A stretch of DNA of 63,987 nt from Gammaproteobacteria bacterium (lineage in GTDB: Bacteria; Pseudomonadota; Gammaproteobacteria; SZUA-229), in NCBI GenBank assembly GCA_029882215.1, contig JAOULC010000018.1, positions 1 through 63,987 on the forward strand, in the 5' to 3' direction. Position 1 is the first letter of the stretch, and the number at the start of each line of letters is the position of its first letter. The notes beneath the pieces were generated by a model. That model did not search any database and was not told the DNA's origin. It saw nothing but the letters and a program-made list of their open reading frames with translations. Positions 1 through 63,987 of the stretch are shown piece after piece. The translations under genes were made by a program, and so were the position numbers.

Positions 1-404
1 GCAACCGGGTTAAAATTCTGGTTGAGTAAATTAAGTGCAACCGCATCACGATGATTTCTTTTCGTCGTGACTTTGTAGGCAATTCGCTGGCGTACAACCA
101 AGTTGAGTTGTGCCATAACGTGACGCACTTTGTAACGGCCAATTTTAAAGCCTTCTCCGCGTAACTTTTTCATCATTTCACGTGAGCCAAGGCTATCACG
201 GCTACGTTTAAACAATGCCTTCATACGTCGATAAAGATTTAATACATCAGCGCCAATAAGCTGGCCTGGTCGCTTATTCCAATCATAATAAGCGGACGTA
301 CTCACTTGCATTACGCGGCATAAAACAACTACTGGGTAATGCTCTGATTTATCTTTAATAAAAACAAACTTTACTTCATTTCTTTCGCGAAGAAGGCACT
401 GGCC
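1..404 (-). CDS. IS3-family transposase OrfB, N-terminal part (runs off window)
   Basis: Reading the minus strand in the -1 frame after the A6G slippery site gives an uninterrupted frame to the window edge. It contains the IS3 OrfB N-terminal signature: VLCRVMQVSTSAYYDW, then a region around SRDSLGSREMMKKLRGEGF and RYKVRHVMAQLNL, which is the HTH_21 segment preceding the DDE integrase domain. The catalytic DDE part is beyond position 1. It is expected to be translated as an OrfA-OrfB fusion, so no separate start is assigned. The visible part has no stop or frameshift, which suggests a young and possibly active copy. Confidence 0.88.
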
Positions 405-661
405 TTTTTTAAAATCTCTTTCTCCATCCGTAAATTCTTAACTTCTTTACGTAATTGCTTTAACTCTTCTCGCTCATCAACAGACAACGATTTACCTTCA
501 CGCTGAGCATCTATTTGTTCTTTCCAGCGATACAGCATATTACTGGCTATACCCAATGATTTAGCCGCTTCCGGTACTGAATAACCTTGTTCTTTAACCA
601 GAGTTACCGCTTCTTCTTTATATTCTTTAGAGTACTGTTTGTATGTTCGTTTCTGACTCAT
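371..661 (-). CDS. IS3-family transposase OrfA
   Basis: This 96-residue protein has the helix-turn-helix of IS3 OrfA proteins (HTH_Tnp_1) at about residues 8-50, including YSKEYKEEAVTLV and the second helix around SLGIASNMLYRWK. A leucine/lysine-rich coiled coil follows at about 60-90. OrfA binds the inverted repeats and regulates transposition, and a frameshift with OrfB makes the transposase. The slippery heptamer A AAA AAG lies at 404-410 near the end of the gene, so ribosomes can shift -1 into OrfB. Length is normal for the family. Confidence 0.93.
   Translation of the reverse strand: MSQKRTYKQYSKEYKEEAVTLVKEQGYSVPEAAKSLGIASNMLYRWKEQIDAQREGKSLSVDEREELKQLRKEVKNLRMEKEILKKASAFFAKEMK
404..410 (-). 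other. Programmed -1 frameshift heptamer A AAA AAG
   Basis: On the minus strand the OrfA codons are TTA AAA AAG GCC. The heptamer AAAAAAG is the classic slippery site of IS3 elements, and the OrfB frame opens exactly -1 to OrfA across it. No downstream stimulatory structure was established by eye. Confidence 0.7.
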
Positions 662-723
662 TCTGACACCTTAATAATTGATGGTAATTATCTCTTATTA
701 AAGTGTCCGGTGCTATTAGACCA

Positions 724-1045
724 CTACAATATTACTGGAATGCTTCTTTATCACAACGCGATGTATATGCAGGTTTTAGAAGGTTCATTTGAAGATGTGC
801 ATGAAATTTATGACTCAATTCTAAAAGATTCAAGAAATAATGGAAACGTTATTCTTCTAGAAGAAGAAATAGAGCAAAGAGACTTTCCAAACTGGAGTAT
901 GGGCTTCCAAAACTTAGAAGCTAGCGAACCAGAAGATGTTCCGGGGTTTATAGATATTTTTAATGGAAAACTTGATAAAGAAGTTGCGTTAAAAAATACA
1001 GCTAAAGCTGTAAAGTTATTGATTAATTTTTCAAAACCAAGATAA
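724..1045 (+). pseudogene. BLUF-domain photoreceptor, 5' end lost to IS3 insertion
   Basis: The remnant encodes about 107 residues starting ...YNITGMLLYHNAMYMQVLEG and running through FPNWSMGFQNL, the C-terminal two thirds of a BLUF (blue light using FAD) domain. The conserved glutamine in MQVLEG and the W/M-containing FPxWSMGF strand are present. Family knowledge says the flavin-pairing tyrosine sits in the first beta strand, and that part is missing, replaced by the IS end at 723. An open frame continues upstream into the IS (from 587), but those residues are IS sequence. The gene is therefore a truncated, probably inactive photoreceptor; short BLUF proteins often act on c-di-GMP enzymes through protein contact. 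Confidence 0.85.
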
Positions 1046-1124
1046 CACATTGTAATATCCAATGTTGAATTTCATAAAGATTAAATAACCATATAATAGA
1101 TATGACCATTTATGGAAATAGTAG

Positions 1125-1511
1125 CTATCTATTTTTTAAAATACGCTGAAATGAAATACCAGCGTAAGGACCTTTAAGGTAGTTATAGGTAATGAGAATC
1201 CATTTGATCGGTTCGAGTATCAGCAGGCAGAGCAGCCAGAAAAGATTAATATTTAAATCATGTAGACAATAGGCACAGACCATTACAAATGGCAGGTACC
1301 AGAACACTTCAAGTTTATTACCGATACGAAATATATTACAGAACATGAAAAAAGACAAAGCCAAATAAGCGGGTATGAAACTGATTCTAAAGTCATGCAC
1401 TGTAAGCTGTATAACAGCGCAAAGACCAGCCAGAAACAGAATAAAGATCAGGTCTGTAAGATTGAAGCGAAAGCCTTTTTCGTGTTGAACTTTAAATGTT
1501 AGCCACTTCAC
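1125..1511 (-). CDS. Small inner-membrane protein, unknown function
   Basis: This 128-residue protein is mostly hydrophobic, with about four predicted membrane segments (near residues 17-38, 44-62, 68-85 and 88-108) and a basic C-terminus ending in RILKNR. I do not recognise a family. Its start overlaps the end of the DUF457 gene by 20 bases on the same strand, so the two are very likely co-transcribed and translationally coupled. It is the last gene of a three-gene minus-strand cluster of membrane proteins (2820 down to 1125). Confidence 0.7.
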   Translation of the reverse strand: MKWLTFKVQHEKGFRFNLTDLIFILFLAGLCAVIQLTVHDFRISFIPAYLALSFFMFCNIFRIGNKLEVFWYLPFVMVCAYCLHDLNINLFWLLCLLILEPIKWILITYNYLKGPYAGISFQRILKNR

Positions 1512-2376
1512 TGAGCAAATTTCCTTTCAAATCAAATTTTAGTGTTGTTCGTGCGAATTTACCACCAAAGTTACGAACAGCCAGGTCTTCAGCCAGAATA
1601 GTCATTTTTTCGCCGGAAATAGTAACACTGGTAATTTGCAGGCAGCGGGTGATCGCTTTGATATCTTTATAGACGCTGCTCTTGTTAGCTAATTGCTGAT
1701 ATTTAGCGTCAATGTTTTGAAATACCTCTAAATTGTGCTTTTTGATTGAGATGGAATTATAAAGATAGCCTGTTAATTCTGCTTTCTCCTCAAGTATATA
1801 GAATTCAAACGGGTTAAGGCTACTTGGAATAGCGAATGAGGCATCAAGAGTATTAACCGTCCGGCGTTGTAGAATAAGCTTAAAGATAAGGTAACTACTA
1901 AACAGTAACGGATAAATAATAGCGATGATTGTTATCTCATAATAACGATAGAGCAGATAAAAAGCTGCGGTTAAAAACAGCGTAATGCTATCGATAAAAA
2001 AGACGGCATCAAGACTGTAACGCTGCTTGAGAAATGGCGAGAAAAGAGCAATACGGAAGGTATTAAACCAGTCCAGACCTATGTGCAGTAATAACCCAAA
2101 AAGACATGCAAGGAAGACTACCCATGACCAGCCAAGATGTAGTAATGATAACAGAGTGAAACAAAGCCCTGTAGCATAAAGTGGTGCTAATAATAACGAG
2201 TGGGTGATTGCCTGATGGTTTTTCAGGTAAAATCGTTTTCCCAGTAGCATAAAAATAACATCAAGATCAGGAAATAAGCTGCCAATAACAAAGGCGGCGC
2301 CTATTAATGGCTGATCGGCTGCTGTTGCGACACTAAATCCGGCACCACCTATTAATGCATGATGTATTATATCCAT
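1492..2376 (-). CDS. DUF457 (YdjM-like) membrane-bound metal-dependent hydrolase
   Basis: The 294-residue protein starts MDIIHHALIG and has the pattern of YdjM/DUF457 proteins: H5/H6, the acidic pair in FPDLD (D37, D39), H54 and H59 in NHQAITHS, and H98 with D102 in HIGLDW. These histidines and aspartates are the presumed metal ligands. Membrane segments fill the first 170 residues, and about 120 soluble residues follow. The family is annotated as metal-dependent hydrolase, and the substrate is unknown. It sits between two small membrane-protein genes on the same strand, overlapping the downstream one by 20 bases. Confidence 0.82.
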   Translation of the reverse strand: MDIIHHALIGGAGFSVATAADQPLIGAAFVIGSLFPDLDVIFMLLGKRFYLKNHQAITHSLLLAPLYATGLCFTLLSLLHLGWSWVVFLACLFGLLLHIGLDWFNTFRIALFSPFLKQRYSLDAVFFIDSITLFLTAAFYLLYRYYEITIIAIIYPLLFSSYLIFKLILQRRTVNTLDASFAIPSSLNPFEFYILEEKAELTGYLYNSISIKKHNLEVFQNIDAKYQQLANKSSVYKDIKAITRCLQITSVTISGEKMTILAEDLAVRNFGGKFARTTLKFDLKGNLLSEVANI

Positions 2377-2394
2377 TGCTGATCTGTAGCCCTT

Positions 2395-2820
2395 TTATGA
2401 ATTTCTTTCAAAAATCATGCTGTAAAAATAAGCGCTAAGCAGTATAAAAAGATGTGCGCCGCTAAATGAAAGAATAAATGACCTGACAAAAGCTGTCGAA
2501 GTATTTATAAAGAGTTCATGCTCCTGTGGCATAAACTGCATAGCCTTAGCGATCAGTATGGAAACAATGGCTATTACTATAGTGACGGGAATCGCAATCG
2601 AGTCAGCTGAGAGTCCGCAGTGTCCTCTTTTTTTCTGCGCAAGATAATGGCCAAGCCCATATCCTACAGCCATGGCTATTGTGTAAAGAGGAAAACTCGA
2701 GCCCAGTATCGAAAAATGAATAGTGAGCCAGAAACAGGAGTAGAGAACGGGTAAGATGATGTCCTGAAGAACTTTCTTGATAGCGGAAAAGTTTAATTGC
2801 AGCAAAAGGATGTTTACCAT
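2395..2820 (-). CDS. Small multi-pass membrane protein, unknown function
   Basis: This 141-residue protein has about four hydrophobic segments (roughly 18-40, 43-62, 75-95 and 112-137) joined by short loops, one with basic and Cys/His residues (QKKRGHCGLS). I do not recognise a family. It lies 18 bases upstream of the DUF457 hydrolase on the same strand and is probably first in that operon. The alternative frame at 2603-2830 is a shadow without membrane-protein character. Confidence 0.6.
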   Translation of the reverse strand: MVNILLLQLNFSAIKKVLQDIILPVLYSCFWLTIHFSILGSSFPLYTIAMAVGYGLGHYLAQKKRGHCGLSADSIAIPVTIVIAIVSILIAKAMQFMPQEHELFINTSTAFVRSFILSFSGAHLFILLSAYFYSMIFERNS

Positions 2821-3216
2821 AATGTGTCATCGTTTGATGTTTTTCACGAAACCTGAAAAATAAATATTCATGGACTTATTTTCGTTTTAGATATTTACGT
2901 AGATAAAATAAGATACCATTGTTACCTGATAAAAGATATTTGAAGCTGCATTAGTGTGAGCTAGTTCGAAGAAAATTCAACATTTTTATTTGGAATATAA
3001 CATATCCTGAATTATAGCGACGGCGGCATATCATAACGAGAATCAAATATGTTCGTTGGGTAAAAGATGCCATGTCGATATGGTTGCCTGACTTACGGTA
3101 GAGATGTAGGTGTGATGAATACAGATAAGAAATGATAGTTGTATGTACCTTTTTATATACAAAAGATGTGTAGATATTGCCGCATAGATCGATATCAGTT
3201 TTAGGAGTCAATAAGA
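2821..3216 (+). other. Divergent intergenic region with an inverted repeat
   Basis: This AT-rich gap of about 400 bases separates minus-strand and plus-strand operons and should hold both promoters. An imperfect inverted repeat, TTGTATGTA (3139-3147) and TATATACAA (3154-3162) with a 6-base centre and one mismatch, could be an operator or small hairpin. A minus-strand open frame at 2951-3211 shows no recognisable protein character and is not called. Confidence 0.4.
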
Positions 3217-3483
3217 TTGCTTAATAAAATTAAAAACAAAGGACAGGCTATTACGGCTGAAGATATAGACATTGCACTGCAGATGTTGAGAACAAATATC
3301 GACAGCAGTGATATCGAGCCCCTATTGTCTGCTTTGGAAGCGCTTAAAAGTGAGACAGCAAGTGAAGCATTGCAGTCAAATGTGATAGATGCATTTCATA
3401 ATCTGGGCATATTTCAAGGTGCCGCCTTAACCTATGCACCCTATCTTAATATTTTTGTGTCTGATGATCCGTTTGACGATTAG
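3217..3483 (+). CDS. Small acidic protein preceding an acetyltransferase, unknown
   Basis: This 88-residue protein starts at TTG, chosen because AGGAG lies at 3203-3207 at suitable spacing and no better in-frame ATG exists upstream. It is soluble, predicted mostly helical, and ends in an acidic tail (SDDPFDD). I do not recognise the family. It ends 17 bases before the BioF2-like acetyltransferase and is probably its operon partner; a carrier-protein role is tempting from context, but the serine signature of acyl carrier proteins (DSL) is not present. Confidence 0.6.
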   Translation: MLNKIKNKGQAITAEDIDIALQMLRTNIDSSDIEPLLSALEALKSETASEALQSNVIDAFHNLGIFQGAALTYAPYLNIFVSDDPFDD

Positions 3484-3500
3484 TATTCACGGGATTATTA

Positions 3501-4541
3501 ATGGAATTTGCACACTTTTCTAGCTTACAGCAGCTTCCAGAGAGTTGTGACAGTCTGTTTGCGCTGGCAGAAAAAGACAGCCTGTTTTACTCTCGGCCTT
3601 GGTTTGATAATCTGACGGCAACACTGGCTGAAGATCAGGTGTTGCTATTAGCCTGCGTTATGAATGGCAATAAAGCACTGGCCATGCTGCCACTGATCAA
3701 GAGTACAGCAGATCAGGTTTCTTCACTTAAGCATCGATACACAACGCACTTTAGTTTGTTGCTTGCAGAATCAAAAAATGAACCATATCAGCAGCAAATT
3801 ATCCTGTGCCTAATTCAGGGCCTGAGCCAGTTGAGAGTTCGATCATTGCTGCTGGAACCGGTTGCTGCTGATGACAATAACATAAGACAGTTTAAGCAAG
3901 CCTTAGAAAATAACGGATATGGCTGTGAGTATCATTTTCGATCATATAACTGGATTTATCGTTTGCAGGGTCAGTCTCATCATGACTATTTAGCTAGCCG
4001 TAGCGCACGCTTGCGCAATACGATATCACGCAAGCAGCGTAAACTGGAGCGTGAGCACGGCTATGACATCCGCCTTTTTACAGGGGATGAGGTGAGATAT
4101 GGCATGACAGATTATTATGCAGTGTACGCAGCCAGCTGGAAAGCCAATGAACAGTATGTCGATTTTTTCAATGGCATGGCCGGCGCATTATCAAAGCGGG
4201 GATGGAGCAGACTGGCTGTGCTCTATGTTAATGATAAGCCAGTTGCTGCACAACTCTGGTTTGTCGTCCATGGTAAAGCCAGTATATTCAGACTGGCGTA
4301 TGATGAGGCGTGGAAGCAGTACTCTCCGGGAACAATACTGACAAATTTTCTGATGAATTACGTGATTGATATCGACAAGGTTAAGGAGATCGACTTTCTG
4401 ACAGGAAACGATGCTTATAAGCAGGACTGGATGTCTCAGCGCCGACAGCGATTCGCCCTGAGTTGTGTGAATAATAAAAAAGCATCAGGCAGGTTGAAAC
4501 AATTTATTAGCGCAGTTAAACATGTGATCAAAAGACGGTAG
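3501..4541 (+). CDS. BioF2-like GNAT-fold acetyltransferase (FemAB-related)
   Basis: The 346-residue protein resembles the Acetyltransf_6 / BioF2-like family, in which a GNAT fold transfers acyl or aminoacyl groups in polysaccharide or envelope biosynthesis. The C-terminal half (about 165-320) has the usual arrangement: RLRNTISRKQRKLEREHG, then WSRLAVLYVNDKPVAAQLW, RLAYDEAWKQYSPGTILT and the terminal FLTGNDAYKQDW strand. The N-terminal third is a second, degenerate GNAT-like half. It has no signal peptide, so it acts in the cytoplasm. The substrate cannot be told from sequence. It is preceded by a small unknown gene in the same direction. Confidence 0.78.
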   Translation: MEFAHFSSLQQLPESCDSLFALAEKDSLFYSRPWFDNLTATLAEDQVLLLACVMNGNKALAMLPLIKSTADQVSSLKHRYTTHFSLLLAESKNEPYQQQIILCLIQGLSQLRVRSLLLEPVAADDNNIRQFKQALENNGYGCEYHFRSYNWIYRLQGQSHHDYLASRSARLRNTISRKQRKLEREHGYDIRLFTGDEVRYGMTDYYAVYAASWKANEQYVDFFNGMAGALSKRGWSRLAVLYVNDKPVAAQLWFVVHGKASIFRLAYDEAWKQYSPGTILTNFLMNYVIDIDKVKEIDFLTGNDAYKQDWMSQRRQRFALSCVNNKKASGRLKQFISAVKHVIKRR

Positions 4542-4720
4542 ACAGGGGAGAACAGACTGCCAGCTAGGATGATTTGTGCAGAAGGATAATTGCCCTTATA
4601 TCATAAAGAAACAGTCCTCCTCATCTGTACAGCGTTGTTTTGCAGTTGTGCTGAGTATAGTTCTTTTGATACAGAGTATTACTGAAAAAATAATAGAGTG
4701 CATGAGCACAGGGAGATAAA

Positions 4721-6523
4721 GTGAAAGAAGTTTTAAAACTTATCGTTGGATGTTTATTATTATCGGCTTGTTCGGAACCGGCACTACAAGCACCATCAAG
4801 TAGAGCTGCAGTCATTGAAGTACCAACAAACTGGGCAGTTTATCAAAAACAGCGTACTGATAATATTGCACTGCACATAGAAAAGCACAAAGTGGCCTAT
4901 GCCCGCTTTGCAGACTTTCCTGTCAGTCAGACCCATGGTGTGCCCTATCTGCTGCTTAAGCTGTTGCCAAAAGTTGCGCCAGAGTTCTGGCCCGATAATG
5001 AAAACTTTTTATCAGTGGTTGGCTTGTACAAAGATGAGCGCAACCCGGGCTATCCTGTTGCACGGGGGATCGGCTTTAGTGGATTGTCGCGTGATCTTCG
5101 TCATAATACTGTCGATGCTGCATCGTTTACCTGTGGTGGTTGCCACATTGGTCGAGTAAAAGATGACAGAGGTAAGATAAGCTATCTGGATGGAGGTATC
5201 AATAGTGAGTTCAGCGTCATTGGATTCAGAAAGAGGATGGTAGATACCTTTAGCTATTTGAGTAAGAATCACAAGACGAAGACGGCCCGGGACAAGGCTG
5301 TGATCAGTTTATTTATTGCGGCGCTGGATAAGGTTGAAAAAGAGCTGCCGGGATACTTCTATAATAATTATCGATTTGAAGACCGGTTATTTGACGAGGC
5401 TTATGAAAAAAATCAAATAAAATTATTCAGAGAAAATGCCAGCAAATTGATACCGCAATATGTCGAACGTATTAGACAGGTATACAATGGCTGGCGAATG
5501 CTGGTAGAAAAAAACTATCCGACAGCCGTAAAAGAAATGATGGATGGTTATGGCGGCATGGAAGATGCCATCGGATTTAATACTGTTGATGCTTATTTAA
5601 CATTGAAGAAAAATCCACTGACTAATTTGTTTGCCGGTATTCCAGTGGCTGATGTCGGAGGTCAGACGGATATCATGGCGGTCTGGGATCAGCAACAGAG
5701 AAACCCCCGCTGGAATGCTGCCAAAGACGATTTGATTGACGGTGGTGGTCAGTGGAACGGGCATATTCCGTTGCCAATTTATAAAAATATCGCCGCGCAG
5801 CTAACACTGGGTGTTGAAAATATTGATGTACAAGTCTCGGCATTTTCAGATGAATTACTGGATCAGTTACCGGCAGCGGCTTATCCTTTTGAATTAGATG
5901 TGACCCTTGCCCGTAAAGGGCAAAAGCTGTTTGAGGAAAACTGCCAGATTTGCCATCAGGCCAACAATGGCAAGGTGTATAACGATATTGGTACCCATCC
6001 GGGCAGAGCGGTGATTGCAGATAGCATTATAAGCTGGGCTGCCGTCAGAAGTTTTACAGAGGCTTGTTCGCCAGAGCTGACAGTAATCATGCACGGTAAA
6101 GAGAATAAACCGTGCGGCATGTATAAAGGCGTTTCTTTAAAAGACAAAGCCAAATTTGCGATGACCAGGCCGGCGCGCCATGCAGGATACAACGCGTTAC
6201 CATTGGCTGGTATCTGGGCGCAGGCGCCATACCTGCACAATGGTTCGATACCGACGATGTATCATTTGCTAATGCCACAAACAAGGCCCGAACGGTTTAT
6301 AAAAAGCCGTCTGAGCTATGATAAAGAAAAAATGGGCTTTAAGTGGGAGATGACGGGCGAGGGTGATGATTCAGGTTATTTATTTGATACGACGATTTCA
6401 CCGGCACTATCAAATACAGGTCACGATAAAGATATTATAATGAATAACAATCAGTTCCGTTTAAACTGGGACAATGATGAAAGCAGTGTCAGGGCATTAA
6501 TTGAATATATGAAAGTATTATAG
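4721..6523 (+). CDS. Di-heme c-type cytochrome lipoprotein, RoxA/peroxidase-like
   Basis: A GTG start is used, with GGGAG six bases upstream. The 600-residue product begins with a lipoprotein signal (LLSAC, lipidated Cys17), so it is exported and membrane-anchored. It has exactly two heme-binding motifs, CGGCH at 138-142 and CQICH at 408-412, widely spaced as in the RoxA/RoxB-like branch of the MauG/cytochrome c peroxidase superfamily. The C-terminal signature APYLHNGSIPTMYHLL is characteristic of those proteins. RoxA cleaves rubber and other members have unknown substrates, so an oxygenase or peroxidase role is inferred only at superfamily level. The DUF3820 gene begins immediately after its stop codon. 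Confidence 0.85.
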   Translation: MKEVLKLIVGCLLLSACSEPALQAPSSRAAVIEVPTNWAVYQKQRTDNIALHIEKHKVAYARFADFPVSQTHGVPYLLLKLLPKVAPEFWPDNENFLSVVGLYKDERNPGYPVARGIGFSGLSRDLRHNTVDAASFTCGGCHIGRVKDDRGKISYLDGGINSEFSVIGFRKRMVDTFSYLSKNHKTKTARDKAVISLFIAALDKVEKELPGYFYNNYRFEDRLFDEAYEKNQIKLFRENASKLIPQYVERIRQVYNGWRMLVEKNYPTAVKEMMDGYGGMEDAIGFNTVDAYLTLKKNPLTNLFAGIPVADVGGQTDIMAVWDQQQRNPRWNAAKDDLIDGGGQWNGHIPLPIYKNIAAQLTLGVENIDVQVSAFSDELLDQLPAAAYPFELDVTLARKGQKLFEENCQICHQANNGKVYNDIGTHPGRAVIADSIISWAAVRSFTEACSPELTVIMHGKENKPCGMYKGVSLKDKAKFAMTRPARHAGYNALPLAGIWAQAPYLHNGSIPTMYHLLMPQTRPERFIKSRLSYDKEKMGFKWEMTGEGDDSGYLFDTTISPALSNTGHDKDIIMNNNQFRLNWDNDESSVRALIEYMKVL

Positions 6524-6736
6524 ATGTTTGATCATGAAAAATTATTAAAACTGGCGGCTTACAAAATGCCATTTGGTAAATACAAATCAAGTTTATTGAT
6601 CGACCTCCCTGAGCCGTATGTGGTGTGGTTTGCGAATAAAGGGTTTCCAGCCGGTGAATTGGGCGAAATGCTGGCGATTGTGTATGAGATCAAAGTCAAC
6701 GGACTTGAATACCTGTTTAAGCCATTAAGGCCATAA
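6524..6736 (+). CDS. DUF3820 family protein
   Basis: The 70-residue protein carries the DUF3820 core, with MPFGKYK followed by LIDLPEPYVVWF and a C-terminal LEYLFKP. The family is widespread, small and cytoplasmic, with no settled function. Its ATG directly follows the stop codon of the di-heme cytochrome gene (TAG ATG), so translation is likely coupled, although the two proteins act in different compartments and may be linked only by transcription. Confidence 0.85.
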   Translation: MFDHEKLLKLAAYKMPFGKYKSSLLIDLPEPYVVWFANKGFPAGELGEMLAIVYEIKVNGLEYLFKPLRP

Positions 6737-7107
6737 TCAGGGCTAGTAAAAGCTGCGATAGAAGGTACATAAGTGTTATAGAAAAAGCCGTTATTAATTA
6801 CTTATCAGATGTTTGCGGCATCTTCTGATGACATAAAGAAGATTGTGGGTCAAAGGTCTGAGGTGCCGCTTTACAATCAATGCTTTCGCCCTGATTTATC
6901 GCAATTGAGTCATTGAAAAGTGAGATTTCTAACTAATACCGGCTTTATGCATAATAAAAGCGCATAAAACTATGCCTTTTGTCGATAAAATAGGGCGTAA
7001 AATAGCGCTTTATGCTTTTTTTACGCTATTATTAACAAAACACTGCCTAAGTTGTGGGATCTATCAAACACGGCTTCGGCTCATCGCAAAATCAGCAAGG
7101 GATCAGC
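6737..7107 (+). other. Intergenic region with an 8-bp perfect inverted repeat
   Basis: There is no gene in this 371-base gap. GCGTAAAA (6995-7002) and TTTTACGC (7019-7026) form a perfect inverted repeat, and AATAGCG (7001-7007) with CGCTATT (7024-7030) offers an alternative overlapping pairing. It lies about 80 bases before the next gene and could be a regulatory hairpin or operator; no clear terminator or promoter was identified. Confidence 0.4.
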
Positions 7108-8034
7108 ATGAAGCAGACGTTACTAACCTTATCGATATTATCCAGTTTGGCGATTGCCGGATGTAGCGGTGGGCCGTCTAGTTCAGATTTTTCGGGTCGC
7201 GGTGGCGTGCCAAGTGGCATGCTGACCTTAAGTATTACTGATGCTGCGATTGATGATGCGACAAATGTATTTATTCAGTTCTCCTCCATCGAACTGAAGC
7301 CGGTTGACGGCCCGTCTATTGCCTATGATTTTGACTCGCCGATGCAGATTGATCTGTTGAGTTTGCAAGGTAGCCTGAGTCAGGATTTCTTCAATAATAT
7401 TATTGTACCCAGTGGCGACTATGAGTGGCTGAGACTGGCTGTTAATACCGTTGCAGACATGGATTCATATATTCGTCTGAACGATGGCAGTGTCCATGAG
7501 TTAATCATTCCCAGTGGCAGTGAGACCGGTTTGAAAATTAATAATGGTTTTACCGTTGGTGCCGGCAGCTCTGTCGCCATGACGATAGATTTTGATTTAA
7601 GACAATCGATCGTTGTTGTTGCTGACAATGCACCTTATCTACTAAAACCTGTTTTACGCCTGGTGAATAATGCAGAAGCCGGTAGCATAAACGGCACTAT
7701 TGATTCAGCTTTAACACTGGCTGAAAACTGTTCTGACGGGATTTCAGAAACAGGTAATGCCGTGTATGTGTTCACAGGCTTCGATGCGGAATTAGATGAT
7801 GTTGATCATCAGGAGCCAAATCCGTTTACCACGGCATTAATGACGTTCAATACGGATACTGGCTTTTATGATTATGAAGTCGGCTTTATACCTGTTGGCG
7901 ATTATACGGTTGCTTATACTTGTATGGCTGATCTTGATGACCCAGAAACGAATGATCTGATTGAATTTCAGTCTGCGACAAATGTAAGCGTGACGGCTGC
8001 CGTTTCGCTTTCAGGTGCCGACATTAATCGCTAA
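7108..8034 (+). CDS. DUF4382-domain lipoprotein
   Basis: The start at 7108 (ATG) was preferred over an in-frame upstream GTG at 7054 because it places a clean lipoprotein signal at the N-terminus (lipobox IAGC, Cys19). The protein is 308 residues. Residues about 35-195 match DUF4382: GMLTLSITDAAIDDATNVFIQF followed by the IDLLSLQGS strand and a VPSGDYEWLRL segment. The second half (about 205-308) looks like another beta-rich extracellular domain. The function is unknown; such proteins are surface or periplasmic and rich in Asp/Ser. Its last 11 bases overlap the end of the convergent GGDEF/EAL gene. Confidence 0.8.
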   Translation: MKQTLLTLSILSSLAIAGCSGGPSSSDFSGRGGVPSGMLTLSITDAAIDDATNVFIQFSSIELKPVDGPSIAYDFDSPMQIDLLSLQGSLSQDFFNNIIVPSGDYEWLRLAVNTVADMDSYIRLNDGSVHELIIPSGSETGLKINNGFTVGAGSSVAMTIDFDLRQSIVVVADNAPYLLKPVLRLVNNAEAGSINGTIDSALTLAENCSDGISETGNAVYVFTGFDAELDDVDHQEPNPFTTALMTFNTDTGFYDYEVGFIPVGDYTVAYTCMADLDDPETNDLIEFQSATNVSVTAAVSLSGADINR

Positions 8035-10042
8035 GCGCGGTTAACTCCCGTTGTTCCAGCCAGGTTTCCAGTTGCGTGAATTCCATCGGTTTAGCATATA
8101 AATAACCCTGTACGCTGTCGCAGTTCAGTTCGGTTAACAGCTCATGTACAGCATTCGATTCTATCCCTTCCGCGACCACAGTAATGCCCAAATCATGAGC
8201 AAGGGCAATTGATGCTTTAACGATAGGATAATTAGTTGAGTCTTTTGTCAGATCGGTGATAAATGATTTATCAATTTTGAGCTCAGTAATCGGGAACTTT
8301 TGTAAATATGCCAGCGAGGAGTAGCCGGTACCAAAGTCATCTATTGAAACCTTAATGCCCGCTGCACTGAACTTATTCAGAATTGTTGCTGAACGCTCAG
8401 GGTTTTTCATGATGACGCTTTCAGTTATTTCTATAATGAGATTACTGGGCGGGAACTCACTGATGTTGAGTATTTCCAGCAGTGATTCGAATAATTTTGA
8501 GTCGAGTAAATTAACCGGTGATACATTAATTGAAACGGTGAAGTCTGGTATATCCCGCAGTATGGATAAAAATTTGTTTAAACACTGACTGGCAGCCCAG
8601 CGTGTTAGCTCACCGATAACATTTTCCTGTTCGGCTAATGGTATAAAAGTATCGGGCTCAATCAGACCGAGATAGGGGTGACGCCAGCGTAATAGCATTT
8701 CGCAGCCGCTGGGCTGTAATGTCGAGAGCGAAACTTTTGGCTGGAAAACAGAATGAAAATGATCCTCGGCAATACTGGATTTGAAATAGTTGACCATCAT
8801 TAATTTTTCATAAGTATTGCTATCCATGCTTTTCTTATAAGTGGCAATATTATGATTGTTATTTTTGGCATGATACATGGCAACATCGGCATGCTGCAAT
8901 AACAGCTCCGGTGTAACGCCATGGTAAGGATAGACAGCGATACCGATGCTGGCGGATACTGTTAAGCTATGGCCCTCGGCATTGATAATCGGTTCAATGA
9001 GCTTAATGGTTTTCTCTGCGATAGACTCCGCTTTAGCCTGATCAACATTGATTAGTATAACACTGAATTCATCACCACCGATCCTGGCAATAGTATCTGA
9101 TTCGCGCATTCCATCCTGCATACGAGAGGATAATATTTGCAGAACTTTGTCGCCCAGACCATGGCCTAGCGTATCATTTATTTCTTTGAAGCGATCGAGA
9201 TCTAGAAGCAGTACTGCAAAAGTCTGATTAGTACGCTGAGCCAGAGAGACAGCCTGATGCATTCTGTCTGTGTACAGATACCTGTTAGGCAGGCCGGTTA
9301 ATTCATCATGCGTGGCCTGAAGCTGCATATGCTGCGCCATTTCAATCAGTTTAGTGCGCATTTTTTCAAGATCATCAGACAGATCTTTTATATCACTGAT
9401 ATAGGTTGGTACTTGCAAGGGAAAGTTGACATCGCCCTGGGCAATGGTTTTAGATTTTTGTTGCAGTAGTTTAAGCGGTTTATGAATGTAATAAGTGATT
9501 AAAGTAAAAACAGACACCATTGCAAAGATGTAAATTAATAAAATAATAATGATACGCTGCTTAATAGAGCTGACTTGCTGAATAAAGCTGGACTCATCAA
9601 AACCTAATCTAAGCGTGAATGCCAGATGATCTTTAGAGACTAAGTGGATAGGCACGGACATGAAATAAATATTGTCGTCGTGCTGATTAATATCACTGTC
9701 TTCTGTAAAAAGGTTACTTGAAATGAGCAGTTTATCCTGTGGGTTTATCAGCTGATTATTACTATCGATTATATCAATAAAGATAATATCTCCACTTAAT
9801 ACAGCAGAATCCAGAACACTGATGATGCGGGCTTTACGCCTGTCATGATCCGTATCTGTCAGGTCATGTGCAATGATGCCGGCAATATTATTTGCATGAG
9901 TAATAAATATATCAGAAGATGATTCTTTATAGAGGTTGAGGATGACTGAATATAAAACGGGCGCAAGAAACAGATGTACAAGAATCACCGCGGTGGTCAT
10001 GTAGCCGGTTAAGCTGAATGTTTTTTGACTTCGTATTACCAT
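8024..10042 (-). CDS. Membrane GGDEF/EAL c-di-GMP turnover protein
   Basis: The 672-residue protein has a membrane segment at about 13-35, a periplasmic sensor region (36-160), a second membrane segment (163-187), a HAMP-like linker (188-245), a GGDEF domain with intact GGDEF at 322-326, and an EAL domain. The inhibitory I-site RESD (313-316) sits five residues before GGDEF, as needed for product inhibition. The EAL signature reads EML (447-449), which keeps the metal-binding glutamate and occurs in active phosphodiesterases. The protein could therefore make and degrade c-di-GMP, and the net direction cannot be read from sequence. Its start overlaps the end of the binding-protein gene by 7 bases. 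Confidence 0.93.
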   Translation of the reverse strand: MVIRSQKTFSLTGYMTTAVILVHLFLAPVLYSVILNLYKESSSDIFITHANNIAGIIAHDLTDTDHDRRKARIISVLDSAVLSGDIIFIDIIDSNNQLINPQDKLLISSNLFTEDSDINQHDDNIYFMSVPIHLVSKDHLAFTLRLGFDESSFIQQVSSIKQRIIIILLIYIFAMVSVFTLITYYIHKPLKLLQQKSKTIAQGDVNFPLQVPTYISDIKDLSDDLEKMRTKLIEMAQHMQLQATHDELTGLPNRYLYTDRMHQAVSLAQRTNQTFAVLLLDLDRFKEINDTLGHGLGDKVLQILSSRMQDGMRESDTIARIGGDEFSVILINVDQAKAESIAEKTIKLIEPIINAEGHSLTVSASIGIAVYPYHGVTPELLLQHADVAMYHAKNNNHNIATYKKSMDSNTYEKLMMVNYFKSSIAEDHFHSVFQPKVSLSTLQPSGCEMLLRWRHPYLGLIEPDTFIPLAEQENVIGELTRWAASQCLNKFLSILRDIPDFTVSINVSPVNLLDSKLFESLLEILNISEFPPSNLIIEITESVIMKNPERSATILNKFSAAGIKVSIDDFGTGYSSLAYLQKFPITELKIDKSFITDLTKDSTNYPIVKASIALAHDLGITVVAEGIESNAVHELLTELNCDSVQGYLYAKPMEFTQLETWLEQRELTALSD

Positions 10043-10503
10043 AGGACCTGTATAATTTTAAGTTCAGGCTGTTTTTCAGCATCCTGTTTTAACATATAAC
10101 TGAAGCTGTCAGGGTTATCACGTAACCATTGTGCCAGCTTTTCATGCGAATTAATGACCTGTATATTGTCAGCACCCTGCCTGAAGACTCGCTTGATGAG
10201 TTTTCGCTGATAACCTCTTTCTGTTAAGTACATAATGTTTTTGAGAAACTGTATATAAGTATGCTGGTCGCTGATATTAATAACCGGTGTGGCTAGCTGT
10301 GTGCTATTGACGGGTCTCAGGCCAAGAAATATCCTGCGTATATCATTTGTTTTTAGCGGCGATATACTGGAATATTTGCTGGCGACAAGAACAGCTGAAA
10401 AGTCCGTAGTGGCATGAACTGAGAATACGGGAAGCAGAAAAAATATAAATAATATTCTAATTATTTGATGAGTGATGTTAACTGTTAGTGAAAAATTCAT
10501 CAT
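10036..10503 (-). CDS. Short PstS-like periplasmic binding protein
   Basis: This 155-residue protein has a signal peptide ending near VFSVHA and a single lobe resembling the phosphate-binding-protein-like (PBP/PstS) domain: LKTNDIRRIFLG near the start, then a central RGYQRKLIKRVFRQG and a terminal KIIQVLW strand. It is much shorter than a true PstS (about 320 residues), so it is a small solute-sensing relative. It overlaps the downstream GGDEF/EAL gene by 7 bases and follows the porin by 4 bases, which suggests it passes a periplasmic signal to the cyclase/phosphodiesterase. Confidence 0.72.
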   Translation of the reverse strand: MMNFSLTVNITHQIIRILFIFFLLPVFSVHATTDFSAVLVASKYSSISPLKTNDIRRIFLGLRPVNSTQLATPVINISDQHTYIQFLKNIMYLTERGYQRKLIKRVFRQGADNIQVINSHEKLAQWLRDNPDSFSYMLKQDAEKQPELKIIQVLW

Positions 10504-10507
10504 TCAA

Positions 10508-11569
10508 TTAAAAGGTTATATCCAGACCAAAAGAAAGAAGCTTGCCATCGCCTACAACCGGAGACTGCACTCCTTTATCGGTTGTTATATCGTACTGAAC
10601 TTTTAGTGCTGTTGACGGGTTAAGATTGTGGCGTACACCTAAACTATAGGTGTAATGATGTTCGTCACCGCCATTTAATATGGGTCTTTGTTTTAATTGA
10701 GAATAGGTTATGTGAGGAGTGGTTTTATTCAGCTTATAAGCCAGAGACAGCATGTAGGTAGAGACGCTTATATTGTCAGCGTGTCGTTGATAGTGATTAT
10801 ATTCTGAAAGAAAGATAAGTTTGTCAGCATGTATATTAACAGATATGCCATAAAACAGCTGGTTAACGCCGTCAGACAGAGTGACGTTATTGGATTGCCG
10901 GCTAAGCTGGCTGTTCATAACGGTGAAACGGTAGTCAAAGGTATCATCTGAAACTTCAGCAACAAAACCAAGTATGTTTTTCCAGCTCTCGTCTACCAGG
11001 TTGTTATCAGCGAGAAAGCTAAGTAACTCATTTTCTTTGTCATCTTCGCGGCCGAGATAGAAATTAAATGTAGTATCCCATTTACCCAGATCCGGTTCAT
11101 AGAGAAGGCTCATGCCGTTATAAGCGCTGATTTGCCAGGTATAGCTATCGCTAGGCGGTCGTATCCAGTAATAGGCAAATCCCAGGTCATAAAAGTCAGA
11201 GTAATAATAGAGTGGTAGGCGTTTTCGACCGAGTTGCAGCGATAGTTCAGAGTCGATGCTGTAGTTAATATAGGCCCAGTCAACATCAATGTCATAGTCC
11301 AGCGAGCCGTGGCTCAGTAACTGGATAATAAATTCAAACGACTCGTTAGTGCTGGTTTTGAATTGAATGCCAAAGGAGGTATCTGGAGCGAAAGAAATAT
11401 CTTTATCGTACAAGCCAGTATTTGGGTAATCGGATAAGAATTGATTTCCATGCGTGACAATGCCGCCCACCATCGAAGCGAAGCCTGTGACTTCTGTTTC
11501 AGCGAGTGCGGTATGGGCCGGTAACAAAAGGGTTAGCCCAAGTAAGATTGAAGTGAGATATTTGCCCAA
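10508..11569 (-). CDS. Outer-membrane porin-like beta-barrel protein
   Basis: The 353-residue protein has a signal peptide (cleavage after HTALA) and alternating aromatic beta strands throughout. It ends in the sequence LLSFGLDITF, with the terminal phenylalanine recognised by the BAM machinery. Segments such as LQLGRKRLPLYYYSDFYDLG and WQISAYNGM are typical of porins of the gammaproteobacterial type. It probably forms a channel for small solutes. It heads a tight three-gene operon with a binding protein and a GGDEF/EAL protein. Its substrate is unknown. Confidence 0.82.
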   Translation of the reverse strand: MGKYLTSILLGLTLLLPAHTALAETEVTGFASMVGGIVTHGNQFLSDYPNTGLYDKDISFAPDTSFGIQFKTSTNESFEFIIQLLSHGSLDYDIDVDWAYINYSIDSELSLQLGRKRLPLYYYSDFYDLGFAYYWIRPPSDSYTWQISAYNGMSLLYEPDLGKWDTTFNFYLGREDDKENELLSFLADNNLVDESWKNILGFVAEVSDDTFDYRFTVMNSQLSRQSNNVTLSDGVNQLFYGISVNIHADKLIFLSEYNHYQRHADNISVSTYMLSLAYKLNKTTPHITYSQLKQRPILNGGDEHHYTYSLGVRHNLNPSTALKVQYDITTDKGVQSPVVGDGKLLSFGLDITF

Positions 11570-11896
11570 AAAAACAATCCGTGGTTATTATTACGCAAAA
11601 GTAACAAGCTATATTTTTATCCTGATATAGTAATATAAATAAGGGTTTGATGGGGATAATGTTTCAACTTTTTATACGCAAATAATTACTATTACATAAT
11701 ATTAACAGATAATGAGTGAAGCATAGGTGCTTGTTACAGTCTTTCCGCTGGGTTAAATAAGCGAGCGTTTAGCGAACAGATAAGAGCATTTTTGATCAAA
11801 TACTGGATGAGAACGAGAAGATGGCAGGGTATGAGGTAAATAAGCACTATTTAAGCAGCTTGATTAAAAAAACGACGTACAGGGCCATCTACTAAT
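11570..11896 (+). other. Divergent intergenic region
   Basis: These 327 bases separate the minus-strand porin operon from the plus-strand SpmA gene and must hold both promoters. The part nearest the porin is AT-rich. No operator or terminator stands out. A short open stretch (about 11776-11877) ends just before the SpmA start but has no convincing start or family match. Confidence 0.35.
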
Positions 11897-12778
11897 ATGC
11901 TGAATTACCTGTGGGCCGGAATGATCATCATCAGCATTGTCTTTTCGCTTGCCAGTGATGTTTCTGACGAGTTAAACAATCGTTACAAAAATGGCTCTGT
12001 GCTGAACTATGCCTATTCTGAAAGCAGCTATGCTGGCGCTATCAGCTTCAAAGTGGCAGAAAATACCATTCAATATTCACAACTTGAGTCTCTTACCGCT
12101 GACATTAAGATTGCGATCAATAATACTTTTCCCGAGCACTGGAAGAACATAGCGCTAAATCAGGCAGCAGATAATAAAAAAGAAATACGTGCGGATGTCA
12201 TTAGCATTGATCGCATCAATAAAGTCATTCAACTGCGCTTACCAGAAGTACACTGGGTCAAGCTCAGAGCGGTTAGCAATGCAGCCTTTGATATGGCTGA
12301 GTTTGCAATAAAACTGGCGATTGGACTGGCAGGTGTGATGGCACTTTGGCTTGGCTTAATGCGCATAGCCGAAAAATGCGGGTTGATTGGCTATTTCGTT
12401 CGCCTGATATACCCGTTATTACATTATTTATTTCCGCGCATTGAAAAAGATCATCCGGTGTTTGGCAGTATTAGCCTGAATATGGCCGCTAATGTGCTGG
12501 GGTTGGGTAATGCGGCCACACCAATGGGGATTAAAGCGATGCAGCAACTACAAGAACTGAATAAAACCCGGGATAAGGCGAGCGATGAAATGTGCATGTT
12601 TTTAGCCATCAATACCTCCAGTGTTCAGTTACTGCCGCCAGTTACCTTAATCGCCGTAATGGGCAGCGCTGTCAGTGAGCTGATGGTTCCAATCATTCTG
12701 GCCACCAGCGCCTCGACGATAGCTGCGGTGATAAGTGCAAAGACATTTGCCCGATTGAGAAACAGTCAATGCAACTGA
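11897..12778 (+). CDS. SpmA-like nucleoside-recognition (Gate) membrane protein
   Basis: The 293-residue protein carries the Gate/nucleoside-recognition domain at about 130-290: ELAIGLAG-type helix (here FAIKLAIGLAGVMALWLGLMR), then HPVFGSISLNMAANVLGLGNAATPMG, and SVQLLPPVTLIAVMGSAV. These are hallmarks of SpmA of Bacillus and its proteobacterial relatives. Between the first membrane helix (1-22) and the Gate domain is an extra soluble segment of roughly 100 residues, absent from minimal SpmA. The role outside sporulation is unknown; transport or envelope maturation has been suggested. It overlaps SpmB by 10 bases. Confidence 0.85.
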   Translation: MLNYLWAGMIIISIVFSLASDVSDELNNRYKNGSVLNYAYSESSYAGAISFKVAENTIQYSQLESLTADIKIAINNTFPEHWKNIALNQAADNKKEIRADVISIDRINKVIQLRLPEVHWVKLRAVSNAAFDMAEFAIKLAIGLAGVMALWLGLMRIAEKCGLIGYFVRLIYPLLHYLFPRIEKDHPVFGSISLNMAANVLGLGNAATPMGIKAMQQLQELNKTRDKASDEMCMFLAINTSSVQLLPPVTLIAVMGSAVSELMVPIILATSASTIAAVISAKTFARLRNSQCN

Positions 12779-13287
12779 CATCACTGCTGATACCGCTTTT
12801 AATCTTATTCATCATCAGCTTTGGGCTGATGAAAAAAATAGCGGTGTACGAAGAATTTATCGAGGGAGCCAAAGACGGTTTTTCAACCGCAGTAAAAATT
12901 ATGCCCTATTTGGTGGCGATGTTATTTGCGATTGCCATGTTCCGTGCCAGTGGTGCTATGGCAGGGTTAATCAGTGTCATAGGGCCTTTGTTTTCTGTTG
13001 TGGGTATTCCTGCCGAAGTGTTGCCAATGGCGATTATGCGGCCCTTAACCGGAAGTGGTTCAGTGGGGGTACTGAGTGAGCTGGTGGTGCAATATGGCGC
13101 GGATTCAATTATCGTGAAGGTTGCGGCGACGATGTTTGGATCAACAGAAACCACGCTATATGTATTGGCAGTGTATTTTGGCGCGATCAATGTGAATAAA
13201 ACCGCCTATGCGTTGCAGGCCGGCTTGATCGCGGATTTTACCGGTTTTATCGCCGCTGTTTTTGTTTGTTTATGGTATTTTTCTTAA
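12769..13287 (+). CDS. SpmB-like nucleoside-recognition membrane protein
   Basis: The 172-residue protein matches SpmB: YEEFIEGAKDGFSTAVKIMPYLVAML near the N-terminus, AIMRPLTGSGSVGVLSELV in the middle and a central FGSTETTLYVLAVYFGAI. It has about five membrane helices. It starts inside the end of the SpmA-like gene (10-base overlap), so the pair is translationally coupled. In many gammaproteobacteria the two halves are fused; here they are separate. Confidence 0.88.
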   Translation: MQLTSLLIPLLILFIISFGLMKKIAVYEEFIEGAKDGFSTAVKIMPYLVAMLFAIAMFRASGAMAGLISVIGPLFSVVGIPAEVLPMAIMRPLTGSGSVGVLSELVVQYGADSIIVKVAATMFGSTETTLYVLAVYFGAINVNKTAYALQAGLIADFTGFIAAVFVCLWYFS

Positions 13288-13402
13288 ATCACAAGCTGCG
13301 CCATTAAGTATAAGTGCGTATCAAAATCTATACCAGCGGCCTAATCCTGCTGATCGATATCAACAGAGGGTTGTTGTATTTGAAAGAAAAGAATTAATAG
13401 TC

Positions 13403-13711
13403 TTAGGTATCTTCAGTGAAGGGCTCGGCGCTGAGTTCAAGCGTTATTTCTTTCTTGTAAGTGGTGATTTGAATGGTGCTGTCATTAAGGCGCTCGACCA
13501 CAACCAGATCATCCATGTATTCATCATCAGTTTGTTTTTGCAGGTTGCGCTCTGAATAGCTAATGATCTCAGGGAACACAATACGGATATTCGGCTCAGT
13601 TTGTTTAACATTGTCCACACATTCAATAAATAACATACGCACATCAATGTCATAAATCATATTGAATATATAAGGTGAGCAATCACCCAGAAGCTTACCA
13701 GTTAAGATCAT
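13403..13711 (-). CDS. Small acidic cytoplasmic protein, unknown function
   Basis: This 102-residue protein has no signal peptide or membrane segment. It alternates short hydrophobic strands with acidic stretches (DDEYMDDLVVVERL) and looks like a small alpha/beta domain. I do not recognise a family. It is transcribed alone on the minus strand and converges on the SpmB gene. The plus-strand frame at 13262-13555 overlaps it and is judged a shadow, since it is colinear with nothing and has poor composition. Confidence 0.5.
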   Translation of the reverse strand: MILTGKLLGDCSPYIFNMIYDIDVRMLFIECVDNVKQTEPNIRIVFPEIISYSERNLQKQTDDEYMDDLVVVERLNDSTIQITTYKKEITLELSAEPFTEDT

Positions 13712-14107
13712 TGTTAGTTTATCACTTCAAATAAAAGCCATTATAGCTGAAATTGCTAGCCAGATTATTAATTTATTAGGATGTATGCGGTATAGCGAAG
13801 CTGTCTTGAGCGCAGCCAGCGAGGTGCTTAGTTTTGCTGTTCGAGCTAAATTGTGACTATGTGAATTAGCAGTTTATGGTCTATAAGGTTTGGTAGATCA
13901 CGATGTGTCTGTTGCGGCTGAAGATGAATCGATGGTGATAAAAAGCTGTTCACGGAGTATGAGGCAGTAAGCACCGGTAAAGCAGAAAAAGATAACGACA
14001 GGAAAAACAGATGATTGTCATGCTAAACAACTCATGCGAAGAAAAAGGACTTTCACGCTCTCAGAAAAATTTTTAGTCTAACCCGTTCGCTTTAGTGGTC
14101 GTTAATC
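13712..14107 (+). other. Intergenic region upstream of the hybrid kinase
   Basis: This is a gap of about 400 bases. The only gene-like item is a 21-codon open frame at 14011-14076 with a good ribosome-binding site (AGGA seven bases before ATG), which could be a leader peptide for the kinase. No clear promoter, terminator or tRNA was seen. Confidence 0.35.
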
Positions 14108-16318
14108 TTGAATCATATCTTGCTTAAAATTAAGAACCTCTCTTTTGTACTGCAGCTGTTAGTTGTTGTTATTGTGCTGGTCTTGGCACTTCTCTATATG
14201 GGTGGTGAAAAAGTATCCGGGTATGAGCGCCGTTATCTTAGTGAAGAGGCGCGGAAGCAGACAGAGAAAATAGCTGAAATATTTGTGGCAGCAAATATTG
14301 TCGCGATTACTACTGAAGACAATCGCTCATTAGAAACCACTGTAGAGTACATGGCTGCTATTAACCCTGAAATAATAGCAATTAGAGTCTTCAATAATGA
14401 CGGTAAAGCTGTCGTTAGCTGGAAAAATTCAGCGTTAGTAAACGATGCTGATGCGCTGACATTCAGGAAGCTGATTGTCTATCAGCAACAGGCGCTAGGG
14501 CATTTAGAGATTGTACGCTCGGTGGAAGCCGGGCTGGATGCAATCGAAGAACATATACTAGAGCTGTATCTTATAGGAGCTTTAATCTTTGCTTTATTTT
14601 TATTGTCACTGGCATTTATAACGTATTTTCTGATCAGCCGGCCAATTAAAATTATCGGCACGCGAATAGTAAAATGCCTGCAGGGTGAAAAGGACGATAA
14701 AGAATACCGTTTTTATTCAAAAGAATTTAATTTTTTAAATTCGTCAGTCGATGAATTAAGAGAGATCATGACAGGCAGAGACATGCTGCGTGATGAAATG
14801 GAAGTAAGGATTCACATTCAGTTTGAGCTGGAAAAAGCGAGACTTTCAGCAGAGAAGGCCAACAATGCTAAAACTGATTTCCTGTCTTTTATGAGTCATG
14901 AAATTAGAACGCCGTTAACAGCGATTATCGGTTTCTCAGAAAACTTACTGGATTATAAACAGTCAATGGAAGAGCGGCTGGAGGCCATTCACACCGTTAT
15001 TAATTCAAGCAACCATTTACTGCAGCTGATAAATGATGTTCTTGATATTTCAAAAATAGAAGCCGGGCACCTTGAAACAGAAGCGGTAAAAATCAGGCTG
15101 GTTGTTTTACTAAAAGAAGTAGCGTCAATTGTCAGGGCATTAGTCACAGACAAAGACATAGATTTCAGCGTGAAATGTGCAGAGAAAGTGCCAGCCACCA
15201 TCACCTCAGATCCGCTGCGCCTTAAACAGATTCTTATTAATGTTATCAGTAATGCCATTAAATTTACCCATGAGGGAGCGGTTACCTTATCTGTTAATTA
15301 TGACGCAGCCAGCAACGATATTACTTTTAGTGTTGTTGATACCGGCATCGGCATGACACCAGAGCAAGAAGAAAACCTGTTTAATGCTTATAGCCAGGCT
15401 GATATGTCAACGGCAAGACAGTATGGAGGCACAGGGCTGGGACTGTATTTATCAAAAAGTCTTGCGCAAAAGCTTGGCGGAGGTATTCGTGTTGACAGCA
15501 GCAAGGGGGTCGGAACTGTTTTTAAAATTGATGTCAAAGCCGGTGAAACCGGTGAGTTAATTACCGTACAGGAGAGTGATCTGAATCAGGCATTTTTTAG
15601 TAGTGTTGAAAAAATGGATGCAAAATTATCAGGCCATGTGCTGCTTGCTGATGATGTTGCTGAAAATCAGAAGCTAATCGCACATTATGTCAATTCCATG
15701 GGGGTTGATATCGATGTGGTCTCGAACGGCCAGGAAGCCGTTGATATGGCACAGAGCAATCATTATGACCTGATTTTAATGGATATTAGAATGCCGGTTT
15801 TGGATGGAGTTGGCGCGGTACGCCAGCTGCGTGAAAAAGGTAATCAGGTACCTGTTATTGCGCTGTCAGCTAATAATATGAAGGAAGATGTAGCTGAGTA
15901 TATGGCGGCGGGGTTTACAGGAACCGCCGCAAAGCCAATCGTCAGAGAGGCATTTAAAGAGCTGTTAATACAGTATCTGGTGCCAGCAGAAGAGAAGGTC
16001 GATGAACAGGGGCCGGTCTACTCAACACTTTTGGAAAGTGAACCGGAATTTATCGAAGTAATTAATCTGTTTCTTGTTAGGCTACCTTACTTAATAGCAG
16101 AAATTAGTCAGAGCTTTGAGTCCGGTGACTGGGACTTGCTGAAACATGAGCTGCACAAAACTAAAGGCGTTGTGGGTAATTATGGTTATCACGATTTAAT
16201 GCAATTGATTGCCAAAGCGGAATTTGTGGCCGCTGCAAAAGACCAGCCCGCATTTACTGGCTTGTTAAATGAAATCAAAGATATGGAAAGACGAATATTA
16301 TTAGCCGCAGAGCCATAA
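14108..16318 (+). CDS. Hybrid sensor histidine kinase (HisKA-HATPase-REC-Hpt)
   Basis: The 736-residue protein has two membrane helices (about 12-31 and 152-176) flanking a small periplasmic sensor, then a HisKA domain with phospho-accepting His264 in MSHEIRTPL and a HATPase with N-box NVISNAIKFTHEG and G-boxes DTGIGM and GGTGLGL. A receiver follows with Asp559 in ILMDIRMP, then a C-terminal Hpt domain with His683 in HELHKTKG. It is thus a complete BarA/ArcB-type phosphorelay in one chain, passing phosphate to an unknown regulator outside the window. The start is a TTG without a strong ribosome-binding site; a later ATG would delete the first membrane helix, so TTG is kept. Confidence 0.9.
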   Translation: MNHILLKIKNLSFVLQLLVVVIVLVLALLYMGGEKVSGYERRYLSEEARKQTEKIAEIFVAANIVAITTEDNRSLETTVEYMAAINPEIIAIRVFNNDGKAVVSWKNSALVNDADALTFRKLIVYQQQALGHLEIVRSVEAGLDAIEEHILELYLIGALIFALFLLSLAFITYFLISRPIKIIGTRIVKCLQGEKDDKEYRFYSKEFNFLNSSVDELREIMTGRDMLRDEMEVRIHIQFELEKARLSAEKANNAKTDFLSFMSHEIRTPLTAIIGFSENLLDYKQSMEERLEAIHTVINSSNHLLQLINDVLDISKIEAGHLETEAVKIRLVVLLKEVASIVRALVTDKDIDFSVKCAEKVPATITSDPLRLKQILINVISNAIKFTHEGAVTLSVNYDAASNDITFSVVDTGIGMTPEQEENLFNAYSQADMSTARQYGGTGLGLYLSKSLAQKLGGGIRVDSSKGVGTVFKIDVKAGETGELITVQESDLNQAFFSSVEKMDAKLSGHVLLADDVAENQKLIAHYVNSMGVDIDVVSNGQEAVDMAQSNHYDLILMDIRMPVLDGVGAVRQLREKGNQVPVIALSANNMKEDVAEYMAAGFTGTAAKPIVREAFKELLIQYLVPAEEKVDEQGPVYSTLLESEPEFIEVINLFLVRLPYLIAEISQSFESGDWDLLKHELHKTKGVVGNYGYHDLMQLIAKAEFVAAAKDQPAFTGLLNEIKDMERRILLAAEP

Positions 16319-16472
16319 TGCCAGACTGCATAGTAGGCTGCAAAAAGCGCTTAGTTAACCATTAATCAAATATTGCTCATTATTTGTTCAAAAGAGCCGT
16401 CATTGGCTATACCAAAGGGTCTGGTTTATAGGATAATACACGGTTCGAATTTCTGGCTCTGCAAGGGTTAAT

Positions 16473-18428
16473 ATGTTTTACAGCGATGAATATGAAGTAA
16501 TCGTCATCGGCGGCGGTCATGCCGGCACCGAGGCGGCTTTAGCGGCTGCGCGCATGGGCGCAAAAACATTATTGCTGAGCCATAACATTGATACGCTGGG
16601 GCAAATGAGCTGTAACCCGGCGATTGGTGGCATCGGTAAGGGCCATCTGGTGAAAGAAATTGATGCGCTGGGCGGTGTGATGGCGCGCGCTGCGGATAAG
16701 GGCGGTATTCAGTTTCGCACTCTCAATCAAAGTAAAGGCCCAGCTGTTCGTGCCACCCGAGCACAAGCTGATCGTGCATTGTATAAAGCGGCCATTCGTT
16801 ATCAATTAGAAAATCAGCCTAACCTGAGCTTATTCCAGCAAGCGGTTGATGACCTGATCGTCGAGAATGATGGACAAGCCGACCGGGTCACCGGTGTGGT
16901 GACGCAAATGGGCCTGAAGTTTAAAGCCCGTGCGGTGGTACTGACCGTGGGTACTTTTCTTGGCGGCAAAATCCATATTGGTGAGTCGAATTATGCCGGC
17001 GGCCGTGCGGGTGATCCGCCGTCGATTGCTCTGGCAGAGCGCTTGCGCGATTTGCCCTTCAGAGTGGGGCGCTTAAAGACCGGTACACCACCGCGTATTG
17101 ATGCACGCAGTATTGATTACAGCGACTTGCAGGAACAGCCGGGTGATACGCCGACACCGATGTTTTCTTATATGGGCAAGCCGGAGGATCACCCTGAGCA
17201 AATCAGCTGCCACATCACCCATACTAATGAACAAACACATGATTTAATTCGGCAAGGCCTGCACCGCTCACCGATGTACAGTGGCGAGATAGAAGGCATC
17301 GGGCCGCGCTATTGTCCGTCGATTGAAGATAAAGTAGTGCGCTTTGCGGATAAAAATTCGCACCAGATTTTTATCGAGCCGGAAGGCCTGACCAGCAATG
17401 AAATCTATCCTAATGGTATCTCAACCAGTCTGCCGTTTGATATGCAGATGGCGTTTGTGCGTTCAATAAAAGGCTTTGAAAAGGCGCATATTACCCGCCC
17501 CGGCTATGCGATTGAATACGATTATTTTGATCCGCGTGATTTAAAGCCAACGCTGGAGACAAAATTCATTAAAGGTTTGTTCTTTGCAGGTCAAATCAAC
17601 GGCACCACCGGTTATGAAGAAGCCGCCGCGCAAGGCTTGCTAGCCGCCACTAATGCGACACGATTTACGCAAGATAAGGTTTTCTGGTATCCAAAGCGGG
17701 ATGAGGCCTATATTGGTGTTCTGGTTGATGACCTGGTAACGCTAGGTACCAGTGAGCCATATCGTATGTTTACTTCGCGTGCTGAATACCGCTTGCTGTT
17801 GCGGGAAGACAATGCCGACCTGCGCTTAACTGAAACCGGCCGTGAGCTGGGGCTGGTGACGGATGAGCAATGGGCGTACTTTAGCAATAAACAGGCCGCG
17901 ATCAGCGCTGAACAGCAGCGATTGCATAATCTATGGGTGCGTCCAGGTACGCAAATGGGCACGGATGTGGCGCAATTAATGGGCAAGGCATTAAAAGTTG
18001 AAAATCGTGCCGCCGATTTGTTAAAACGACCGGAAGTCGATTATCAATCCTTAACCGCGATTGATGGCCTGGCGGCTGAGCCGGCGATTGCCGCGCAGGT
18101 CGCCGAGCAAGTTGAAATACAGGCCAAATATTCGGGTTATGTCGATAAACAGAAAGTTGAGATAGAAAAAACCCGTCGCTATGAGTCAAAAGTGATCTCA
18201 GACAAAATTGATTATGCCGATGTTAAGGGGCTTTCAAACGAAGTACGGCAAAAGTTAGTGGACCACCGGCCGGGCACACTCGGTCAGGCAGGCCGCATAC
18301 CGGGGGTAACGCCGGCAGCAGTGTCACTATTATTGGTGTACCTGAAAAAGAACGGTGGCCAGCTCGCAGAAGAGCCGGTCGCTGCTTCAGATAATGCAGC
18401 ATCCGATAATCCAGCTAAATCCGCATAA
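16473..18428 (+). CDS. mnmG: tRNA uridine-5-carboxymethylaminomethyl modification enzyme MnmG
   Basis: MnmG (GidA) works with MnmE to install cmnm5/mnm5 at U34 of certain tRNAs using FAD and tetrahydrofolate. The FAD-binding glycine motif [10 protein letters not shown] is at the N-terminus, followed by the family signatures [30 protein letters not shown] and [11 protein letters not shown]. The C-terminal helical domain contains [13 protein letters not shown] and ends in a variable Ala-rich tail. Length is 651 residues, about 20 more than in E. coli because of that tail. It leads the conserved mnmG-rsmG-parA-parB group often found near the chromosome origin. Confidence 0.98.
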
Positions 18429-18452
18429 CGGCAAAGAGCAACAGAATTATTT

Positions 18453-19094
18453 ATGTCTAATTTAGCAACACGCCTGCAGCAGGGCATTGATGAGCTGGCG
18501 CTGACCGTCAGTATAGAAACCCAGCAGAAACTGATTCAGTACATTGAACTGATCGAAAAATGGAACAAAAGTTTTAACCTGACGGCTATCCGTCAGATTG
18601 ATGAAATGCTGACCCTGCATCTGCTAGATAGCCTTGCGGTAGTGCCTTTCATTACAGGTCGAAGGGTGCTGGATGTTGGCTCCGGTGCCGGTTTGCCGGG
18701 TATCGTACTGGCATTGTGTTATCCGGAAAAAGAGTTTGTGTTGATTGATACCAATGGCAAAAAAGCCCGTTTTATGACTCAGGCCAAAATCGAGCTGGGG
18801 CTGAGCAATGTAGAGGTGATACAGGCCAGAGTCGACGACTATCAAGCCAATCAACCATTTGATACGATTATTTCTCGCGCATTTGCCTCTATTTCTGATA
18901 TGTTAGGCCTTGTTGGTCATCTGGTAACAGCAGAGACCACGGTTCTGGCTATGAAAGCTGACAGTGAAGAAGAAATCAGCCAAATGCCGACAGATTATAA
19001 GCTGGCCTACACCATCGAGCAGATCCACGAGTTAACTGTTCCCGGTTTGCAGGCGAAACGACAATTAATAGCCATTTCAAAACTGGTTAGTTAA
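18453..19094 (+). CDS. rsmG: 16S rRNA (guanine-527-N7)-methyltransferase RsmG
   Basis: RsmG methylates G527 of 16S rRNA using S-adenosylmethionine. The 213-residue protein contains KWNKSFNLTAI near the N-terminus, HLLDSLAVVPF, the SAM-binding loop VLDVGSGAGLPGIVLA and the ISRAFASISDML segment, all RsmG hallmarks. It starts 24 bases after mnmG and is co-transcribed in the usual gidA-gidB order. Confidence 0.97.
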   Translation: MSNLATRLQQGIDELALTVSIETQQKLIQYIELIEKWNKSFNLTAIRQIDEMLTLHLLDSLAVVPFITGRRVLDVGSGAGLPGIVLALCYPEKEFVLIDTNGKKARFMTQAKIELGLSNVEVIQARVDDYQANQPFDTIISRAFASISDMLGLVGHLVTAETTVLAMKADSEEEISQMPTDYKLAYTIEQIHELTVPGLQAKRQLIAISKLVS

Positions 19095-19173
19095 AGACAC
19101 CCGACGAATGAATGCTGCCTGTGCCGGATGGTAAAGGCGGCATCCCGTCATCATCAAAGATCGAGACAAAGTA

Positions 19174-19956
19174 ATGAGTCGAATACTGGCAATCGCCAAT
19201 CAGAAAGGCGGTGTAGGAAAAACCACCACAACCATTAATCTGGCGGCCTCACTGGCAGCGGGTAAAAAAAAGGTATTACTGATTGATCTGGATCCGCAGG
19301 GCAATGCCACCATGGGCAGCGGTGTTGATAAATACGAGGTTGAACTCTCAGCGTATGATGTGCTGGTAGAAGGTCGGCCAGTCAGCGAGTGTATTTTAAC
19401 GCTGGCTAATATGGGTGTGGATATATTGCCGGGTAACGGTGATGTCACAGCAGCGGAAGTGGAACTCATCGCGCTGGATAACCGCGAGTCACGCCTGCGT
19501 GATGCATTAAAGCCAATACAGGATAAGTACGACTATATTCTTGTCGACTGCCCGCCATCACTGAACATGCTGACTTTGAACGCTCTGGTTGCTGCCAATG
19601 GTGTCATTATCCCTATGCAATGTGAATATTACGCCTTGGAAGGACTGGCAGCCCTGACGGAAACCATCGAGTCGGTTCGCGCCAGTGTTAACCCGGGCTT
19701 ACAAATTGAAGGCTTACTGCGCACCATGTTTGATCCGCGCAATAACCTGTCGAATGATGTGTCCGACCAGTTGCTCGAACACTTTGGCGACCGGGTTTAT
19801 CGAACCATTGTGCCGCGCAATATTCGCCTGGCAGAAGCGCCCTCACATGGCCTGCCGGTTATCCAGTATGACAAAACATCCCGGGGTGCCGTGGCTTATC
19901 TATCGCTGGCCGGTGAAATCGTCCGTCGGCAAATGCAAGAAGCCAGTGTGGCATAA
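19174..19956 (+). CDS. parA: Chromosome-partitioning ATPase ParA
   Basis: The 260-residue protein has the deviant Walker A of ParA/Soj proteins (KGGVGKTTTTINLA at the N-terminus), a Walker B in YILVDCPPSLNML and the C-terminal PSHGLPVIQYD segment. ParA forms ATP-dependent dimers on nucleoid DNA and moves ParB-parS complexes during segregation. It precedes parB by 40 bases in the standard chromosomal arrangement. No parS site was recognised in the window. Confidence 0.97.
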   Translation: MSRILAIANQKGGVGKTTTTINLAASLAAGKKKVLLIDLDPQGNATMGSGVDKYEVELSAYDVLVEGRPVSECILTLANMGVDILPGNGDVTAAEVELIALDNRESRLRDALKPIQDKYDYILVDCPPSLNMLTLNALVAANGVIIPMQCEYYALEGLAALTETIESVRASVNPGLQIEGLLRTMFDPRNNLSNDVSDQLLEHFGDRVYRTIVPRNIRLAEAPSHGLPVIQYDKTSRGAVAYLSLAGEIVRRQMQEASVA

Positions 19957-19996
19957 AGCCGTTGTGGCTAAACAAATAATAAGAGTTTTAGAATAA

Positions 19997-20875
19997 ATGG
20001 CTAAAAAAAGAGGCTTAAATCGCGGTTTGGGGGCATTGCTTGGTGCAGCCGGGGCGACGACGGTTGAAGAAATTACTAACCCGGACACCAGCAGCAATAA
20101 TAAAGCGCTGAAAGAGTTAGATGTCGATTTAATTCAGCGCGGCATCTATCAGCCGCGGGTGCATTTTGACGAGAATGCTTTGCTAGAACTGGCAGACTCA
20201 ATTAAAGCACAGGGCGTGGTTCAGCCAATTGTGGTGCGGCCGATTGCAGCAGGTCGTTATGAAATCATCGCCGGTGAGCGTCGCTGGCGAGCAACTCAGC
20301 TGGCGGGCTTGCAAAAAATTCCTGCAGTCATCAAAGACATTGATGACAAAACCACTGCTGCCGTATCACTGATTGAAAACATCCAGCGTGAAGACTTAAA
20401 CCCGATAGAAGAATCAAGAGCCTTGCAGCGCTTAATCGATGAGTTTGGTTTAACCCATCAGGAATGTGCCGATACGGTCGGCCGTTCACGCGCATCGGTT
20501 TCAAACTTATTGCGCCTGCAAGACCTTCGGGAAGAAGTAAAAGTATTCCTCGATAAAGGTGAAATTGAAATGGGCCATGCCCGTTGTCTGCTGAGTCTGT
20601 CTTATGATCAGCAGCTACACGTCGCCCAACAGGTCATCAAAAAAGGCCTGTCGGTACGCGAAACCGAAGCGATGGCCAGACGATTATTAAACCCGGCTAA
20701 AAAGAAAACCTCAGGCATGGTTTCTGATCCCAATATTGAAACACTGGAAAACGACCTGAGCGAAAAATTATCCGCCAAAGTGAGTTTCAAACACGGAAAA
20801 AATGGCAAGGGTCAGCTGCTGATAAGCTACAACAGTCTGGATGAGCTGGACGGGATTTTAGATCATATAAAATAA
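19997..20875 (+). CDS. parB: Chromosome-partitioning protein ParB
   Basis: The 292-residue protein shows the ParB/Spo0J layout: basic N-terminus KKRGLNRGLGALLG, the CTPase box with QPRVHFDE, AGERRWRATQLAG and ENIQREDLNPIEE, a helix-turn-helix around ECADTVGRSRASVSNLLRL, and a C-terminal dimerisation domain. ParB loads at parS, slides as a CTP-bound clamp and recruits ParA and SMC. It is cotranscribed with parA. Confidence 0.97.
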   Translation: MAKKRGLNRGLGALLGAAGATTVEEITNPDTSSNNKALKELDVDLIQRGIYQPRVHFDENALLELADSIKAQGVVQPIVVRPIAAGRYEIIAGERRWRATQLAGLQKIPAVIKDIDDKTTAAVSLIENIQREDLNPIEESRALQRLIDEFGLTHQECADTVGRSRASVSNLLRLQDLREEVKVFLDKGEIEMGHARCLLSLSYDQQLHVAQQVIKKGLSVRETEAMARRLLNPAKKKTSGMVSDPNIETLENDLSEKLSAKVSFKHGKNGKGQLLISYNSLDELDGILDHIK

Positions 20876-21127
20876 TTATGGCGTTATATTTGTGATTCTA
20901 AAGAGACGCTTACCCTGAGGATCAATAAAGTCATTATATGAATCCCGTGTCATAGCTAGATGATGATTCCCCGCCAGTTTTGAAAATCCAGTAATGGGTA
21001 TAATGCTTAAGTTGTTGATCAAAGGGTCTTGGTCAGGAAAATTTACGGCTAGCTTACACGGTTAGTTGTCGCAGCTAAAAAAGGAAATGCGACTGCTTCA
21101 GAAAAAACATCTGAATAAGGAATTTAA

Positions 21128-22969
21128 ATGGCATTTAATTTAACCGGACTATTTAATTTGGCTCCTGCCATAAAGGCCGCTTGCGCCCGCTTTCCTTTTT
21201 CTATATCAGTGTCGCTACTGGGCCTGTCTGTTTCATGGCTGCAGATCCATCGTGTTATTGATTTTGACAGTCAGCAGTCAAAAATATTCTATTCATTTAT
21301 TTTCTTCGCTACAGTGGCGCTGGCAAGCTTTAAGTTATGGGTTGAAAGCGAAGACTGGCCTGTCAAAAAATACATGGCTGGTTCTGTGCTGCTACTCCCG
21401 CTTATTTATTTTTATACTGTGGCGCTGCTTAATACAACTGAGTTTGCGGCACTCAGTTTTGTCTTACTTGCAGTGCTTTTAAGTTTGTTGTTTTCCCCTT
21501 ATTTAAGACGCAAAAGTAATAATGACTCTGTCTGGTTTTTTAATTATCAGACGGCCGTGGCAGTATTTTATGCCACACTGGCGGCGATTGTTCTGGGCGG
21601 AGGCCTGTCACTTATACTGGCCAGTACCGAGTACTTGTTCGAGGCGAAAATACCCGGAAAGATTTATTCTGATGTCTGGCTGCTTGCCTGGATGGGTTTG
21701 TTTCCCGTTTATGTGTTAGCGAATATCTCAAAAGAATTTGATTTCGATGAAAGTAGCTGTCATTTTCCAAAAGGGATTAGTTTTATCGCAAATTATATTT
21801 TAGTGCCATTGATGTTTGTTTATCTGGCTATCCTATATGCATATTTCTTTAAAATCATTATTCAGTGGGAATTACCAAAAGGTAATCTCGGCTGGATGAT
21901 CTCAGGGTTTGGTGCAACAGGTATCGTTACAAAACTATTGATGTATCCAGTTGTTAATAAGGGTACGCGGTTGTTGCGCTGGTTTGAACGGTATTTTTAT
22001 TATGCTTTGATCGTGCCGCTGATGGTGTTGTTCGTGGCTATTGGTATGCGGATCTCGGATTATGGTGTCACTGAGCATCGCTATGGGGTGGTAATGCTTG
22101 GCCTGTGGTTTGCAATCGTCTCTCTCTCGGTGATTGTTTTAAAAGATCGTTTTCATATTAAATATATTCCGATGTTGCTTGCGGTGCTGGCATTTGTTTC
22201 CGCCTATGGGCCCTGGAGTGCAGCCTCTGTCTCACTTAATAGTCAGCTAAAGCGGTTTGATTACTTATTAGAGAAGAATAGTTTGCTGCTGAACGGGCAG
22301 GTAATTAAATCTGCGCATGAGGTTGGTTTTGATGATCGTAAATCAATGAGTTCAGTTGCTGATTATCTGACTGCAAACGAGTGGAGAAGTAAAAAGTTAA
22401 AGAGCCGGCTTATCCAGTTGTTTGAAAGAGGTGATAATGAAAAGTTATCGGTAACAAAGATATTGAGCGCTGACGATGTGATGGCAATGCTGAATGTTGA
22501 TTATGTCAATCGCTGGCAAAGAAGGAATGAGGAAGAACCGGCCTATTTTACTTACAATCGAACAGCTAGCTTTAATGACCTGTTGCTGGATGTTTCGGGC
22601 TATGAATTTGCTGCCCAGAATGGCTTTCATCTGTACAACAATAGGAAGGCGAAGCATGTGTTTAAAGTGCCAGCTAAAGCGGGCCTGAAAACAATGACAG
22701 TGAATATAGATGAAAAGATATTTAGCGTTAATTTAAACAACGATGAACGTTTCGAGTTTGACCTTGAAAAATTAGTTTTGAAGTTACGGCAGCAAGGGAT
22801 AAAAGATGCTAATGGAGAAAACGCCGGTTATCTAACTTTCAAGCAAACAAGTGAGAGTGGGCGTTATAAAATAAGTCTTTATATAAAGCAGCTGGACGGA
22901 CGCTTTAGCAGCAAAACATCGTGCATCTTTAACAATATTCAGTATTTACTAATGTTAGGTCATGGATAA
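21128..22969 (+). CDS. DUF4153 multi-pass membrane protein
   Basis: The 613-residue protein has about ten membrane helices in its first 370 residues and a soluble C-terminal part of about 240 residues. Segments such as LSLILASTEYLFEAKIPGKIY with WMGLFPVYVLA, and IIQWELPKGNLGWMISGFG, match the DUF4153 family, whose function is unknown. AAGGA lies nine bases before the ATG. It separates parB from the ATP synthase operon, where many relatives have nothing or atpI directly, so it is a lineage-specific addition. It is probably transcribed on its own. Confidence 0.8.
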   Translation: MAFNLTGLFNLAPAIKAACARFPFSISVSLLGLSVSWLQIHRVIDFDSQQSKIFYSFIFFATVALASFKLWVESEDWPVKKYMAGSVLLLPLIYFYTVALLNTTEFAALSFVLLAVLLSLLFSPYLRRKSNNDSVWFFNYQTAVAVFYATLAAIVLGGGLSLILASTEYLFEAKIPGKIYSDVWLLAWMGLFPVYVLANISKEFDFDESSCHFPKGISFIANYILVPLMFVYLAILYAYFFKIIIQWELPKGNLGWMISGFGATGIVTKLLMYPVVNKGTRLLRWFERYFYYALIVPLMVLFVAIGMRISDYGVTEHRYGVVMLGLWFAIVSLSVIVLKDRFHIKYIPMLLAVLAFVSAYGPWSAASVSLNSQLKRFDYLLEKNSLLLNGQVIKSAHEVGFDDRKSMSSVADYLTANEWRSKKLKSRLIQLFERGDNEKLSVTKILSADDVMAMLNVDYVNRWQRRNEEEPAYFTYNRTASFNDLLLDVSGYEFAAQNGFHLYNNRKAKHVFKVPAKAGLKTMTVNIDEKIFSVNLNNDERFEFDLEKLVLKLRQQGIKDANGENAGYLTFKQTSESGRYKISLYIKQLDGRFSSKTSCIFNNIQYLLMLGHG

Positions 22970-23165
22970 TGAGCATAAAGACTAGCGGGCTGATATGTGT
23001 TGTTTCGCCGGCTTCCGGGTAAGACCAAGAGGCGCTTGTAACAGCTTCAATATATCCACTTTAGCATATTAGAATATAACAATGAGTCAAATATAATGCG
23101 GCTTTCCAGTTGTGTTTGTTCACAATTTGGAGACTTTTGCGGGGCTTAGAGGGCTTGTATTTCAC

Positions 23166-23194
23166 TTGACGAAAAACAGGTGAGTTTATATACT
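23166..23194 (+). promoter_or_regulatory. Sigma-70 promoter of the atp operon
   Basis: TTGACG (23166-23171) and TATACT (23189-23194) are separated by exactly 17 bases, each with five of six consensus bases. The site lies 54 bases upstream of the atpI start, a fitting position for a strong housekeeping promoter. Confidence 0.75.
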
Positions 23195-23248
23195 ACGCGC
23201 CCATTGATACAGGCATCCTATCTGTAGAAACAGAGTTGAGAGTGCTAA

Positions 23249-23671
23249 ATGTCTTATTCCAATGGTGTACGTAGCCGGAATTCGAGCTTTCAGGTGACGA
23301 TAATACGCCTGAGTCTTACCCAGCTGGCATTTGTGCTGGTCGCGGCGATAATCACATTCTTTCAGAAGGATGGCGATTTAGCGCTAGGGCTTCTATATGG
23401 AGGCTTTATCTCTCTTGCTGGTACGTGGGTTCACGCATGGCGCGTGCATATCGGCACAGCAGAAGCAATCGATGGGCTAGGGGTTGATTCATCAGAGTTG
23501 GTTAAAGGCTCTGTGCTTAAGTTTATTACTGTTATTGCGTTATTTGCCATTGGTATGGCAGTTATCAAGCTTGAGTCCTTGGCGATTGTTATCGGTTTCG
23601 TCATCGCTCAAACGAGTTTTTTATTTACCCGCGGATATGCAGCACGGCGAAAGCCAGCGCAGCGCGGGTAA
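23249..23671 (+). CDS. atpI: F1Fo ATP synthase accessory protein AtpI
   Basis: This 140-residue, four-helix membrane protein is first in the ATP synthase operon. AtpI helps assemble the c-ring and may assist Mg2+ uptake. The sequence shows the characteristic LLYGGFISLAGTWVHAWR loop after the second helix and a basic C-terminus. Identification rests mainly on size, topology and position upstream of atpB. Confidence 0.9.
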   Translation: MSYSNGVRSRNSSFQVTIIRLSLTQLAFVLVAAIITFFQKDGDLALGLLYGGFISLAGTWVHAWRVHIGTAEAIDGLGVDSSELVKGSVLKFITVIALFAIGMAVIKLESLAIVIGFVIAQTSFLFTRGYAARRKPAQRG

Positions 23672-23700
23672 ACCGGATTTTAATTTAATATGGGTATTGA

Positions 23701-24594
<894 letters not shown>

Positions 24595-24616
24595 TTGATA
24601 ACCGATTTATTTTTAA

Positions 24617-24889
<273 letters not shown>

Positions 24890-24929
24890 TTGTTGAACTT
24901 ACGATTAACCAACAAAGATAGGATCTGCC

Positions 24930-25400
24930 ATGAACATTAATTTAACGCTCATCGGCCAATCAATTACTTTCTTCATATTCGTATGGTTCTGCCTGAAATT
25001 TGTATGGCCGCCAATTATGGGTGCTTTAGAAGAACGTAAGAAGCAAATTGCTGACGGTTTGGCTGCTGCGGAACGTGGCGCTCATGAAAAAGAACTGGCT
25101 GAGAAAAAAGCAACTGAAACAATTGCAGAAGCTAAAACTCAGGCACAAGAAGTTCTTGCTCAGGCACAGAAACGTTCAAATGAAATTGTAGACGAAGCCA
25201 AAGCGAATGCGAAAGCCGAAGGCGATCGTATTGTCGCGGCAGCTCAGGCTGAGATTGACCAAGAAGTCAATCGTGCGAAAGAGAAGATGAGAGAACAGGT
25301 TGTCGCTATCGCGATTGCCGGCGCCGAGAAAATTCTTAAGCGTGAAGTCGATCAGTCTGCTCATAACGACGCATTAAAGGACCTGGCTAGCCAGATATAG
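24930..25400 (+). CDS. atpF: ATP synthase Fo subunit b
   Basis: The 156-residue protein has an N-terminal membrane helix (about 5-26, [15 protein letters not shown]) and a long charged coiled coil that forms the peripheral stalk. Length equals E. coli subunit b. It lies 11 bases before atpH. Confidence 0.98.
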
Positions 25401-25411
25401 AGGAATAAAAT

Positions 25412-25948
25412 ATGTCTGATATATCAACGTTAGCTAGACCTTATGCACGTGCTGTTTTTGAAACTGCGCGTGATAATTCGTCAAAGCCAAATTGGTCTGA
25501 GGCACTGCAACTAATGTCATTAGTTGCCAGTGATCCAACTATGAAAAAAATGTTGGATAACCCAAAGATGACTAAAGCACAGAAAGGTGAAGTATTTACC
25601 GATGTGTGTTCAGACAAGATTGACGATGCAGCGAAGAACTTAATTGCGCTTTTAGCTGAAAATGATCGTCTTTCAATTTGCCCGTCGATTGCCGGGCAAT
25701 TTGAAGTTCTGAAATCTGCCGACGAAGGTGTTGTCGATGCTGAAGTGACTTCAGCGATGCCTTTAGATAGCGATCAGGAATCTGCTCTGAAAGAGTCATT
25801 GAAAAAGAAACTGGGTAGTGATGTGTCATTAACAACAACTGTTGATGAGTCACTAATTGGCGGTGTAATTGTGAAAGCGGGCGATATGGTTATCGATGGT
25901 TCTGTCCGTGCACAAATTGCAGCGTTATCCAACGCTTTGAACCGTTAA
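25412..25948 (+). CDS. atpH: ATP synthase F1 subunit delta
   Basis: The 178-residue protein links the peripheral stalk to the F1 head. LARPYARAVFETA at the N-terminus and the C-terminal VDESLIGGVIVKAGDMVIDGSV are family hallmarks. It sits between atpF and atpA with gaps of 11 and 12 bases. Confidence 0.98.
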   Translation: MSDISTLARPYARAVFETARDNSSKPNWSEALQLMSLVASDPTMKKMLDNPKMTKAQKGEVFTDVCSDKIDDAAKNLIALLAENDRLSICPSIAGQFEVLKSADEGVVDAEVTSAMPLDSDQESALKESLKKKLGSDVSLTTTVDESLIGGVIVKAGDMVIDGSVRAQIAALSNALNR

Positions 25949-25960
25949 GGGGATAATAGA

Positions 25961-27502
25961 ATGCAGCTTAATCCATCAGAAATCAGCGATCTGATCAAAA
26001 AACGCATCGAAGGTTTTGATGCGTCGTCAGAAGAGACTACAGTCGGTACGATTGTAGCACTGACAGACGGTATCGTTCGTATTCACGGTCTTGCAGATGT
26101 TATGCAGGGTGAGATGATCGAACTACCTGGCAACGTATATGCCATGGCACTTAACCTGGAGCGTGACTCTGTAGGTGCTGTTGTACTAGGTGATTATAAG
26201 CACCTTTCAGAAGGTGACACGGCTAAATGTACTGGCCGTATTGTAGAAGTGCCAATCGGTCCAGAAATGCTAGGCCGTGTTGTTGACTCTTTGGGTCAGC
26301 CTATCGACGGTAAAGGTCCAATCGAAGCTAAGTTACAGGCACCGATTGAAATCATTGCGCCGGGCGTTATTGAACGTCAGTCTGTTGATCAGCCAGTTGA
26401 GACTGGTTTGAAAGCAATCGATGCGATGGTACCGGTAGGCCGTGGCCAGCGTGAGCTGATCATCGGTGACCGTCAGACTGGTAAAACAGCGGTTGCTATC
26501 GATGCGATCCTTAACCAGAAAGGTTCAGGTATCAAATGTGTATACGTAGCAATCGGCCAGAAGGCCTCGACTGTTGCTGGCGTTGTACGTAAATTAGAAG
26601 AGCACGGCGCAATGGAATACACCACTGTTGTTGCTGCTAACGCATCTGACTCTGCAGCGATGCAGTACATCGCGCCATATGCTGGTTGCACCATGGGCGA
26701 GTACTACCGTGACCGCGGTCAGGACGCACTGATTGTCTATGATGATTTAACAAAACAGGCATGGGCTTACCGTCAGGTATCTCTGCTGTTACGTCGTCCG
26801 CCAGGTCGTGAAGCATATCCAGGTGACGTTTTCTACCTGCACTCACGTTTATTAGAACGTGCTGCTCGTGTAAACGCTGATTATGTTGAGAAGTTTACAA
26901 ACGGTGAAGTGAAAGGTAAAACAGGTTCTTTAACTGCTCTGCCAATCATTGAAACTCAGGCTGGTGACGTATCTGCATTCGTACCAACCAACGTAATTTC
27001 GATCACTGATGGCCAGATCTTCTTAGAGTCTGATCTGTTTAACTCGGGTATCCGTCCAGCGATCAATGCTGGTTTATCAGTATCTCGTGTTGGTGGTGCT
27101 GCACAGACTAAAATCATCAAGAAGCTTGGTGGTGGTGTTCGTTTAGTACTGGCACAGTATCGTGAATTAGCGGCATTCGCACAGTTCGCATCTGATTTAG
27201 ATGACGCAACGCGCGCACAGCTAGAGCTGGGTGTTCGTGTAACTGAGTTAATGAAGCAGGCCCAGTACTCTCCATTAAGTACGGCTGAAATGGCGTTCTC
27301 GCTATTCGCTGCTAACGAAGGTTTCCTGAATGATGTTGATGCAACTAAAGTCGTTGCATTCGAGAATGCAATGCATGCTTACATCAACAGCAACAGTGCT
27401 GACATCGTAGCAAAAATTAATGACACAGCTGACTACAACGATGAAATTGCTGCAAGCATGAAAGCAGCACTTGAAGCGTTTAAAGCAAATGGCGTCTGGT
27501 AA
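25961..27502 (+). CDS. atpA: ATP synthase F1 subunit alpha
   Basis: The 513-residue alpha subunit has a non-catalytic nucleotide-binding site with P-loop GDRQTGKTA, the [21 protein letters not shown] segment and the C-terminal helical domain. Length equals the E. coli protein. GGGGA precedes the ATG at good distance. Confidence 0.99.
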
Positions 27503-27515
27503 CAGGGGATAAATC

Positions 27516-28379
27516 ATGGCTGGTGGTAAAGAAATACGTACCCAGATCAAGAGTATCCAGAATACGCAGAAGATAACCAAAGCCATGGAAATGGTGGCGG
27601 CATCTAAAATGCGTAAAGCGCAGGATCGTATGGAGCAAACACGCCCGTACGCTGACAAAATGCGCAATGTTATCGGTCACCTGGCGAACGCTCATCCTGA
27701 ATACAAACATACATTCATGGTTGAGCGTGACGTGAAACGTGTTGGCTTTATTGTCATCACGTCAGATCGTGGTCTTTGTGGTGGTTTGAACATTAATCTG
27801 TTCAAACGCACTGTAAAAGAAATGATTGGTTTCTCTGATCAGAGCATCGAAATTGATGTCTGTTCGGTTGGCCGTAAAGCGGTTGATTTTTTCAAGCGCT
27901 TTAATGCCAGTCAAGTTGCAGAGGCGTCTCAATTAGGAGATAAACCTCGTCTTGAAGACCTGATCGGCCCGGTAAAAGTTATGCTGGATGCTTTTTCAGA
28001 AGGCAAGATAGATAAACTATTTTTGGTGCACAATGAATTCGTTAACTCGATGACGCAGTCACCAAATGTTCTGCAACTGCTGCCGATTGAAGCAAGCGCG
28101 GATAAAGAGCTTAAGCACCACTGGGATTACATTTATGAGCCAGACTCGAAAGAGATTCTGGACAGCTTGTTGATGCGTTATATCGAATCGCAAGTGTTCC
28201 GCGGCCTTGTTGAAAACATTGCCTGCGAAATGTCAGCCCGAATGGTTGCTATGAAAAGTGCTACCGACAATGCCGGTGACATCATCAGTGAGCTTCAAAC
28301 GATTTACAACAAGGCTCGTCAAGCGTCGATTACTCAGGAAATTTCTGAGATCGTGGCTGGTGCGTCGGCAGTTAGTTAA
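27516..28379 (+). CDS. atpG: ATP synthase F1 subunit gamma
   Basis: The 287-residue central shaft has the N-terminal helix starting [20 protein letters not shown], the conserved [12 protein letters not shown] and the C-terminal helix ending [16 protein letters not shown]. These contact the alpha3beta3 head. Confidence 0.99.
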
Positions 28380-28389
28380 CAGAATTTAA

Positions 28390-29811
<1,422 letters not shown>

Positions 29812-29826
29812 GAGGCGGATAAAGCT

Positions 29827-30246
29827 ATGTCTATGACAATACATGTTGATATCGTCAGTGCAGAAGCTGAAATTTTTTCTGGAACGGCGACTATGGTCTT
29901 CGCTCCGGGTGAAATGGGTGAGCTGGGTATTGCACCTCGCCACACTCCGCTAATCTCTCGCTTAAAAGCGGGAGAGGTTCGTTTACAGCATGACAACGGT
30001 ACAGAAGATGCATTCTTCGTGTCGGGAGGAATCCTGGAGATTCAGCCACATGTTGTAACCGTCTTAGCTGACACAGCCGTTCGTGCAGCAGACCTTGATG
30101 AAGCCGCTGCCATCGAAGCGAAGAAACGCGCTGAAGATGCCATTGCTAATCAAAAAGGTGAGTTTGATCTGGCGGGTGCCAGAGCAGAACTTGCTGAAGC
30201 CTCTGCTCGAATAGAAGCGATCAGAAAGATGAAAAACCGCGCCTAA
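29827..30246 (+). CDS. atpC: ATP synthase F1 subunit epsilon
   Basis: The 139-residue protein has the N-terminal beta-sandwich ([26 protein letters not shown]) and the C-terminal two-helix arm that can inhibit ATP hydrolysis. It is the last gene of the operon and is followed by a strong terminator at 30272-30308. Confidence 0.98.
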
Positions 30247-30271
30247 AGCAAAGTTCTAATCTTAGAAAAAG

Positions 30272-30308
30272 GCCTGATCTGGATCAAACCGGAGCAGGCT
30301 TTTTTTTT
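30272..30308 (+). terminator. Rho-independent terminator of the atp operon
   Basis: GCCTGATCTGG (30272-30282) pairs with CCGGAGCAGGC (30289-30299), an 11-bp stem with one mismatch and one G-T pair. The loop is ATCAAA, and nine T residues follow. It lies 26 bases after the atpC stop. Confidence 0.9.
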
Positions 30309-30431
30309 GTCTGTGAAAAGTTAATAGTGAAGTTGTTTTTTTAAATGAAAAGGGCGTAGTCAACGGCTAGTTATCTGAGCTGGCTGTTACATTCATCTGC
30401 TAAGCTTTTTGACTGTCTCGGTGTAAAGTAT

Positions 30432-30460
30432 TTGACCTATAAATATCAAATCTGAATAAC
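30432..30460 (+). promoter_or_regulatory. Possible glmU promoter
   Basis: TTGACC (30432-30437) and AATAAC (30455-30460) are 17 bases apart, about 60 bases before the glmU start and after the atp terminator. The -10 element is weak (four of six), so this is a tentative call. Confidence 0.4.
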
Positions 30461-30520
30461 TGTGGTTCAAAGGGGTTTTACGTTAAACTTATAGAATATT
30501 CTACTTTGTGAGCAAAACTT

Positions 30521-31909
30521 ATGGCCAATATTTTATCTCCGTTAAGTGTCATCATTCTCGCTGCAGGAAAAGGTACGCGTATGAAGTCTGCCTTTCCAAA
30601 AGTGTTACACCAGCTGGCAGGAAAGCCGCTCATTAATCATGTTTACGATACTGCTATTAGCATCGGTGCGGAAAGCGTATGTGTGGTTTACGGTCATGAA
30701 GGTGAAATGCTATTACACAACTGCAAAAACTTTAAATGCCACTTTGCAGAGCAAAAAGAACAACTAGGCACAGGGCATGCGGTGGATCATGCGCTGCCTT
30801 ATCTGTCGATGAACGATACCGTGCTGATTTTATACGGTGATGTTCCTTTGACCTCAGAGCAGACACTTAAAAACCTGCTCGACAAAGTGGATGATGACAC
30901 CATCGGGCTGTTAACAGTAAACCTCGATGATCCTCATGGATATGGACGAATTGTTCGTGATGGTGCAAAAAATGTAAAGTGTATTGTTGAACAAAAGGAT
31001 GCCAGCCCCCAGCAGTTGAAAATCAGCGAAGTGAATACCGGCATCATGGCATTAAAGGCGGATTTGCTACGTGACATGCTGGCAAAGATAAATAATGAAA
31101 ATGCTCAGGGCGAATATTATTTAACGGATGTAATAGGTCTTGCTGTCGATGCCGGTAAAAAAATTGAAACGTGCTTTGCTGCAAATGAGTATGAAGTAGC
31201 AGGTGTAAACAGCCGGGTGCAACTTGCTGAACTGGAAAGAGTTTATCAGAAGAATCATGCAATAAAATTAATGGAAAGCGGGGTGACACTAGCAGACCCT
31301 GAGCGAATTGATGTGCGTGGTAATATTTCTGTCGGTCAGGATATTTTCATTGACAGCAATGTTACATTAAGCGGTGATGTATCTATAGAAGACTTTGTAC
31401 AAATTGGTCAGGGCTGTGTGATATCTGATTCAACGATAGGCGCTGGTAGCATCATAAAACCTTATTCTGTGATTGAAAATTCCACCATTGGTTCACAGGT
31501 AGAAGTCGGACCTTTCGCACGAGTCCGCCCCGGCACAGAAATGGCGGCAGGTTCTAAAGTTGGTAATTTTGTTGAAACTAAAAAAGCAATCATTGGAGAG
31601 GGCACAAAGATAAGTCACTTAAGTTATGTGGGCGATGCCGAGCTGGGTAAAAATATTAACATAGGCGCAGGAACAATTACGTGTAACTATGACGGTGTAA
31701 ATAAGCATAAAACGATTATTAAAGATAATGCGTTTATCGGTTCAGATACGCAACTAGTTGCGCCGGTTACGGTAGGTGAGGGAGTGACTGTAGCGGCGGG
31801 TTCTACTATTACAAAAGATACGTCGGATGGTGTGCTTGTGTTATCAAGAACTAAGCAGAAGGAAATAGCTGGCTGGAAAAGACCTGAAAAAATCAAAAGC
31901 GATGAATAA
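30521..31909 (+). CDS. glmU: Bifunctional GlmU: GlcN-1-P acetyltransferase / GlcNAc-1-P uridylyltransferase
   Basis: GlmU makes UDP-GlcNAc for peptidoglycan and lipopolysaccharide. The 462-residue protein has the uridylyltransferase motif LAAGKGTRMKSAFPK at about 13-27, the LGTGHAVDHA and LYGDVPL motifs, and from about residue 255 a left-handed beta-helix with hexapeptide repeats ending in RTKQKEIAGWKRP. ARVRPGTEMAAGSKVGNFVE and NYDGVNKHKT are acetyltransferase-domain signatures. glmU after atpC is the normal gammaproteobacterial order. Confidence 0.99.
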   Translation: MANILSPLSVIILAAGKGTRMKSAFPKVLHQLAGKPLINHVYDTAISIGAESVCVVYGHEGEMLLHNCKNFKCHFAEQKEQLGTGHAVDHALPYLSMNDTVLILYGDVPLTSEQTLKNLLDKVDDDTIGLLTVNLDDPHGYGRIVRDGAKNVKCIVEQKDASPQQLKISEVNTGIMALKADLLRDMLAKINNENAQGEYYLTDVIGLAVDAGKKIETCFAANEYEVAGVNSRVQLAELERVYQKNHAIKLMESGVTLADPERIDVRGNISVGQDIFIDSNVTLSGDVSIEDFVQIGQGCVISDSTIGAGSIIKPYSVIENSTIGSQVEVGPFARVRPGTEMAAGSKVGNFVETKKAIIGEGTKISHLSYVGDAELGKNINIGAGTITCNYDGVNKHKTIIKDNAFIGSDTQLVAPVTVGEGVTVAAGSTITKDTSDGVLVLSRTKQKEIAGWKRPEKIKSDE

Positions 31910-32370
31910 GTCATTGCCAAAAAATTAGGATCATAATGACTCTAATTAAACTAAGTACAGCTAACAAGTAGCATTAGAGCACTTATTAGCTTTAACGGCT
32001 TAAAACTAGAAAGGTACAGTAATAAATAATCGAATCAGACGTCTCTGTTTTCCAAATTACATACTGGTGTCACAAAGCTCAGTTAAAGCTATTGCCAAAA
32101 ATATATATCGCGCATGATAAAAATAATATGAAGCCTTAACTGAAAGAGAACTAAACAGCGCAATATGCAGCTATAGATGATAACAGTACGTTAGAATATT
32201 AATATATAAATAAGCAGTAAGTTAACTTTACTGTAAGTAAAGCTGACAGTTATTGTTTGAAGCTAATAGGAGTATAGTTAAGCATTTGATACAAATGCAG
32301 TAGTAATATTATCATTAATAACATTACTTATAATCTAATTTTACTTTAAGTATAAACACAAGGAGTGTAT
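31910..32370 (+). other. AT-rich intergenic region between glmU and the holin gene
   Basis: This 461-base gap has no gene and is conspicuously AT-rich, marking the passage from the housekeeping block to accessory genes. A perfect small palindrome, CTTTACT-GTA-AGTAAAG (32226-32242), lies about 130 bases before the holin gene and could be an operator. No att-like direct repeat, tRNA or terminator was recognised. Confidence 0.4.
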
Positions 32371-32820
32371 ATGTCTTGGTTGAGTGATATTTTTAGCAGT
32401 AATGTTTCCAGTGTTGTTGATTCTTTCGGTAATGCGATTGATAAACTGGTTACTTCTGATGAAGAGCGAGGTGAGCTTAAGATTAAGTTAGAAGAGGAAA
32501 TGAATAAATTCAAAATGAACCAGCTCGAAGCGATTGGACGATATGATACTGAAATAACCGGTCGGCATGCCTCGGATATGAAGTCTGACAGCTGGTTGTC
32601 AAAAAATATTCGACCGATGTCACTTGCATTTTTAACGGTGGCTACTGTTCTGCTTGCATATCTGACTATCTTTATACTCAAACCGGAAGAAGTGGCTCTG
32701 GTGCAGCCATGGTTAGATTTGCTGAAGGTGCTGCTGGTAACTGTCTACGCATTCTATTTTGGTAGCCGAGGTATTGAAAAAGTAAATTCTATAAAAAACA
32801 AAACTGAAGCGAAAGGGTAG
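32371..32820 (+). CDS. Holin of the GTA/3TM family
   Basis: The 149-residue protein has an N-terminal amphipathic part, a charged helical stretch (about 28-60), the family signature RHASDMKSDSWLSKNIRPM, and two strong membrane helices (about 85-105 and 113-133). This matches the GTA_holin_3TM family. Such holins let endolysins reach the wall. ATG 32371 is used because AGGAG (32361-32365) is five bases upstream; an in-frame GTG at 32365 overlaps that site. An amidase gene follows 29 bases later. No other phage genes are nearby. Confidence 0.85.
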   Translation: MSWLSDIFSSNVSSVVDSFGNAIDKLVTSDEERGELKIKLEEEMNKFKMNQLEAIGRYDTEITGRHASDMKSDSWLSKNIRPMSLAFLTVATVLLAYLTIFILKPEEVALVQPWLDLLKVLLVTVYAFYFGSRGIEKVNSIKNKTEAKG

Positions 32821-32849
32821 AGAAACATCTAAAAACAGGGAGAGTTGAT

Positions 32850-33677
32850 ATGGAGATAAAAAACCACCGCATAGAAGGTGAAAATATTAAGTGGAGCGAG
32901 TCGCCTAATCAGGGTGATAAGTTCGCAAGTGGCATGCCGGATGCTGTCATAATTCATTATACAGCTGGCTCGTCAGCCGAATCTTCAGTCACAAGCCTCA
33001 GTAATCCTAAGCAAAAAGTATCAGCACATCTTGTTGTTGGGAGAAATGGAGAGATATACCAGCTGGTACCATTCGATACAATTGCCTGGCATGCAGGTGT
33101 CAGTGAATGGAACGGGAGGAAGGGCTACAATAAATATTCAATTGGTATAGAAATTGATAATGCCGGAATTTTGAAACCAAACGGTAGCGGTAAGTATGTG
33201 TCTTGGTTTAATAAGACTTATTCACCTGACGAAGTGATAAAGGCGAAGCACAGAAATAGTGGTGCAGAGCAATACTGGCACCAGTATACAGAAGAACAAA
33301 TTAATGCGGTATTTGAGATTTGTGAATGTTTATGTGAAAACTACGCGATAAGAGAAATTCTGGGTCATGAGGAGATTGCGCCGCAGCGAAAAACAGATCC
33401 GGGTCCTGCATTTCCACTTGAAAGATTACGATTAACTGTGTTTGAGAATGACCGAGAACAAGAATCTGTGGCTGCTGGCGGTCAACAACTTGCGAAATTT
33501 GCTCGTGTTACAACTCCGTTGCTTAATATCAGAAAAGGTCCCGGAATATCATTTGAAAAAACAGCTGAACCGCTAATTATTGATTCGAGGGTCGAAGTGA
33601 TTGAGAGCGATAATGACTGGACTAAGGTACGCTATTCTGTAGAAGGTTGGGTTAGTACAAAATATCTTCAGGCTTGA
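32850..33677 (+). CDS. N-acetylmuramoyl-L-alanine amidase with SH3 domain (endolysin-like)
   Basis: The 275-residue protein has an AmpD-fold amidase_2 domain: zinc ligand His36 in VIIHYTAG, then WHAG at 80-83, Glu101 in IGIEIDN, His173 in GHEEIAPQRKTDPGP and Asp183 ten residues later, as in AmpD. It cleaves the amide between MurNAc and the stem peptide. Residues about 217-275 form a bacterial SH3 domain (LNIRKGPG ... DWTKVRY ... GWVSTKYL) for wall binding. It lacks a signal peptide, so export would depend on the upstream holin, which supports a lysis-cassette origin. Confidence 0.9.
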   Translation: MEIKNHRIEGENIKWSESPNQGDKFASGMPDAVIIHYTAGSSAESSVTSLSNPKQKVSAHLVVGRNGEIYQLVPFDTIAWHAGVSEWNGRKGYNKYSIGIEIDNAGILKPNGSGKYVSWFNKTYSPDEVIKAKHRNSGAEQYWHQYTEEQINAVFEICECLCENYAIREILGHEEIAPQRKTDPGPAFPLERLRLTVFENDREQESVAAGGQQLAKFARVTTPLLNIRKGPGISFEKTAEPLIIDSRVEVIESDNDWTKVRYSVEGWVSTKYLQA

Positions 33678-33807
33678 TGGGTCTAATTGGTAGGATGCTA
33701 TCAGTTGAGTAATGAGTAGTGAAGTTAATAGTTTACAAAAGAATAACACCGGTTGAAGCTGAGTTTGCTATAGTTAACTCATCTTAGTTCAAACGCGTTA
33801 TCCCAGT

Positions 33808-35286
33808 ATGCCAAATCACGCGAAGTACAACCTTATTTGTAAAAATGCAATTAACTGCTCTAGTTTTGTTTTAATACTAATCATTTTTCTGGTGATGATA
33901 TGGACCTTGATTGATAAATATCAGGGATTTAAAGCGTACCGGCATAACGTTGCAGAAACAGCGATTAAGAATACAAGGGATGCAATCAGCGAGGCGATAG
34001 CCAACAAAAAGAGAATACTAAATCACTACGTCAATGAACACAGATCTCATATTGTCAAACTAGTAGATGATCATGAAAATCAGCAAATATTTGATCACGT
34101 ATACAATGATATTAAACTTATTTTTCCAGATCTGTTTACAATCAATATTGCAGATATGAAAGGGCGACTGAAACTAGACGATTTTGATGGTTTTACAGGT
34201 GATATGTGCCTGACTGATTTGAAAGAATTCAGTGAAACAAAGCTACACTTAAAACGTACACATCCAAATCATATTCTGTATCACTATGATGAAATTACAT
34301 CATTTAGATATAAAAATAATGACTACTTGTTTTTCACCAGCTTTTCATTAGATCAGATCGTCTCTATTTTAAGACGCTCGACCCCAAAGGGTTACTATAT
34401 ACTTATTATTAATGAGTCCTCAGAGAATGCTATATTAGAAATAACGGCAAAAGGTGGTCGTGACAAAATAGCAAATAGAACAGACTTCAGACTGAATGAA
34501 GATGAGCTTAATAGTATTAATATTAAAGAAGCTATCCCGGAAACGCACTGGACTATAGTGAACCTTGAAGATAACACGATAATTTATCAAGAGCTAAAGC
34601 TGATAATAATTACTGTTATGATTATATTTGTCATGATAACGGCGATGATTTTATATATGCGTAAAGTCGTAACTGATAATTTTAGACTGATTGAACTGTC
34701 TTCAATTGAATTAATGGATAATAATAAAAAAATAAGTGAATTGAATGTCAGGCTCGAACAGATGAGCATGACTGATGCATTAACAGGAATATATAATCGC
34801 CGGTTTTATGATATGCAGATTGATAGGGAGTGGCGAAGTGCGATACGAGAGCAAAGCCGGATCACTCTTTTTATGATAGATATTGACTATTTCAAAAAGT
34901 ACAATGATACATATGGACATGTTGAAGGTGATATCTGTTTACGGAAAGTAGCCCAGTTAATAAAATCCTGTTTTAACAGAAGTAATGAATATGTCGCTCG
35001 TTTTGGGGGAGAAGAATTCGTCGTAATCTCACATGCAGACTCAGATTCATGTCTGGCTGTCGCAGAGGCTGTTCATGAAAAGATAAAAAATGCAAATATT
35101 GGTCACAGTGAGTCAGAGTTGAAAAGGCTGACAGTCAGTATTGGGATAGCAAGTATGGTACCGGATAAAATGGTACGCCAAATCACTCTGGTGGAAAGAG
35201 CTGATATAGCCCTTTATACTGCAAAAAATAGAAAACGTAACCAGACTGTGGTTTATGACAAGTCGCTGTTATACGAATTAAAATAA
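33808..35286 (+). CDS. Membrane diguanylate cyclase (GGEEF)
   Basis: The 492-residue protein has a membrane helix at about 18-36, an extracytoplasmic sensor region (40-262, Cache-like in size), a second helix (264-284), a short coiled coil and a GGDEF domain with GGEEF at 400-404. MTDALTGIYNRRFYD and the FMIDIDYFKKYNDTYGH motif show an intact active site. The usual inhibitory RxxD at -5 reads RSNE (391-394), so product inhibition may be altered. It follows the amidase by 130 bases and may have its own promoter. It makes c-di-GMP in response to an unknown external signal. Confidence 0.92.
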   Translation: MPNHAKYNLICKNAINCSSFVLILIIFLVMIWTLIDKYQGFKAYRHNVAETAIKNTRDAISEAIANKKRILNHYVNEHRSHIVKLVDDHENQQIFDHVYNDIKLIFPDLFTINIADMKGRLKLDDFDGFTGDMCLTDLKEFSETKLHLKRTHPNHILYHYDEITSFRYKNNDYLFFTSFSLDQIVSILRRSTPKGYYILIINESSENAILEITAKGGRDKIANRTDFRLNEDELNSINIKEAIPETHWTIVNLEDNTIIYQELKLIIITVMIIFVMITAMILYMRKVVTDNFRLIELSSIELMDNNKKISELNVRLEQMSMTDALTGIYNRRFYDMQIDREWRSAIREQSRITLFMIDIDYFKKYNDTYGHVEGDICLRKVAQLIKSCFNRSNEYVARFGGEEFVVISHADSDSCLAVAEAVHEKIKNANIGHSESELKRLTVSIGIASMVPDKMVRQITLVERADIALYTAKNRKRNQTVVYDKSLLYELK

Positions 35287-35431
35287 CGGACGATAGAAAA
35301 TATCCTTGAACAACAAATTTGATGACTTAAAGTTTGAAAAGTCAGTTGATTTGTAGCTCTTTATAATACAAAATTATGTCCGGTTTAGCTGAGTCAGCTG
35401 GCAATAATATCAGTCATGAAAATCACTCGTT

Positions 35432-35465
35432 CAATCTGCGATTCTTAAAAATCGATCGTAGATTG
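35432..35465 (+). repeat. Imperfect inverted repeat after the cyclase gene
   Basis: CAATCTGCGAT (35432-35442) and ATCGTAGATTG (35455-35465) form an 11-bp stem with a single G-T wobble and a 12-base loop. A run of A/T follows, but no clean T-tract. It could be a weak terminator or an operator for the next gene. Confidence 0.5.
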
Positions 35466-35558
35466 AAAAATTGACTCTGTGTCATTCAAAATGGATATCA
35501 AATGCTATCTATTTATGCTCATTGTGTGATCGCTTAGTAATTATTAGGATAGAAATTG

Positions 35559-35954
35559 ATGAAGAAGTATTTTTCTGACAGTAATAAAAAAATTCAGTTT
35601 ATAACGATAACTTGTTATATGCTGGCTGCCCTGATGCTGGTACAGGCGGTTGCTTCAATTAACACGGATCTGATAAGAACATTCGTTTCACTACTATTTT
35701 TCGTGATTTTGTATCAGGCCGGTAGCGGAATGCGAAAAAGGAAAGTATCGGCACGAAGACTTTCTATCGGTGTGCTAATATTTTTTTCGCTGCTTTCGAG
35801 TATTGTACTAATAGATATGCTGATAAAGTTATCAAATTCAGATCCTGTTCAGACAGGTCTTTTAGGGCTCGTTATTTTTAGTATCGTCGGATTTACTTCA
35901 ACAACTTCTCTTCTGCATTTATTTACTAACGATGTTAAGGATGAGTTTAACTAG
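35559..35954 (+). CDS. Small four-helix membrane protein, unknown function
   Basis: The 131-residue protein has about four hydrophobic helices (near 14-33, 39-56, 70-90 and 97-120), a basic loop (RKRKVSARR) and an acidic C-terminus. The start ATG at 35559 is preferred to an adjacent TTG because of AGGA at suitable distance. I do not recognise a family. It is transcribed alone between the cyclase and the convergent PhoD-like gene. Confidence 0.55.
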   Translation: MKKYFSDSNKKIQFITITCYMLAALMLVQAVASINTDLIRTFVSLLFFVILYQAGSGMRKRKVSARRLSIGVLIFFSLLSSIVLIDMLIKLSNSDPVQTGLLGLVIFSIVGFTSTTSLLHLFTNDVKDEFN

Positions 35955-36131
35955 CAAAAAAATAGTTTGCAGAAATACTGTCAAATTTAGATGCGAGAGA
36001 TATATTGTATACTGAAAGCAGAGCAGGCAGACAAATAATTATGATTTATAAGCGGTGATAGTCATTAATCATAAGAGAGAGCTTCTTAGTGGGTATAGTA
36101 TTCTGTTCTAATATAACAGCGATAAAGTAAC

Positions 36132-37592
36132 CTAGACAAGAGTAATTGGTTTAATATTGAATCCTTTTATTTTTTTAGGCAGGCCAGTACTTTTTATCAT
36201 TTCTCTGGCATGCCAGGCATGTACTTTCATTTTAGTCTGTTTTTTATCCTTGTAAAACTCCACTGTCATAAAGTGTTCATGAGTACGTTTAACCGGGTAG
36301 CGGATATCCCACCATTTACCTTCAGTCGTCACTTTTCCAAGGTAAGTCACTTTATTTTTTTCAACCCCGTTAATACTGATAAAAGGGAATCGTCTGTTAG
36401 GTAGTTTTGGTGTACTTGTGGCAATGCCGGCCATTTCAGATAAGTTTGAGATCGGCGAGGTAATAATTTCTGTGAGTTTATTGCTGCTATTACCAACAAC
36501 CACTTGTGAGACTCTGCCATAGTGAACGTCTCCGGTAAGCACGACAATATCGTGATTGCCATTTTGAATGGCTAAGATGATTTCATTATATTGCTCCCAG
36601 TCTGGCAAGTTTTTATCTTCTGAACCTCCGCTGGCTGAAATAAGAGGTTGTGGAATAACCAGTACGCCAGGCGACTGTAAGTTTGTAATCCACGCAAGTA
36701 GTTGCTGCTGCGACTGTGCTGAGTGAAAACCTTGATTTGATCTTTCGCTACGTAAGTCTGCAATACAAAATGATAGATCATCACCAATAGAAAAAAAGCG
36801 CAGTGGCTCGACCTGTTGTATTATTTTAACAGCCTGTTTGGTTGCATCTTTCCAGCGTTCACGAAAATCATCACTTAATTTCAAAGTTAGTAAATAAGGG
36901 TTAAAGCCTTCAAGATAAGGATAATCATTCCAGAATTCATGATCGTCCGGTAGAAACCAGGTACCGCCACGTCGAAGAATACTGCGCAAATATTTCCAGC
37001 TATCCACGTAGCCGTCTGCCACCCTGTCCTGACAGTCCTCAGCGTCCAGGGGGTACCAGCCTAAGCCTATATCAAGATATACCTGATCCCCGGCTAGAAA
37101 TTTAAGGTCAGGGCGCAGCGCTTCATGCTTATAAAGTGCCTCAAATGCCTGTCCGGCAGAACCACCGTCATGTTCGGTATAAAAACACGAGCCTATTCCT
37201 ACAGTGAAAGGCTTTTTGGTTGTACCAGGAAGTCTGTTAGGAAGAGTGGTAAAGAAAGCCTTTTCCAGTAGCTTCCACTGCTGATTTGTACGACTATGAA
37301 ACTCAGCAATGTAATAAGTATCTGGTTCAAGATCAGTAACCAGTTCAATGTTGTAAAAGCGTTTATTTAGTTTATCGAACGGGCGTTGCCAAATGTTACC
37401 ACGATCAAGTGTCTGAATAATAACGCCATCCTCATTAGCCCGCATTTTTGCACTGTCTGATTTTTTAATAACCAGGCGCCAGTTATGGGGTTTAGCTAGT
37501 GAGGGCGCAAGCGCACCGAGCCAGAGCTTGACAGAGGACTGAGTGACCTCGTGTATCACAAGTGTGTAGCCGCTGGTTAAACGTTTGCCCAT
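36132..37592 (-). CDS. PhoD-like alkaline phosphatase/phosphodiesterase, cytoplasmic form
   Basis: The 486-residue protein has an N-terminal beta-sandwich (1-115) and a PhoD metallophosphatase domain with GDQVYLD at 168-174, LPDDHEFWND at 214-223 and TGDVHYGR near the C-terminal part, which supply metal ligands. PhoD enzymes hydrolyse phosphate mono- and diesters using Ca/Fe. Unlike classical PhoD it has no Tat or Sec signal (it begins MGKRLTSGYTLVIHEV), so it probably acts inside the cell. It is transcribed alone, divergent from the Sel1 gene. Confidence 0.85.
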   Translation of the reverse strand: MGKRLTSGYTLVIHEVTQSSVKLWLGALAPSLAKPHNWRLVIKKSDSAKMRANEDGVIIQTLDRGNIWQRPFDKLNKRFYNIELVTDLEPDTYYIAEFHSRTNQQWKLLEKAFFTTLPNRLPGTTKKPFTVGIGSCFYTEHDGGSAGQAFEALYKHEALRPDLKFLAGDQVYLDIGLGWYPLDAEDCQDRVADGYVDSWKYLRSILRRGGTWFLPDDHEFWNDYPYLEGFNPYLLTLKLSDDFRERWKDATKQAVKIIQQVEPLRFFSIGDDLSFCIADLRSERSNQGFHSAQSQQQLLAWITNLQSPGVLVIPQPLISASGGSEDKNLPDWEQYNEIILAIQNGNHDIVVLTGDVHYGRVSQVVVGNSSNKLTEIITSPISNLSEMAGIATSTPKLPNRRFPFISINGVEKNKVTYLGKVTTEGKWWDIRYPVKRTHEHFMTVEFYKDKKQTKMKVHAWHAREMIKSTGLPKKIKGFNIKPITLV

Positions 37593-37857
37593 GTTTATAT
37601 TCCTTTATAACTGAAGCATATATATTCATAGATTGGCTGCAAGATAGCAAGAGAAGGCTAGAAAAATGTAATATATAGATAAAGATAAATAGCTGTACTA
37701 AGAATAATGACTGAGTTAGCAAACTTCATACATTGATGGGCATATGACCTGAGTATGTTGTTGTGTTAATAGCATAAAATTCTCTGAATCAGTTATATAT
37801 TGTGACTAGTTTCCAGGGAGCTAGCTATACCAATTATATGTTCTTTGCTAGTATGCT

Positions 37858-39111
37858 ATGAAGATTAAGCGGGGGTTTGCAATGTTGTTCAGAGTGTTTG
37901 CATTTACAATTATAAACTTTATGTTACTGGGTAGTGCATTCGGCACTACCTATATCCGGGACTATACCTACACGGCATCCGAGGCAGATAGCAAAATCTC
38001 AAGTCGTGTTATTGCACTGGATCAGGTTAAAACGATTTTGCTACAGGAAATAGGCACGCATATCCGTCAGACAATAACGATAAAGCAAAGCTCGAATGTC
38101 AGTGGTACCTATGCGAGTGATGATATAGAAGCGATTACAGCCGGCCTGACAAAAGTTGAGATACTCGAAGAAAAGTGGAACGGAATTACTTATTATTTAA
38201 AAGCCAAGATTGATGCTGATACTGATAAGGTACTGAATGCACTGGACGAATTTAAGAAAAGCAATGATGAAGCAGTCAATCAGCAGATGGAAAACTTCAG
38301 GGCAAATCAGAAAGAGTTAAAGAAGGCGCGTGAGGAAATAGACCGGTTAAAATACAAACTGTCTACAGCAACAACTGAGAAACAAAAGCATCAGGTGTAT
38401 ACAGATTACCAGGATACTGTCGAGTCAATGTCAGCATCCGAGATGGTAGATAAAGGCTATGATTATGCAGAAGCAGGACGACATGACAAGGCTTTTCCGT
38501 TATATAAAAAGGCAGCAGATCTGGGAAATGCCCTGGCATTAAATAACCTGGGCGATATGTATTTAAAAGCATATTTCGTTAAAAAAGATTACTACAAAGC
38601 AGTAAGATTGTTCAGGGAGGCTGCCGACAAAGGCAGTGCGCTGGCACAAAGCAATTTAGGTTTTATGTATTTAAAAGGTTATGGCATAGATCAAAATTAC
38701 AACGAAGCGGTAAGGCTGTTTCGTCAAGCATCAGCAGAAAATATAGCACTGGCCGATAGCAATCTGGGCTATATGTATTTACAAGGTTACGGCGTGAATA
38801 AGGATTATGATGAAGCAGTACGGCTGTTTCGCAAAGCTGAAAGTAAAGGCAATACGCTTGCGCTAACAAATCTTGGCTTTATGTATTTAATGGGCAATGG
38901 TGTTAATAAGAATTACACTGAAGCCGTCAGACTATTTAAGCTGGCTGCAAACCAAGGGCATGCACTGGGTAAGAGTAATCTTGGCTATATGTACTTAAAC
39001 GGATTTGGTGTAACTGAAAATATAGCTAAGGCTAAATCATTATTTCAGGAAGCCTGTGATGGCGGCAATCAGCTGGGCTGCAGTAATCTTAAAATAGATG
39101 CTTTCAAATAA
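37858..39111 (+). CDS. Secreted Sel1-like repeat protein
   Basis: The 417-residue protein has a signal peptide (cleavage near SAFG), an N-terminal domain (about 30-130, starting YIRDYTYTASEADSK) of unknown fold, a charged coiled coil (130-185) and five to six Sel1-like repeats of 36 residues from about 225 to 415, each with the pattern NLGxMYLxGxGV ... DYxEAVRLFRxAA. Sel1 repeats form alpha-solenoids for protein binding. It is probably a periplasmic scaffold. It lies upstream of a secreted CHAP amidase in the same direction, 131 bases apart. Confidence 0.85.
   Translation: MKIKRGFAMLFRVFAFTIINFMLLGSAFGTTYIRDYTYTASEADSKISSRVIALDQVKTILLQEIGTHIRQTITIKQSSNVSGTYASDDIEAITAGLTKVEILEEKWNGITYYLKAKIDADTDKVLNALDEFKKSNDEAVNQQMENFRANQKELKKAREEIDRLKYKLSTATTEKQKHQVYTDYQDTVESMSASEMVDKGYDYAEAGRHDKAFPLYKKAADLGNALALNNLGDMYLKAYFVKKDYYKAVRLFREAADKGSALAQSNLGFMYLKGYGIDQNYNEAVRLFRQASAENIALADSNLGYMYLQGYGVNKDYDEAVRLFRKAESKGNTLALTNLGFMYLMGNGVNKNYTEAVRLFKLAANQGHALGKSNLGYMYLNGFGVTENIAKAKSLFQEACDGGNQLGCSNLKIDAFK
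38531..39080 (+). repeat. Five tandem 108-base Sel1 repeat units
   Basis: Within the Sel1 gene the 36-residue units recur with strong similarity at both DNA and protein level (for example TATATGTATTTA-type segments each 108 bases apart). This suggests growth by recent tandem duplication. Boundaries are approximate. Confidence 0.7.
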
Positions 39112-39133
39112 AACAGAATGGCAGTGAAAAAGT

Positions 39134-39200
39134 AGAATAACGGCCGTGTATCACCGACTGAGCAGTCACGATATAAGGATCGGGAGAGTCGGGTTATTCT
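39134..39200 (+). promoter_or_regulatory. Possible structured leader of the CHAP gene
   Basis: AGAATAAC (39134-39141) is perfectly complementary to GTTATTCT (39193-39200), enclosing a small perfect hairpin GACTG-AG-CAGTC (39156-39167). The closed structure ends 42 bases before the start codon. It may be a regulatory RNA fold, but nothing matches a riboswitch I know. Confidence 0.3.
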
Positions 39201-39242
39201 TAGCTGATTATATGTGATGAGACTTATTGGAGGGAACCAAAT

Positions 39243-39884
39243 ATGTTAAGCAGAGTTACTGATAAATTCAAACAAACGCTCCTGCTGCTGAGCTTTTTGA
39301 TGCTCACTAATCTGACGGTTAGCGCAGAAGAAAACCGTCAGGCTTGTTATCACGATTGTACTAATGATTACGGTAATGTTCTTGGGAAAACCAAAACAGG
39401 CGTTACAGCTTACTCAAACTGCAACAATGAATGTGTGATTTTTGAAGCGGCTAGTTTTGATGGAATTTATACCGGTGTTAAGTGGCAGTGTGTTGAATTT
39501 GCACGAAGATGGCTGCTAATGAATTATGGAGTTGTTTACAAGGATGTCGATTATGCTATCGATATCTGGGGAAAAATCGATCATTACTTAAAGATAGCGG
39601 ATAAATCTCAGATTCCGGTTCGTTCATATGTTAATGGATCAGAGCAAAGCCCCGTCCCCGGCGACTTGTTGATCTATGCCAAGGCGCTGTTAAACACAGG
39701 GCATGTTGCTGTAGTGACTAATATTGATAAACAAAATAACAAGCTCTACATTGCAGAGCAAAACTATAGCAATAAAAAGTGGCCAGGGGATTATTCAAGA
39801 GCCGTTGATTACATTATTAAAGATAAACGATTCTGGGTGCTTGATGAGTACCTGATCGGCTGGAAGCATGCCGCGTTTAGATAA
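39243..39884 (+). CDS. Secreted CHAP-domain amidase, glutathionylspermidine-amidase-like
   Basis: The 213-residue protein has a signal peptide (cleavage near VSAEE) and a CHAP domain. Cys83 in VKWQCVEFARRWLL is the expected nucleophile, His154 in TGHVAVVT the base and Glu172 in IAEQN the third residue. This sequence resembles the amidase half of E. coli Gsp and trypanothione synthetases (QCVEFARR ... NYGVVF ... TGHVAI ... AEQN) more than ordinary endolysins. Export means the substrate is periplasmic, probably peptidoglycan. The N-terminus carries two CX3C pairs (C35/C39 and C60/C64), likely a disulfide-bonded hairpin. GGAGGG precedes the start. Confidence 0.8.
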   Translation: MLSRVTDKFKQTLLLLSFLMLTNLTVSAEENRQACYHDCTNDYGNVLGKTKTGVTAYSNCNNECVIFEAASFDGIYTGVKWQCVEFARRWLLMNYGVVYKDVDYAIDIWGKIDHYLKIADKSQIPVRSYVNGSEQSPVPGDLLIYAKALLNTGHVAVVTNIDKQNNKLYIAEQNYSNKKWPGDYSRAVDYIIKDKRFWVLDEYLIGWKHAAFR

Positions 39885-40261
39885 ACTCACCTGATTCATA
39901 TCATACAATCAATAGCAATACTCTCAATCTTAGATTATAAGTTATAGAATAGAGTCGCTAGGTATATAAAAATACCCAATAAGTTGTAGTCATTGGACTA
40001 GACCGGTCTGGCAGGTAAAGCGGCATATCTAACTAATTATTTAGTGTTTTACGCAAATACGCTATGCAAACATCTGTGTTTTATCATATTGTGAAATGAA
40101 GGTTTACTGATTTTAGGATAGCAAGTGCCTGAATAAGAGTTAAATAAATCAATATTAGAAATTAAGGATATTGCTAGTTATACTGTAAACAGTAACGGTT
40201 GTTTTCGCCAGCTGTAAAATTTGCAGAAGGACCGCAGTGTAATAGAGAGACGTGTTTCAAT
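39885..40261 (+). other. AT-rich intergenic region upstream of the PAS kinase
   Basis: No gene was seen in these 377 bases. A perfect short palindrome ACTGT-AA-ACAGT (about 40182-40193) lies near the kinase start. An in-frame TTG at 40199 would extend the kinase into this region by 21 residues that do not look membrane-like, so it was not used. Confidence 0.35.
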
Positions 40262-42379
40262 ATGGCTATTAATAGTTCAAAGCCACTGATGGCAGATAGT
40301 TCTGTAGAGCATGTCAGGCTAATATACGCAGCAGTTGGGCAGGCAATTTTTGCAACCATCGTAAGCTCGGTGCTGCTGGCAACGGTTCTCTGGCCTGTTG
40401 TTAGTCACAATACGCTGCTTTTGTGGCTGTCCTTGATGTTGCTTATCAGTCTTGTGCGTGGACTAACGGCCTATCAATATACAAAACACTCAGCCAACGA
40501 TGAGGCCGCTGCAATCTGGTTCAGGCGATTTGTTGTAGGCAGTGTTTTTGCTTCAATTGGCTGGGGTGCCGCTGCAGTATTAATGTTTCCAGAAAATGAC
40601 GCTGCACATCAGGTGTTTCTGGCATTTGTCGTCGGTGGTATGGCAGCCGGCTCAATAACCAGCCTTTCTTATTCAAAATATTTAGTATATTTCTACTTAG
40701 TGGCAAGCTTACTGCCATTACAGTTACGATTTTTCCTCAGTGACACCGAGCTTGGTCTGGAAATGGCCGTGATGCTGATCTTCTACCTTATGATGTTACT
40801 GTTTGCAGCAACAAGAGCACATAACAGTATCTTGCAGGTGATGTCACTTAAGAAAGACTGTGATGAGTTCAATCGTTCATATCAACAAAGTGAACGACGC
40901 TATCAAAGACTGTTACAGACAGCAGCTGATGCATTTTTATTACATGATGAAAACGGAAAATTTGTCGATGTTAATACGCAGGCCTGTAAAGATCTTGGCT
41001 ACTCGCGTAATGAAATGCTGAATATGGAAATTACTGGTATTACAGTTACTTCAGGTCTGCAAGTGGCTGAACAAGAGCGGTCAAAACTTGAAAAAGGAGA
41101 AACGATTCAGTTTGAGGCGGTACACAAACGCAAGGATGGCTCTGTCTTTCCGGTTGAAGTTAGAATTGGTCTGATCTCCATCGATAACAGCAACTTTTAT
41201 TCAATACTGGCACGTGATGTAACAGAAAGAAAAAGAGATGAAAAGATAATAAGAGAATCACAGCAAAGGATGGCATTGCATGTTCAGAGGACACCTTTAG
41301 GTGTTATCGAATGGGATAAGTTTTTTTGCGTGACGGAATGGAATCAGGCTGCGGAAACAATATTTGGATATAAAAAAGAAGAAGTAATAGGCAGGCATGC
41401 AAAAGATATCATCGTACCTGATGAAGGACTGCAACAGGTTAATGAGGTCTGGGATAATTTAATAAACATGCAAAGTGGCTTGCGGAGTACAAATGAGAAT
41501 ATTACAAAAGATAAAACAACTATATTATGTGACTGGTATAATACGCCGCTGATTAATGAAACGGGTGAAGTGATTGCAGTGGCATCGCTTGTACAGGATA
41601 TTACCAGTCAAAAAAATGCTGAGTTAGCAATAATCAGAGCTAAAGAAGAAGCAGAGGCAGCCAGCAAAGCAAAATCGGACTTTCTCTCACATATGAGTCA
41701 TGAGTTTAGAACACCATTAACAGCTATTCTGGGGTTTAGCCAGATCATGAGCCTGAGAAGTGATGTGCCTGATAAATACAGAGGTTATGTTGCTGAAATA
41801 ACAAAAGCTGGTGCACATCTGCTTGAGTTGATAAATGATGTGCTGGATTTATCCAGTATCGAAGCGGGAAAATTGAGCTGTAAATTAGCTGTTTGTGAAC
41901 TGAACGGTATCCTGAGTGATTGCTTCAAGTTTGTAGAAGGGATAGCGGCCGATAATGACATTGAAATAATTGATGAGGTAACGGGTTCGGATAATTATTT
42001 GGTGTATGTAGACCGGTTCAGATTAAAGCAGGCAATTATTAATCTACTGACAAATGCCATTAAATATAATTCAAAGCAAGGCACAGTGACGATAAGCTGT
42101 ACTGTACTCGAAGAGAAATTCATCAGCATAAATATAGAAGATACCGGCTCAGGTTTAACAGAAAAAGAGCAGCTCAGGTTATTTAAGCCATTTGAAAGAA
42201 TTGGTAAATACAAAGGTATAGACGGTACGGGTATTGGTTTAATGATAACCAAACGCGTGGTTGAAATGATGGGTGGTGAAGTGGGTGTTGAAAGTACTGT
42301 AGGCAAAGGCAGTGTTTTCTGGCTGAAGGTGGCCTTGAGCTCTGATGCAAACGTTTTGAATAATAATATTAAGAAGTGA
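40262..42379 (+). CDS. Membrane PAS-PAS sensor histidine kinase
   Basis: The 705-residue protein (from ATG 40262) has six membrane helices in about 22-185, two PAS domains (about 210-325 and 332-450), a HisKA domain with His480 in HMSHEFRTPLTAIL, and a HATPase with LTNAIKYNSKQG and DTGSGLTEKE motifs and GTGIGLMITKRVVEMMGG. It has no receiver or Hpt domain, so it must phosphorylate a separate regulator, which is not in the window. The membrane part resembles MASE-type sensor modules. An orphan kinase of this type is likely to sense redox or small ligands through PAS. No neighbouring gene suggests its output. Confidence 0.9.
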   Translation: MAINSSKPLMADSSVEHVRLIYAAVGQAIFATIVSSVLLATVLWPVVSHNTLLLWLSLMLLISLVRGLTAYQYTKHSANDEAAAIWFRRFVVGSVFASIGWGAAAVLMFPENDAAHQVFLAFVVGGMAAGSITSLSYSKYLVYFYLVASLLPLQLRFFLSDTELGLEMAVMLIFYLMMLLFAATRAHNSILQVMSLKKDCDEFNRSYQQSERRYQRLLQTAADAFLLHDENGKFVDVNTQACKDLGYSRNEMLNMEITGITVTSGLQVAEQERSKLEKGETIQFEAVHKRKDGSVFPVEVRIGLISIDNSNFYSILARDVTERKRDEKIIRESQQRMALHVQRTPLGVIEWDKFFCVTEWNQAAETIFGYKKEEVIGRHAKDIIVPDEGLQQVNEVWDNLINMQSGLRSTNENITKDKTTILCDWYNTPLINETGEVIAVASLVQDITSQKNAELAIIRAKEEAEAASKAKSDFLSHMSHEFRTPLTAILGFSQIMSLRSDVPDKYRGYVAEITKAGAHLLELINDVLDLSSIEAGKLSCKLAVCELNGILSDCFKFVEGIAADNDIEIIDEVTGSDNYLVYVDRFRLKQAIINLLTNAIKYNSKQGTVTISCTVLEEKFISINIEDTGSGLTEKEQLRLFKPFERIGKYKGIDGTGIGLMITKRVVEMMGGEVGVESTVGKGSVFWLKVALSSDANVLNNNIKK

Positions 42380-42648
42380 AGCCAGTATCTGTCGTATTTG
42401 AACAGTTAAAAACAGCAGATCGTTAATGTTGTCAATAAATAAAGTCTCCAGCACAGGCACATATGGCCATTAATCCCCTAAAAAAACTGCACAGTGGTGC
42501 CGGGGAAAGCTAGAATATAGTGCCTTTTGTCCGCGAAACAGAGGCAATTTGTTACCTTGATTTTAATATTTAGTGACAGTCTCTAAATGTTTGCGGTAAT
42601 TAATACATTTCGAAGTAACGGGCGTAATATTTTTCTCATCGCTATTCT

Positions 42649-43200
42649 TTAATCACGTACCATTTGCCTTTGCACATTTTCACTGATGGCTGTACCGGCT
42701 AAAAGCTTTATCAAAAAAAGTGTAAAATCCATAGCGGTTCCTGGACCTCGTGAAGTAATAATGTTGCCATCTGAAACAATCGCGGCATTGCTTATCTCAG
42801 TGTCCGGCAGGTTTAGTGAGGCAAGCACACCGGGAAAAGAAGTCGCTTTTTTGTTGTCCAGCAAACCGGCATGAGCAAGTGCTTTCGGCGCTGCACAAAT
42901 GGCAGCTATGAATTTGCTGCTGAGCGAGTGTTTTTTTAATAACGCGATAAGCCGCTCATCATCACGCAAGTGATCAGCCCCTGGGAGCCCGCCAGGTAAA
43001 ACGATCATATCGAATTGTTTGTCCAGTACCTTGTCCAGTGTGGTATCAGGGATGATGACGGTTTTGCGTGAACAGGTGACAGGGCCATCTTCAAGCCCTG
43101 CTGAGGTGACTTCTATCTCGGCTCTGCGCAGTAAATCAATAATGGTGATGGCTTCAAGTTCTTCGCAGCCCTGAGCCAGTGGGATTAATACGTTTATCAT
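42649..43200 (-). CDS. DJ-1/YajL/PfpI-family protein
   Basis: The 183-residue protein (start ATG 43200, chosen because GAGG lies just upstream and the product then begins INVLIPLAQGCEELEA like YajL) has the DJ-1 fold, the nucleophile-elbow cysteine Cys102 in AAICAAPKAL and the family glutamate in GCEELEA. DJ-1 proteins act as chaperones, glyoxalases or deglycases, and the exact activity is disputed. A longer frame to 43266 would add residues encoded within the upstream terminator. The gene lies downstream of ctpA but is separated from it by that terminator. Confidence 0.88.
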   Translation of the reverse strand: MINVLIPLAQGCEELEAITIIDLLRRAEIEVTSAGLEDGPVTCSRKTVIIPDTTLDKVLDKQFDMIVLPGGLPGADHLRDDERLIALLKKHSLSSKFIAAICAAPKALAHAGLLDNKKATSFPGVLASLNLPDTEISNAAIVSDGNIITSRGPGTAMDFTLFLIKLLAGTAISENVQRQMVRD

Positions 43201-43240
43201 TACGCACCTCGTGAGCTGATTTGTGTGTGGTTTGGGCAAT

Positions 43241-43277
43241 AAAAAGGCCGGCAACACAATGTGCACCAGCCCTTTTA
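43241..43277 (-). terminator. Terminator after ctpA
   Basis: On the minus strand the ctpA stop is followed by AAAAGGGCTGG ... CCGGCCTTTTT, a G/C-rich hairpin with a few mismatches ending in a T-run. It separates ctpA from the DJ-1 gene. A-rich and T-rich flanks on both sides could make it work in both directions. Confidence 0.65.
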
Positions 43278-43297
43278 TTATAGTGTGTATTAACCTG

Positions 43298-44635
43298 TTA
43301 TTTTTTGTTGTAAATGGCCAGTCCTTTTAATAGGTTTAGGGCTTCATATAACTGGTAATCTGTACTGGATAAGGGTTGTTCTTCCGCTTCCTTATTTGAC
43401 TTTGATGAAGCAGAGTTGTTTTTACTTTTCTGCTTTGAGTCTTTAGGGTTAGCAAGGTGGCCGGATAGGTCCGCTTCCTTGACGGCTGCGATTGAATTAT
43501 CTTTTAGTTCGGTTATTTTTACTCTGTCTAATTTGATATCCGGTTCGATACCTTGAGCCTGAATTGAACGGCCACTTGGAGTGAAGTAGCGCGCTGTTGT
43601 GATCTTAATAGCGCCGCCAGCTGGCAGTTCCTGAATAGTCTGCACAGAGCCCTTACCAAAAGATTTGCTACCTACGATGATGCCGCGTTTATGATCCTGC
43701 AAAGCGCCAGCCACAATTTCTGAAGCCGAGGCAGAGCCGCCATTGATCAGAACAATGAGCGGTACGCCAGAGAGAACATCACCAGGCTTGGCATTGAATT
43801 CCATATATGAATTATCGATGCGTCCTTCGGTATAGACAATCTTGCCCTTGTTGAGGAAAAGGTCGCTCACTTCAGCGGCTGCATGCAGAACACCACCCGG
43901 GTTATTACGCAGATCAAGCACCAGACCATTCAGAGGCTTTTTATTTTCTTTGGTAAGCTTCTTAATAGCATCAAGTAGCTGAGAGCCGGTTTTAGACTGG
44001 AAGCTGCTAATGCGAACATAACCGTAGTCAGCTTCAAGCATACGATTTTTTACGCTTTTAACTTTAATGATGTCGCGGGTAATGGTGACATTAAAGGGCG
44101 CATCCTTACCGGAGCGAACAACTGTCAATACGATATCTGAACCGGGTTCACCACGCATGAGTTTGACGGCCTCATCAAGTGTCATACCTTTGACTGGCTT
44201 GTCATCCAGCTTGATGATCAGATCGCCCGATTCCATGCCTGCACGGAAAGCCGGTGTATCATCGATCGGTGAGATAACTTTAACAAAGCCGTCTTCATCC
44301 ATCCCAACCTGAATACCCAGGCCGCCAAACTGTCCGGTAGTACCGATACGCAATTCCTGATATTGCTGTGCATCAAGATAAGACGAGTGCGGGTCCAGAC
44401 CGCTTAACATGCCGCGAATAGCATGTGTCAGTAAGGTTTTGTCATCGACTTTTTCAACATAGTCGGCCTTAATTTTGGCGAAGATATTGGTGAAGTTCTG
44501 AAGTTCGGCTAACGGTAATGTGTGTTGCACCTGACTATCAGTACGATCAGCCATCACACCCTGAGTAAGGGTTAAAGTAGCACCCGTCAAAAATCCAAAT
44601 GTGAGGATAAGTCCTGTTTTAACAGCATTGTTCAT
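43298..44635 (-). CDS. ctpA: C-terminal processing protease CtpA (S41)
   Basis: The 445-residue periplasmic protease has a signal/anchor helix (8-28), a PDZ domain (about 100-180, GGLGIQVG ... GMESGDLIIKLDD) and an S41 catalytic domain with the serine motif NGGSASASEIVAGALQD at about 299-314 and the lysine in SFGKGSVQ (Lys328). The tail after 400 is Ser/Lys/Asn-rich. It degrades periplasmic proteins and can control peptidoglycan hydrolases. It lies just downstream of envC with a 103-base gap, the usual envC-ctpA order. Confidence 0.95.
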   Translation of the reverse strand: MNNAVKTGLILTFGFLTGATLTLTQGVMADRTDSQVQHTLPLAELQNFTNIFAKIKADYVEKVDDKTLLTHAIRGMLSGLDPHSSYLDAQQYQELRIGTTGQFGGLGIQVGMDEDGFVKVISPIDDTPAFRAGMESGDLIIKLDDKPVKGMTLDEAVKLMRGEPGSDIVLTVVRSGKDAPFNVTITRDIIKVKSVKNRMLEADYGYVRISSFQSKTGSQLLDAIKKLTKENKKPLNGLVLDLRNNPGGVLHAAAEVSDLFLNKGKIVYTEGRIDNSYMEFNAKPGDVLSGVPLIVLINGGSASASEIVAGALQDHKRGIIVGSKSFGKGSVQTIQELPAGGAIKITTARYFTPSGRSIQAQGIEPDIKLDRVKITELKDNSIAAVKEADLSGHLANPKDSKQKSKNNSASSKSNKEAEEQPLSSTDYQLYEALNLLKGLAIYNKK

Positions 44636-44738
44636 TAAGTGGCTCCTGCAGCAATTGCAGTCAGTTTACATTATTTTGAAAATATCAATTAAGTTTTTTG
44701 ATAGCTTAACTTACGATTGAGTTCAATTAATTAATTAT

Positions 44739-45926
44739 TTATAGGGAAGCATAGTTGGTATATTTAAATGAGCACCACTTTGTGGGGTCTACCGGTTTGC
44801 CTTGCTGACGTATTTCGAAATAAAGGCCGCTGGAGTCCTGACCACCGCTGTCGCCTACGGAGGCAATGATTTCCCCTTGCTTGACCCAGTCGCCGGTTTC
44901 TTTTAGCAGGTTTTGATTATAACCATACAGACTCATGTAGCTTGCTCCATGGTCAATGATGATGATAAAACCATAGCCTTGCAACCAGTCAGAAAAAATG
45001 ACCCTTCCGCTGTTGACAGCATGTACCGGCTTGCCATAGTCCAGTGCCAGCACAACACCATTCCATTTAAGGTCACTGCGGGCTTTTTTACTGCCGTATT
45101 CGTTGGTAATGCGGCCTTTGACCGGCCAGGGCAGCTGACCTTTCTGGGTTAAAAAGTCTTTTACATCGGCAGGTTTTGAAGGGATATCAGCCAGTACTTC
45201 ACCTAATGATATTAGCAGGCTTTCTATCTTGCTGCGGTGTGTCTGTAACGATGCGAGCGTGTCTTCATTGCTGATGATTTTATTATTGAGCAGTGAAATG
45301 AGCTTATTGCGGCGGGAACGATTGGCGCTAAAGCGGTTTTTCTGCATAAACTGACTTTTTTGCAGCTCGGCCACCTGTTCTGATTCCTGCGTAATTTTAT
45401 TCTTTATCGTCATTTTTTCTTGTAGCAGTAAATTATATTCAAGTATCTGATGGCTTCTGGTTTTATTCAGATAACGGTAGTAAATGACAGCGTGACCCAT
45501 TTCGATGGCATTTTGCTGGTTTAAAAGTAGCTTGGCCGTCTCGCTCCGACCCATCATATAGGCTGTTTTAATTTGTCTGCTTAATGCCTGTTTATGCGAT
45601 TTTAATGAATGTTCCAGTGATTTAAGTTCTTTATTGAGTGATTTCAGGCTTTTTTTGTATTTTCCAATTTGTTGGTTTGTGCTTTTGATATCATTACTGA
45701 GTTTGGCAATTTTTATATCCAGTGCTTTGAGTTCGCGTTGCAGTTCACCACGTTTAGATTTGTCCTTCTCAAGAGAGCTTTCAACCTGATTGATATTTTC
45801 GCGTATCTGATCGAGCTTGCGCTGCTGTTGTGAGGTATCCGTTGAGGCGAAACAAAATGACCCAAATAGGATCGTTGCAAGTAAGAAAAAGCGTGAAAGA
45901 TGGATAAAATCGCTAAGATAAGTCAT
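44739..45926 (-). CDS. envC: Murein hydrolase activator EnvC
   Basis: The 395-residue protein has a signal peptide, a long coiled coil (about 28-240) and a C-terminal LytM/M23 domain (about 265-390). The zinc ligands of active M23 enzymes are replaced (ALDYGKPV, MSLYGYN and LYFEIRQ, with Tyr where His is expected), which is the degenerate form that activates amidases AmiA/AmiB at the division site through FtsEX. The gene before it in many relatives, gpmI, is absent here. ctpA follows. Confidence 0.93.
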   Translation of the reverse strand: MTYLSDFIHLSRFFLLATILFGSFCFASTDTSQQQRKLDQIRENINQVESSLEKDKSKRGELQRELKALDIKIAKLSNDIKSTNQQIGKYKKSLKSLNKELKSLEHSLKSHKQALSRQIKTAYMMGRSETAKLLLNQQNAIEMGHAVIYYRYLNKTRSHQILEYNLLLQEKMTIKNKITQESEQVAELQKSQFMQKNRFSANRSRRNKLISLLNNKIISNEDTLASLQTHRSKIESLLISLGEVLADIPSKPADVKDFLTQKGQLPWPVKGRITNEYGSKKARSDLKWNGVVLALDYGKPVHAVNSGRVIFSDWLQGYGFIIIIDHGASYMSLYGYNQNLLKETGDWVKQGEIIASVGDSGGQDSSGLYFEIRQQGKPVDPTKWCSFKYTNYASL

Positions 45927-46286
45927 TCAGTATTTATATCATTTATTAAGAAAATAAGTGCAAAATTATATTGCATATTGTATTCGATCTGAATTACGCT
46001 AGAAAGTGCTTAGATTTTACCCATCCAGTGGCGTGCTGTACAAGTTACTGGTTAAAAAATGATTTAAAATAAAAAAACGCATAAAAGAAGTTAAATTCTT
46101 ACTTATCAACAACTTGGGCTATTAACGCAGAGAAAATTGAGTTTTCAATAAGAAATATTTATAGATAAAATAGATTATTTTTCGATATATGAAAATTTTA
46201 ATACAATAAAAGATAGAAATACTTTATTATTTTATTTGTGTTTACTAATATTGATGCGGTAATACGTAGTTAAGGATGAATGTACT
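45927..46286 (+). other. AT-rich divergent region between envC and the ArsR-type regulator
   Basis: These 360 bases hold promoters for envC (minus) and the regulator (plus). The last 150 bases are strongly AT-rich. The regulator probably binds here to control itself, but no exact operator was assigned. Confidence 0.35.
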
Positions 46287-46628
46287 ATGTCAGCAGAATT
46301 AATTAACCCCCCGGCTTTAATGACGCGCGAAGAAGATATAGATCGTGCTTCACGTTCATTAAAAGCAATGTCACACCCGCTACGTCTGAAGATACTGTGT
46401 ACTTTAGGTGATAGTGAAATCAGTGTTCAGGACATCGTTGAAAATGTCGGAACATCGCAGAGTAATATTTCTCAGCATTTAGCAATACTGCGTGATAAAG
46501 GAATACTGGCTTCACGCAAAGATGCAAATCGTGTTTATTACAGAGTGGGTGATGCCAGAACGCTACGTTTAATCAGCATGATGCAGGAAGTCTTTTGTAG
46601 TACACAGGGCCTGTTTCCTGATGCCTGA
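46287..46628 (+). CDS. ArsR-family persulfide-sensor-like regulator (SqrR/BigR type)
   Basis: The 113-residue protein is an ArsR winged-helix repressor with the recognition helix in SNISQHLAILRDKGIL and the wing NRVYYRVGD. It lacks arsenic- or zinc-site motifs (no CVC in the helix). Cys38 (KILCTLG) and Cys104 (EVFCSTQ) are 66 residues apart, the same spacing as the paired cysteines of SqrR and BigR that form a tetrasulfide bridge with sulfane sulfur. Next to it are a rhodanese and a thioredoxin, fitting a sulfur-response role. This is inferred from the cysteine pair, not proven. Confidence 0.82.
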   Translation: MSAELINPPALMTREEDIDRASRSLKAMSHPLRLKILCTLGDSEISVQDIVENVGTSQSNISQHLAILRDKGILASRKDANRVYYRVGDARTLRLISMMQEVFCSTQGLFPDA

Positions 46629-46667
46629 TTAAGCATTTTTTAATCAATTTTTTTACAGGTTTTAGAT

Positions 46668-47093
46668 ATGGATCAGATGCTGGAGTTTGTCAGCAACCAT
46701 GCGCTTATGAGTGCTGCAGTCGTCGTCATTATAGCTTTAATCATTAAGATGGAGCTGGAACGGCTGACCAGTAAGATAGCTCAGGTGAACCCTTTTGAAG
46801 CCATCAGACAGCTCAATGATCAGGGGGCTATTCTGGTCGATGTGCGAGAAACAAAAGAATATAAAGAGGCTCATTTGAAAGATGCGCTACATATTCCGCT
46901 GGGCGACCTTAAGTCACGCATGGGCGAGCTGAGCAAGTATAAAGACAAAGCCGTTATTGCCTATTGCCGTTCAGGAAGCCGTTCTTATAGTGCTTGTAAA
47001 ACGCTGCATAAGGCAGGTTTTGAATCGGTCAGTAATTTACAGGGCGGCATTATGGCATGGCAGAATCAAAATATGCCGGTCAGTAAAAAATAA
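46668..47093 (+). CDS. yibN: Membrane-anchored rhodanese YibN
   Basis: The 141-residue protein has one N-terminal membrane helix (about 11-29) and a rhodanese domain with catalytic Cys100 in YCRSGSRS and the VDVRETKEY motif. Single-domain rhodaneses carry sulfane sulfur as a Cys persulfide. Its position ahead of a thiol-redox gene and secB/gpsA is that of yibN in E. coli. It starts 40 bases after the regulator gene and may be under its control. Confidence 0.9.
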   Translation: MDQMLEFVSNHALMSAAVVVIIALIIKMELERLTSKIAQVNPFEAIRQLNDQGAILVDVRETKEYKEAHLKDALHIPLGDLKSRMGELSKYKDKAVIAYCRSGSRSYSACKTLHKAGFESVSNLQGGIMAWQNQNMPVSKK

Positions 47094-47135
47094 GCTCATT
47101 AAACCCCATCTGTAAATCAAAGTGGATTATCCTCG

Positions 47136-47558
47136 ATGCAACTAGTGTGTCCATCTTGCCAGGCTATCAATCGCATACCTGCGGCTCGTGAGCCGCTTGA
47201 AGCCAGCTGCGGGAAATGTAAACAGAAGCTGTTTCAGTCTGATTCGTTAGAAGTCTCAGCGGCTGTTTTTGCCCGTCATCTTGAAAAAAATGAACTGCCG
47301 GTTGTGGTCGATTTCTGGGCACCATGGTGTGGCCCGTGCAAGATGATGGCACCAAACTTTAAAGCCGCGGCGGCTGATCTTGAGCCCGGCTATCGTTTAT
47401 TAAAACTGAATACTGAAAACGCTCAACAAGTGGCGGCACAATGGTCTATCCGTAGTATTCCTACCATGATTATCTTTAAAGCGGGCCGGGAAGTCGCCAG
47501 AACGTCTGGTGCTATGGATAAAAATCAGATCATTAACTGGGTCAGGCAGAATACCTAG
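47136..47558 (+). CDS. trxC: Thioredoxin 2 (TrxC)
   Basis: The 140-residue protein has an N-terminal zinc ribbon (Cys5, Cys8, Cys25, Cys28) followed by a thioredoxin fold with active site WCGPC at 64-68. This zinc-binding extension defines thioredoxin 2. In E. coli the gene at this point (between yibN and secB) is grxC, so here a thioredoxin takes the place of a glutaredoxin. It can reduce persulfides and disulfides in the cytoplasm. Confidence 0.93.
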   Translation: MQLVCPSCQAINRIPAAREPLEASCGKCKQKLFQSDSLEVSAAVFARHLEKNELPVVVDFWAPWCGPCKMMAPNFKAAAADLEPGYRLLKLNTENAQQVAAQWSIRSIPTMIIFKAGREVARTSGAMDKNQIINWVRQNT

Positions 47559-47604
47559 TCGTATACCACCTGGTTCGTACAAATAAATTTACTGAGAACT
47601 AAAT

Positions 47605-48060
47605 ATGAGTGAAGAGCAGAAAAATTTTTCGATTCAAAAAGTGTATGTAAAAGATGTTTCATTTGAATCGCCAAACGCACCAGCCGTTTTTTCAGAGGCG
47701 GAGTGGGCACCTGAAATTAACGTGCAGTTAAATACAGAATCCCATGGGTTAGCTGATAATGTTTTTGAAGTGACGTTGAAGATCACAGTGACGGCAACTC
47801 AGGCGACAAAAACGGCATTTCTGGTAGAGCTTCATCAGGCCGGTATTTTTACCATTGAAGGCTTTGATGAGGAAGAAAAAGGCGGCATGTTAGGCAGTTA
47901 CTGTCCGAATGTCCTGTTCCCTTTTGCGCGTGAAGCGATCAATGATCTGGTCGGTAAAGGCGGGTTCCCTCAGCTACTCCTGGCACCGATAAACTTCGAT
48001 GCCTTGTATGCACAGCACTTAGAAAAGAAACAAGCGCCGGCAGAAGAATTAACACACTAA
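47605..48060 (+). CDS. secB: Protein-export chaperone SecB
   Basis: SecB keeps precursors unfolded and delivers them to SecA. The 151-residue protein starts with FSIQKVYVKDVSFESPNAP and contains GMLGSYCPNVLFPFAREAI and GGFPQLLLAPINFDALY, all conserved. Its stop codon is immediately followed by the gpsA start. Confidence 0.98.
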   Translation: MSEEQKNFSIQKVYVKDVSFESPNAPAVFSEAEWAPEINVQLNTESHGLADNVFEVTLKITVTATQATKTAFLVELHQAGIFTIEGFDEEEKGGMLGSYCPNVLFPFAREAINDLVGKGGFPQLLLAPINFDALYAQHLEKKQAPAEELTH

Positions 48061-49074
48061 ATGACTGATAAAACAATTAAAACAGTTGCTGTCTATGGTG
48101 CCGGATCCTGGGGCACGGCGCTTGCTTTGCAGCTGGCACGAGCCGGCAGCAAAGTCTTGCTGTGGGATATTGATAGCGAGCTGCTGGAAAATATGCAGCG
48201 TGACGGGATTAATCATCGCTACATTCCAAATGTAAAATTACATGAAAATATAACGATAGAAGCCGACCTTGAGACAGTGTGCCGCGCAGCAGATTTAAAC
48301 CTGCTGGTGATACCAAGTCATGTTTATCGTCAGTTCTTAAGCCAGCTAAAACCTCTTTTAACTGAGAAAAGTAAAGTTGCATGGGCAAGCAAAGGACTGG
48401 AGCCTGACAGTGGTTTGTTGTTGCATCAGGTGATTGCTGAGGTTATTCCGCAGGTAACACAAAAAGCGGTGATTTCAGGCCCAACCTTCGCGGTTGAAGT
48501 GGCTGAAAATTTACCCACAGCTGTTACCGTTGCTGCAAAAGATGAGGGCTTTGCACTGGAAGTGGCAAAATATTTGCACTCCGATAACTTCCGGGCGTAT
48601 ACCAGTCATGACATTATCGGGGTAGAGTTAGGCGGCGCGTTAAAAAATGTTCTGGCCATTGCTACCGGTTTATCTGACGGGCTGGGCTTTGGTGCAAATT
48701 CCAGAGCGGCATTAGTGACCCGCGGACTGGCTGAAATTATGCGACTGGGTCTGCGTCTGGGTGGTGAAAAAGAAACTTTTATGGGGCTGGCTGGGCTGGG
48801 AGATTTGGTGTTAACCTGCACCGATGACAAGTCACGTAACCGTCGTATGGGTTTAAATCTGGCATCAGGTCTAACAGCAGAAGAATCAAAAGAAAAAATT
48901 GGCCAGGCGGTTGAAGGTGTACGTACAGCTAGAGAAGCGCATTTGATGGCAGTGAGGTATGAAATAGACTGTCCGATTATCGAACAGGTCTATAAAATTC
49001 TTTATCACAATATGAAGCCACAGGAAGTTGTTCACGACCTTTTGTCTCGAGATTTACGCTCTGAATCTAACTGA
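48061..49074 (+). CDS. gpsA: Glycerol-3-phosphate dehydrogenase [NAD(P)+]
   Basis: GpsA reduces dihydroxyacetone phosphate to sn-glycerol-3-phosphate for phospholipids. The 337-residue protein has the nucleotide-binding GAGSWGTALA, the KGLEPDSG and SGPTFAVEV loops, the catalytic-lysine region GALKNVLAIATG and GLAGLGDLVLTC. The start directly follows the secB stop (TAA ATG). Confidence 0.98.
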   Translation: MTDKTIKTVAVYGAGSWGTALALQLARAGSKVLLWDIDSELLENMQRDGINHRYIPNVKLHENITIEADLETVCRAADLNLLVIPSHVYRQFLSQLKPLLTEKSKVAWASKGLEPDSGLLLHQVIAEVIPQVTQKAVISGPTFAVEVAENLPTAVTVAAKDEGFALEVAKYLHSDNFRAYTSHDIIGVELGGALKNVLAIATGLSDGLGFGANSRAALVTRGLAEIMRLGLRLGGEKETFMGLAGLGDLVLTCTDDKSRNRRMGLNLASGLTAEESKEKIGQAVEGVRTAREAHLMAVRYEIDCPIIEQVYKILYHNMKPQEVVHDLLSRDLRSESN

Positions 49075-49084
49075 GTGTTCGGCT

Positions 49085-49636
49085 TTAAAAACCATAACCA
49101 AACTTAGCGCCAAAAAAGGTGGCGCTGGTATGGGGTAAAAACACACCATCAAAAGCATGGTATCGAATATAGGTCTTGAGATAGGCATTATCATCAATCT
49201 TGAAGGTAAGTCCGCTGGCAAAACTAAAATCTACCTGATTTTGTTGTTCGCCATAGACCGTTACAGTGCCTTTCTCATCACCACCACTGATAATATATTC
49301 TCCCAGATCAAAACCAAACTCAAAATTCAGACCGATGTTTCTGATGAACAGATAGTCAGCGCCAAAAATGGCGTGTATTGCCGTAAAGGCATCATTTTGC
49401 TGCGGTAAATTAACGTACACAAGGCCGGCCCCGAAGTAAGGCGCTAAGCGCTGTGCGGACCGGTATGGATAGGAAATAAACTGAAAGCCGTTTAAATCAG
49501 AAACCTCGTCGGTTTCACTAATCAGCTCGATATAGTTTTTATGTGTGGACGAGTCAGTGCCCGATGCAATAGCGCTATTGCAGGTAAAAAGTAACAGCAG
49601 TACAAACAGTTTTGTCAGAGCAGTTTTATTAATCAC
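49085..49636 (-). CDS. Small outer-membrane beta-barrel protein
   Basis: The 183-residue protein has a signal peptide (cleavage near NSAIA), about eight amphipathic beta strands rich in Gly and aromatics (YFGAGLVYVNLP, IFGADYLFIRNIGLNFEFGFDLGEY split across strands) and a terminal phenylalanine (AKFGYGF). It resembles OmpA-type or OmpW-type small barrels. Function is unknown. It is inserted between gpsA and trmL, on the minus strand, where E. coli has cysE. Confidence 0.75.
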   Translation of the reverse strand: MINKTALTKLFVLLLLFTCNSAIASGTDSSTHKNYIELISETDEVSDLNGFQFISYPYRSAQRLAPYFGAGLVYVNLPQQNDAFTAIHAIFGADYLFIRNIGLNFEFGFDLGEYIISGGDEKGTVTVYGEQQNQVDFSFASGLTFKIDDNAYLKTYIRYHAFDGVFLPHTSATFFGAKFGYGF

Positions 49637-49655
49637 TTATTGTCTCATGGTTAAG

Positions 49656-50120
49656 TTAAGAAGCACCTTCAAAATTCAGTTGTCGCCAGGATTCATAAAT
49701 CATGACCGCAACAGAATTCGATAGATTCATACTACGAGACTCAGCCAGCATCGGCAAACGTAAAATGTGAGCCGGTTCCAGGGCTTGTAAAAAATCTTTT
49801 GGCAGACCGCGCGTTTCAGGACCAAATAATAAAATATCGTCTTTATGAAACTGCATGTCTGAGGGCCGGGTTTTGCCATGCGTAGAGCAGGCAAACAGTC
49901 GTCTATATTTGTTATTTTCGAGAAAATCTTCTAAAGAATCATAGTGCGAAATGTTGGTCCATTCATGGTAGTCGAGGCCGGCTCTGCGCATTCTCTTATC
50001 ACTGAGTTCAAAGCCTAAGGGGTGAATAAGGTGTAGCTGATAACCCGTATTGGCACACAAACGAATGATATTACCGGTATTGGGTGGAATTTCGGGTTCA
50101 AACAGGGCGATATGTAGCAT
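49656..50120 (-). CDS. trmL: tRNA (cytidine/uridine-34-2'-O)-methyltransferase TrmL
   Basis: TrmL methylates the ribose of position 34 in tRNA-Leu. The 154-residue SPOUT protein shows the three motifs [24 protein letters not shown] and [15 protein letters not shown] 50120 is chosen because [16 protein letters not shown] matches the family start and length (E. coli 157); an upstream frame to 50183 would add 21 unrelated residues. Confidence 0.96.
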
Positions 50121-50247
50121 ATTGACAGGTTTTCTTATGACGGGCTGTAGGTATTGGTGTAAATTAGCGCTATTGTAAATCATTTGCGGGCGAGTGGTTT
50201 ATCTTTACTGAGGAACGGCAGGTAAAAGAGTAAATTACAGAGGTTTC

Positions 50248-51609
50248 ATGTACTTAAAGCATTTTGGTTTAGAACGCTCACCTTATAAGATAACGCCAGA
50301 TACCAGCCTGTTTTATGAGGGAGGCAATCGCGGTGCCGCGCTGGAAGCGATTAAATATTCGATTTTACAAGGCGAAGGCATTATTAAAGTGGTGGGCGAG
50401 GTTGGCAGTGGCAAAACCATGCTCTGTCGTATGCTCGAAGTACGCCTGCCTGATTATGTTGAGATTGTCTACCTGGCCAATCCCAGCTTATCCCCTGAAA
50501 AAATTCTGCATGTCATAGCAATGGAAATGAAGCTGCCTGTAGCTCAGGACGATGACAAGGCTAAAGTGATGCAAATGCTGCAAGACTACCTCTTAGAGAT
50601 ACATGCTAAAGGCCGTCAGGTTGTGGTCTTTGTAGAAGAGGCGCAGGGCATGCCACTAGAGACACTGGAAGAGATCCGGCTATTAACAAATCTTGAGACA
50701 GGCCAGTTTAAAATGCTGCAAATCGTGCTTTTTGGTCAGCCAGAGTTGGATGAAAATCTTGGCAAAAGGCAAATTCGGCAACTAAAAGAACGGATATCAC
50801 ACCACCTGTCGCTGGATACTTTTGACAAGAAGGACATCCAGAGTTATCTGAATTTTCGCTTACGCGCCGCTGGCTTTAAAGGGGCTGACCTGTTCAGCCA
50901 GAAACTGGCCGGAATGATCGCAAAGTACTCAAAGGGATTAACCCGAAGAATCAATATTCTGGCAGACAAGGCACTGCTGGCAGCATTTGCTGATAATAGC
51001 GAAGAAATAAAACCAAAGTATATAAAACTAGCGGCGAAAGATAGTCAGTATATCGCACTGGAACTTCCTGTCTGGGCAAAAGTAGGAGTAGTTCTGATGG
51101 TTATGGCAATGCTGATGAGCCTGGGCTGGGTGGTGCGAGGTTTTGAGATAGAGCAGAAGATAGAGAGTAATACTCAAGTAATCAGTGATAAAAATGATGC
51201 AAGTGACGGAAATAAAAGTAATTTATCCCTGCGGTTTAATGGAAAAGAGCAGGTTGCCAGTCTAAACTCAGAAGCTATGAGCCTTTTATTGCAAAAAAGG
51301 CTTAAAAGAACGGCTTTGTGGTTACGGGATAATGCAGAGAGTCGGTATTCTATACAACTCCTGTTACTTGATGAAACAAGAATGACAGCTCTGGATTCAT
51401 TTTTAAAGAGGATGAAAGAACAGGGGTTGATTGAAGATACCTATGTCTATCTGGTTACGAAAAACAACCAGCTGGTTTATGGCGTCTTATATGGCGGCTT
51501 TAGACAATACAGTGATGCGATAAAGGCGATCAGTAAACTCAGCCAAGTGCTGAAAGTGAATAAACCGTTTGTAAGAGATATGCAAAGTATATCAACAGAA
51601 TATATCTGA
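50248..51609 (+). CDS. mshM: MshM-like AAA ATPase with C-terminal SPOR-like domain
   Basis: The 453-residue protein belongs to the ExeA/MshM family: start MYLKHFGLERSPYKITPD, Walker A GEVGSGKT at 50-57, Walker B VVFVEEAQ near 127-134, and an AAA helical region to about 265. A membrane helix follows (about 274-296), then a periplasmic domain whose last 95 residues (YSIQLLLLDE ... LVYGVLYGGFRQYSDAIKAI) look like a SPOR peptidoglycan-binding domain. ExeA-type proteins help assemble secretins through peptidoglycan. First gene of the pilus operon, 63 bases after the trmL-side start region. Confidence 0.88.
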   Translation: MYLKHFGLERSPYKITPDTSLFYEGGNRGAALEAIKYSILQGEGIIKVVGEVGSGKTMLCRMLEVRLPDYVEIVYLANPSLSPEKILHVIAMEMKLPVAQDDDKAKVMQMLQDYLLEIHAKGRQVVVFVEEAQGMPLETLEEIRLLTNLETGQFKMLQIVLFGQPELDENLGKRQIRQLKERISHHLSLDTFDKKDIQSYLNFRLRAAGFKGADLFSQKLAGMIAKYSKGLTRRINILADKALLAAFADNSEEIKPKYIKLAAKDSQYIALELPVWAKVGVVLMVMAMLMSLGWVVRGFEIEQKIESNTQVISDKNDASDGNKSNLSLRFNGKEQVASLNSEAMSLLLQKRLKRTALWLRDNAESRYSIQLLLLDETRMTALDSFLKRMKEQGLIEDTYVYLVTKNNQLVYGVLYGGFRQYSDAIKAISKLSQVLKVNKPFVRDMQSISTEYI

Positions 51610-51629
51610 GTGATGAGATAACAAAAATA

Positions 51630-53216
51630 ATGATGAATAAGCTGATAATAATCATAATGCTAACGGTCTTAATGAGTGCATGCGCGCCATCGAAATCACC
51701 GGTTAATGTAAAAGGCCATATTAATAAGCAGGTCATCAAGCCCGTACAGGATAATATACCCGAGCTTGTAAACGAGGCGCCGGTATTACCGCCACCGCGT
51801 ATGACGGCAAAAACTGAAACTTATACCGTTGTGGTTAATGATGTGGATGTTTCTTCATTGTTGTTTGCTCTGGCTCGGGACGCAAAGTTAAATGTCGATA
51901 TCTTTCAGAATATCAATGGCAAAGTGACACTAAATGCGATTGATCAGACATTACCACAAATCTTAGACAGGATAGCTGAGCAGTCGGATATCCGCTACAA
52001 AGTAATGGATGGACTACTGGTCATTCGCCCGGACCTGCCGTTCTTCAAAACGTATAAAATAGAATATGTGAATATTGACCGCCAGACGAAAAGTCAGAAC
52101 CTTATTTCAACCCAGATTGCCTCGGCAGGTTCAGCAGGTAAATCCGGCAATGCGGGCAGTAGCGGAAATAACTCCCTGACCTCGGTTGAAAGTGAAACCA
52201 ATAATGCGTTCTGGAAAACACTGACCAGCAACCTTTCAAAGTTCATTGAACAGGAAGATAGTGAAGGTAATAAAGAAGACGCGGCTCTTTCAAAAAATAT
52301 TCTAGTGAATAAAGAAGCGGGTTTTATCACAATAAAAGCCAGTGAAAAAGAACACAACAAAATACAGGCTTATATTGACCTGGTATTAAACAGTGCGAAA
52401 AGACAGGTTCTGATAGAAGCAACAATAGCTGAGGTAAGTCTGAGTGATAAGTTTCAGTCCGGAATAGACTGGAGTACGGTCAGCAATAGCGGCAACACAA
52501 ACTTCAGCCAGAACTTAACAGGGGCAAATCTGGGTAGTGCGCCATTTTTTACTGCAACATATAACAGCAGTTCATTAACAGCGTCAGTAAAAATGCTGGA
52601 AGAGTTCGGAAAAGTGAAAGTATTATCAACGCCGAAAGTAATGGCTATTAATAATCAGACCGCTATTTTAAAAGTGGTTGATAACCGTGTGTACTTCTCT
52701 ATCGGTGTGGATGCAACCACAGACAGCAACAGTAATACAACGAAAACCTTCACCACAGAGATCCATACTGTGCCTGTAGGAATTGTTATGCAGGTGACGC
52801 CTTATGTCAGCGCTAAAGACGAAGTTACATTAAATATCAGACCGACAATATCAAGAATCATTAATTTTGTTGAGGATCCAAATCCTGAGTTAGCGAGAGA
52901 AAATGTCATCAGTGAAGTGCCTGAAATACAGGTCAGAGAAGTCGAATCGATACTTAAGGTTAACAGCGGTGATGTGGCTGTTATCGGTGGATTAATGCAG
53001 GATACCGTAGATGAAAGTGACTCGACAGTACCGTTTCTTGCCGCCATACCTATAATCGGCCAGCTATTTAATTATTCGGATGACAGTCATACTAAAACAG
53101 AGCTGGTTATTTTTATCCGGCCTAAAGTCATAAAACATGCGGATATAAATACTGACCTTGCTGACTTCAAGTCGCACCTTCCACAGTTTGAAAGCGAAAC
53201 AGACAGGGCAAGGTAA
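51630..53216 (+). CDS. mshL: MSHA-type secretin MshL
   Basis: The 528-residue outer-membrane secretin starts with a lipoprotein signal (LMSACAPSK, lipidated Cys about 18). It has a secretin/TonB short N-terminal domain (about 60-140), a Gly/Ser-rich linker and a C-terminal secretin domain (about 255-510) containing RQVLIEATIAEVSLSD, VKVLSTPKVMAINNQTA and VAVIGGLMQDT. It forms the pilus exit channel. It starts 20 bases after mshM. Confidence 0.93.
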   Translation: MMNKLIIIIMLTVLMSACAPSKSPVNVKGHINKQVIKPVQDNIPELVNEAPVLPPPRMTAKTETYTVVVNDVDVSSLLFALARDAKLNVDIFQNINGKVTLNAIDQTLPQILDRIAEQSDIRYKVMDGLLVIRPDLPFFKTYKIEYVNIDRQTKSQNLISTQIASAGSAGKSGNAGSSGNNSLTSVESETNNAFWKTLTSNLSKFIEQEDSEGNKEDAALSKNILVNKEAGFITIKASEKEHNKIQAYIDLVLNSAKRQVLIEATIAEVSLSDKFQSGIDWSTVSNSGNTNFSQNLTGANLGSAPFFTATYNSSSLTASVKMLEEFGKVKVLSTPKVMAINNQTAILKVVDNRVYFSIGVDATTDSNSNTTKTFTTEIHTVPVGIVMQVTPYVSAKDEVTLNIRPTISRIINFVEDPNPELARENVISEVPEIQVREVESILKVNSGDVAVIGGLMQDTVDESDSTVPFLAAIPIIGQLFNYSDDSHTKTELVIFIRPKVIKHADINTDLADFKSHLPQFESETDRAR

Positions 53217-53218
53217 GG

Positions 53219-54655
53219 ATGAGTCTGTTACTAGATGCACTAAAAAAAGCGGCGGAAGAAAAGGAAAAAAAAGATTCCGATAAGCAGGATAATGCTTCCA
53301 CCGAGCAAAAGGAAGAAGTGTATACACATGAAGTTGATGAAGGCTTTTTACTAGATGAGCGGGTTTCAGCTGCTGGCGATAATAAAACGGTTGCTATTGA
53401 GGAGCCTGCAGAAGAAGTCTTTGATCTGGAGTTGCCGGAAGATGTTCCTATAACGGACGATTACCCTGTAACAGAAGACAGTCCTGCAACAGAAGATTAC
53501 TCTGTAACAGAACACTCTTTAGCAGATGACAGCTCTGTAACAAAAGATTTAGCAGAAACTGAAACTGTTGTAGATAAGAGCACAGAGAAAGAAGCAGCAA
53601 AGCATGAGGAGATGCCAAAGACGGCATTAACAGATGCGGTTGTTAGAAAAACAGAAAAAAAAGAGAGCAGTCAGGTGCAGGCTGAACATGACCTGACTAG
53701 CTATGATCATAAAGATGCAAGAAAAATTCTCGAAGTGACACAGAAACGCTATCGAAATAATCAGCGAATAGCCTATTACGGAATGTATGTATTTGCCACT
53801 ATTTTATTTTTTACCGGTAGCTATTTGTATTATACGGCCGAGGTGCTGGATAACTCTGACAAGCCTGTTTTTAAAACAAAAAACAAAATAGCTTCGCAAC
53901 CGAAAACTGAAATAGAAAAGAAAATCGAAGAGCAGGTATTAATTGCTAAAGCAAAGCTTGCAGTAGTGGATGACAGCGAAGAAAAAAATGTCACAATGGC
54001 GGTTGTTCCTAAAGCAAAAAAATTAATAAAACCGGTTAAGATAGAACAGTCAATTACAATTACAAGTCAAAAGAGAGAAGACCCTCTTTCACTGATACTG
54101 CAGAGAGCCTACAAATATTATCAGTCCGCTGAATACAAACAGTCTGACGAATTATATCAGGCAGTGTTGTTGCGTGATGAAAAACAGAAAGATGCATTAT
54201 TAGGCCGGGCTGCCATTGCCGTGGTGAATAAAGACTATGCGTTGGCAAGACGGTTTTATCAGCAGCTACTTCACTATTTTCCCAGAGATAGTATTGCCAG
54301 TTCAGCATTAGTTGATCTTAATCGTCAGGAAGTGACCTCGGCGAATGAGAGTCAGCTAAATATTTTGTTAGAAGATAATCCTAAAGCCGCTCATGTTTAT
54401 TTCAGTCTGGGTTTGCTATACGCAAAGCAGCAGCGTGTAAAAGAATCACAACAGGCATTCTTTGAAGCGTATGCACTCGATAAAAAAGCAGATTATGCCT
54501 ATAACCTGGCGGTGATGCTGGATAAGCTGGGACAGACTAAAGCGGCACTCAGCTATTACCGTCTGGCATCAACATTATCGGACAAACATGCATCAAATTT
54601 CAATGAAAAATTTGCGCTGGAACGCATAGCTCAGCTGGAGATGGGTAATGAGTAA
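53219..54655 (+). CDS. mshN: MshN-like TPR protein
   Basis: The 478-residue protein starts MSLLLDALKKAAEEKEKK, a typical N-terminus of pilus/secretion assembly proteins of this class. An acidic linker rich in Asp/Glu/Thr (about 40-145), one membrane helix (about 184-206) and periplasmic TPR repeats (about 290-470, for example YYQSAEYKQSDELYQAVL, AHVYFSLGLLYAKQQR) follow. It links the cytoplasmic ATPase to periplasmic parts. Its end overlaps mshE by 8 bases. The acidic linker contains short tandem 18-base repeats (53462-53548). Confidence 0.82.
   Translation: MSLLLDALKKAAEEKEKKDSDKQDNASTEQKEEVYTHEVDEGFLLDERVSAAGDNKTVAIEEPAEEVFDLELPEDVPITDDYPVTEDSPATEDYSVTEHSLADDSSVTKDLAETETVVDKSTEKEAAKHEEMPKTALTDAVVRKTEKKESSQVQAEHDLTSYDHKDARKILEVTQKRYRNNQRIAYYGMYVFATILFFTGSYLYYTAEVLDNSDKPVFKTKNKIASQPKTEIEKKIEEQVLIAKAKLAVVDDSEEKNVTMAVVPKAKKLIKPVKIEQSITITSQKREDPLSLILQRAYKYYQSAEYKQSDELYQAVLLRDEKQKDALLGRAAIAVVNKDYALARRFYQQLLHYFPRDSIASSALVDLNRQEVTSANESQLNILLEDNPKAAHVYFSLGLLYAKQQRVKESQQAFFEAYALDKKADYAYNLAVMLDKLGQTKAALSYYRLASTLSDKHASNFNEKFALERIAQLEMGNE
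53462..53548 (+). repeat. Five 15-18-base tandem repeats in the mshN acidic linker
   Basis: Units read YPVTED, SPATED, YSVTEH, SLADD and SSVTKD: four 18-base units and one of 15, in frame. They lie in a low-complexity acidic linker and suggest expansion by replication slippage without frame loss. Confidence 0.75.
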
Positions 54656-56393
54656 TGGCGAGCAGCTGGAAGTAAGCGAGGCAGAAAGACGCTCTGCACC
54701 ATTAGTAAAGCAAAAGCGTCTGGGTGATGTATTAATCGACAAGGGTCTGATCACGTTAGACCAGTTGAAAATCGCTTTAACAGAACAAAAAACAAATAAT
54801 ATACCGATTGGTAAGATGCTGGCGGCATTAGGCTTTGTGACAGAGTCGGTGATTCGTGATGTCTTAGGTGAAACGCTGGGACATGAGTCAGTTGATCTGT
54901 CACAAATTGTACCGGACCCGGAGGCACTTGCGCTGGTGACAAAAGATCTGGCGATTCAGTTACAACTAATACCACTATTGTATTTTAAAGACACCGAAGA
55001 GCTAACGGTTGCGATGACCGATACGATGGATCTGGTAGCGCTGGACCGCTTACGGGCTGTGGTAGGTGTCAATGTCGAAATCAAAGCGAACCTTGCGGTC
55101 GAATCTGAAATACAGTCTGCAATTGATAAGTTTTATGGTTATGAGCTGTCTGTCGATGGCATATTAAATGAATTAGAAACCGGTGTTATTGATTTAAAAA
55201 GTCTGCAAACTGGAGATACAGAGTACAGCCAGCCGATTGTACGCCTGATGAATGCGATTCTTGCTGATGCGGTTAAGTCAGGGGCATCGGATATTCATAT
55301 CGAGCCGGAGGAAGGGTTTATCCGGGTTCGCTACCGGATTGACGGAGTGCTGCGACAAATTCGCAGTCTGCATCGTAAATTTCTTTCCGCGATCGTGGTG
55401 CGGATAAAGGTCATGGCGGATATGAATATCGCCGATACCCGTATCGCACAGGATGGCCGTATATCACTGGGCATCAGTGGCCGCAGTATCGACTTCAGGG
55501 TTTCTTCGCAGCCGACTACCTGGGGAGAGAATCTTGTGCTGCGTGTTCTCGACCGGCAGAAAGGCATCGTCGAAATGAAAAATATGGGCCTGCGTGACGA
55601 TATGTTAATGCGGCTACAGATTATGATGTCACGGCCGGAAGGAATACTGCTGGTTACAGGCCCAACAGGTAGCGGAAAAACAACAACACTGTATTCAATG
55701 ATTACGGAAATTAACAGCCCTGATATTAATATCATGACACTTGAAGATCCGGTTGAATATCCGTTACCAATGATCAGACAGACATCGGTTAATGAAGCCG
55801 CTAAACTCGATTTTGCAACCGGTATCCGTTCAATGATGCGACAGGATCCCGATGTCATATTAATTGGTGAGATTCGAGATCAGGATACCGCAGAGATGGC
55901 GATGCGAGCGGCAATGACAGGTCATAAAGTGTTTTCAACACTGCATACAAACTCAGCTATCGGTATATTTCCCCGCTTAATGGATATCGGAATATCGGCA
56001 GAAATACTGGCTGGTAATATCATCGGTGTAGTCTCGCAAAGATTAGTACGACAGTTATGCGATCAGTGCAAAAAAGCAAAAACCGTGGACGCAACGGAAA
56101 GACAGTTACTTGGCTTTGCTGCTGAGATAGAAACAATATATGAGGCGGAAGGCTGCAGTAGCTGTAACTATATCGGCTATAAGGGCCGATTTGCCCTGAT
56201 GGAAGTGTTAAGGATGGATGTTGATCTTGACGAAATGATTGTGAATAAAAAGAGCATGAATGAGTTCAGACAGGCGGCGATTGATAAAGGCTTTGTGAGT
56301 ATTCAGGATGATGCGGCCAGGTGGGTCGCCGACGGGCGCACGAGTATTGACGAAGTCACGCGCGTAATAGACTTCACTGGTCGTCTGATATAG
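54648..56393 (+). CDS. mshE: Pilus extension ATPase MshE with c-di-GMP-binding motifs
   Basis: The 581-residue GspE/PilB-family ATPase has an N-terminal MshEN domain with two tandem RLGxxL-type motifs (KRLGDVLIDKGLITLDQLKIAL from residue 23, and PIGKMLAALGFVTESVIRDVL from 53), the c-di-GMP-binding element described for Vibrio MshE. Walker A GPTGSGKT is at 338-345, Walker B ILIGEIRD near 405, the His box follows, and a zinc site uses Cys471, Cys474, Cys503 and Cys506. It powers pilin polymerisation, probably gated by c-di-GMP. It overlaps mshN by 8 bases and precedes mshG by 4 bases. Confidence 0.95.
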   Translation: MSNGEQLEVSEAERRSAPLVKQKRLGDVLIDKGLITLDQLKIALTEQKTNNIPIGKMLAALGFVTESVIRDVLGETLGHESVDLSQIVPDPEALALVTKDLAIQLQLIPLLYFKDTEELTVAMTDTMDLVALDRLRAVVGVNVEIKANLAVESEIQSAIDKFYGYELSVDGILNELETGVIDLKSLQTGDTEYSQPIVRLMNAILADAVKSGASDIHIEPEEGFIRVRYRIDGVLRQIRSLHRKFLSAIVVRIKVMADMNIADTRIAQDGRISLGISGRSIDFRVSSQPTTWGENLVLRVLDRQKGIVEMKNMGLRDDMLMRLQIMMSRPEGILLVTGPTGSGKTTTLYSMITEINSPDINIMTLEDPVEYPLPMIRQTSVNEAAKLDFATGIRSMMRQDPDVILIGEIRDQDTAEMAMRAAMTGHKVFSTLHTNSAIGIFPRLMDIGISAEILAGNIIGVVSQRLVRQLCDQCKKAKTVDATERQLLGFAAEIETIYEAEGCSSCNYIGYKGRFALMEVLRMDVDLDEMIVNKKSMNEFRQAAIDKGFVSIQDDAARWVADGRTSIDEVTRVIDFTGRLI

Positions 56394-56397
56394 ACCG

Positions 56398-57606
56398 ATG
56401 GCAAATTTCAAATACAAATCTATAGACGAAGAGGGGCAGCGGGTAAACGGCACGATTGTGGCCGATAATATTGAAGACTTAGATCTGCAATTAAGAAAGG
56501 TCAAGCTTGAACTTATCTCTGCAAAGCAAATAGATGAAAATACATTTTTAAAATCGACAGGAATCCGTGCGCTGTCGAGAAAAGAAAAGATAATCTTTAC
56601 ATTTCAGCTCGGCCAGTTACTCAATGCCGGTGTGCCGTTGCTGGAAGGACTGGCTGATTTAAGAGACAGCTTTCCCGAAGTTCATATACAGGCATTATTG
56701 TCAGCGTTACTCGAATCAATCGAAGGTGGTGAAAGCCTTTCAGTGGCAATGAATAAATTCCCAGCATCATTTGATAGTGTATATGTAAACCTGATAGAGG
56801 TTGGCGAACAGAGTGGTGAACTTGATAAAGTGCTGCAAGAACTGGAAGAAATGCTCAAATGGCAGGATGAGCTGCGCGCACAAACAAAGCAGATCATAAT
56901 GTATCCGGCGATTATCGGTGGCATTATGATACTTGCTTTTGTAGTGCTAATGATTTCTGTCGTGCCACAAATGCTGTCTTTTATGAGTCAGTTTGACAGC
57001 GAGTTACCGTTCTACACGGTTGCTTTACTGGCGGTTTCAGATTTCATGCAAAACTACTGGTATGTTGTACTGATTATGCCGGCAATCGTTATAGTAGCCG
57101 TAAAATATGCAGCGCATAAGTCTTACAGTTTTCGATATATACTTGATAAATACAAGCTTAAGCTATGGTTAGTCGGCCCAATTATGCAGAAAATAAAACT
57201 GGCCAGATTCAGCAATAATTTTGCACTAATGTATAAAGCGGGCATTACGGTACTTGAGTCGTTAAAAGTCAGTAAAGGACTACTTGGTAATGTTGTGCTG
57301 GAACAGGCAATTGATGAAGCACATGAGAAAATATCTGAAGGAGAAATGATATCTGTTGCAATTGCGAATACAAATGTATTCCCGCCATTGGTGGTAAGAA
57401 TGTTTAAGATTGGTGAAACCAGTGGTGAGCTGGATGTATCACTGAAGAATGTAAAATATTATTTCGATCGTGAAGTTAAAGAAGCACTGGCTACCATAGA
57501 GCCTGTATTGCAACCGGCGCTGATATTATTTCTGGCACTGATCCTTATCTGGATACTGGCCGCTGTATTTGGGCCTATTTACGACACAATCGGAACATTA
57601 AGGTAG
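56398..57606 (+). CDS. mshG: Inner-membrane platform protein MshG (GspF/PilC-like)
   Basis: The 402-residue protein has two GspF domains (FTFQLGQLLNAGVPLLEGL at about 62-80, and ARFSNNFALMYKAGITVLESL at 264-284), each with the following GEQSGELD / GETSGELD motif. Three membrane helices lie at about 172-192, 218-236 and 375-397. It is the pilus assembly platform on which MshE acts. Confidence 0.95.
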   Translation: MANFKYKSIDEEGQRVNGTIVADNIEDLDLQLRKVKLELISAKQIDENTFLKSTGIRALSRKEKIIFTFQLGQLLNAGVPLLEGLADLRDSFPEVHIQALLSALLESIEGGESLSVAMNKFPASFDSVYVNLIEVGEQSGELDKVLQELEEMLKWQDELRAQTKQIIMYPAIIGGIMILAFVVLMISVVPQMLSFMSQFDSELPFYTVALLAVSDFMQNYWYVVLIMPAIVIVAVKYAAHKSYSFRYILDKYKLKLWLVGPIMQKIKLARFSNNFALMYKAGITVLESLKVSKGLLGNVVLEQAIDEAHEKISEGEMISVAIANTNVFPPLVVRMFKIGETSGELDVSLKNVKYYFDREVKEALATIEPVLQPALILFLALILIWILAAVFGPIYDTIGTLR

Positions 57607-57610
57607 TTAT

Positions 57611-59173
57611 ATGCGTCAGGTTTTTTTTATAACAGATGACCGAATGACTGTAATGCTGTGGCAAGGCCTTCATCTGGTGTCGAGATATGCGTTTGAAGAC
57701 GATCAGTTGGCCGAACTGTCAGAATATCTTGAAAGTAGCAAAGAGATAACAGCATCAGTAGTGATTGACGTCCTGGAAGAAGAAATAACACTCACCAGTA
57801 TACCGCATGTAAGTGCCCGGGAAAGAAAATTCCTGATAGACAGAGCACTGACTCGCCTGCATCGTGGTACTGAGTTTGCTACAGCGAATATAGTCGGCCG
57901 GGATAATAACAGACGTCGTGATGACCGCTTACTTGTATCCGGCATGACATCGAGCCGGCCGTTATTAAAGTGGCTTGATTTACTCAATCAACACAGTGTG
58001 CATATTAAGGGTGTCTATTCTCTGCCCTTAATCAGCGGCCATGTGCTTAAAGCACTTAAAATCAGTAAAGGACTTACATTGCTGGTAAGTCGCCAGTCAC
58101 GAAATTTTATTCGTCAGAGTATATTTAAAGACGGCAGACTGATATATAGCCGGAATATTCCATCATCACAAAACCTGAATATAAAAATGTTTTCTGCCGA
58201 CCTGAAGAAAACAAAAAAATACCTTGAAAATCAGAAATTAGTTAATGCAGAAGACAGGGTAGATGTACTGGTACTTGCCAGTAATCGTTTCTTTACGCAG
58301 CTAGAAGGACTTGATGAGCTCTTGCCCGACATGAATATTTCCTATGTTCGGCACGACAGTATGAAAAGCACATTAGGTATTAAATCTGATTTGAGTATAT
58401 CCGGTCAGGAAGTGTTCTCGTCACTCTTATTGGGATCAATGACAAAAAATCACTACGGACGTGAAAATGATCTGGCTTGCTATAACAGGAAAATACGCGA
58501 GAAATGGATAAACTATTCATCAGTTTTAGCTGCTGTTCTGTTGATATTCGTCACGGCGGTTTTTTATATTGATATAAATGTTATCGAGCAAAAAGTAGAC
58601 GGAGTTGAAGAACAGCTTAAAATACTAAAGTTACATAATGACAGGCTTGAAAATAATCTGTCTAAGTTACCTGCTAAAGCTGAACAAATGAAACTGTTTG
58701 TAAATAATATTGACGATATAGAGCAGGCTGCAAGATCAGGCTTAGACAGCTCACTGATAGTGATCAGCCAGGTGCTGAGTGCGTATGAAAATATTTCACT
58801 ACAGAGCCTGAGCTGGAGTGTGAACGAGGCTGTTCAGAAGTCTAAAAGTAAAGCAGTAGCTGCTAATAGAAGAAAAAATAAAGTTGCCGGCTCAAAAATA
58901 AACCCACAGTCAATCGCTAAAGTTAGTCATGTGGTTGAGCTGACGGCTAGTGTGAATTTAGCTGTTAACACAAATGAACAATCAGCGGAGTTGCTGAATA
59001 ATTTTATAACCGCCATAAAAAATATAAAATCAGTACATGCTGTTAACGTGACAAAGCATGCAATAAAGTCCGGCTCTACTGAGACAATGACAGGTGTTTT
59101 ATCAGGCAAAGCGAATGATAAGTCTGAACTCTCGCTCACACTGATTATCGGGGGTGCCGATAATGAAGGCTAG
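57611..59173 (+). CDS. MshI-like PilM/PilN fusion protein
   Basis: The 520-residue protein has an N-terminal cytoplasmic region (1-280) that resembles the actin-like PilM/GspL fold, a membrane helix (about 296-315) and a periplasmic part with a coiled coil and a ferredoxin-like C-terminus (PilN-like). Such fusions occur as MshI in MSHA systems. It forms the inner-membrane alignment complex. The identity is from position and architecture, since sequence conservation is low. It overlaps the following gene by 11 bases. Confidence 0.7.
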   Translation: MRQVFFITDDRMTVMLWQGLHLVSRYAFEDDQLAELSEYLESSKEITASVVIDVLEEEITLTSIPHVSARERKFLIDRALTRLHRGTEFATANIVGRDNNRRRDDRLLVSGMTSSRPLLKWLDLLNQHSVHIKGVYSLPLISGHVLKALKISKGLTLLVSRQSRNFIRQSIFKDGRLIYSRNIPSSQNLNIKMFSADLKKTKKYLENQKLVNAEDRVDVLVLASNRFFTQLEGLDELLPDMNISYVRHDSMKSTLGIKSDLSISGQEVFSSLLLGSMTKNHYGRENDLACYNRKIREKWINYSSVLAAVLLIFVTAVFYIDINVIEQKVDGVEEQLKILKLHNDRLENNLSKLPAKAEQMKLFVNNIDDIEQAARSGLDSSLIVISQVLSAYENISLQSLSWSVNEAVQKSKSKAVAANRRKNKVAGSKINPQSIAKVSHVVELTASVNLAVNTNEQSAELLNNFITAIKNIKSVHAVNVTKHAIKSGSTETMTGVLSGKANDKSELSLTLIIGGADNEG

Positions 59174-59756
59174 AGCATCTAAATATAATATTCTGTTGGC
59201 CAGTTCAGTGGTGGTTATAACAGCGACTGTGATCTGTATTCTTTTTTATCAGAGCTATAACGAAAAATATAACAACTATATGAGCCTTAATAACCAGCTG
59301 AAAAGTGAATCAAGGCGATTTACAAGGCTCGACGATATGAGCTCGCTGGTCGCGTTATATGAAGAAAAGTTTAATCAGTATATGCCGGTTAAACAATACG
59401 AAGATGAAAACAGACTGTATTTTCTTGATTCGCTGGAGAGGATACGACTGCAACATAAAGTACCCGCGCTCAGTTATTCTATCAGTGCCAGAAAACCTTA
59501 TGACTATAAAGACGGAATTATTAAGGAAAAAGGTCTCAAGGTATCGGTATCAGATATTGAACTTAAAATGAGCCTGATGCATGAAGGAGATTTATTAGAT
59601 GTTGTCGCCAGTATAAAACAAATAAAAAAATCTGTTCATATTGTCACGGCCTGCCAGCTAAGTCGAATCGGCTCGGCCGCAGTGAGAGACCGTTCATCAG
59701 GACCGAATATTGATGCACTGTGCAATATTAAGTGGTTTACCTTTAAGGTTAGTTAA
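59163..59756 (+). CDS. MshJ/PilO-like pilus assembly protein
   Basis: The 197-residue protein has one membrane helix near the N-terminus (about 10-30), a coiled coil (about 35-70) and a C-terminal beta/alpha domain, the layout of PilO/GspM/MshJ. ATG 59163 was chosen since GGGGG precedes it at about eight bases. It overlaps the PilM/N-like gene and is followed directly by the next gene, so it forms part of the same inner-membrane complex. Sequence identity is not strong, so the call depends on context. Confidence 0.65.
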   Translation: MKARASKYNILLASSVVVITATVICILFYQSYNEKYNNYMSLNNQLKSESRRFTRLDDMSSLVALYEEKFNQYMPVKQYEDENRLYFLDSLERIRLQHKVPALSYSISARKPYDYKDGIIKEKGLKVSVSDIELKMSLMHEGDLLDVVASIKQIKKSVHIVTACQLSRIGSAAVRDRSSGPNIDALCNIKWFTFKVS

Positions 59757-60167
59757 ATGATAAAAGTCACTTTGTTAATTTCTATATTGTGCATAGGCAG
59801 TAATGCTGCATTTGCCGAACAAAGTTTACGCCGGTTGTTTTTCTCTCCGGCAGAGCGAGCGTTGATGGATATTAAAGATCAGGTGGTTAAAAAGACACCG
59901 CAAGCTAAATCTGCGCCATTGCCACAAACTGAAACGATTGAAGTAAAAGGTTATTTAAAACGCAGCGACCAGCCCGATGTCGTCTGGATTAATTCTAAAA
60001 ATACACTTAAATCGAACCGGCCCTTGGCTGATGTAAAAGTGCTGGCTGTTCAGCCAGGTGGTAAAGTAAAACTGAATATTCGAGGCAAAGGTGTCGTTAG
60101 ATTAAAGCCGGCGCAGCTTGTTACGCGTAGCAAGACAGCTATACGAGAAGCGTATGAAAGCAAATAA
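59757..60167 (+). CDS. MshK/PilP-like periplasmic assembly protein
   Basis: The 136-residue protein has a signal peptide (cleavage near AAFA) and a small basic beta domain including VKGYLKRSDQPDVVWINSKNT, a pattern seen in MshK/GspC/PilP-type proteins that contact the secretin. Its stop overlaps the next gene by 14 bases. Its role as link between the inner complex and secretin MshL is inferred. Confidence 0.65.
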   Translation: MIKVTLLISILCIGSNAAFAEQSLRRLFFSPAERALMDIKDQVVKKTPQAKSAPLPQTETIEVKGYLKRSDQPDVVWINSKNTLKSNRPLADVKVLAVQPGGKVKLNIRGKGVVRLKPAQLVTRSKTAIREAYESK

Positions 60168-61749
60168 AACTAAAATACATAAGCTAAAAGCCATCAGACA
60201 AAACGGTGCCGCGTTGCTGATTGCCATGGTTGTGCTGGCATCTGTAGCAGCATTTTATTTAATGGGCCAGTTTGGTGCTGTTTCGCAAAAACAAATTCGT
60301 CAGGATAATCGGGTTGCCTCATTGGCCGAGGCAAAGAAAGCATTGATTGCCTATGCGGTAAATTATATCGATTCAAATGCAGGAGAAATGGCTTTTTTAC
60401 CATGTCCAGATCGTAGTGCGGGTGGTTTCAGTGAGGGCATTCAGGACGGGGTTTGTGAAGCTACTAACGTTAATACAATAGGGCGTTTTCCCTGGCGAAG
60501 CCTTGATCTGGCTCCACAATATGACGAGACCAATGAGTGTCTCTGGTATGCGGTTTCTGGCTATTATAAATCGAATCCAAAAACGCAAATGTTAAATGAG
60601 GATACCAATGGTCTGTTCAGTATTTTTAATGCGCAGGGGAACCTTATTTATGGGAACTCACCAGAGGACAGGGTAGTTGCTGTTATCATTGCACCCAATG
60701 TTCCGATACAAGCTCAGGACCGTAGCACCGTTGCTGGCACAGAGCGATGCAAAGGAAATTATACAATTGCCAATTACCTTGACAGGGATGCTGCCACTTT
60801 AATAGATAATAGTAATCTGTCTGTCGCTGCCGATACAACGGATGATTTTATTAAAGCGGGAACCAATAGTACTTTTAATGATTTATTGCTTACCATTACG
60901 CGTGATGAAATATGGAGCGCGGTAAAGCGCAGGCGTGATTTTACGACCAGCATTCAAACTCTGGCAAATAATATAGCGCAATGCGTCGTCGCCTATGGTA
61001 ATGACACGCCAGTGGCTGGTCAGCCCAGCTACTTGCCCTGGCCGGCAGAGGTAGATCTGTCGCTGGCAGATTACAGAATTGATGCCAGTTATGTTGATGC
61101 GATTCCGTCTACTTCTTTACTGGGGCGGCTGGCTGATGATGTGAGTAACAGCCAGTTGGCACTGGATAGCAACAGTTTCGTCGCTGGAGGGGCGGCCAAT
61201 CTGAGAGCTTGTAAAAAGCAATGTCAGACAGAGTTTAATGCGTGTAAAAAATCATGCAAAGGCAAAACATGTAATGATGCTTGCCAGATTCAAAGAGATG
61301 ACTGTAATGCTGCATGTTCAGCAGGTGGCACTCCTGTTCCCACTGCGCGTAAATCAATTGATAACGTCATCACCAGCTGTCTGATTGAGCCGGATCTGAC
61401 ATTATGGAAACACTGGAAAGATCATTTCTTTTATGTGGTGTCGGGTGCATATCAACCGGACTCGGCTGATGCCAGCTGTGCCGGTGCGAATGATTGCGTA
61501 ACGCTCAATGGTAATGCCACAAAATACCCGGGCATCGTATTTTTTGCCGGAGAAAAGACGGCCACACAATTGCGCAGAGAATCACCGGATGCGGATACCA
61601 AGCAGAATATTATTAATTACTTAGAAGGCAATAACGCTGCTAACTACCCTGATGCCGCGGGCAATAAAGACTATGATTCAACGCTGACGTCCGATGTGTT
61701 GTATTGTATTTCAGAAGGCCCGCCGTTATCTGCCGCGCCTTGTCCATAA
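60154..61749 (+). CDS. Large pilin-like protein with LPCPD region and twin CX3C arrays
   Basis: The 531-residue protein (ATG 60154, with GAGAAG upstream) has an N-terminal helix NGAALLIAMVVLASVAAFYL resembling minor pilins/PilX, though the Gly-Phe-Thr-Leu-Ile-Glu cleavage motif is not present. EAKKALIAYAV and FLPCPD follow, a pattern shared with the next gene. Residues 353-388 hold eight cysteines as two copies of C-X3-C-X6-C-X3-C separated by four residues, predicted to form disulfide-bonded helical hairpins. It is probably exposed on the pilus tip or surface. I know no named family for the whole protein. Confidence 0.75.
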   Translation: MKANKTKIHKLKAIRQNGAALLIAMVVLASVAAFYLMGQFGAVSQKQIRQDNRVASLAEAKKALIAYAVNYIDSNAGEMAFLPCPDRSAGGFSEGIQDGVCEATNVNTIGRFPWRSLDLAPQYDETNECLWYAVSGYYKSNPKTQMLNEDTNGLFSIFNAQGNLIYGNSPEDRVVAVIIAPNVPIQAQDRSTVAGTERCKGNYTIANYLDRDAATLIDNSNLSVAADTTDDFIKAGTNSTFNDLLLTITRDEIWSAVKRRRDFTTSIQTLANNIAQCVVAYGNDTPVAGQPSYLPWPAEVDLSLADYRIDASYVDAIPSTSLLGRLADDVSNSQLALDSNSFVAGGAANLRACKKQCQTEFNACKKSCKGKTCNDACQIQRDDCNAACSAGGTPVPTARKSIDNVITSCLIEPDLTLWKHWKDHFFYVVSGAYQPDSADASCAGANDCVTLNGNATKYPGIVFFAGEKTATQLRRESPDADTKQNIINYLEGNNAANYPDAAGNKDYDSTLTSDVLYCISEGPPLSAAPCP

Positions 61750-61770
61750 ATTAATCAAGAAATTTTGAAA

Positions 61771-62493
61771 ATGAAAAATAATAAGCCATGCGGTTTTACT
61801 CTGATAGAAATGTCTATAGTGCTCATTGTCATTAGCCTGATACTGGCAGGTGTGCTGAAAACCGTGGGTGTACAACGTCAGCAATTAAAGCGTGATGAAA
61901 CACGTCAGCAACTGGAAACAATTCGAGAAGCATTGATTGGTTTTGCATTAACCAGTGGACGACTGCCTTGTCCCGATACAGGTATTGATGGGCTGGAAGA
62001 TTTTAATGGTGGAGCTTCTGGACCACCACCACAGGATTGTTTAAATGATGAAGGTTGGGTGCCACATGTCGATATTGGTGTAGGAAATAGAGATGCGTGG
62101 GGAAGCCGGTTCCGCTATCGAGTTACAGGTACAAACGATGCACCTATTAATAGTTTTACAGATGATCCTATAGCGCCTGCGATATCAAGTTTTAGTGTGG
62201 CGGATGTTGGAGATATAACAGTGAATGATGAAGCCGGTAATAGTATCGCCTTAGGGATACCAGCTATAGTAATTTCCTATGGTGAGAATGCAAGGGCGAC
62301 ACCAGTTGGGTGTACAACTGGATTGAGTGCGAGCGAGATTGAAAACTGTGACAATGAGACAACAAGTACAAACTCTACTTTCATCAGTAGTTTCTACAGT
62401 AATGTAACTAATCAAGAGTTTGATGATCTCGTTATCTGGATACCCCTGACTATACTCAAAGCCAGAATGATCGAAGCCGCGTTATTACCATAG
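61771..62493 (+). CDS. Type IV prepilin-like protein
   Basis: The 240-residue protein has a short leader ending in Gly and the prepilin motif G|FTLIEMSIVLIVISLILAG, with cleavage after Gly10 counted from 61765 (Gly8 from ATG 61771) and Glu at +5. The body has REALIGFAL ... RLPCPDTG and a GWVPHVDIG ... DAWGSRFRYRVTG segment typical of large pseudopilins. It is longer than MshA (about 170), so it may be a minor or tip pilin. It is the last gene of the pilus operon in the window. No MshA-like major pilin is present. Confidence 0.85.
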   Translation: MKNNKPCGFTLIEMSIVLIVISLILAGVLKTVGVQRQQLKRDETRQQLETIREALIGFALTSGRLPCPDTGIDGLEDFNGGASGPPPQDCLNDEGWVPHVDIGVGNRDAWGSRFRYRVTGTNDAPINSFTDDPIAPAISSFSVADVGDITVNDEAGNSIALGIPAIVISYGENARATPVGCTTGLSASEIENCDNETTSTNSTFISSFYSNVTNQEFDDLVIWIPLTILKARMIEAALLP

Positions 62494-62523
62494 CAATTTA
62501 TAGTTATCAGGATTTAACCACCC

Positions 62524-63288
62524 ATGTTTTCATCAATACTCACAATCGCCCGCTACAGTTTATTAGAAGCTGTGCGCGGTAAAATTATCTGGATCGTTAC
62601 TGCATTATTAATTTTATCGGTATTGCTGGCTATGTTTATCAGTCAAACGGCATTAACAGAAACCCGTGAGTCGCAAGCGGTACTGATGGCAGGTTTTTTG
62701 CGATTGACTTCAGTTCTGGTGATGATTTTCTTTGTGGTGTCGAGTATGGCGCGGGACTTTCAGGATAAATCCATTGAATTATTATTTGCCATTTCAATAC
62801 CGCGTTATCAGGTTTTTCTCGGGAAGTTTGCCGGTTACAGTTTGCTGGCCTTAACAATCGGCATGTTATACGCCACGATACTATTTTTCTATGCCGAAGC
62901 TGCAGCGGTACTGATCTGGTCTTTATCACTTTACTGTGAATTATGTATTGTGGCACTGCTGAGTTTAATATTTATCCTGTCGCTAGAAAACGTGGCGCTG
63001 AGTTTAATGGCAAGCATTGGTATCTACAGTCTGATGCGGTTTATGCCGGCTATTCAAAGTATGGGTGAAGGGCCATTACAGGAAGGGGTGTTTAATCAGC
63101 TTATAAACGGCCTGTTAGATCTGATTGGTTTTTTCTTGCCGCGCTTAGATCACTTTGCACAAAGTGGCTGGCTGCAATCTGCTTCAGCCAGTGGGGTCGA
63201 TGTTTTAAGTTTTATGATTGAATTTATGCTGTTTGTTATTTTATTTGCTGCCGTTGGCATCATTGACCTGAAACGCAAAGCCATTTGA
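62524..63288 (+). CDS. ABC-2-type transporter permease
   Basis: The 254-residue protein has six membrane helices. It begins SILTIARYSLLEAVRGKIIWIV and contains SSMARDFQDKSIELLFAISIPRYQVFLGKF, the signature loop of NatB/ABC-2 permeases that move lipids, polysaccharides or drugs. Its ATPase subunit is not in the window. It overlaps the next gene by one base (TGATG). Confidence 0.82.
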   Translation: MFSSILTIARYSLLEAVRGKIIWIVTALLILSVLLAMFISQTALTETRESQAVLMAGFLRLTSVLVMIFFVVSSMARDFQDKSIELLFAISIPRYQVFLGKFAGYSLLALTIGMLYATILFFYAEAAAVLIWSLSLYCELCIVALLSLIFILSLENVALSLMASIGIYSLMRFMPAIQSMGEGPLQEGVFNQLINGLLDLIGFFLPRLDHFAQSGWLQSASASGVDVLSFMIEFMLFVILFAAVGIIDLKRKAI

Positions 63289-63987
63289 TGAGTAATTTTT
63301 TTTCAAAGCATAGCCGGCAGGCCTATAAATTTAACCGTGCGTGGCTGGTGTTACTTGCCGTACTTATTTTGATCCTGCTGTGGCGAGGCTCAGATCAATA
63401 CAACAGACCACAAATTGTAGCATTGCCTGATGCACCGTCGGCCCCGGTAATGCAATTTATCGCTGCCAGTGATCAGGCATTTGCTTACAGAGTACTCATA
63501 TTCTGGTTGCAGCAGTTTGATGTGCAGGCGGGACAATATGTTTCTTTTAAACAGATTGATTACAGTAACTTAACCGACTGGCTGAGAGTCATTAATCAAC
63601 TGGAACCAGCCAGCCAGTACCCTATGTTACTGGCTACCCGTGTGTATTCAAGGGTGGCAGATAGCGATCGTGTAAGGACGATGCTCGATTATGTGTATAA
63701 GCAATATCTGGCCGATCCGGTGAAAAACTGGCGCTGGCTGGCTGAAGCGACCATTACGGCGCAACATAAACTTAAAGACCAACCATTAGCACTAAAGTAT
63801 GCTACCGCATTAGCAGAGCAAACGAGTAAAGAAATACCCTATTGGGCCAAAGATATGCGGTTAATCATTTTAGAAAAAATGGGTGAAATAGAACAGGTAA
63901 AACTGCTTGTAGGGGGCTTAATCAGCACGCAAGCCGTTACAGACCTGAACGAAATCCGGTTTTTAAGTGTGTTGATGAGAAGAATTA
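63288..63987 (+). CDS. Membrane-anchored protein, partial at window end
   Basis: The open frame runs to the window edge without a stop (at least 233 residues). It starts MSNFFSKHSRQAYKF, has a membrane helix at about 18-35 and a long periplasmic helical region with repeated Trp/Tyr/Leu pairs (LPMLLATRVYSRV-like; NWRWLAEATITAQHKLKDQP) that resembles TPR-like helices. I do not recognise a family. Its start overlaps the ABC permease stop, so the two are coupled, and it is probably part of the same transporter. Confidence 0.65.
   Translation, partial: MSNFFSKHSRQAYKFNRAWLVLLAVLILILLWRGSDQYNRPQIVALPDAPSAPVMQFIAASDQAFAYRVLIFWLQQFDVQAGQYVSFKQIDYSNLTDWLRVINQLEPASQYPMLLATRVYSRVADSDRVRTMLDYVYKQYLADPVKNWRWLAEATITAQHKLKDQPLALKYATALAEQTSKEIPYWAKDMRLIILEKMGEIEQVKLLVGGLISTQAVTDLNEIRFLSVLMRRI

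What the first reader, a model, noticed from the sequence alone, without database searches (positions are those of the whole stretch)
60154..61749. Tandem CX3C-X6-CX3C cysteine arrays in a pilin-like protein
Eight cysteines at 353, 357, 364, 368 and 373, 377, 384, 388 form two exact copies of one spacing pattern. This resembles paired CX3C helical hairpins such as small Tim proteins. In a surface pilus protein it could be a stable adhesive or redox-locked tip module. I know of no described family with this array.
Basis: seen in the sequence. Interest (0 to 1): 0.62.

Follow-up and report, generated by a model that had tools for sequence, protein, structure and literature searches.

The report
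Disulfide-stapled helical hairpin on pilus protein
A large pilin-like protein in a bacterial surface-pilus gene cluster carries a small plug-in module that looks like two short helices stapled together by four disulfide bonds, and related pilus proteins carry other stapled hairpins at the same or another place, so it is probably a hard, exchangeable surface on the pilus.

Summary
In detail: eight cysteines at residues 353-388 of the 531-aa protein at 60154-61749 have spacing C3C6C3C4C3C6C3C. The interpretation needs changing. The spacing is also a palindrome, and a single-sequence AlphaFold2 model of residues 331-425 gives one antiparallel hairpin (helices 347-367 and 371-391, block pLDDT about 85). 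That suggests one hairpin with four nested disulfides, not two Tim-like hairpins.

The array is extra to a core of ten conserved cysteines and lies in a variable insert. Of 47 aligned homologues, 35 lack an array and 12 carry inserts with 6-16 cysteines, always an even number: nine at another site (A), three at the window's site (B), two of these being long stapled coiled coils. The exact octet occurs only in the window protein.

Closest solved structure: ribbon-worm neurotoxin B-IV (1VIB; profile E 0.0055, the only PDB hit; two shuffled controls missed it).

The cluster is MSHA-type (MshL above cut-off). The protein lacks Glu+5, like pilus-tip cap pilins. Best reading: a modular tip pilin displaying interchangeable disulfide-cored hairpins, probably for adhesion. 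Hairpin predicted; disulfides, tip position and function inferred.

The parts
60154..61749 (+). Large pilin-like protein P0001, 531 aa; prepilin-like start (Gly18, then AALLIAMVVLASVAAFYLMG, no Glu at +5), ten core cysteines, one extra array
61210..61317 (+). The cysteine array, residues 353-388; proposed nested disulfides C353-C388, C357-C384, C364-C377, C368-C373 (inferred from the palindrome, not measured)
61192..61254 (+). Predicted helix 1 of the hairpin, residues 347-367
   Evidence: single-sequence AlphaFold2, block pLDDT about 85; same helix at low confidence (346-367)
61264..61326 (+). Predicted helix 2 of the hairpin, residues 371-391
   Evidence: one search gives 374-389 at low confidence
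60982..61416 (+). Variable region from core Cys277 to Trp421: 145 aa here, 85-117 aa in 35 homologues without array, 152-284 aa in the 11 others with one; contains insertion sites A (soon after Cys277) and B (about residues 340-400)
50248..51609 (+). AAA ATPase (MshM/ExeA-like by position) with a weak SPOR match
   Evidence: AAA_22 1.2e-26; TIGR03015 below its cut-off
51630..53216 (+). Secretin MshL of the MSHA-type pilus
   Evidence: TIGR02519 259.5 bits against cut-off 250.2; Secretin PF00263
53219..54655 (+). TPR protein (MshN-like by position)
54648..56393 (+). Extension ATPase with MshE-type c-di-GMP-binding N-domain
   Evidence: NF053729 57.7 bits against cut-off 38; GspE/PilB-type matches below their cut-offs
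56398..57606 (+). Platform protein, GspF/MshG type
   Evidence: T2SSF PF00482 4.8e-43
57611..60167 (+). Three genes at the place of mshI/J/K (57611-59173, 59154-59756, 59757-60167); names by position only
   Evidence: ORFs; no family above cut-off
61765..62493 (+). Pseudopilin with a normal GFTLIE start (Glu+5 present)
   Evidence: N_methyl 1.9e-06, T2SSG 0.00026; IV_pilin_GFxxxE 27.5 against 16.3 bits

Best explanation
P0001 is a large minor pilin of an MSHA-type pilus. On a conserved ten-cysteine core (present in homologues with and without an array) it carries a plug-in module: one antiparallel alpha-helical hairpin whose facing sides are lined with cysteines. The fold is held by four nested disulfides (353-388, 357-384, 364-377, 368-373) instead of a hydrophobic core. 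Relatives carry the same kind of module in other lengths (6 to 16 cysteines) at site A, or as tandem long stapled coiled coils at site B. The protein lacks Glu+5, like pilins that cap type 4 filaments, so it probably sits at the pilus tip and presents the hairpin outward. There the disulfide core lets the exposed residues change freely while the module stays rigid and protease-resistant. Likely role: contact with surfaces, cells or polymers. Shown: the cysteine pattern, its place in a variable insert, recurrence with an even number of cysteines, the MSHA-type neighbourhood. Predicted: the hairpin. Inferred: disulfide pairing, tip position, rigidity and protease resistance, binding role.
For: Octet confirmed. 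Helices 347-367 and 371-391 at block pLDDT about 85 from sequence alone. Cys of each half fall within a 60-degree arc of an ideal helix (resultant 0.93, p about 0.01; the 34-residue first arms with eight Cys in L020 and L027: resultant 0.88, p 0.0001). Gaps are an exact palindrome in the window (permutation p 0.029) and L014 (0.029), near in L012, L025, L017 (0.028-0.048), L018 and L029 (0.004). 12 of 12 inserts have an even Cys number. Only 2 of 36 residues of the window array are V, I, L, M, F, W or Y (0.06). 35 of 47 homologues lack an array, and nine of the core Cys stay in the same column in 41-46 of 46 other rows. Two insertion sites in separate groups of the core tree; at site B the short-hairpin window protein lies among the two long-insert rows (sister to L002, 95/67), as if one module had replaced the other. 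The profile of ten arrays finds one PDB sequence, 1VIB, E 0.0055; two controls with shuffled non-Cys letters miss it. MshL and MshE-type domain above cut-offs. No Glu+5 in 47 of 47, Gly-1 in 47 of 47. DsbB in the genome. Literature: tip complex capped by a subunit lacking Glu5 (PMC10191384, passages); grafted modules, and an alpha-domain inserted in the pilin module of GspK (PMC8179133, passages).
Against: No Pfam pilin model hits P0001, so the pilin assignment rests on the start sequence and the operon. The full-length model failed (mean pLDDT 34.5, two-row alignment). Foldseek found no significant structural match (best E 2.8). The 1VIB hit is weak, with a 12.8-bit bias term, and the window array alone finds nothing. 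Palindromy is not significant for L020 (p 0.60), L027 (0.85; no better than tandem), L028 (0.27) or the four halves of L002 and L006 (0.067-0.13). The one-face test is not significant for the first arms of L012, L025 and L017 (about 0.066), the second arm of L017 (0.25) or L028 (0.25, 0.29). Relatives are not independent, so 12 even counts are fewer independent events. The exact octet is in one protein only. No binding, localisation or disulfide was measured.
Confidence: 0.55

Rival explanations
1. Two successive small-Tim/alpha-hairpinin-like units: each CX3C-X6-CX3C is its own hairpin with the X6 as turn and two disulfides.
For: The 16-residue spacing unit is exactly repeated in the window; twin CX3C is the small-Tim motif (PMC3759932, passages).
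Against: AlphaFold2 runs one helix through each X6. Several homologue arrays fit a palindrome better than a tandem (L014: palindrome distance 0, tandem distance 6; L018 and L029 5 against 11; L020 14 against 18; L027 is undecided, 17 against 17). Six residues leave little room for two helices and a turn (inference).
Confidence: 0.1
2. Reduced thiol or metal module: the cysteine-lined helices bind Cu(I) or Zn as in Csp copper-storage proteins, giving metal capture on the pilus.
For: Cysteines line one helix face. Csp proteins hold Cu(I) with Cys inside a helical bundle and Csp1 is exported (PMC7558416, passages). Reduced small Tims bind zinc in vitro (PMC3759932, passages).
Against: Csp1 uses the Tat pathway and a four-helix bundle; this protein has a prepilin-like start without twin arginine, and a DsbB gene exists in the genome. 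Cys number is even in 12 of 12 inserts. No His in the window array and at most two in any.
Confidence: 0.12
3. Purely structural spacer: the hairpin only stiffens or lengthens the protein and has no ligand; sequence drifts because nothing selects the surface.
For: Length and sequence differ strongly among relatives, and 35 of 47 homologues do without. L065 has a low-complexity Ala-rich insert at a third place.
Against: Even Cys numbers, and in most arrays the helical register, are kept across clades, which needs selection for the fold, though not for a ligand.
Confidence: 0.25
4. A Cys-Xaa-Xaa-Xaa-repeat peptide modified by a radical SAM enzyme (TIGR04117-like).
For: TIGR04117 is listed for P0001 at E 0.067 over residues 317-389.
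Against: 13.3 bits against a cut-off of 50; no radical SAM enzyme among the window proteins scanned (not every ORF of the window was scanned).
Confidence: 0.02

Closest known systems
Neurotoxin B-IV of Cerebratulus lacteus (1VIB), a helical hairpin with four disulfides
   Same: Cys gaps 3,6,2,10,3,6,3 (counted from the alignment printed) against 3,6,3,4,3,6,3 here; two alpha-helices, four disulfides (PMC6410017 section 12; PMC11722136 passages).
   Different: Free animal peptide; here an insert in a bacterial pilin-like protein. Similarity is weak (profile E 0.0055) and probably convergent. The disulfide pairs of 1VIB were not seen in print here.
Acrorhagin I and alpha-hairpinins (disulfide-stabilised helical hairpins)
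   Same: Two helices cross-linked by four (acrorhagin I, PMC11722136 passages) disulfides, or four-Cys helix-loop-helix (alpha-hairpinins, PMC11591084 abstract start). Acrorhagin I 6ux5 appears at Z 5.2, 47 aligned, rmsd 3.4, within the background level.
   Different: Peptides of animals and plants; different Cys number, or one disulfide to a loop.
Modular type IV pilins (PilB, PilC of Streptococcus sanguinis; GspK alpha-domain)
   Same: A functional module grafted onto a pilin and probably shown at the tip; an alpha-domain inserted in the pilin module of GspK (PMC8179133 passages).
   Different: Those modules are vWA, lectin or an alpha-domain; the passages seen mention no cysteine-cored hairpin.
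MSHA pilus of Vibrio cholerae
   Same: MshL and MshE-type parts above cut-offs; a TPR gene at the place of mshN.
   Different: Pfam and NCBIfam give no name for P0001; MshI/J/K names are by position.
Unnamed lipoprotein family of another bacterial family (L109 and homologues)
   Same: Conserved Cys gaps 3,6,3,6 ... 3,6,3,9,3 in L109 and the seven homologues looked at.
   Different: Short lipoprotein-like protein, not a pilin; the two ladders are separated by 38-47 residues.

Membership tests
Modular type IV pilin | Prepilin-type N-terminus (Gly-1, hydrophobic segment) | tested here: inconclusive
   Gly-1 in 47 of 47 and a hydrophobic stretch, but no PF07963 match for P0001 at E 0.1
Modular type IV pilin | Extra module not general to the pilin family | tested here: met
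   Array absent in 35 of 47 homologues, present as an insert in 12
MSHA-type pilus cluster | MshL secretin | tested here: met
   TIGR02519 259.5 against 250.2 bits
MSHA-type pilus cluster | MshE-type c-di-GMP domain on the extension ATPase | tested here: met
   NF053729 57.7 against 38 bits
MSHA-type pilus cluster | Major pilin MshA | not tested
   Twelve type IV pilin starts lie in the assembly; none was identified further
Tip-cap pilin (GspK/PilK type) | No Glu at +5 | tested here: met
   0 of 47 have Glu at residue 23
Tip-cap pilin (GspK/PilK type) | Homology to GspK/PilK | tested here: inconclusive
   No such Pfam or NCBIfam match; family profile finds no PDB chain up to E 10
Small Tim (twin CX3C) | One CX3C on each helix | tested here: not met
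   Two CX3C on each predicted helix
Small Tim (twin CX3C) | Match to a Tim family model | tested here: not met
   No Pfam family for P0001 at E 0.1; only GvpH at 0.12 for one of ten arrays
Neurotoxin B-IV family | Sequence homology | tested here: inconclusive
   Profile of ten arrays E 0.0055; window array alone 0 hits up to E 5
Neurotoxin B-IV-like fold | Two-helix hairpin with eight Cys, four per arm at 3-6-2/3 spacing | tested here: met
   Spacing and predicted helices
Neurotoxin B-IV-like fold | Four inter-helix disulfides | not testable with these tools
   Needs protein; only indirect support (even counts, palindrome)
Alpha-hairpinin | Four Cys, short peptide | tested here: not met
   Eight Cys inside a 531-aa protein
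Csp1 copper storage | Tat signal | tested here: not met
   No twin arginine before the hydrophobic segment, by inspection
Csp1 copper storage | Four-helix bundle | tested here: inconclusive
   Two helices predicted for the segment; the rest of the protein was not modelled reliably

The most novel reading that the evidence does not exclude
In this bacterial order the cap pilin of an MSHA-type pilus is a display scaffold: helical hairpins with a core of disulfides instead of hydrophobic residues are swapped in at two sites, in sizes from three to eight rungs. This would be a bacterial counterpart, reached independently, of the stapled hairpins of animal venoms and plant defence peptides, used to vary what the pilus tip touches.
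Probability: 0.33. Interest if true: 0.65.

Novelty: new variant of a known kind. Interest (0 to 1): 0.52.

Why it matters
Modular pilins are known, but the modules in the passages read here are recognisable folds such as vWA or lectin domains. A module whose core is made almost only of disulfides would tolerate nearly any surface sequence, which suits a variable tip (inference). It would also extend the disulfide-stapled helical hairpin, known here from animal toxins, plant peptides and mitochondria, to bacterial pili, and it gives a simple, testable set of disulfide pairs.

Tried and rejected
Tandem duplication of one CX3C-X6-CX3C unit: the halves share 5 of 16 residues and 25 of 48 bases. 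Radical SAM peptide family TIGR04117: far below cut-off. Known domain: 0 Pfam families for P0001 at E 0.1, and only GvpH at E 0.12 for one of ten arrays. PDB relatives of the whole family: none up to E 10; none for P0001 alone up to E 1. Viral contigs: 73 pattern matches, none a relative. Genome-contig scan: 29 pattern matches, one relative, L005, 31% identical, without an array. Foldseek against PDB: 38 matches, none at E 0.001. The second look with VIA-align gave 29 of 147 chains at Z 5 or more and none at 8, which is background level; 1VIB was not among the 50 rows shown, which excludes nothing. Full-length fold with a two-row alignment: mean pLDDT 34.5, not used beyond noting that the two helices reappear. 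Array profile outside the family: 2 of 398 phylum genomes at 0.001, one of them the own genome; 5 of 369 class genomes at 0.01, of which two belong to this family and three (L110-L112, E 0.004-0.007) showed no convincing array in a simple pattern look. The A2 profile does not detect the long inserts of L002 and L006 (no match in G003 or on C112). Literature: no paper describing such an array in a pilin was seen in the listings of five searches (two searches listed 12 of 31 and 12 of 27 papers); of the papers listed there only PMC8179133 and PMC10191384 were opened, as passages.

Rows dropped: one search kept 70 non-duplicate homologous sequences; the tree used 65 of them (at least 430 aa); the counts used the 47 rows of the clade (support 100/98) that contains the window. 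Of the 45 of 54 family genomes with a match, not all had their locus fetched. The MAFFT column puts Cys373 opposite the conserved sixth core Cys (46 of 46 rows); I take Cys409 as the true counterpart because L002 and L006 align there. Of the matches to the L109 lipoprotein, seven homologues (L114-L120) were looked at; the weak second match in G804 (L121) was not.

Full report
Observation. The frame at 60154-61749 codes for 531 residues, and the octet C3C6C3C4C3C6C3C is there exactly once, at residues 353-388. It was matched in 0 of 20000 shuffles of the protein, and 680 of 1344904 placements of eight cysteines in that span would repeat the outer gaps in this way. The two halves are not a recent duplication (5 of 16 residues, 25 of 48 bases). 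The same numbers hold for reading the array as a palindrome, because the 16-residue unit is itself symmetric.

Surroundings. The gene lies in a co-directional cluster: an AAA ATPase (50248), a secretin above the MshL cut-off, a TPR protein, an extension ATPase whose N-domain passes the MshE-related c-di-GMP cut-off, a GspF-type platform protein, three unassigned genes at the place of mshI/J/K, P0001, a pseudopilin with a normal start, and an ABC-2 type membrane protein. The window is contig C32 of a 3.4 Mb, 144-contig assembly, 98% complete with 4.6% contamination. MshL passes its cut-off once in it; DsbB is present. Its order holds a single family among the genomes held, 54 genomes in 14 genera.

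Homologues. A profile of 26 sequences (A1) finds the protein in 45 of 54 genomes of the family (21 of 22 good-quality ones) and, at E 1e-20, in 61 of 369 genomes of the class. It has no Pfam name, and its profile finds no solved structure up to E 10. Ten cysteines form a conserved core: nine are in the same column in 41 to 46 of 46 other rows. The tenth, Cys409, aligns only with L002 and L006, because MAFFT puts Cys373 of the window opposite a Cys that all 46 other rows have just before Trp421; I take Cys409 as the counterpart. Gly-1 is present in 47 of 47, and Glu+5 in 0 of 47.

The array is an insert. From core Cys277 to Trp421, 35 of 47 rows have 85-117 residues and two or three Cys. Twelve have 145-284 residues and 8-18 Cys in that segment, two of them core, so the inserts hold 6-16. 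In 12 of 12 the insert count is even. Nine carry it at site A, soon after Cys277: L012, L014, L017, L018, L020, L025, L027, L028 and L029, from four genera (g3-g6). Three carry it at site B: the window protein, a second locus of the same assembly (L002, contig C112), and L006 from another genome of the genus. L002 and L006 hold about 184 residues with gaps 2,31,10,32,7 or 5 and 2,28,10 or 13,28,5, which look like two long coiled-coil hairpins stapled at base and tip (inference). A lone CX3C-X6-CX3C quartet is in 4 of the other 69 sequences (L018, L020, L027, L029), the octet in none. On a tree of the core, site-A and site-B rows fall apart, although the node joining the site-A rows is weak (86/44) and one row without an insert (L016) sits among them, so there was a loss or a second gain. 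At site B the window protein pairs with L002 (95/67), inside the long-insert rows, as if one module had replaced another. A profile of the short arrays (A2) hits 10 of 54 family genomes at E 0.01; its twelve matches all have the open-frame lengths of these same pilin-like proteins.

Fold. AlphaFold2 on residues 331-425 alone gives helices 347-367 and 371-391 with block pLDDT about 85 (overall mean 65.4). The poor full-length run still shows 346-367 and 374-389. On an ideal helix the cysteines of each half lie within 60 degrees (resultant 0.93, p about 0.01). In L020 and L027 eight cysteines over 34 residues keep one face (resultant 0.88, p 0.0001). The first arms of L012, L025 and L017 (p about 0.066), the second arm of L017 (0.25) and both arms of L028 (0.25, 0.29) are not significant. 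Gap palindromy is exact in the window and L014 (p 0.029 each) and close in L012, L025, L017, L018 and L029 (0.004-0.048). It is not significant in L020, L027, L028 or the four halves of L002 and L006 (0.067-0.85). L014, L018 and L029 separate palindrome from tandem in favour of the palindrome; L027 does not. Only 2 of 36 residues of the window array are large hydrophobic ones, so without cross-links the hairpin would have little core. Together this argues for one antiparallel hairpin with nested disulfides.

Comparison. A search of the PDB sequences with the array profile returns one entry even at E 10: 1VIB, neurotoxin B-IV, E 0.0055 with a 12.8-bit bias term. Two controls in which the non-cysteine letters were shuffled, cysteines kept, did not find it (their alignments came out with somewhat different gaps). 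The window array alone finds nothing. The Cys gaps of 1VIB, read from the printed alignment, are 3,6,2,10,3,6,3. The nemertean toxin review describes two helices (13-26, 33-49) and four disulfides (PMC6410017, section 12 and passages). A 2024 paper sets B-IV, acrorhagin I and plant hairpins beside scorpion peptides as cross-linked two-helix peptides (PMC11722136, passages). I did not see the disulfide pairing of 1VIB in print. The similarity is weak and most simply convergent. The small-Tim comparison fails on the number of CX3C per helix.

Elsewhere. The array profile found one further case at E 0.001 in 398 phylum genomes, a lipoprotein-like protein (L109, E 4.9e-4). L109 and the seven homologues looked at keep the gaps 3,6,3,6 and, after a linker of 38-47 residues and one more Cys, 3,6,3,9,3. 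So cysteine ladders of this spacing occur in at least one other unnamed bacterial protein family.

How it may work. Type 4 filaments start from a tip complex capped by a pilin lacking Glu5 (PMC10191384, passages). Large minor pilins with grafted modules are likely tip-exposed, and GspK has an alpha-domain inserted in its pilin module (PMC8179133, passages). P0001 lacks Glu5, is large, and carries a helical insert, so a tip position is a reasonable inference. It is not proof: no homology to GspK was found, and PF07963 does not match. The hairpin would be oxidised on export by the Dsb system and shown at the tip. Adhesion or ligand contact is the most likely use because modules vary in size and place between related bacteria while their fold-defining features are kept; a pure spacer is the strongest rival.

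Verdict. The pattern is real; the two-hairpin Tim analogy is corrected to a single four-rung hairpin; and the array is one version of a recurrent, variable insert. This is a new variant of a known kind (modular pilin with a new sort of module).

Noticed in passing
L004 (G000:C112:1-7827): Second syntenic copy of mshE (partial)-mshG-I-J-K-P0001-pseudopilin-ABC2 (partial) in the same assembly, 43-86% identical by aligned piece. MshL passes its cut-off only once in the assembly and contamination is 4.6%, so C112 may come from a related strain.
   Followed up: partly
L109:1477-1932 (-) and L114-L120: Unnamed lipoprotein-like family (0 Pfam families for L109 at E 0.05) with a conserved double cysteine ladder (gaps 3,6,3,6 ... 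3,6,3,9,3) in eight of the eight sequences looked at.
   Followed up: partly
L065: A homologue with 215 residues between the Trp421 and Cys442 columns, containing a low-complexity Ala-rich insert with no extra Cys: a third insertion place in the same protein family.
   Followed up: no
L012, L025 (site A inserts): The cysteine hairpin is followed by long Asn-Gly repeats (GNNGNN type), perhaps a flexible linker.
   Followed up: no
window 62524-63288: ABC-2 type membrane protein directly after the pilus genes, also kept (cut by the contig end) in the C112 copy.
   Followed up: no
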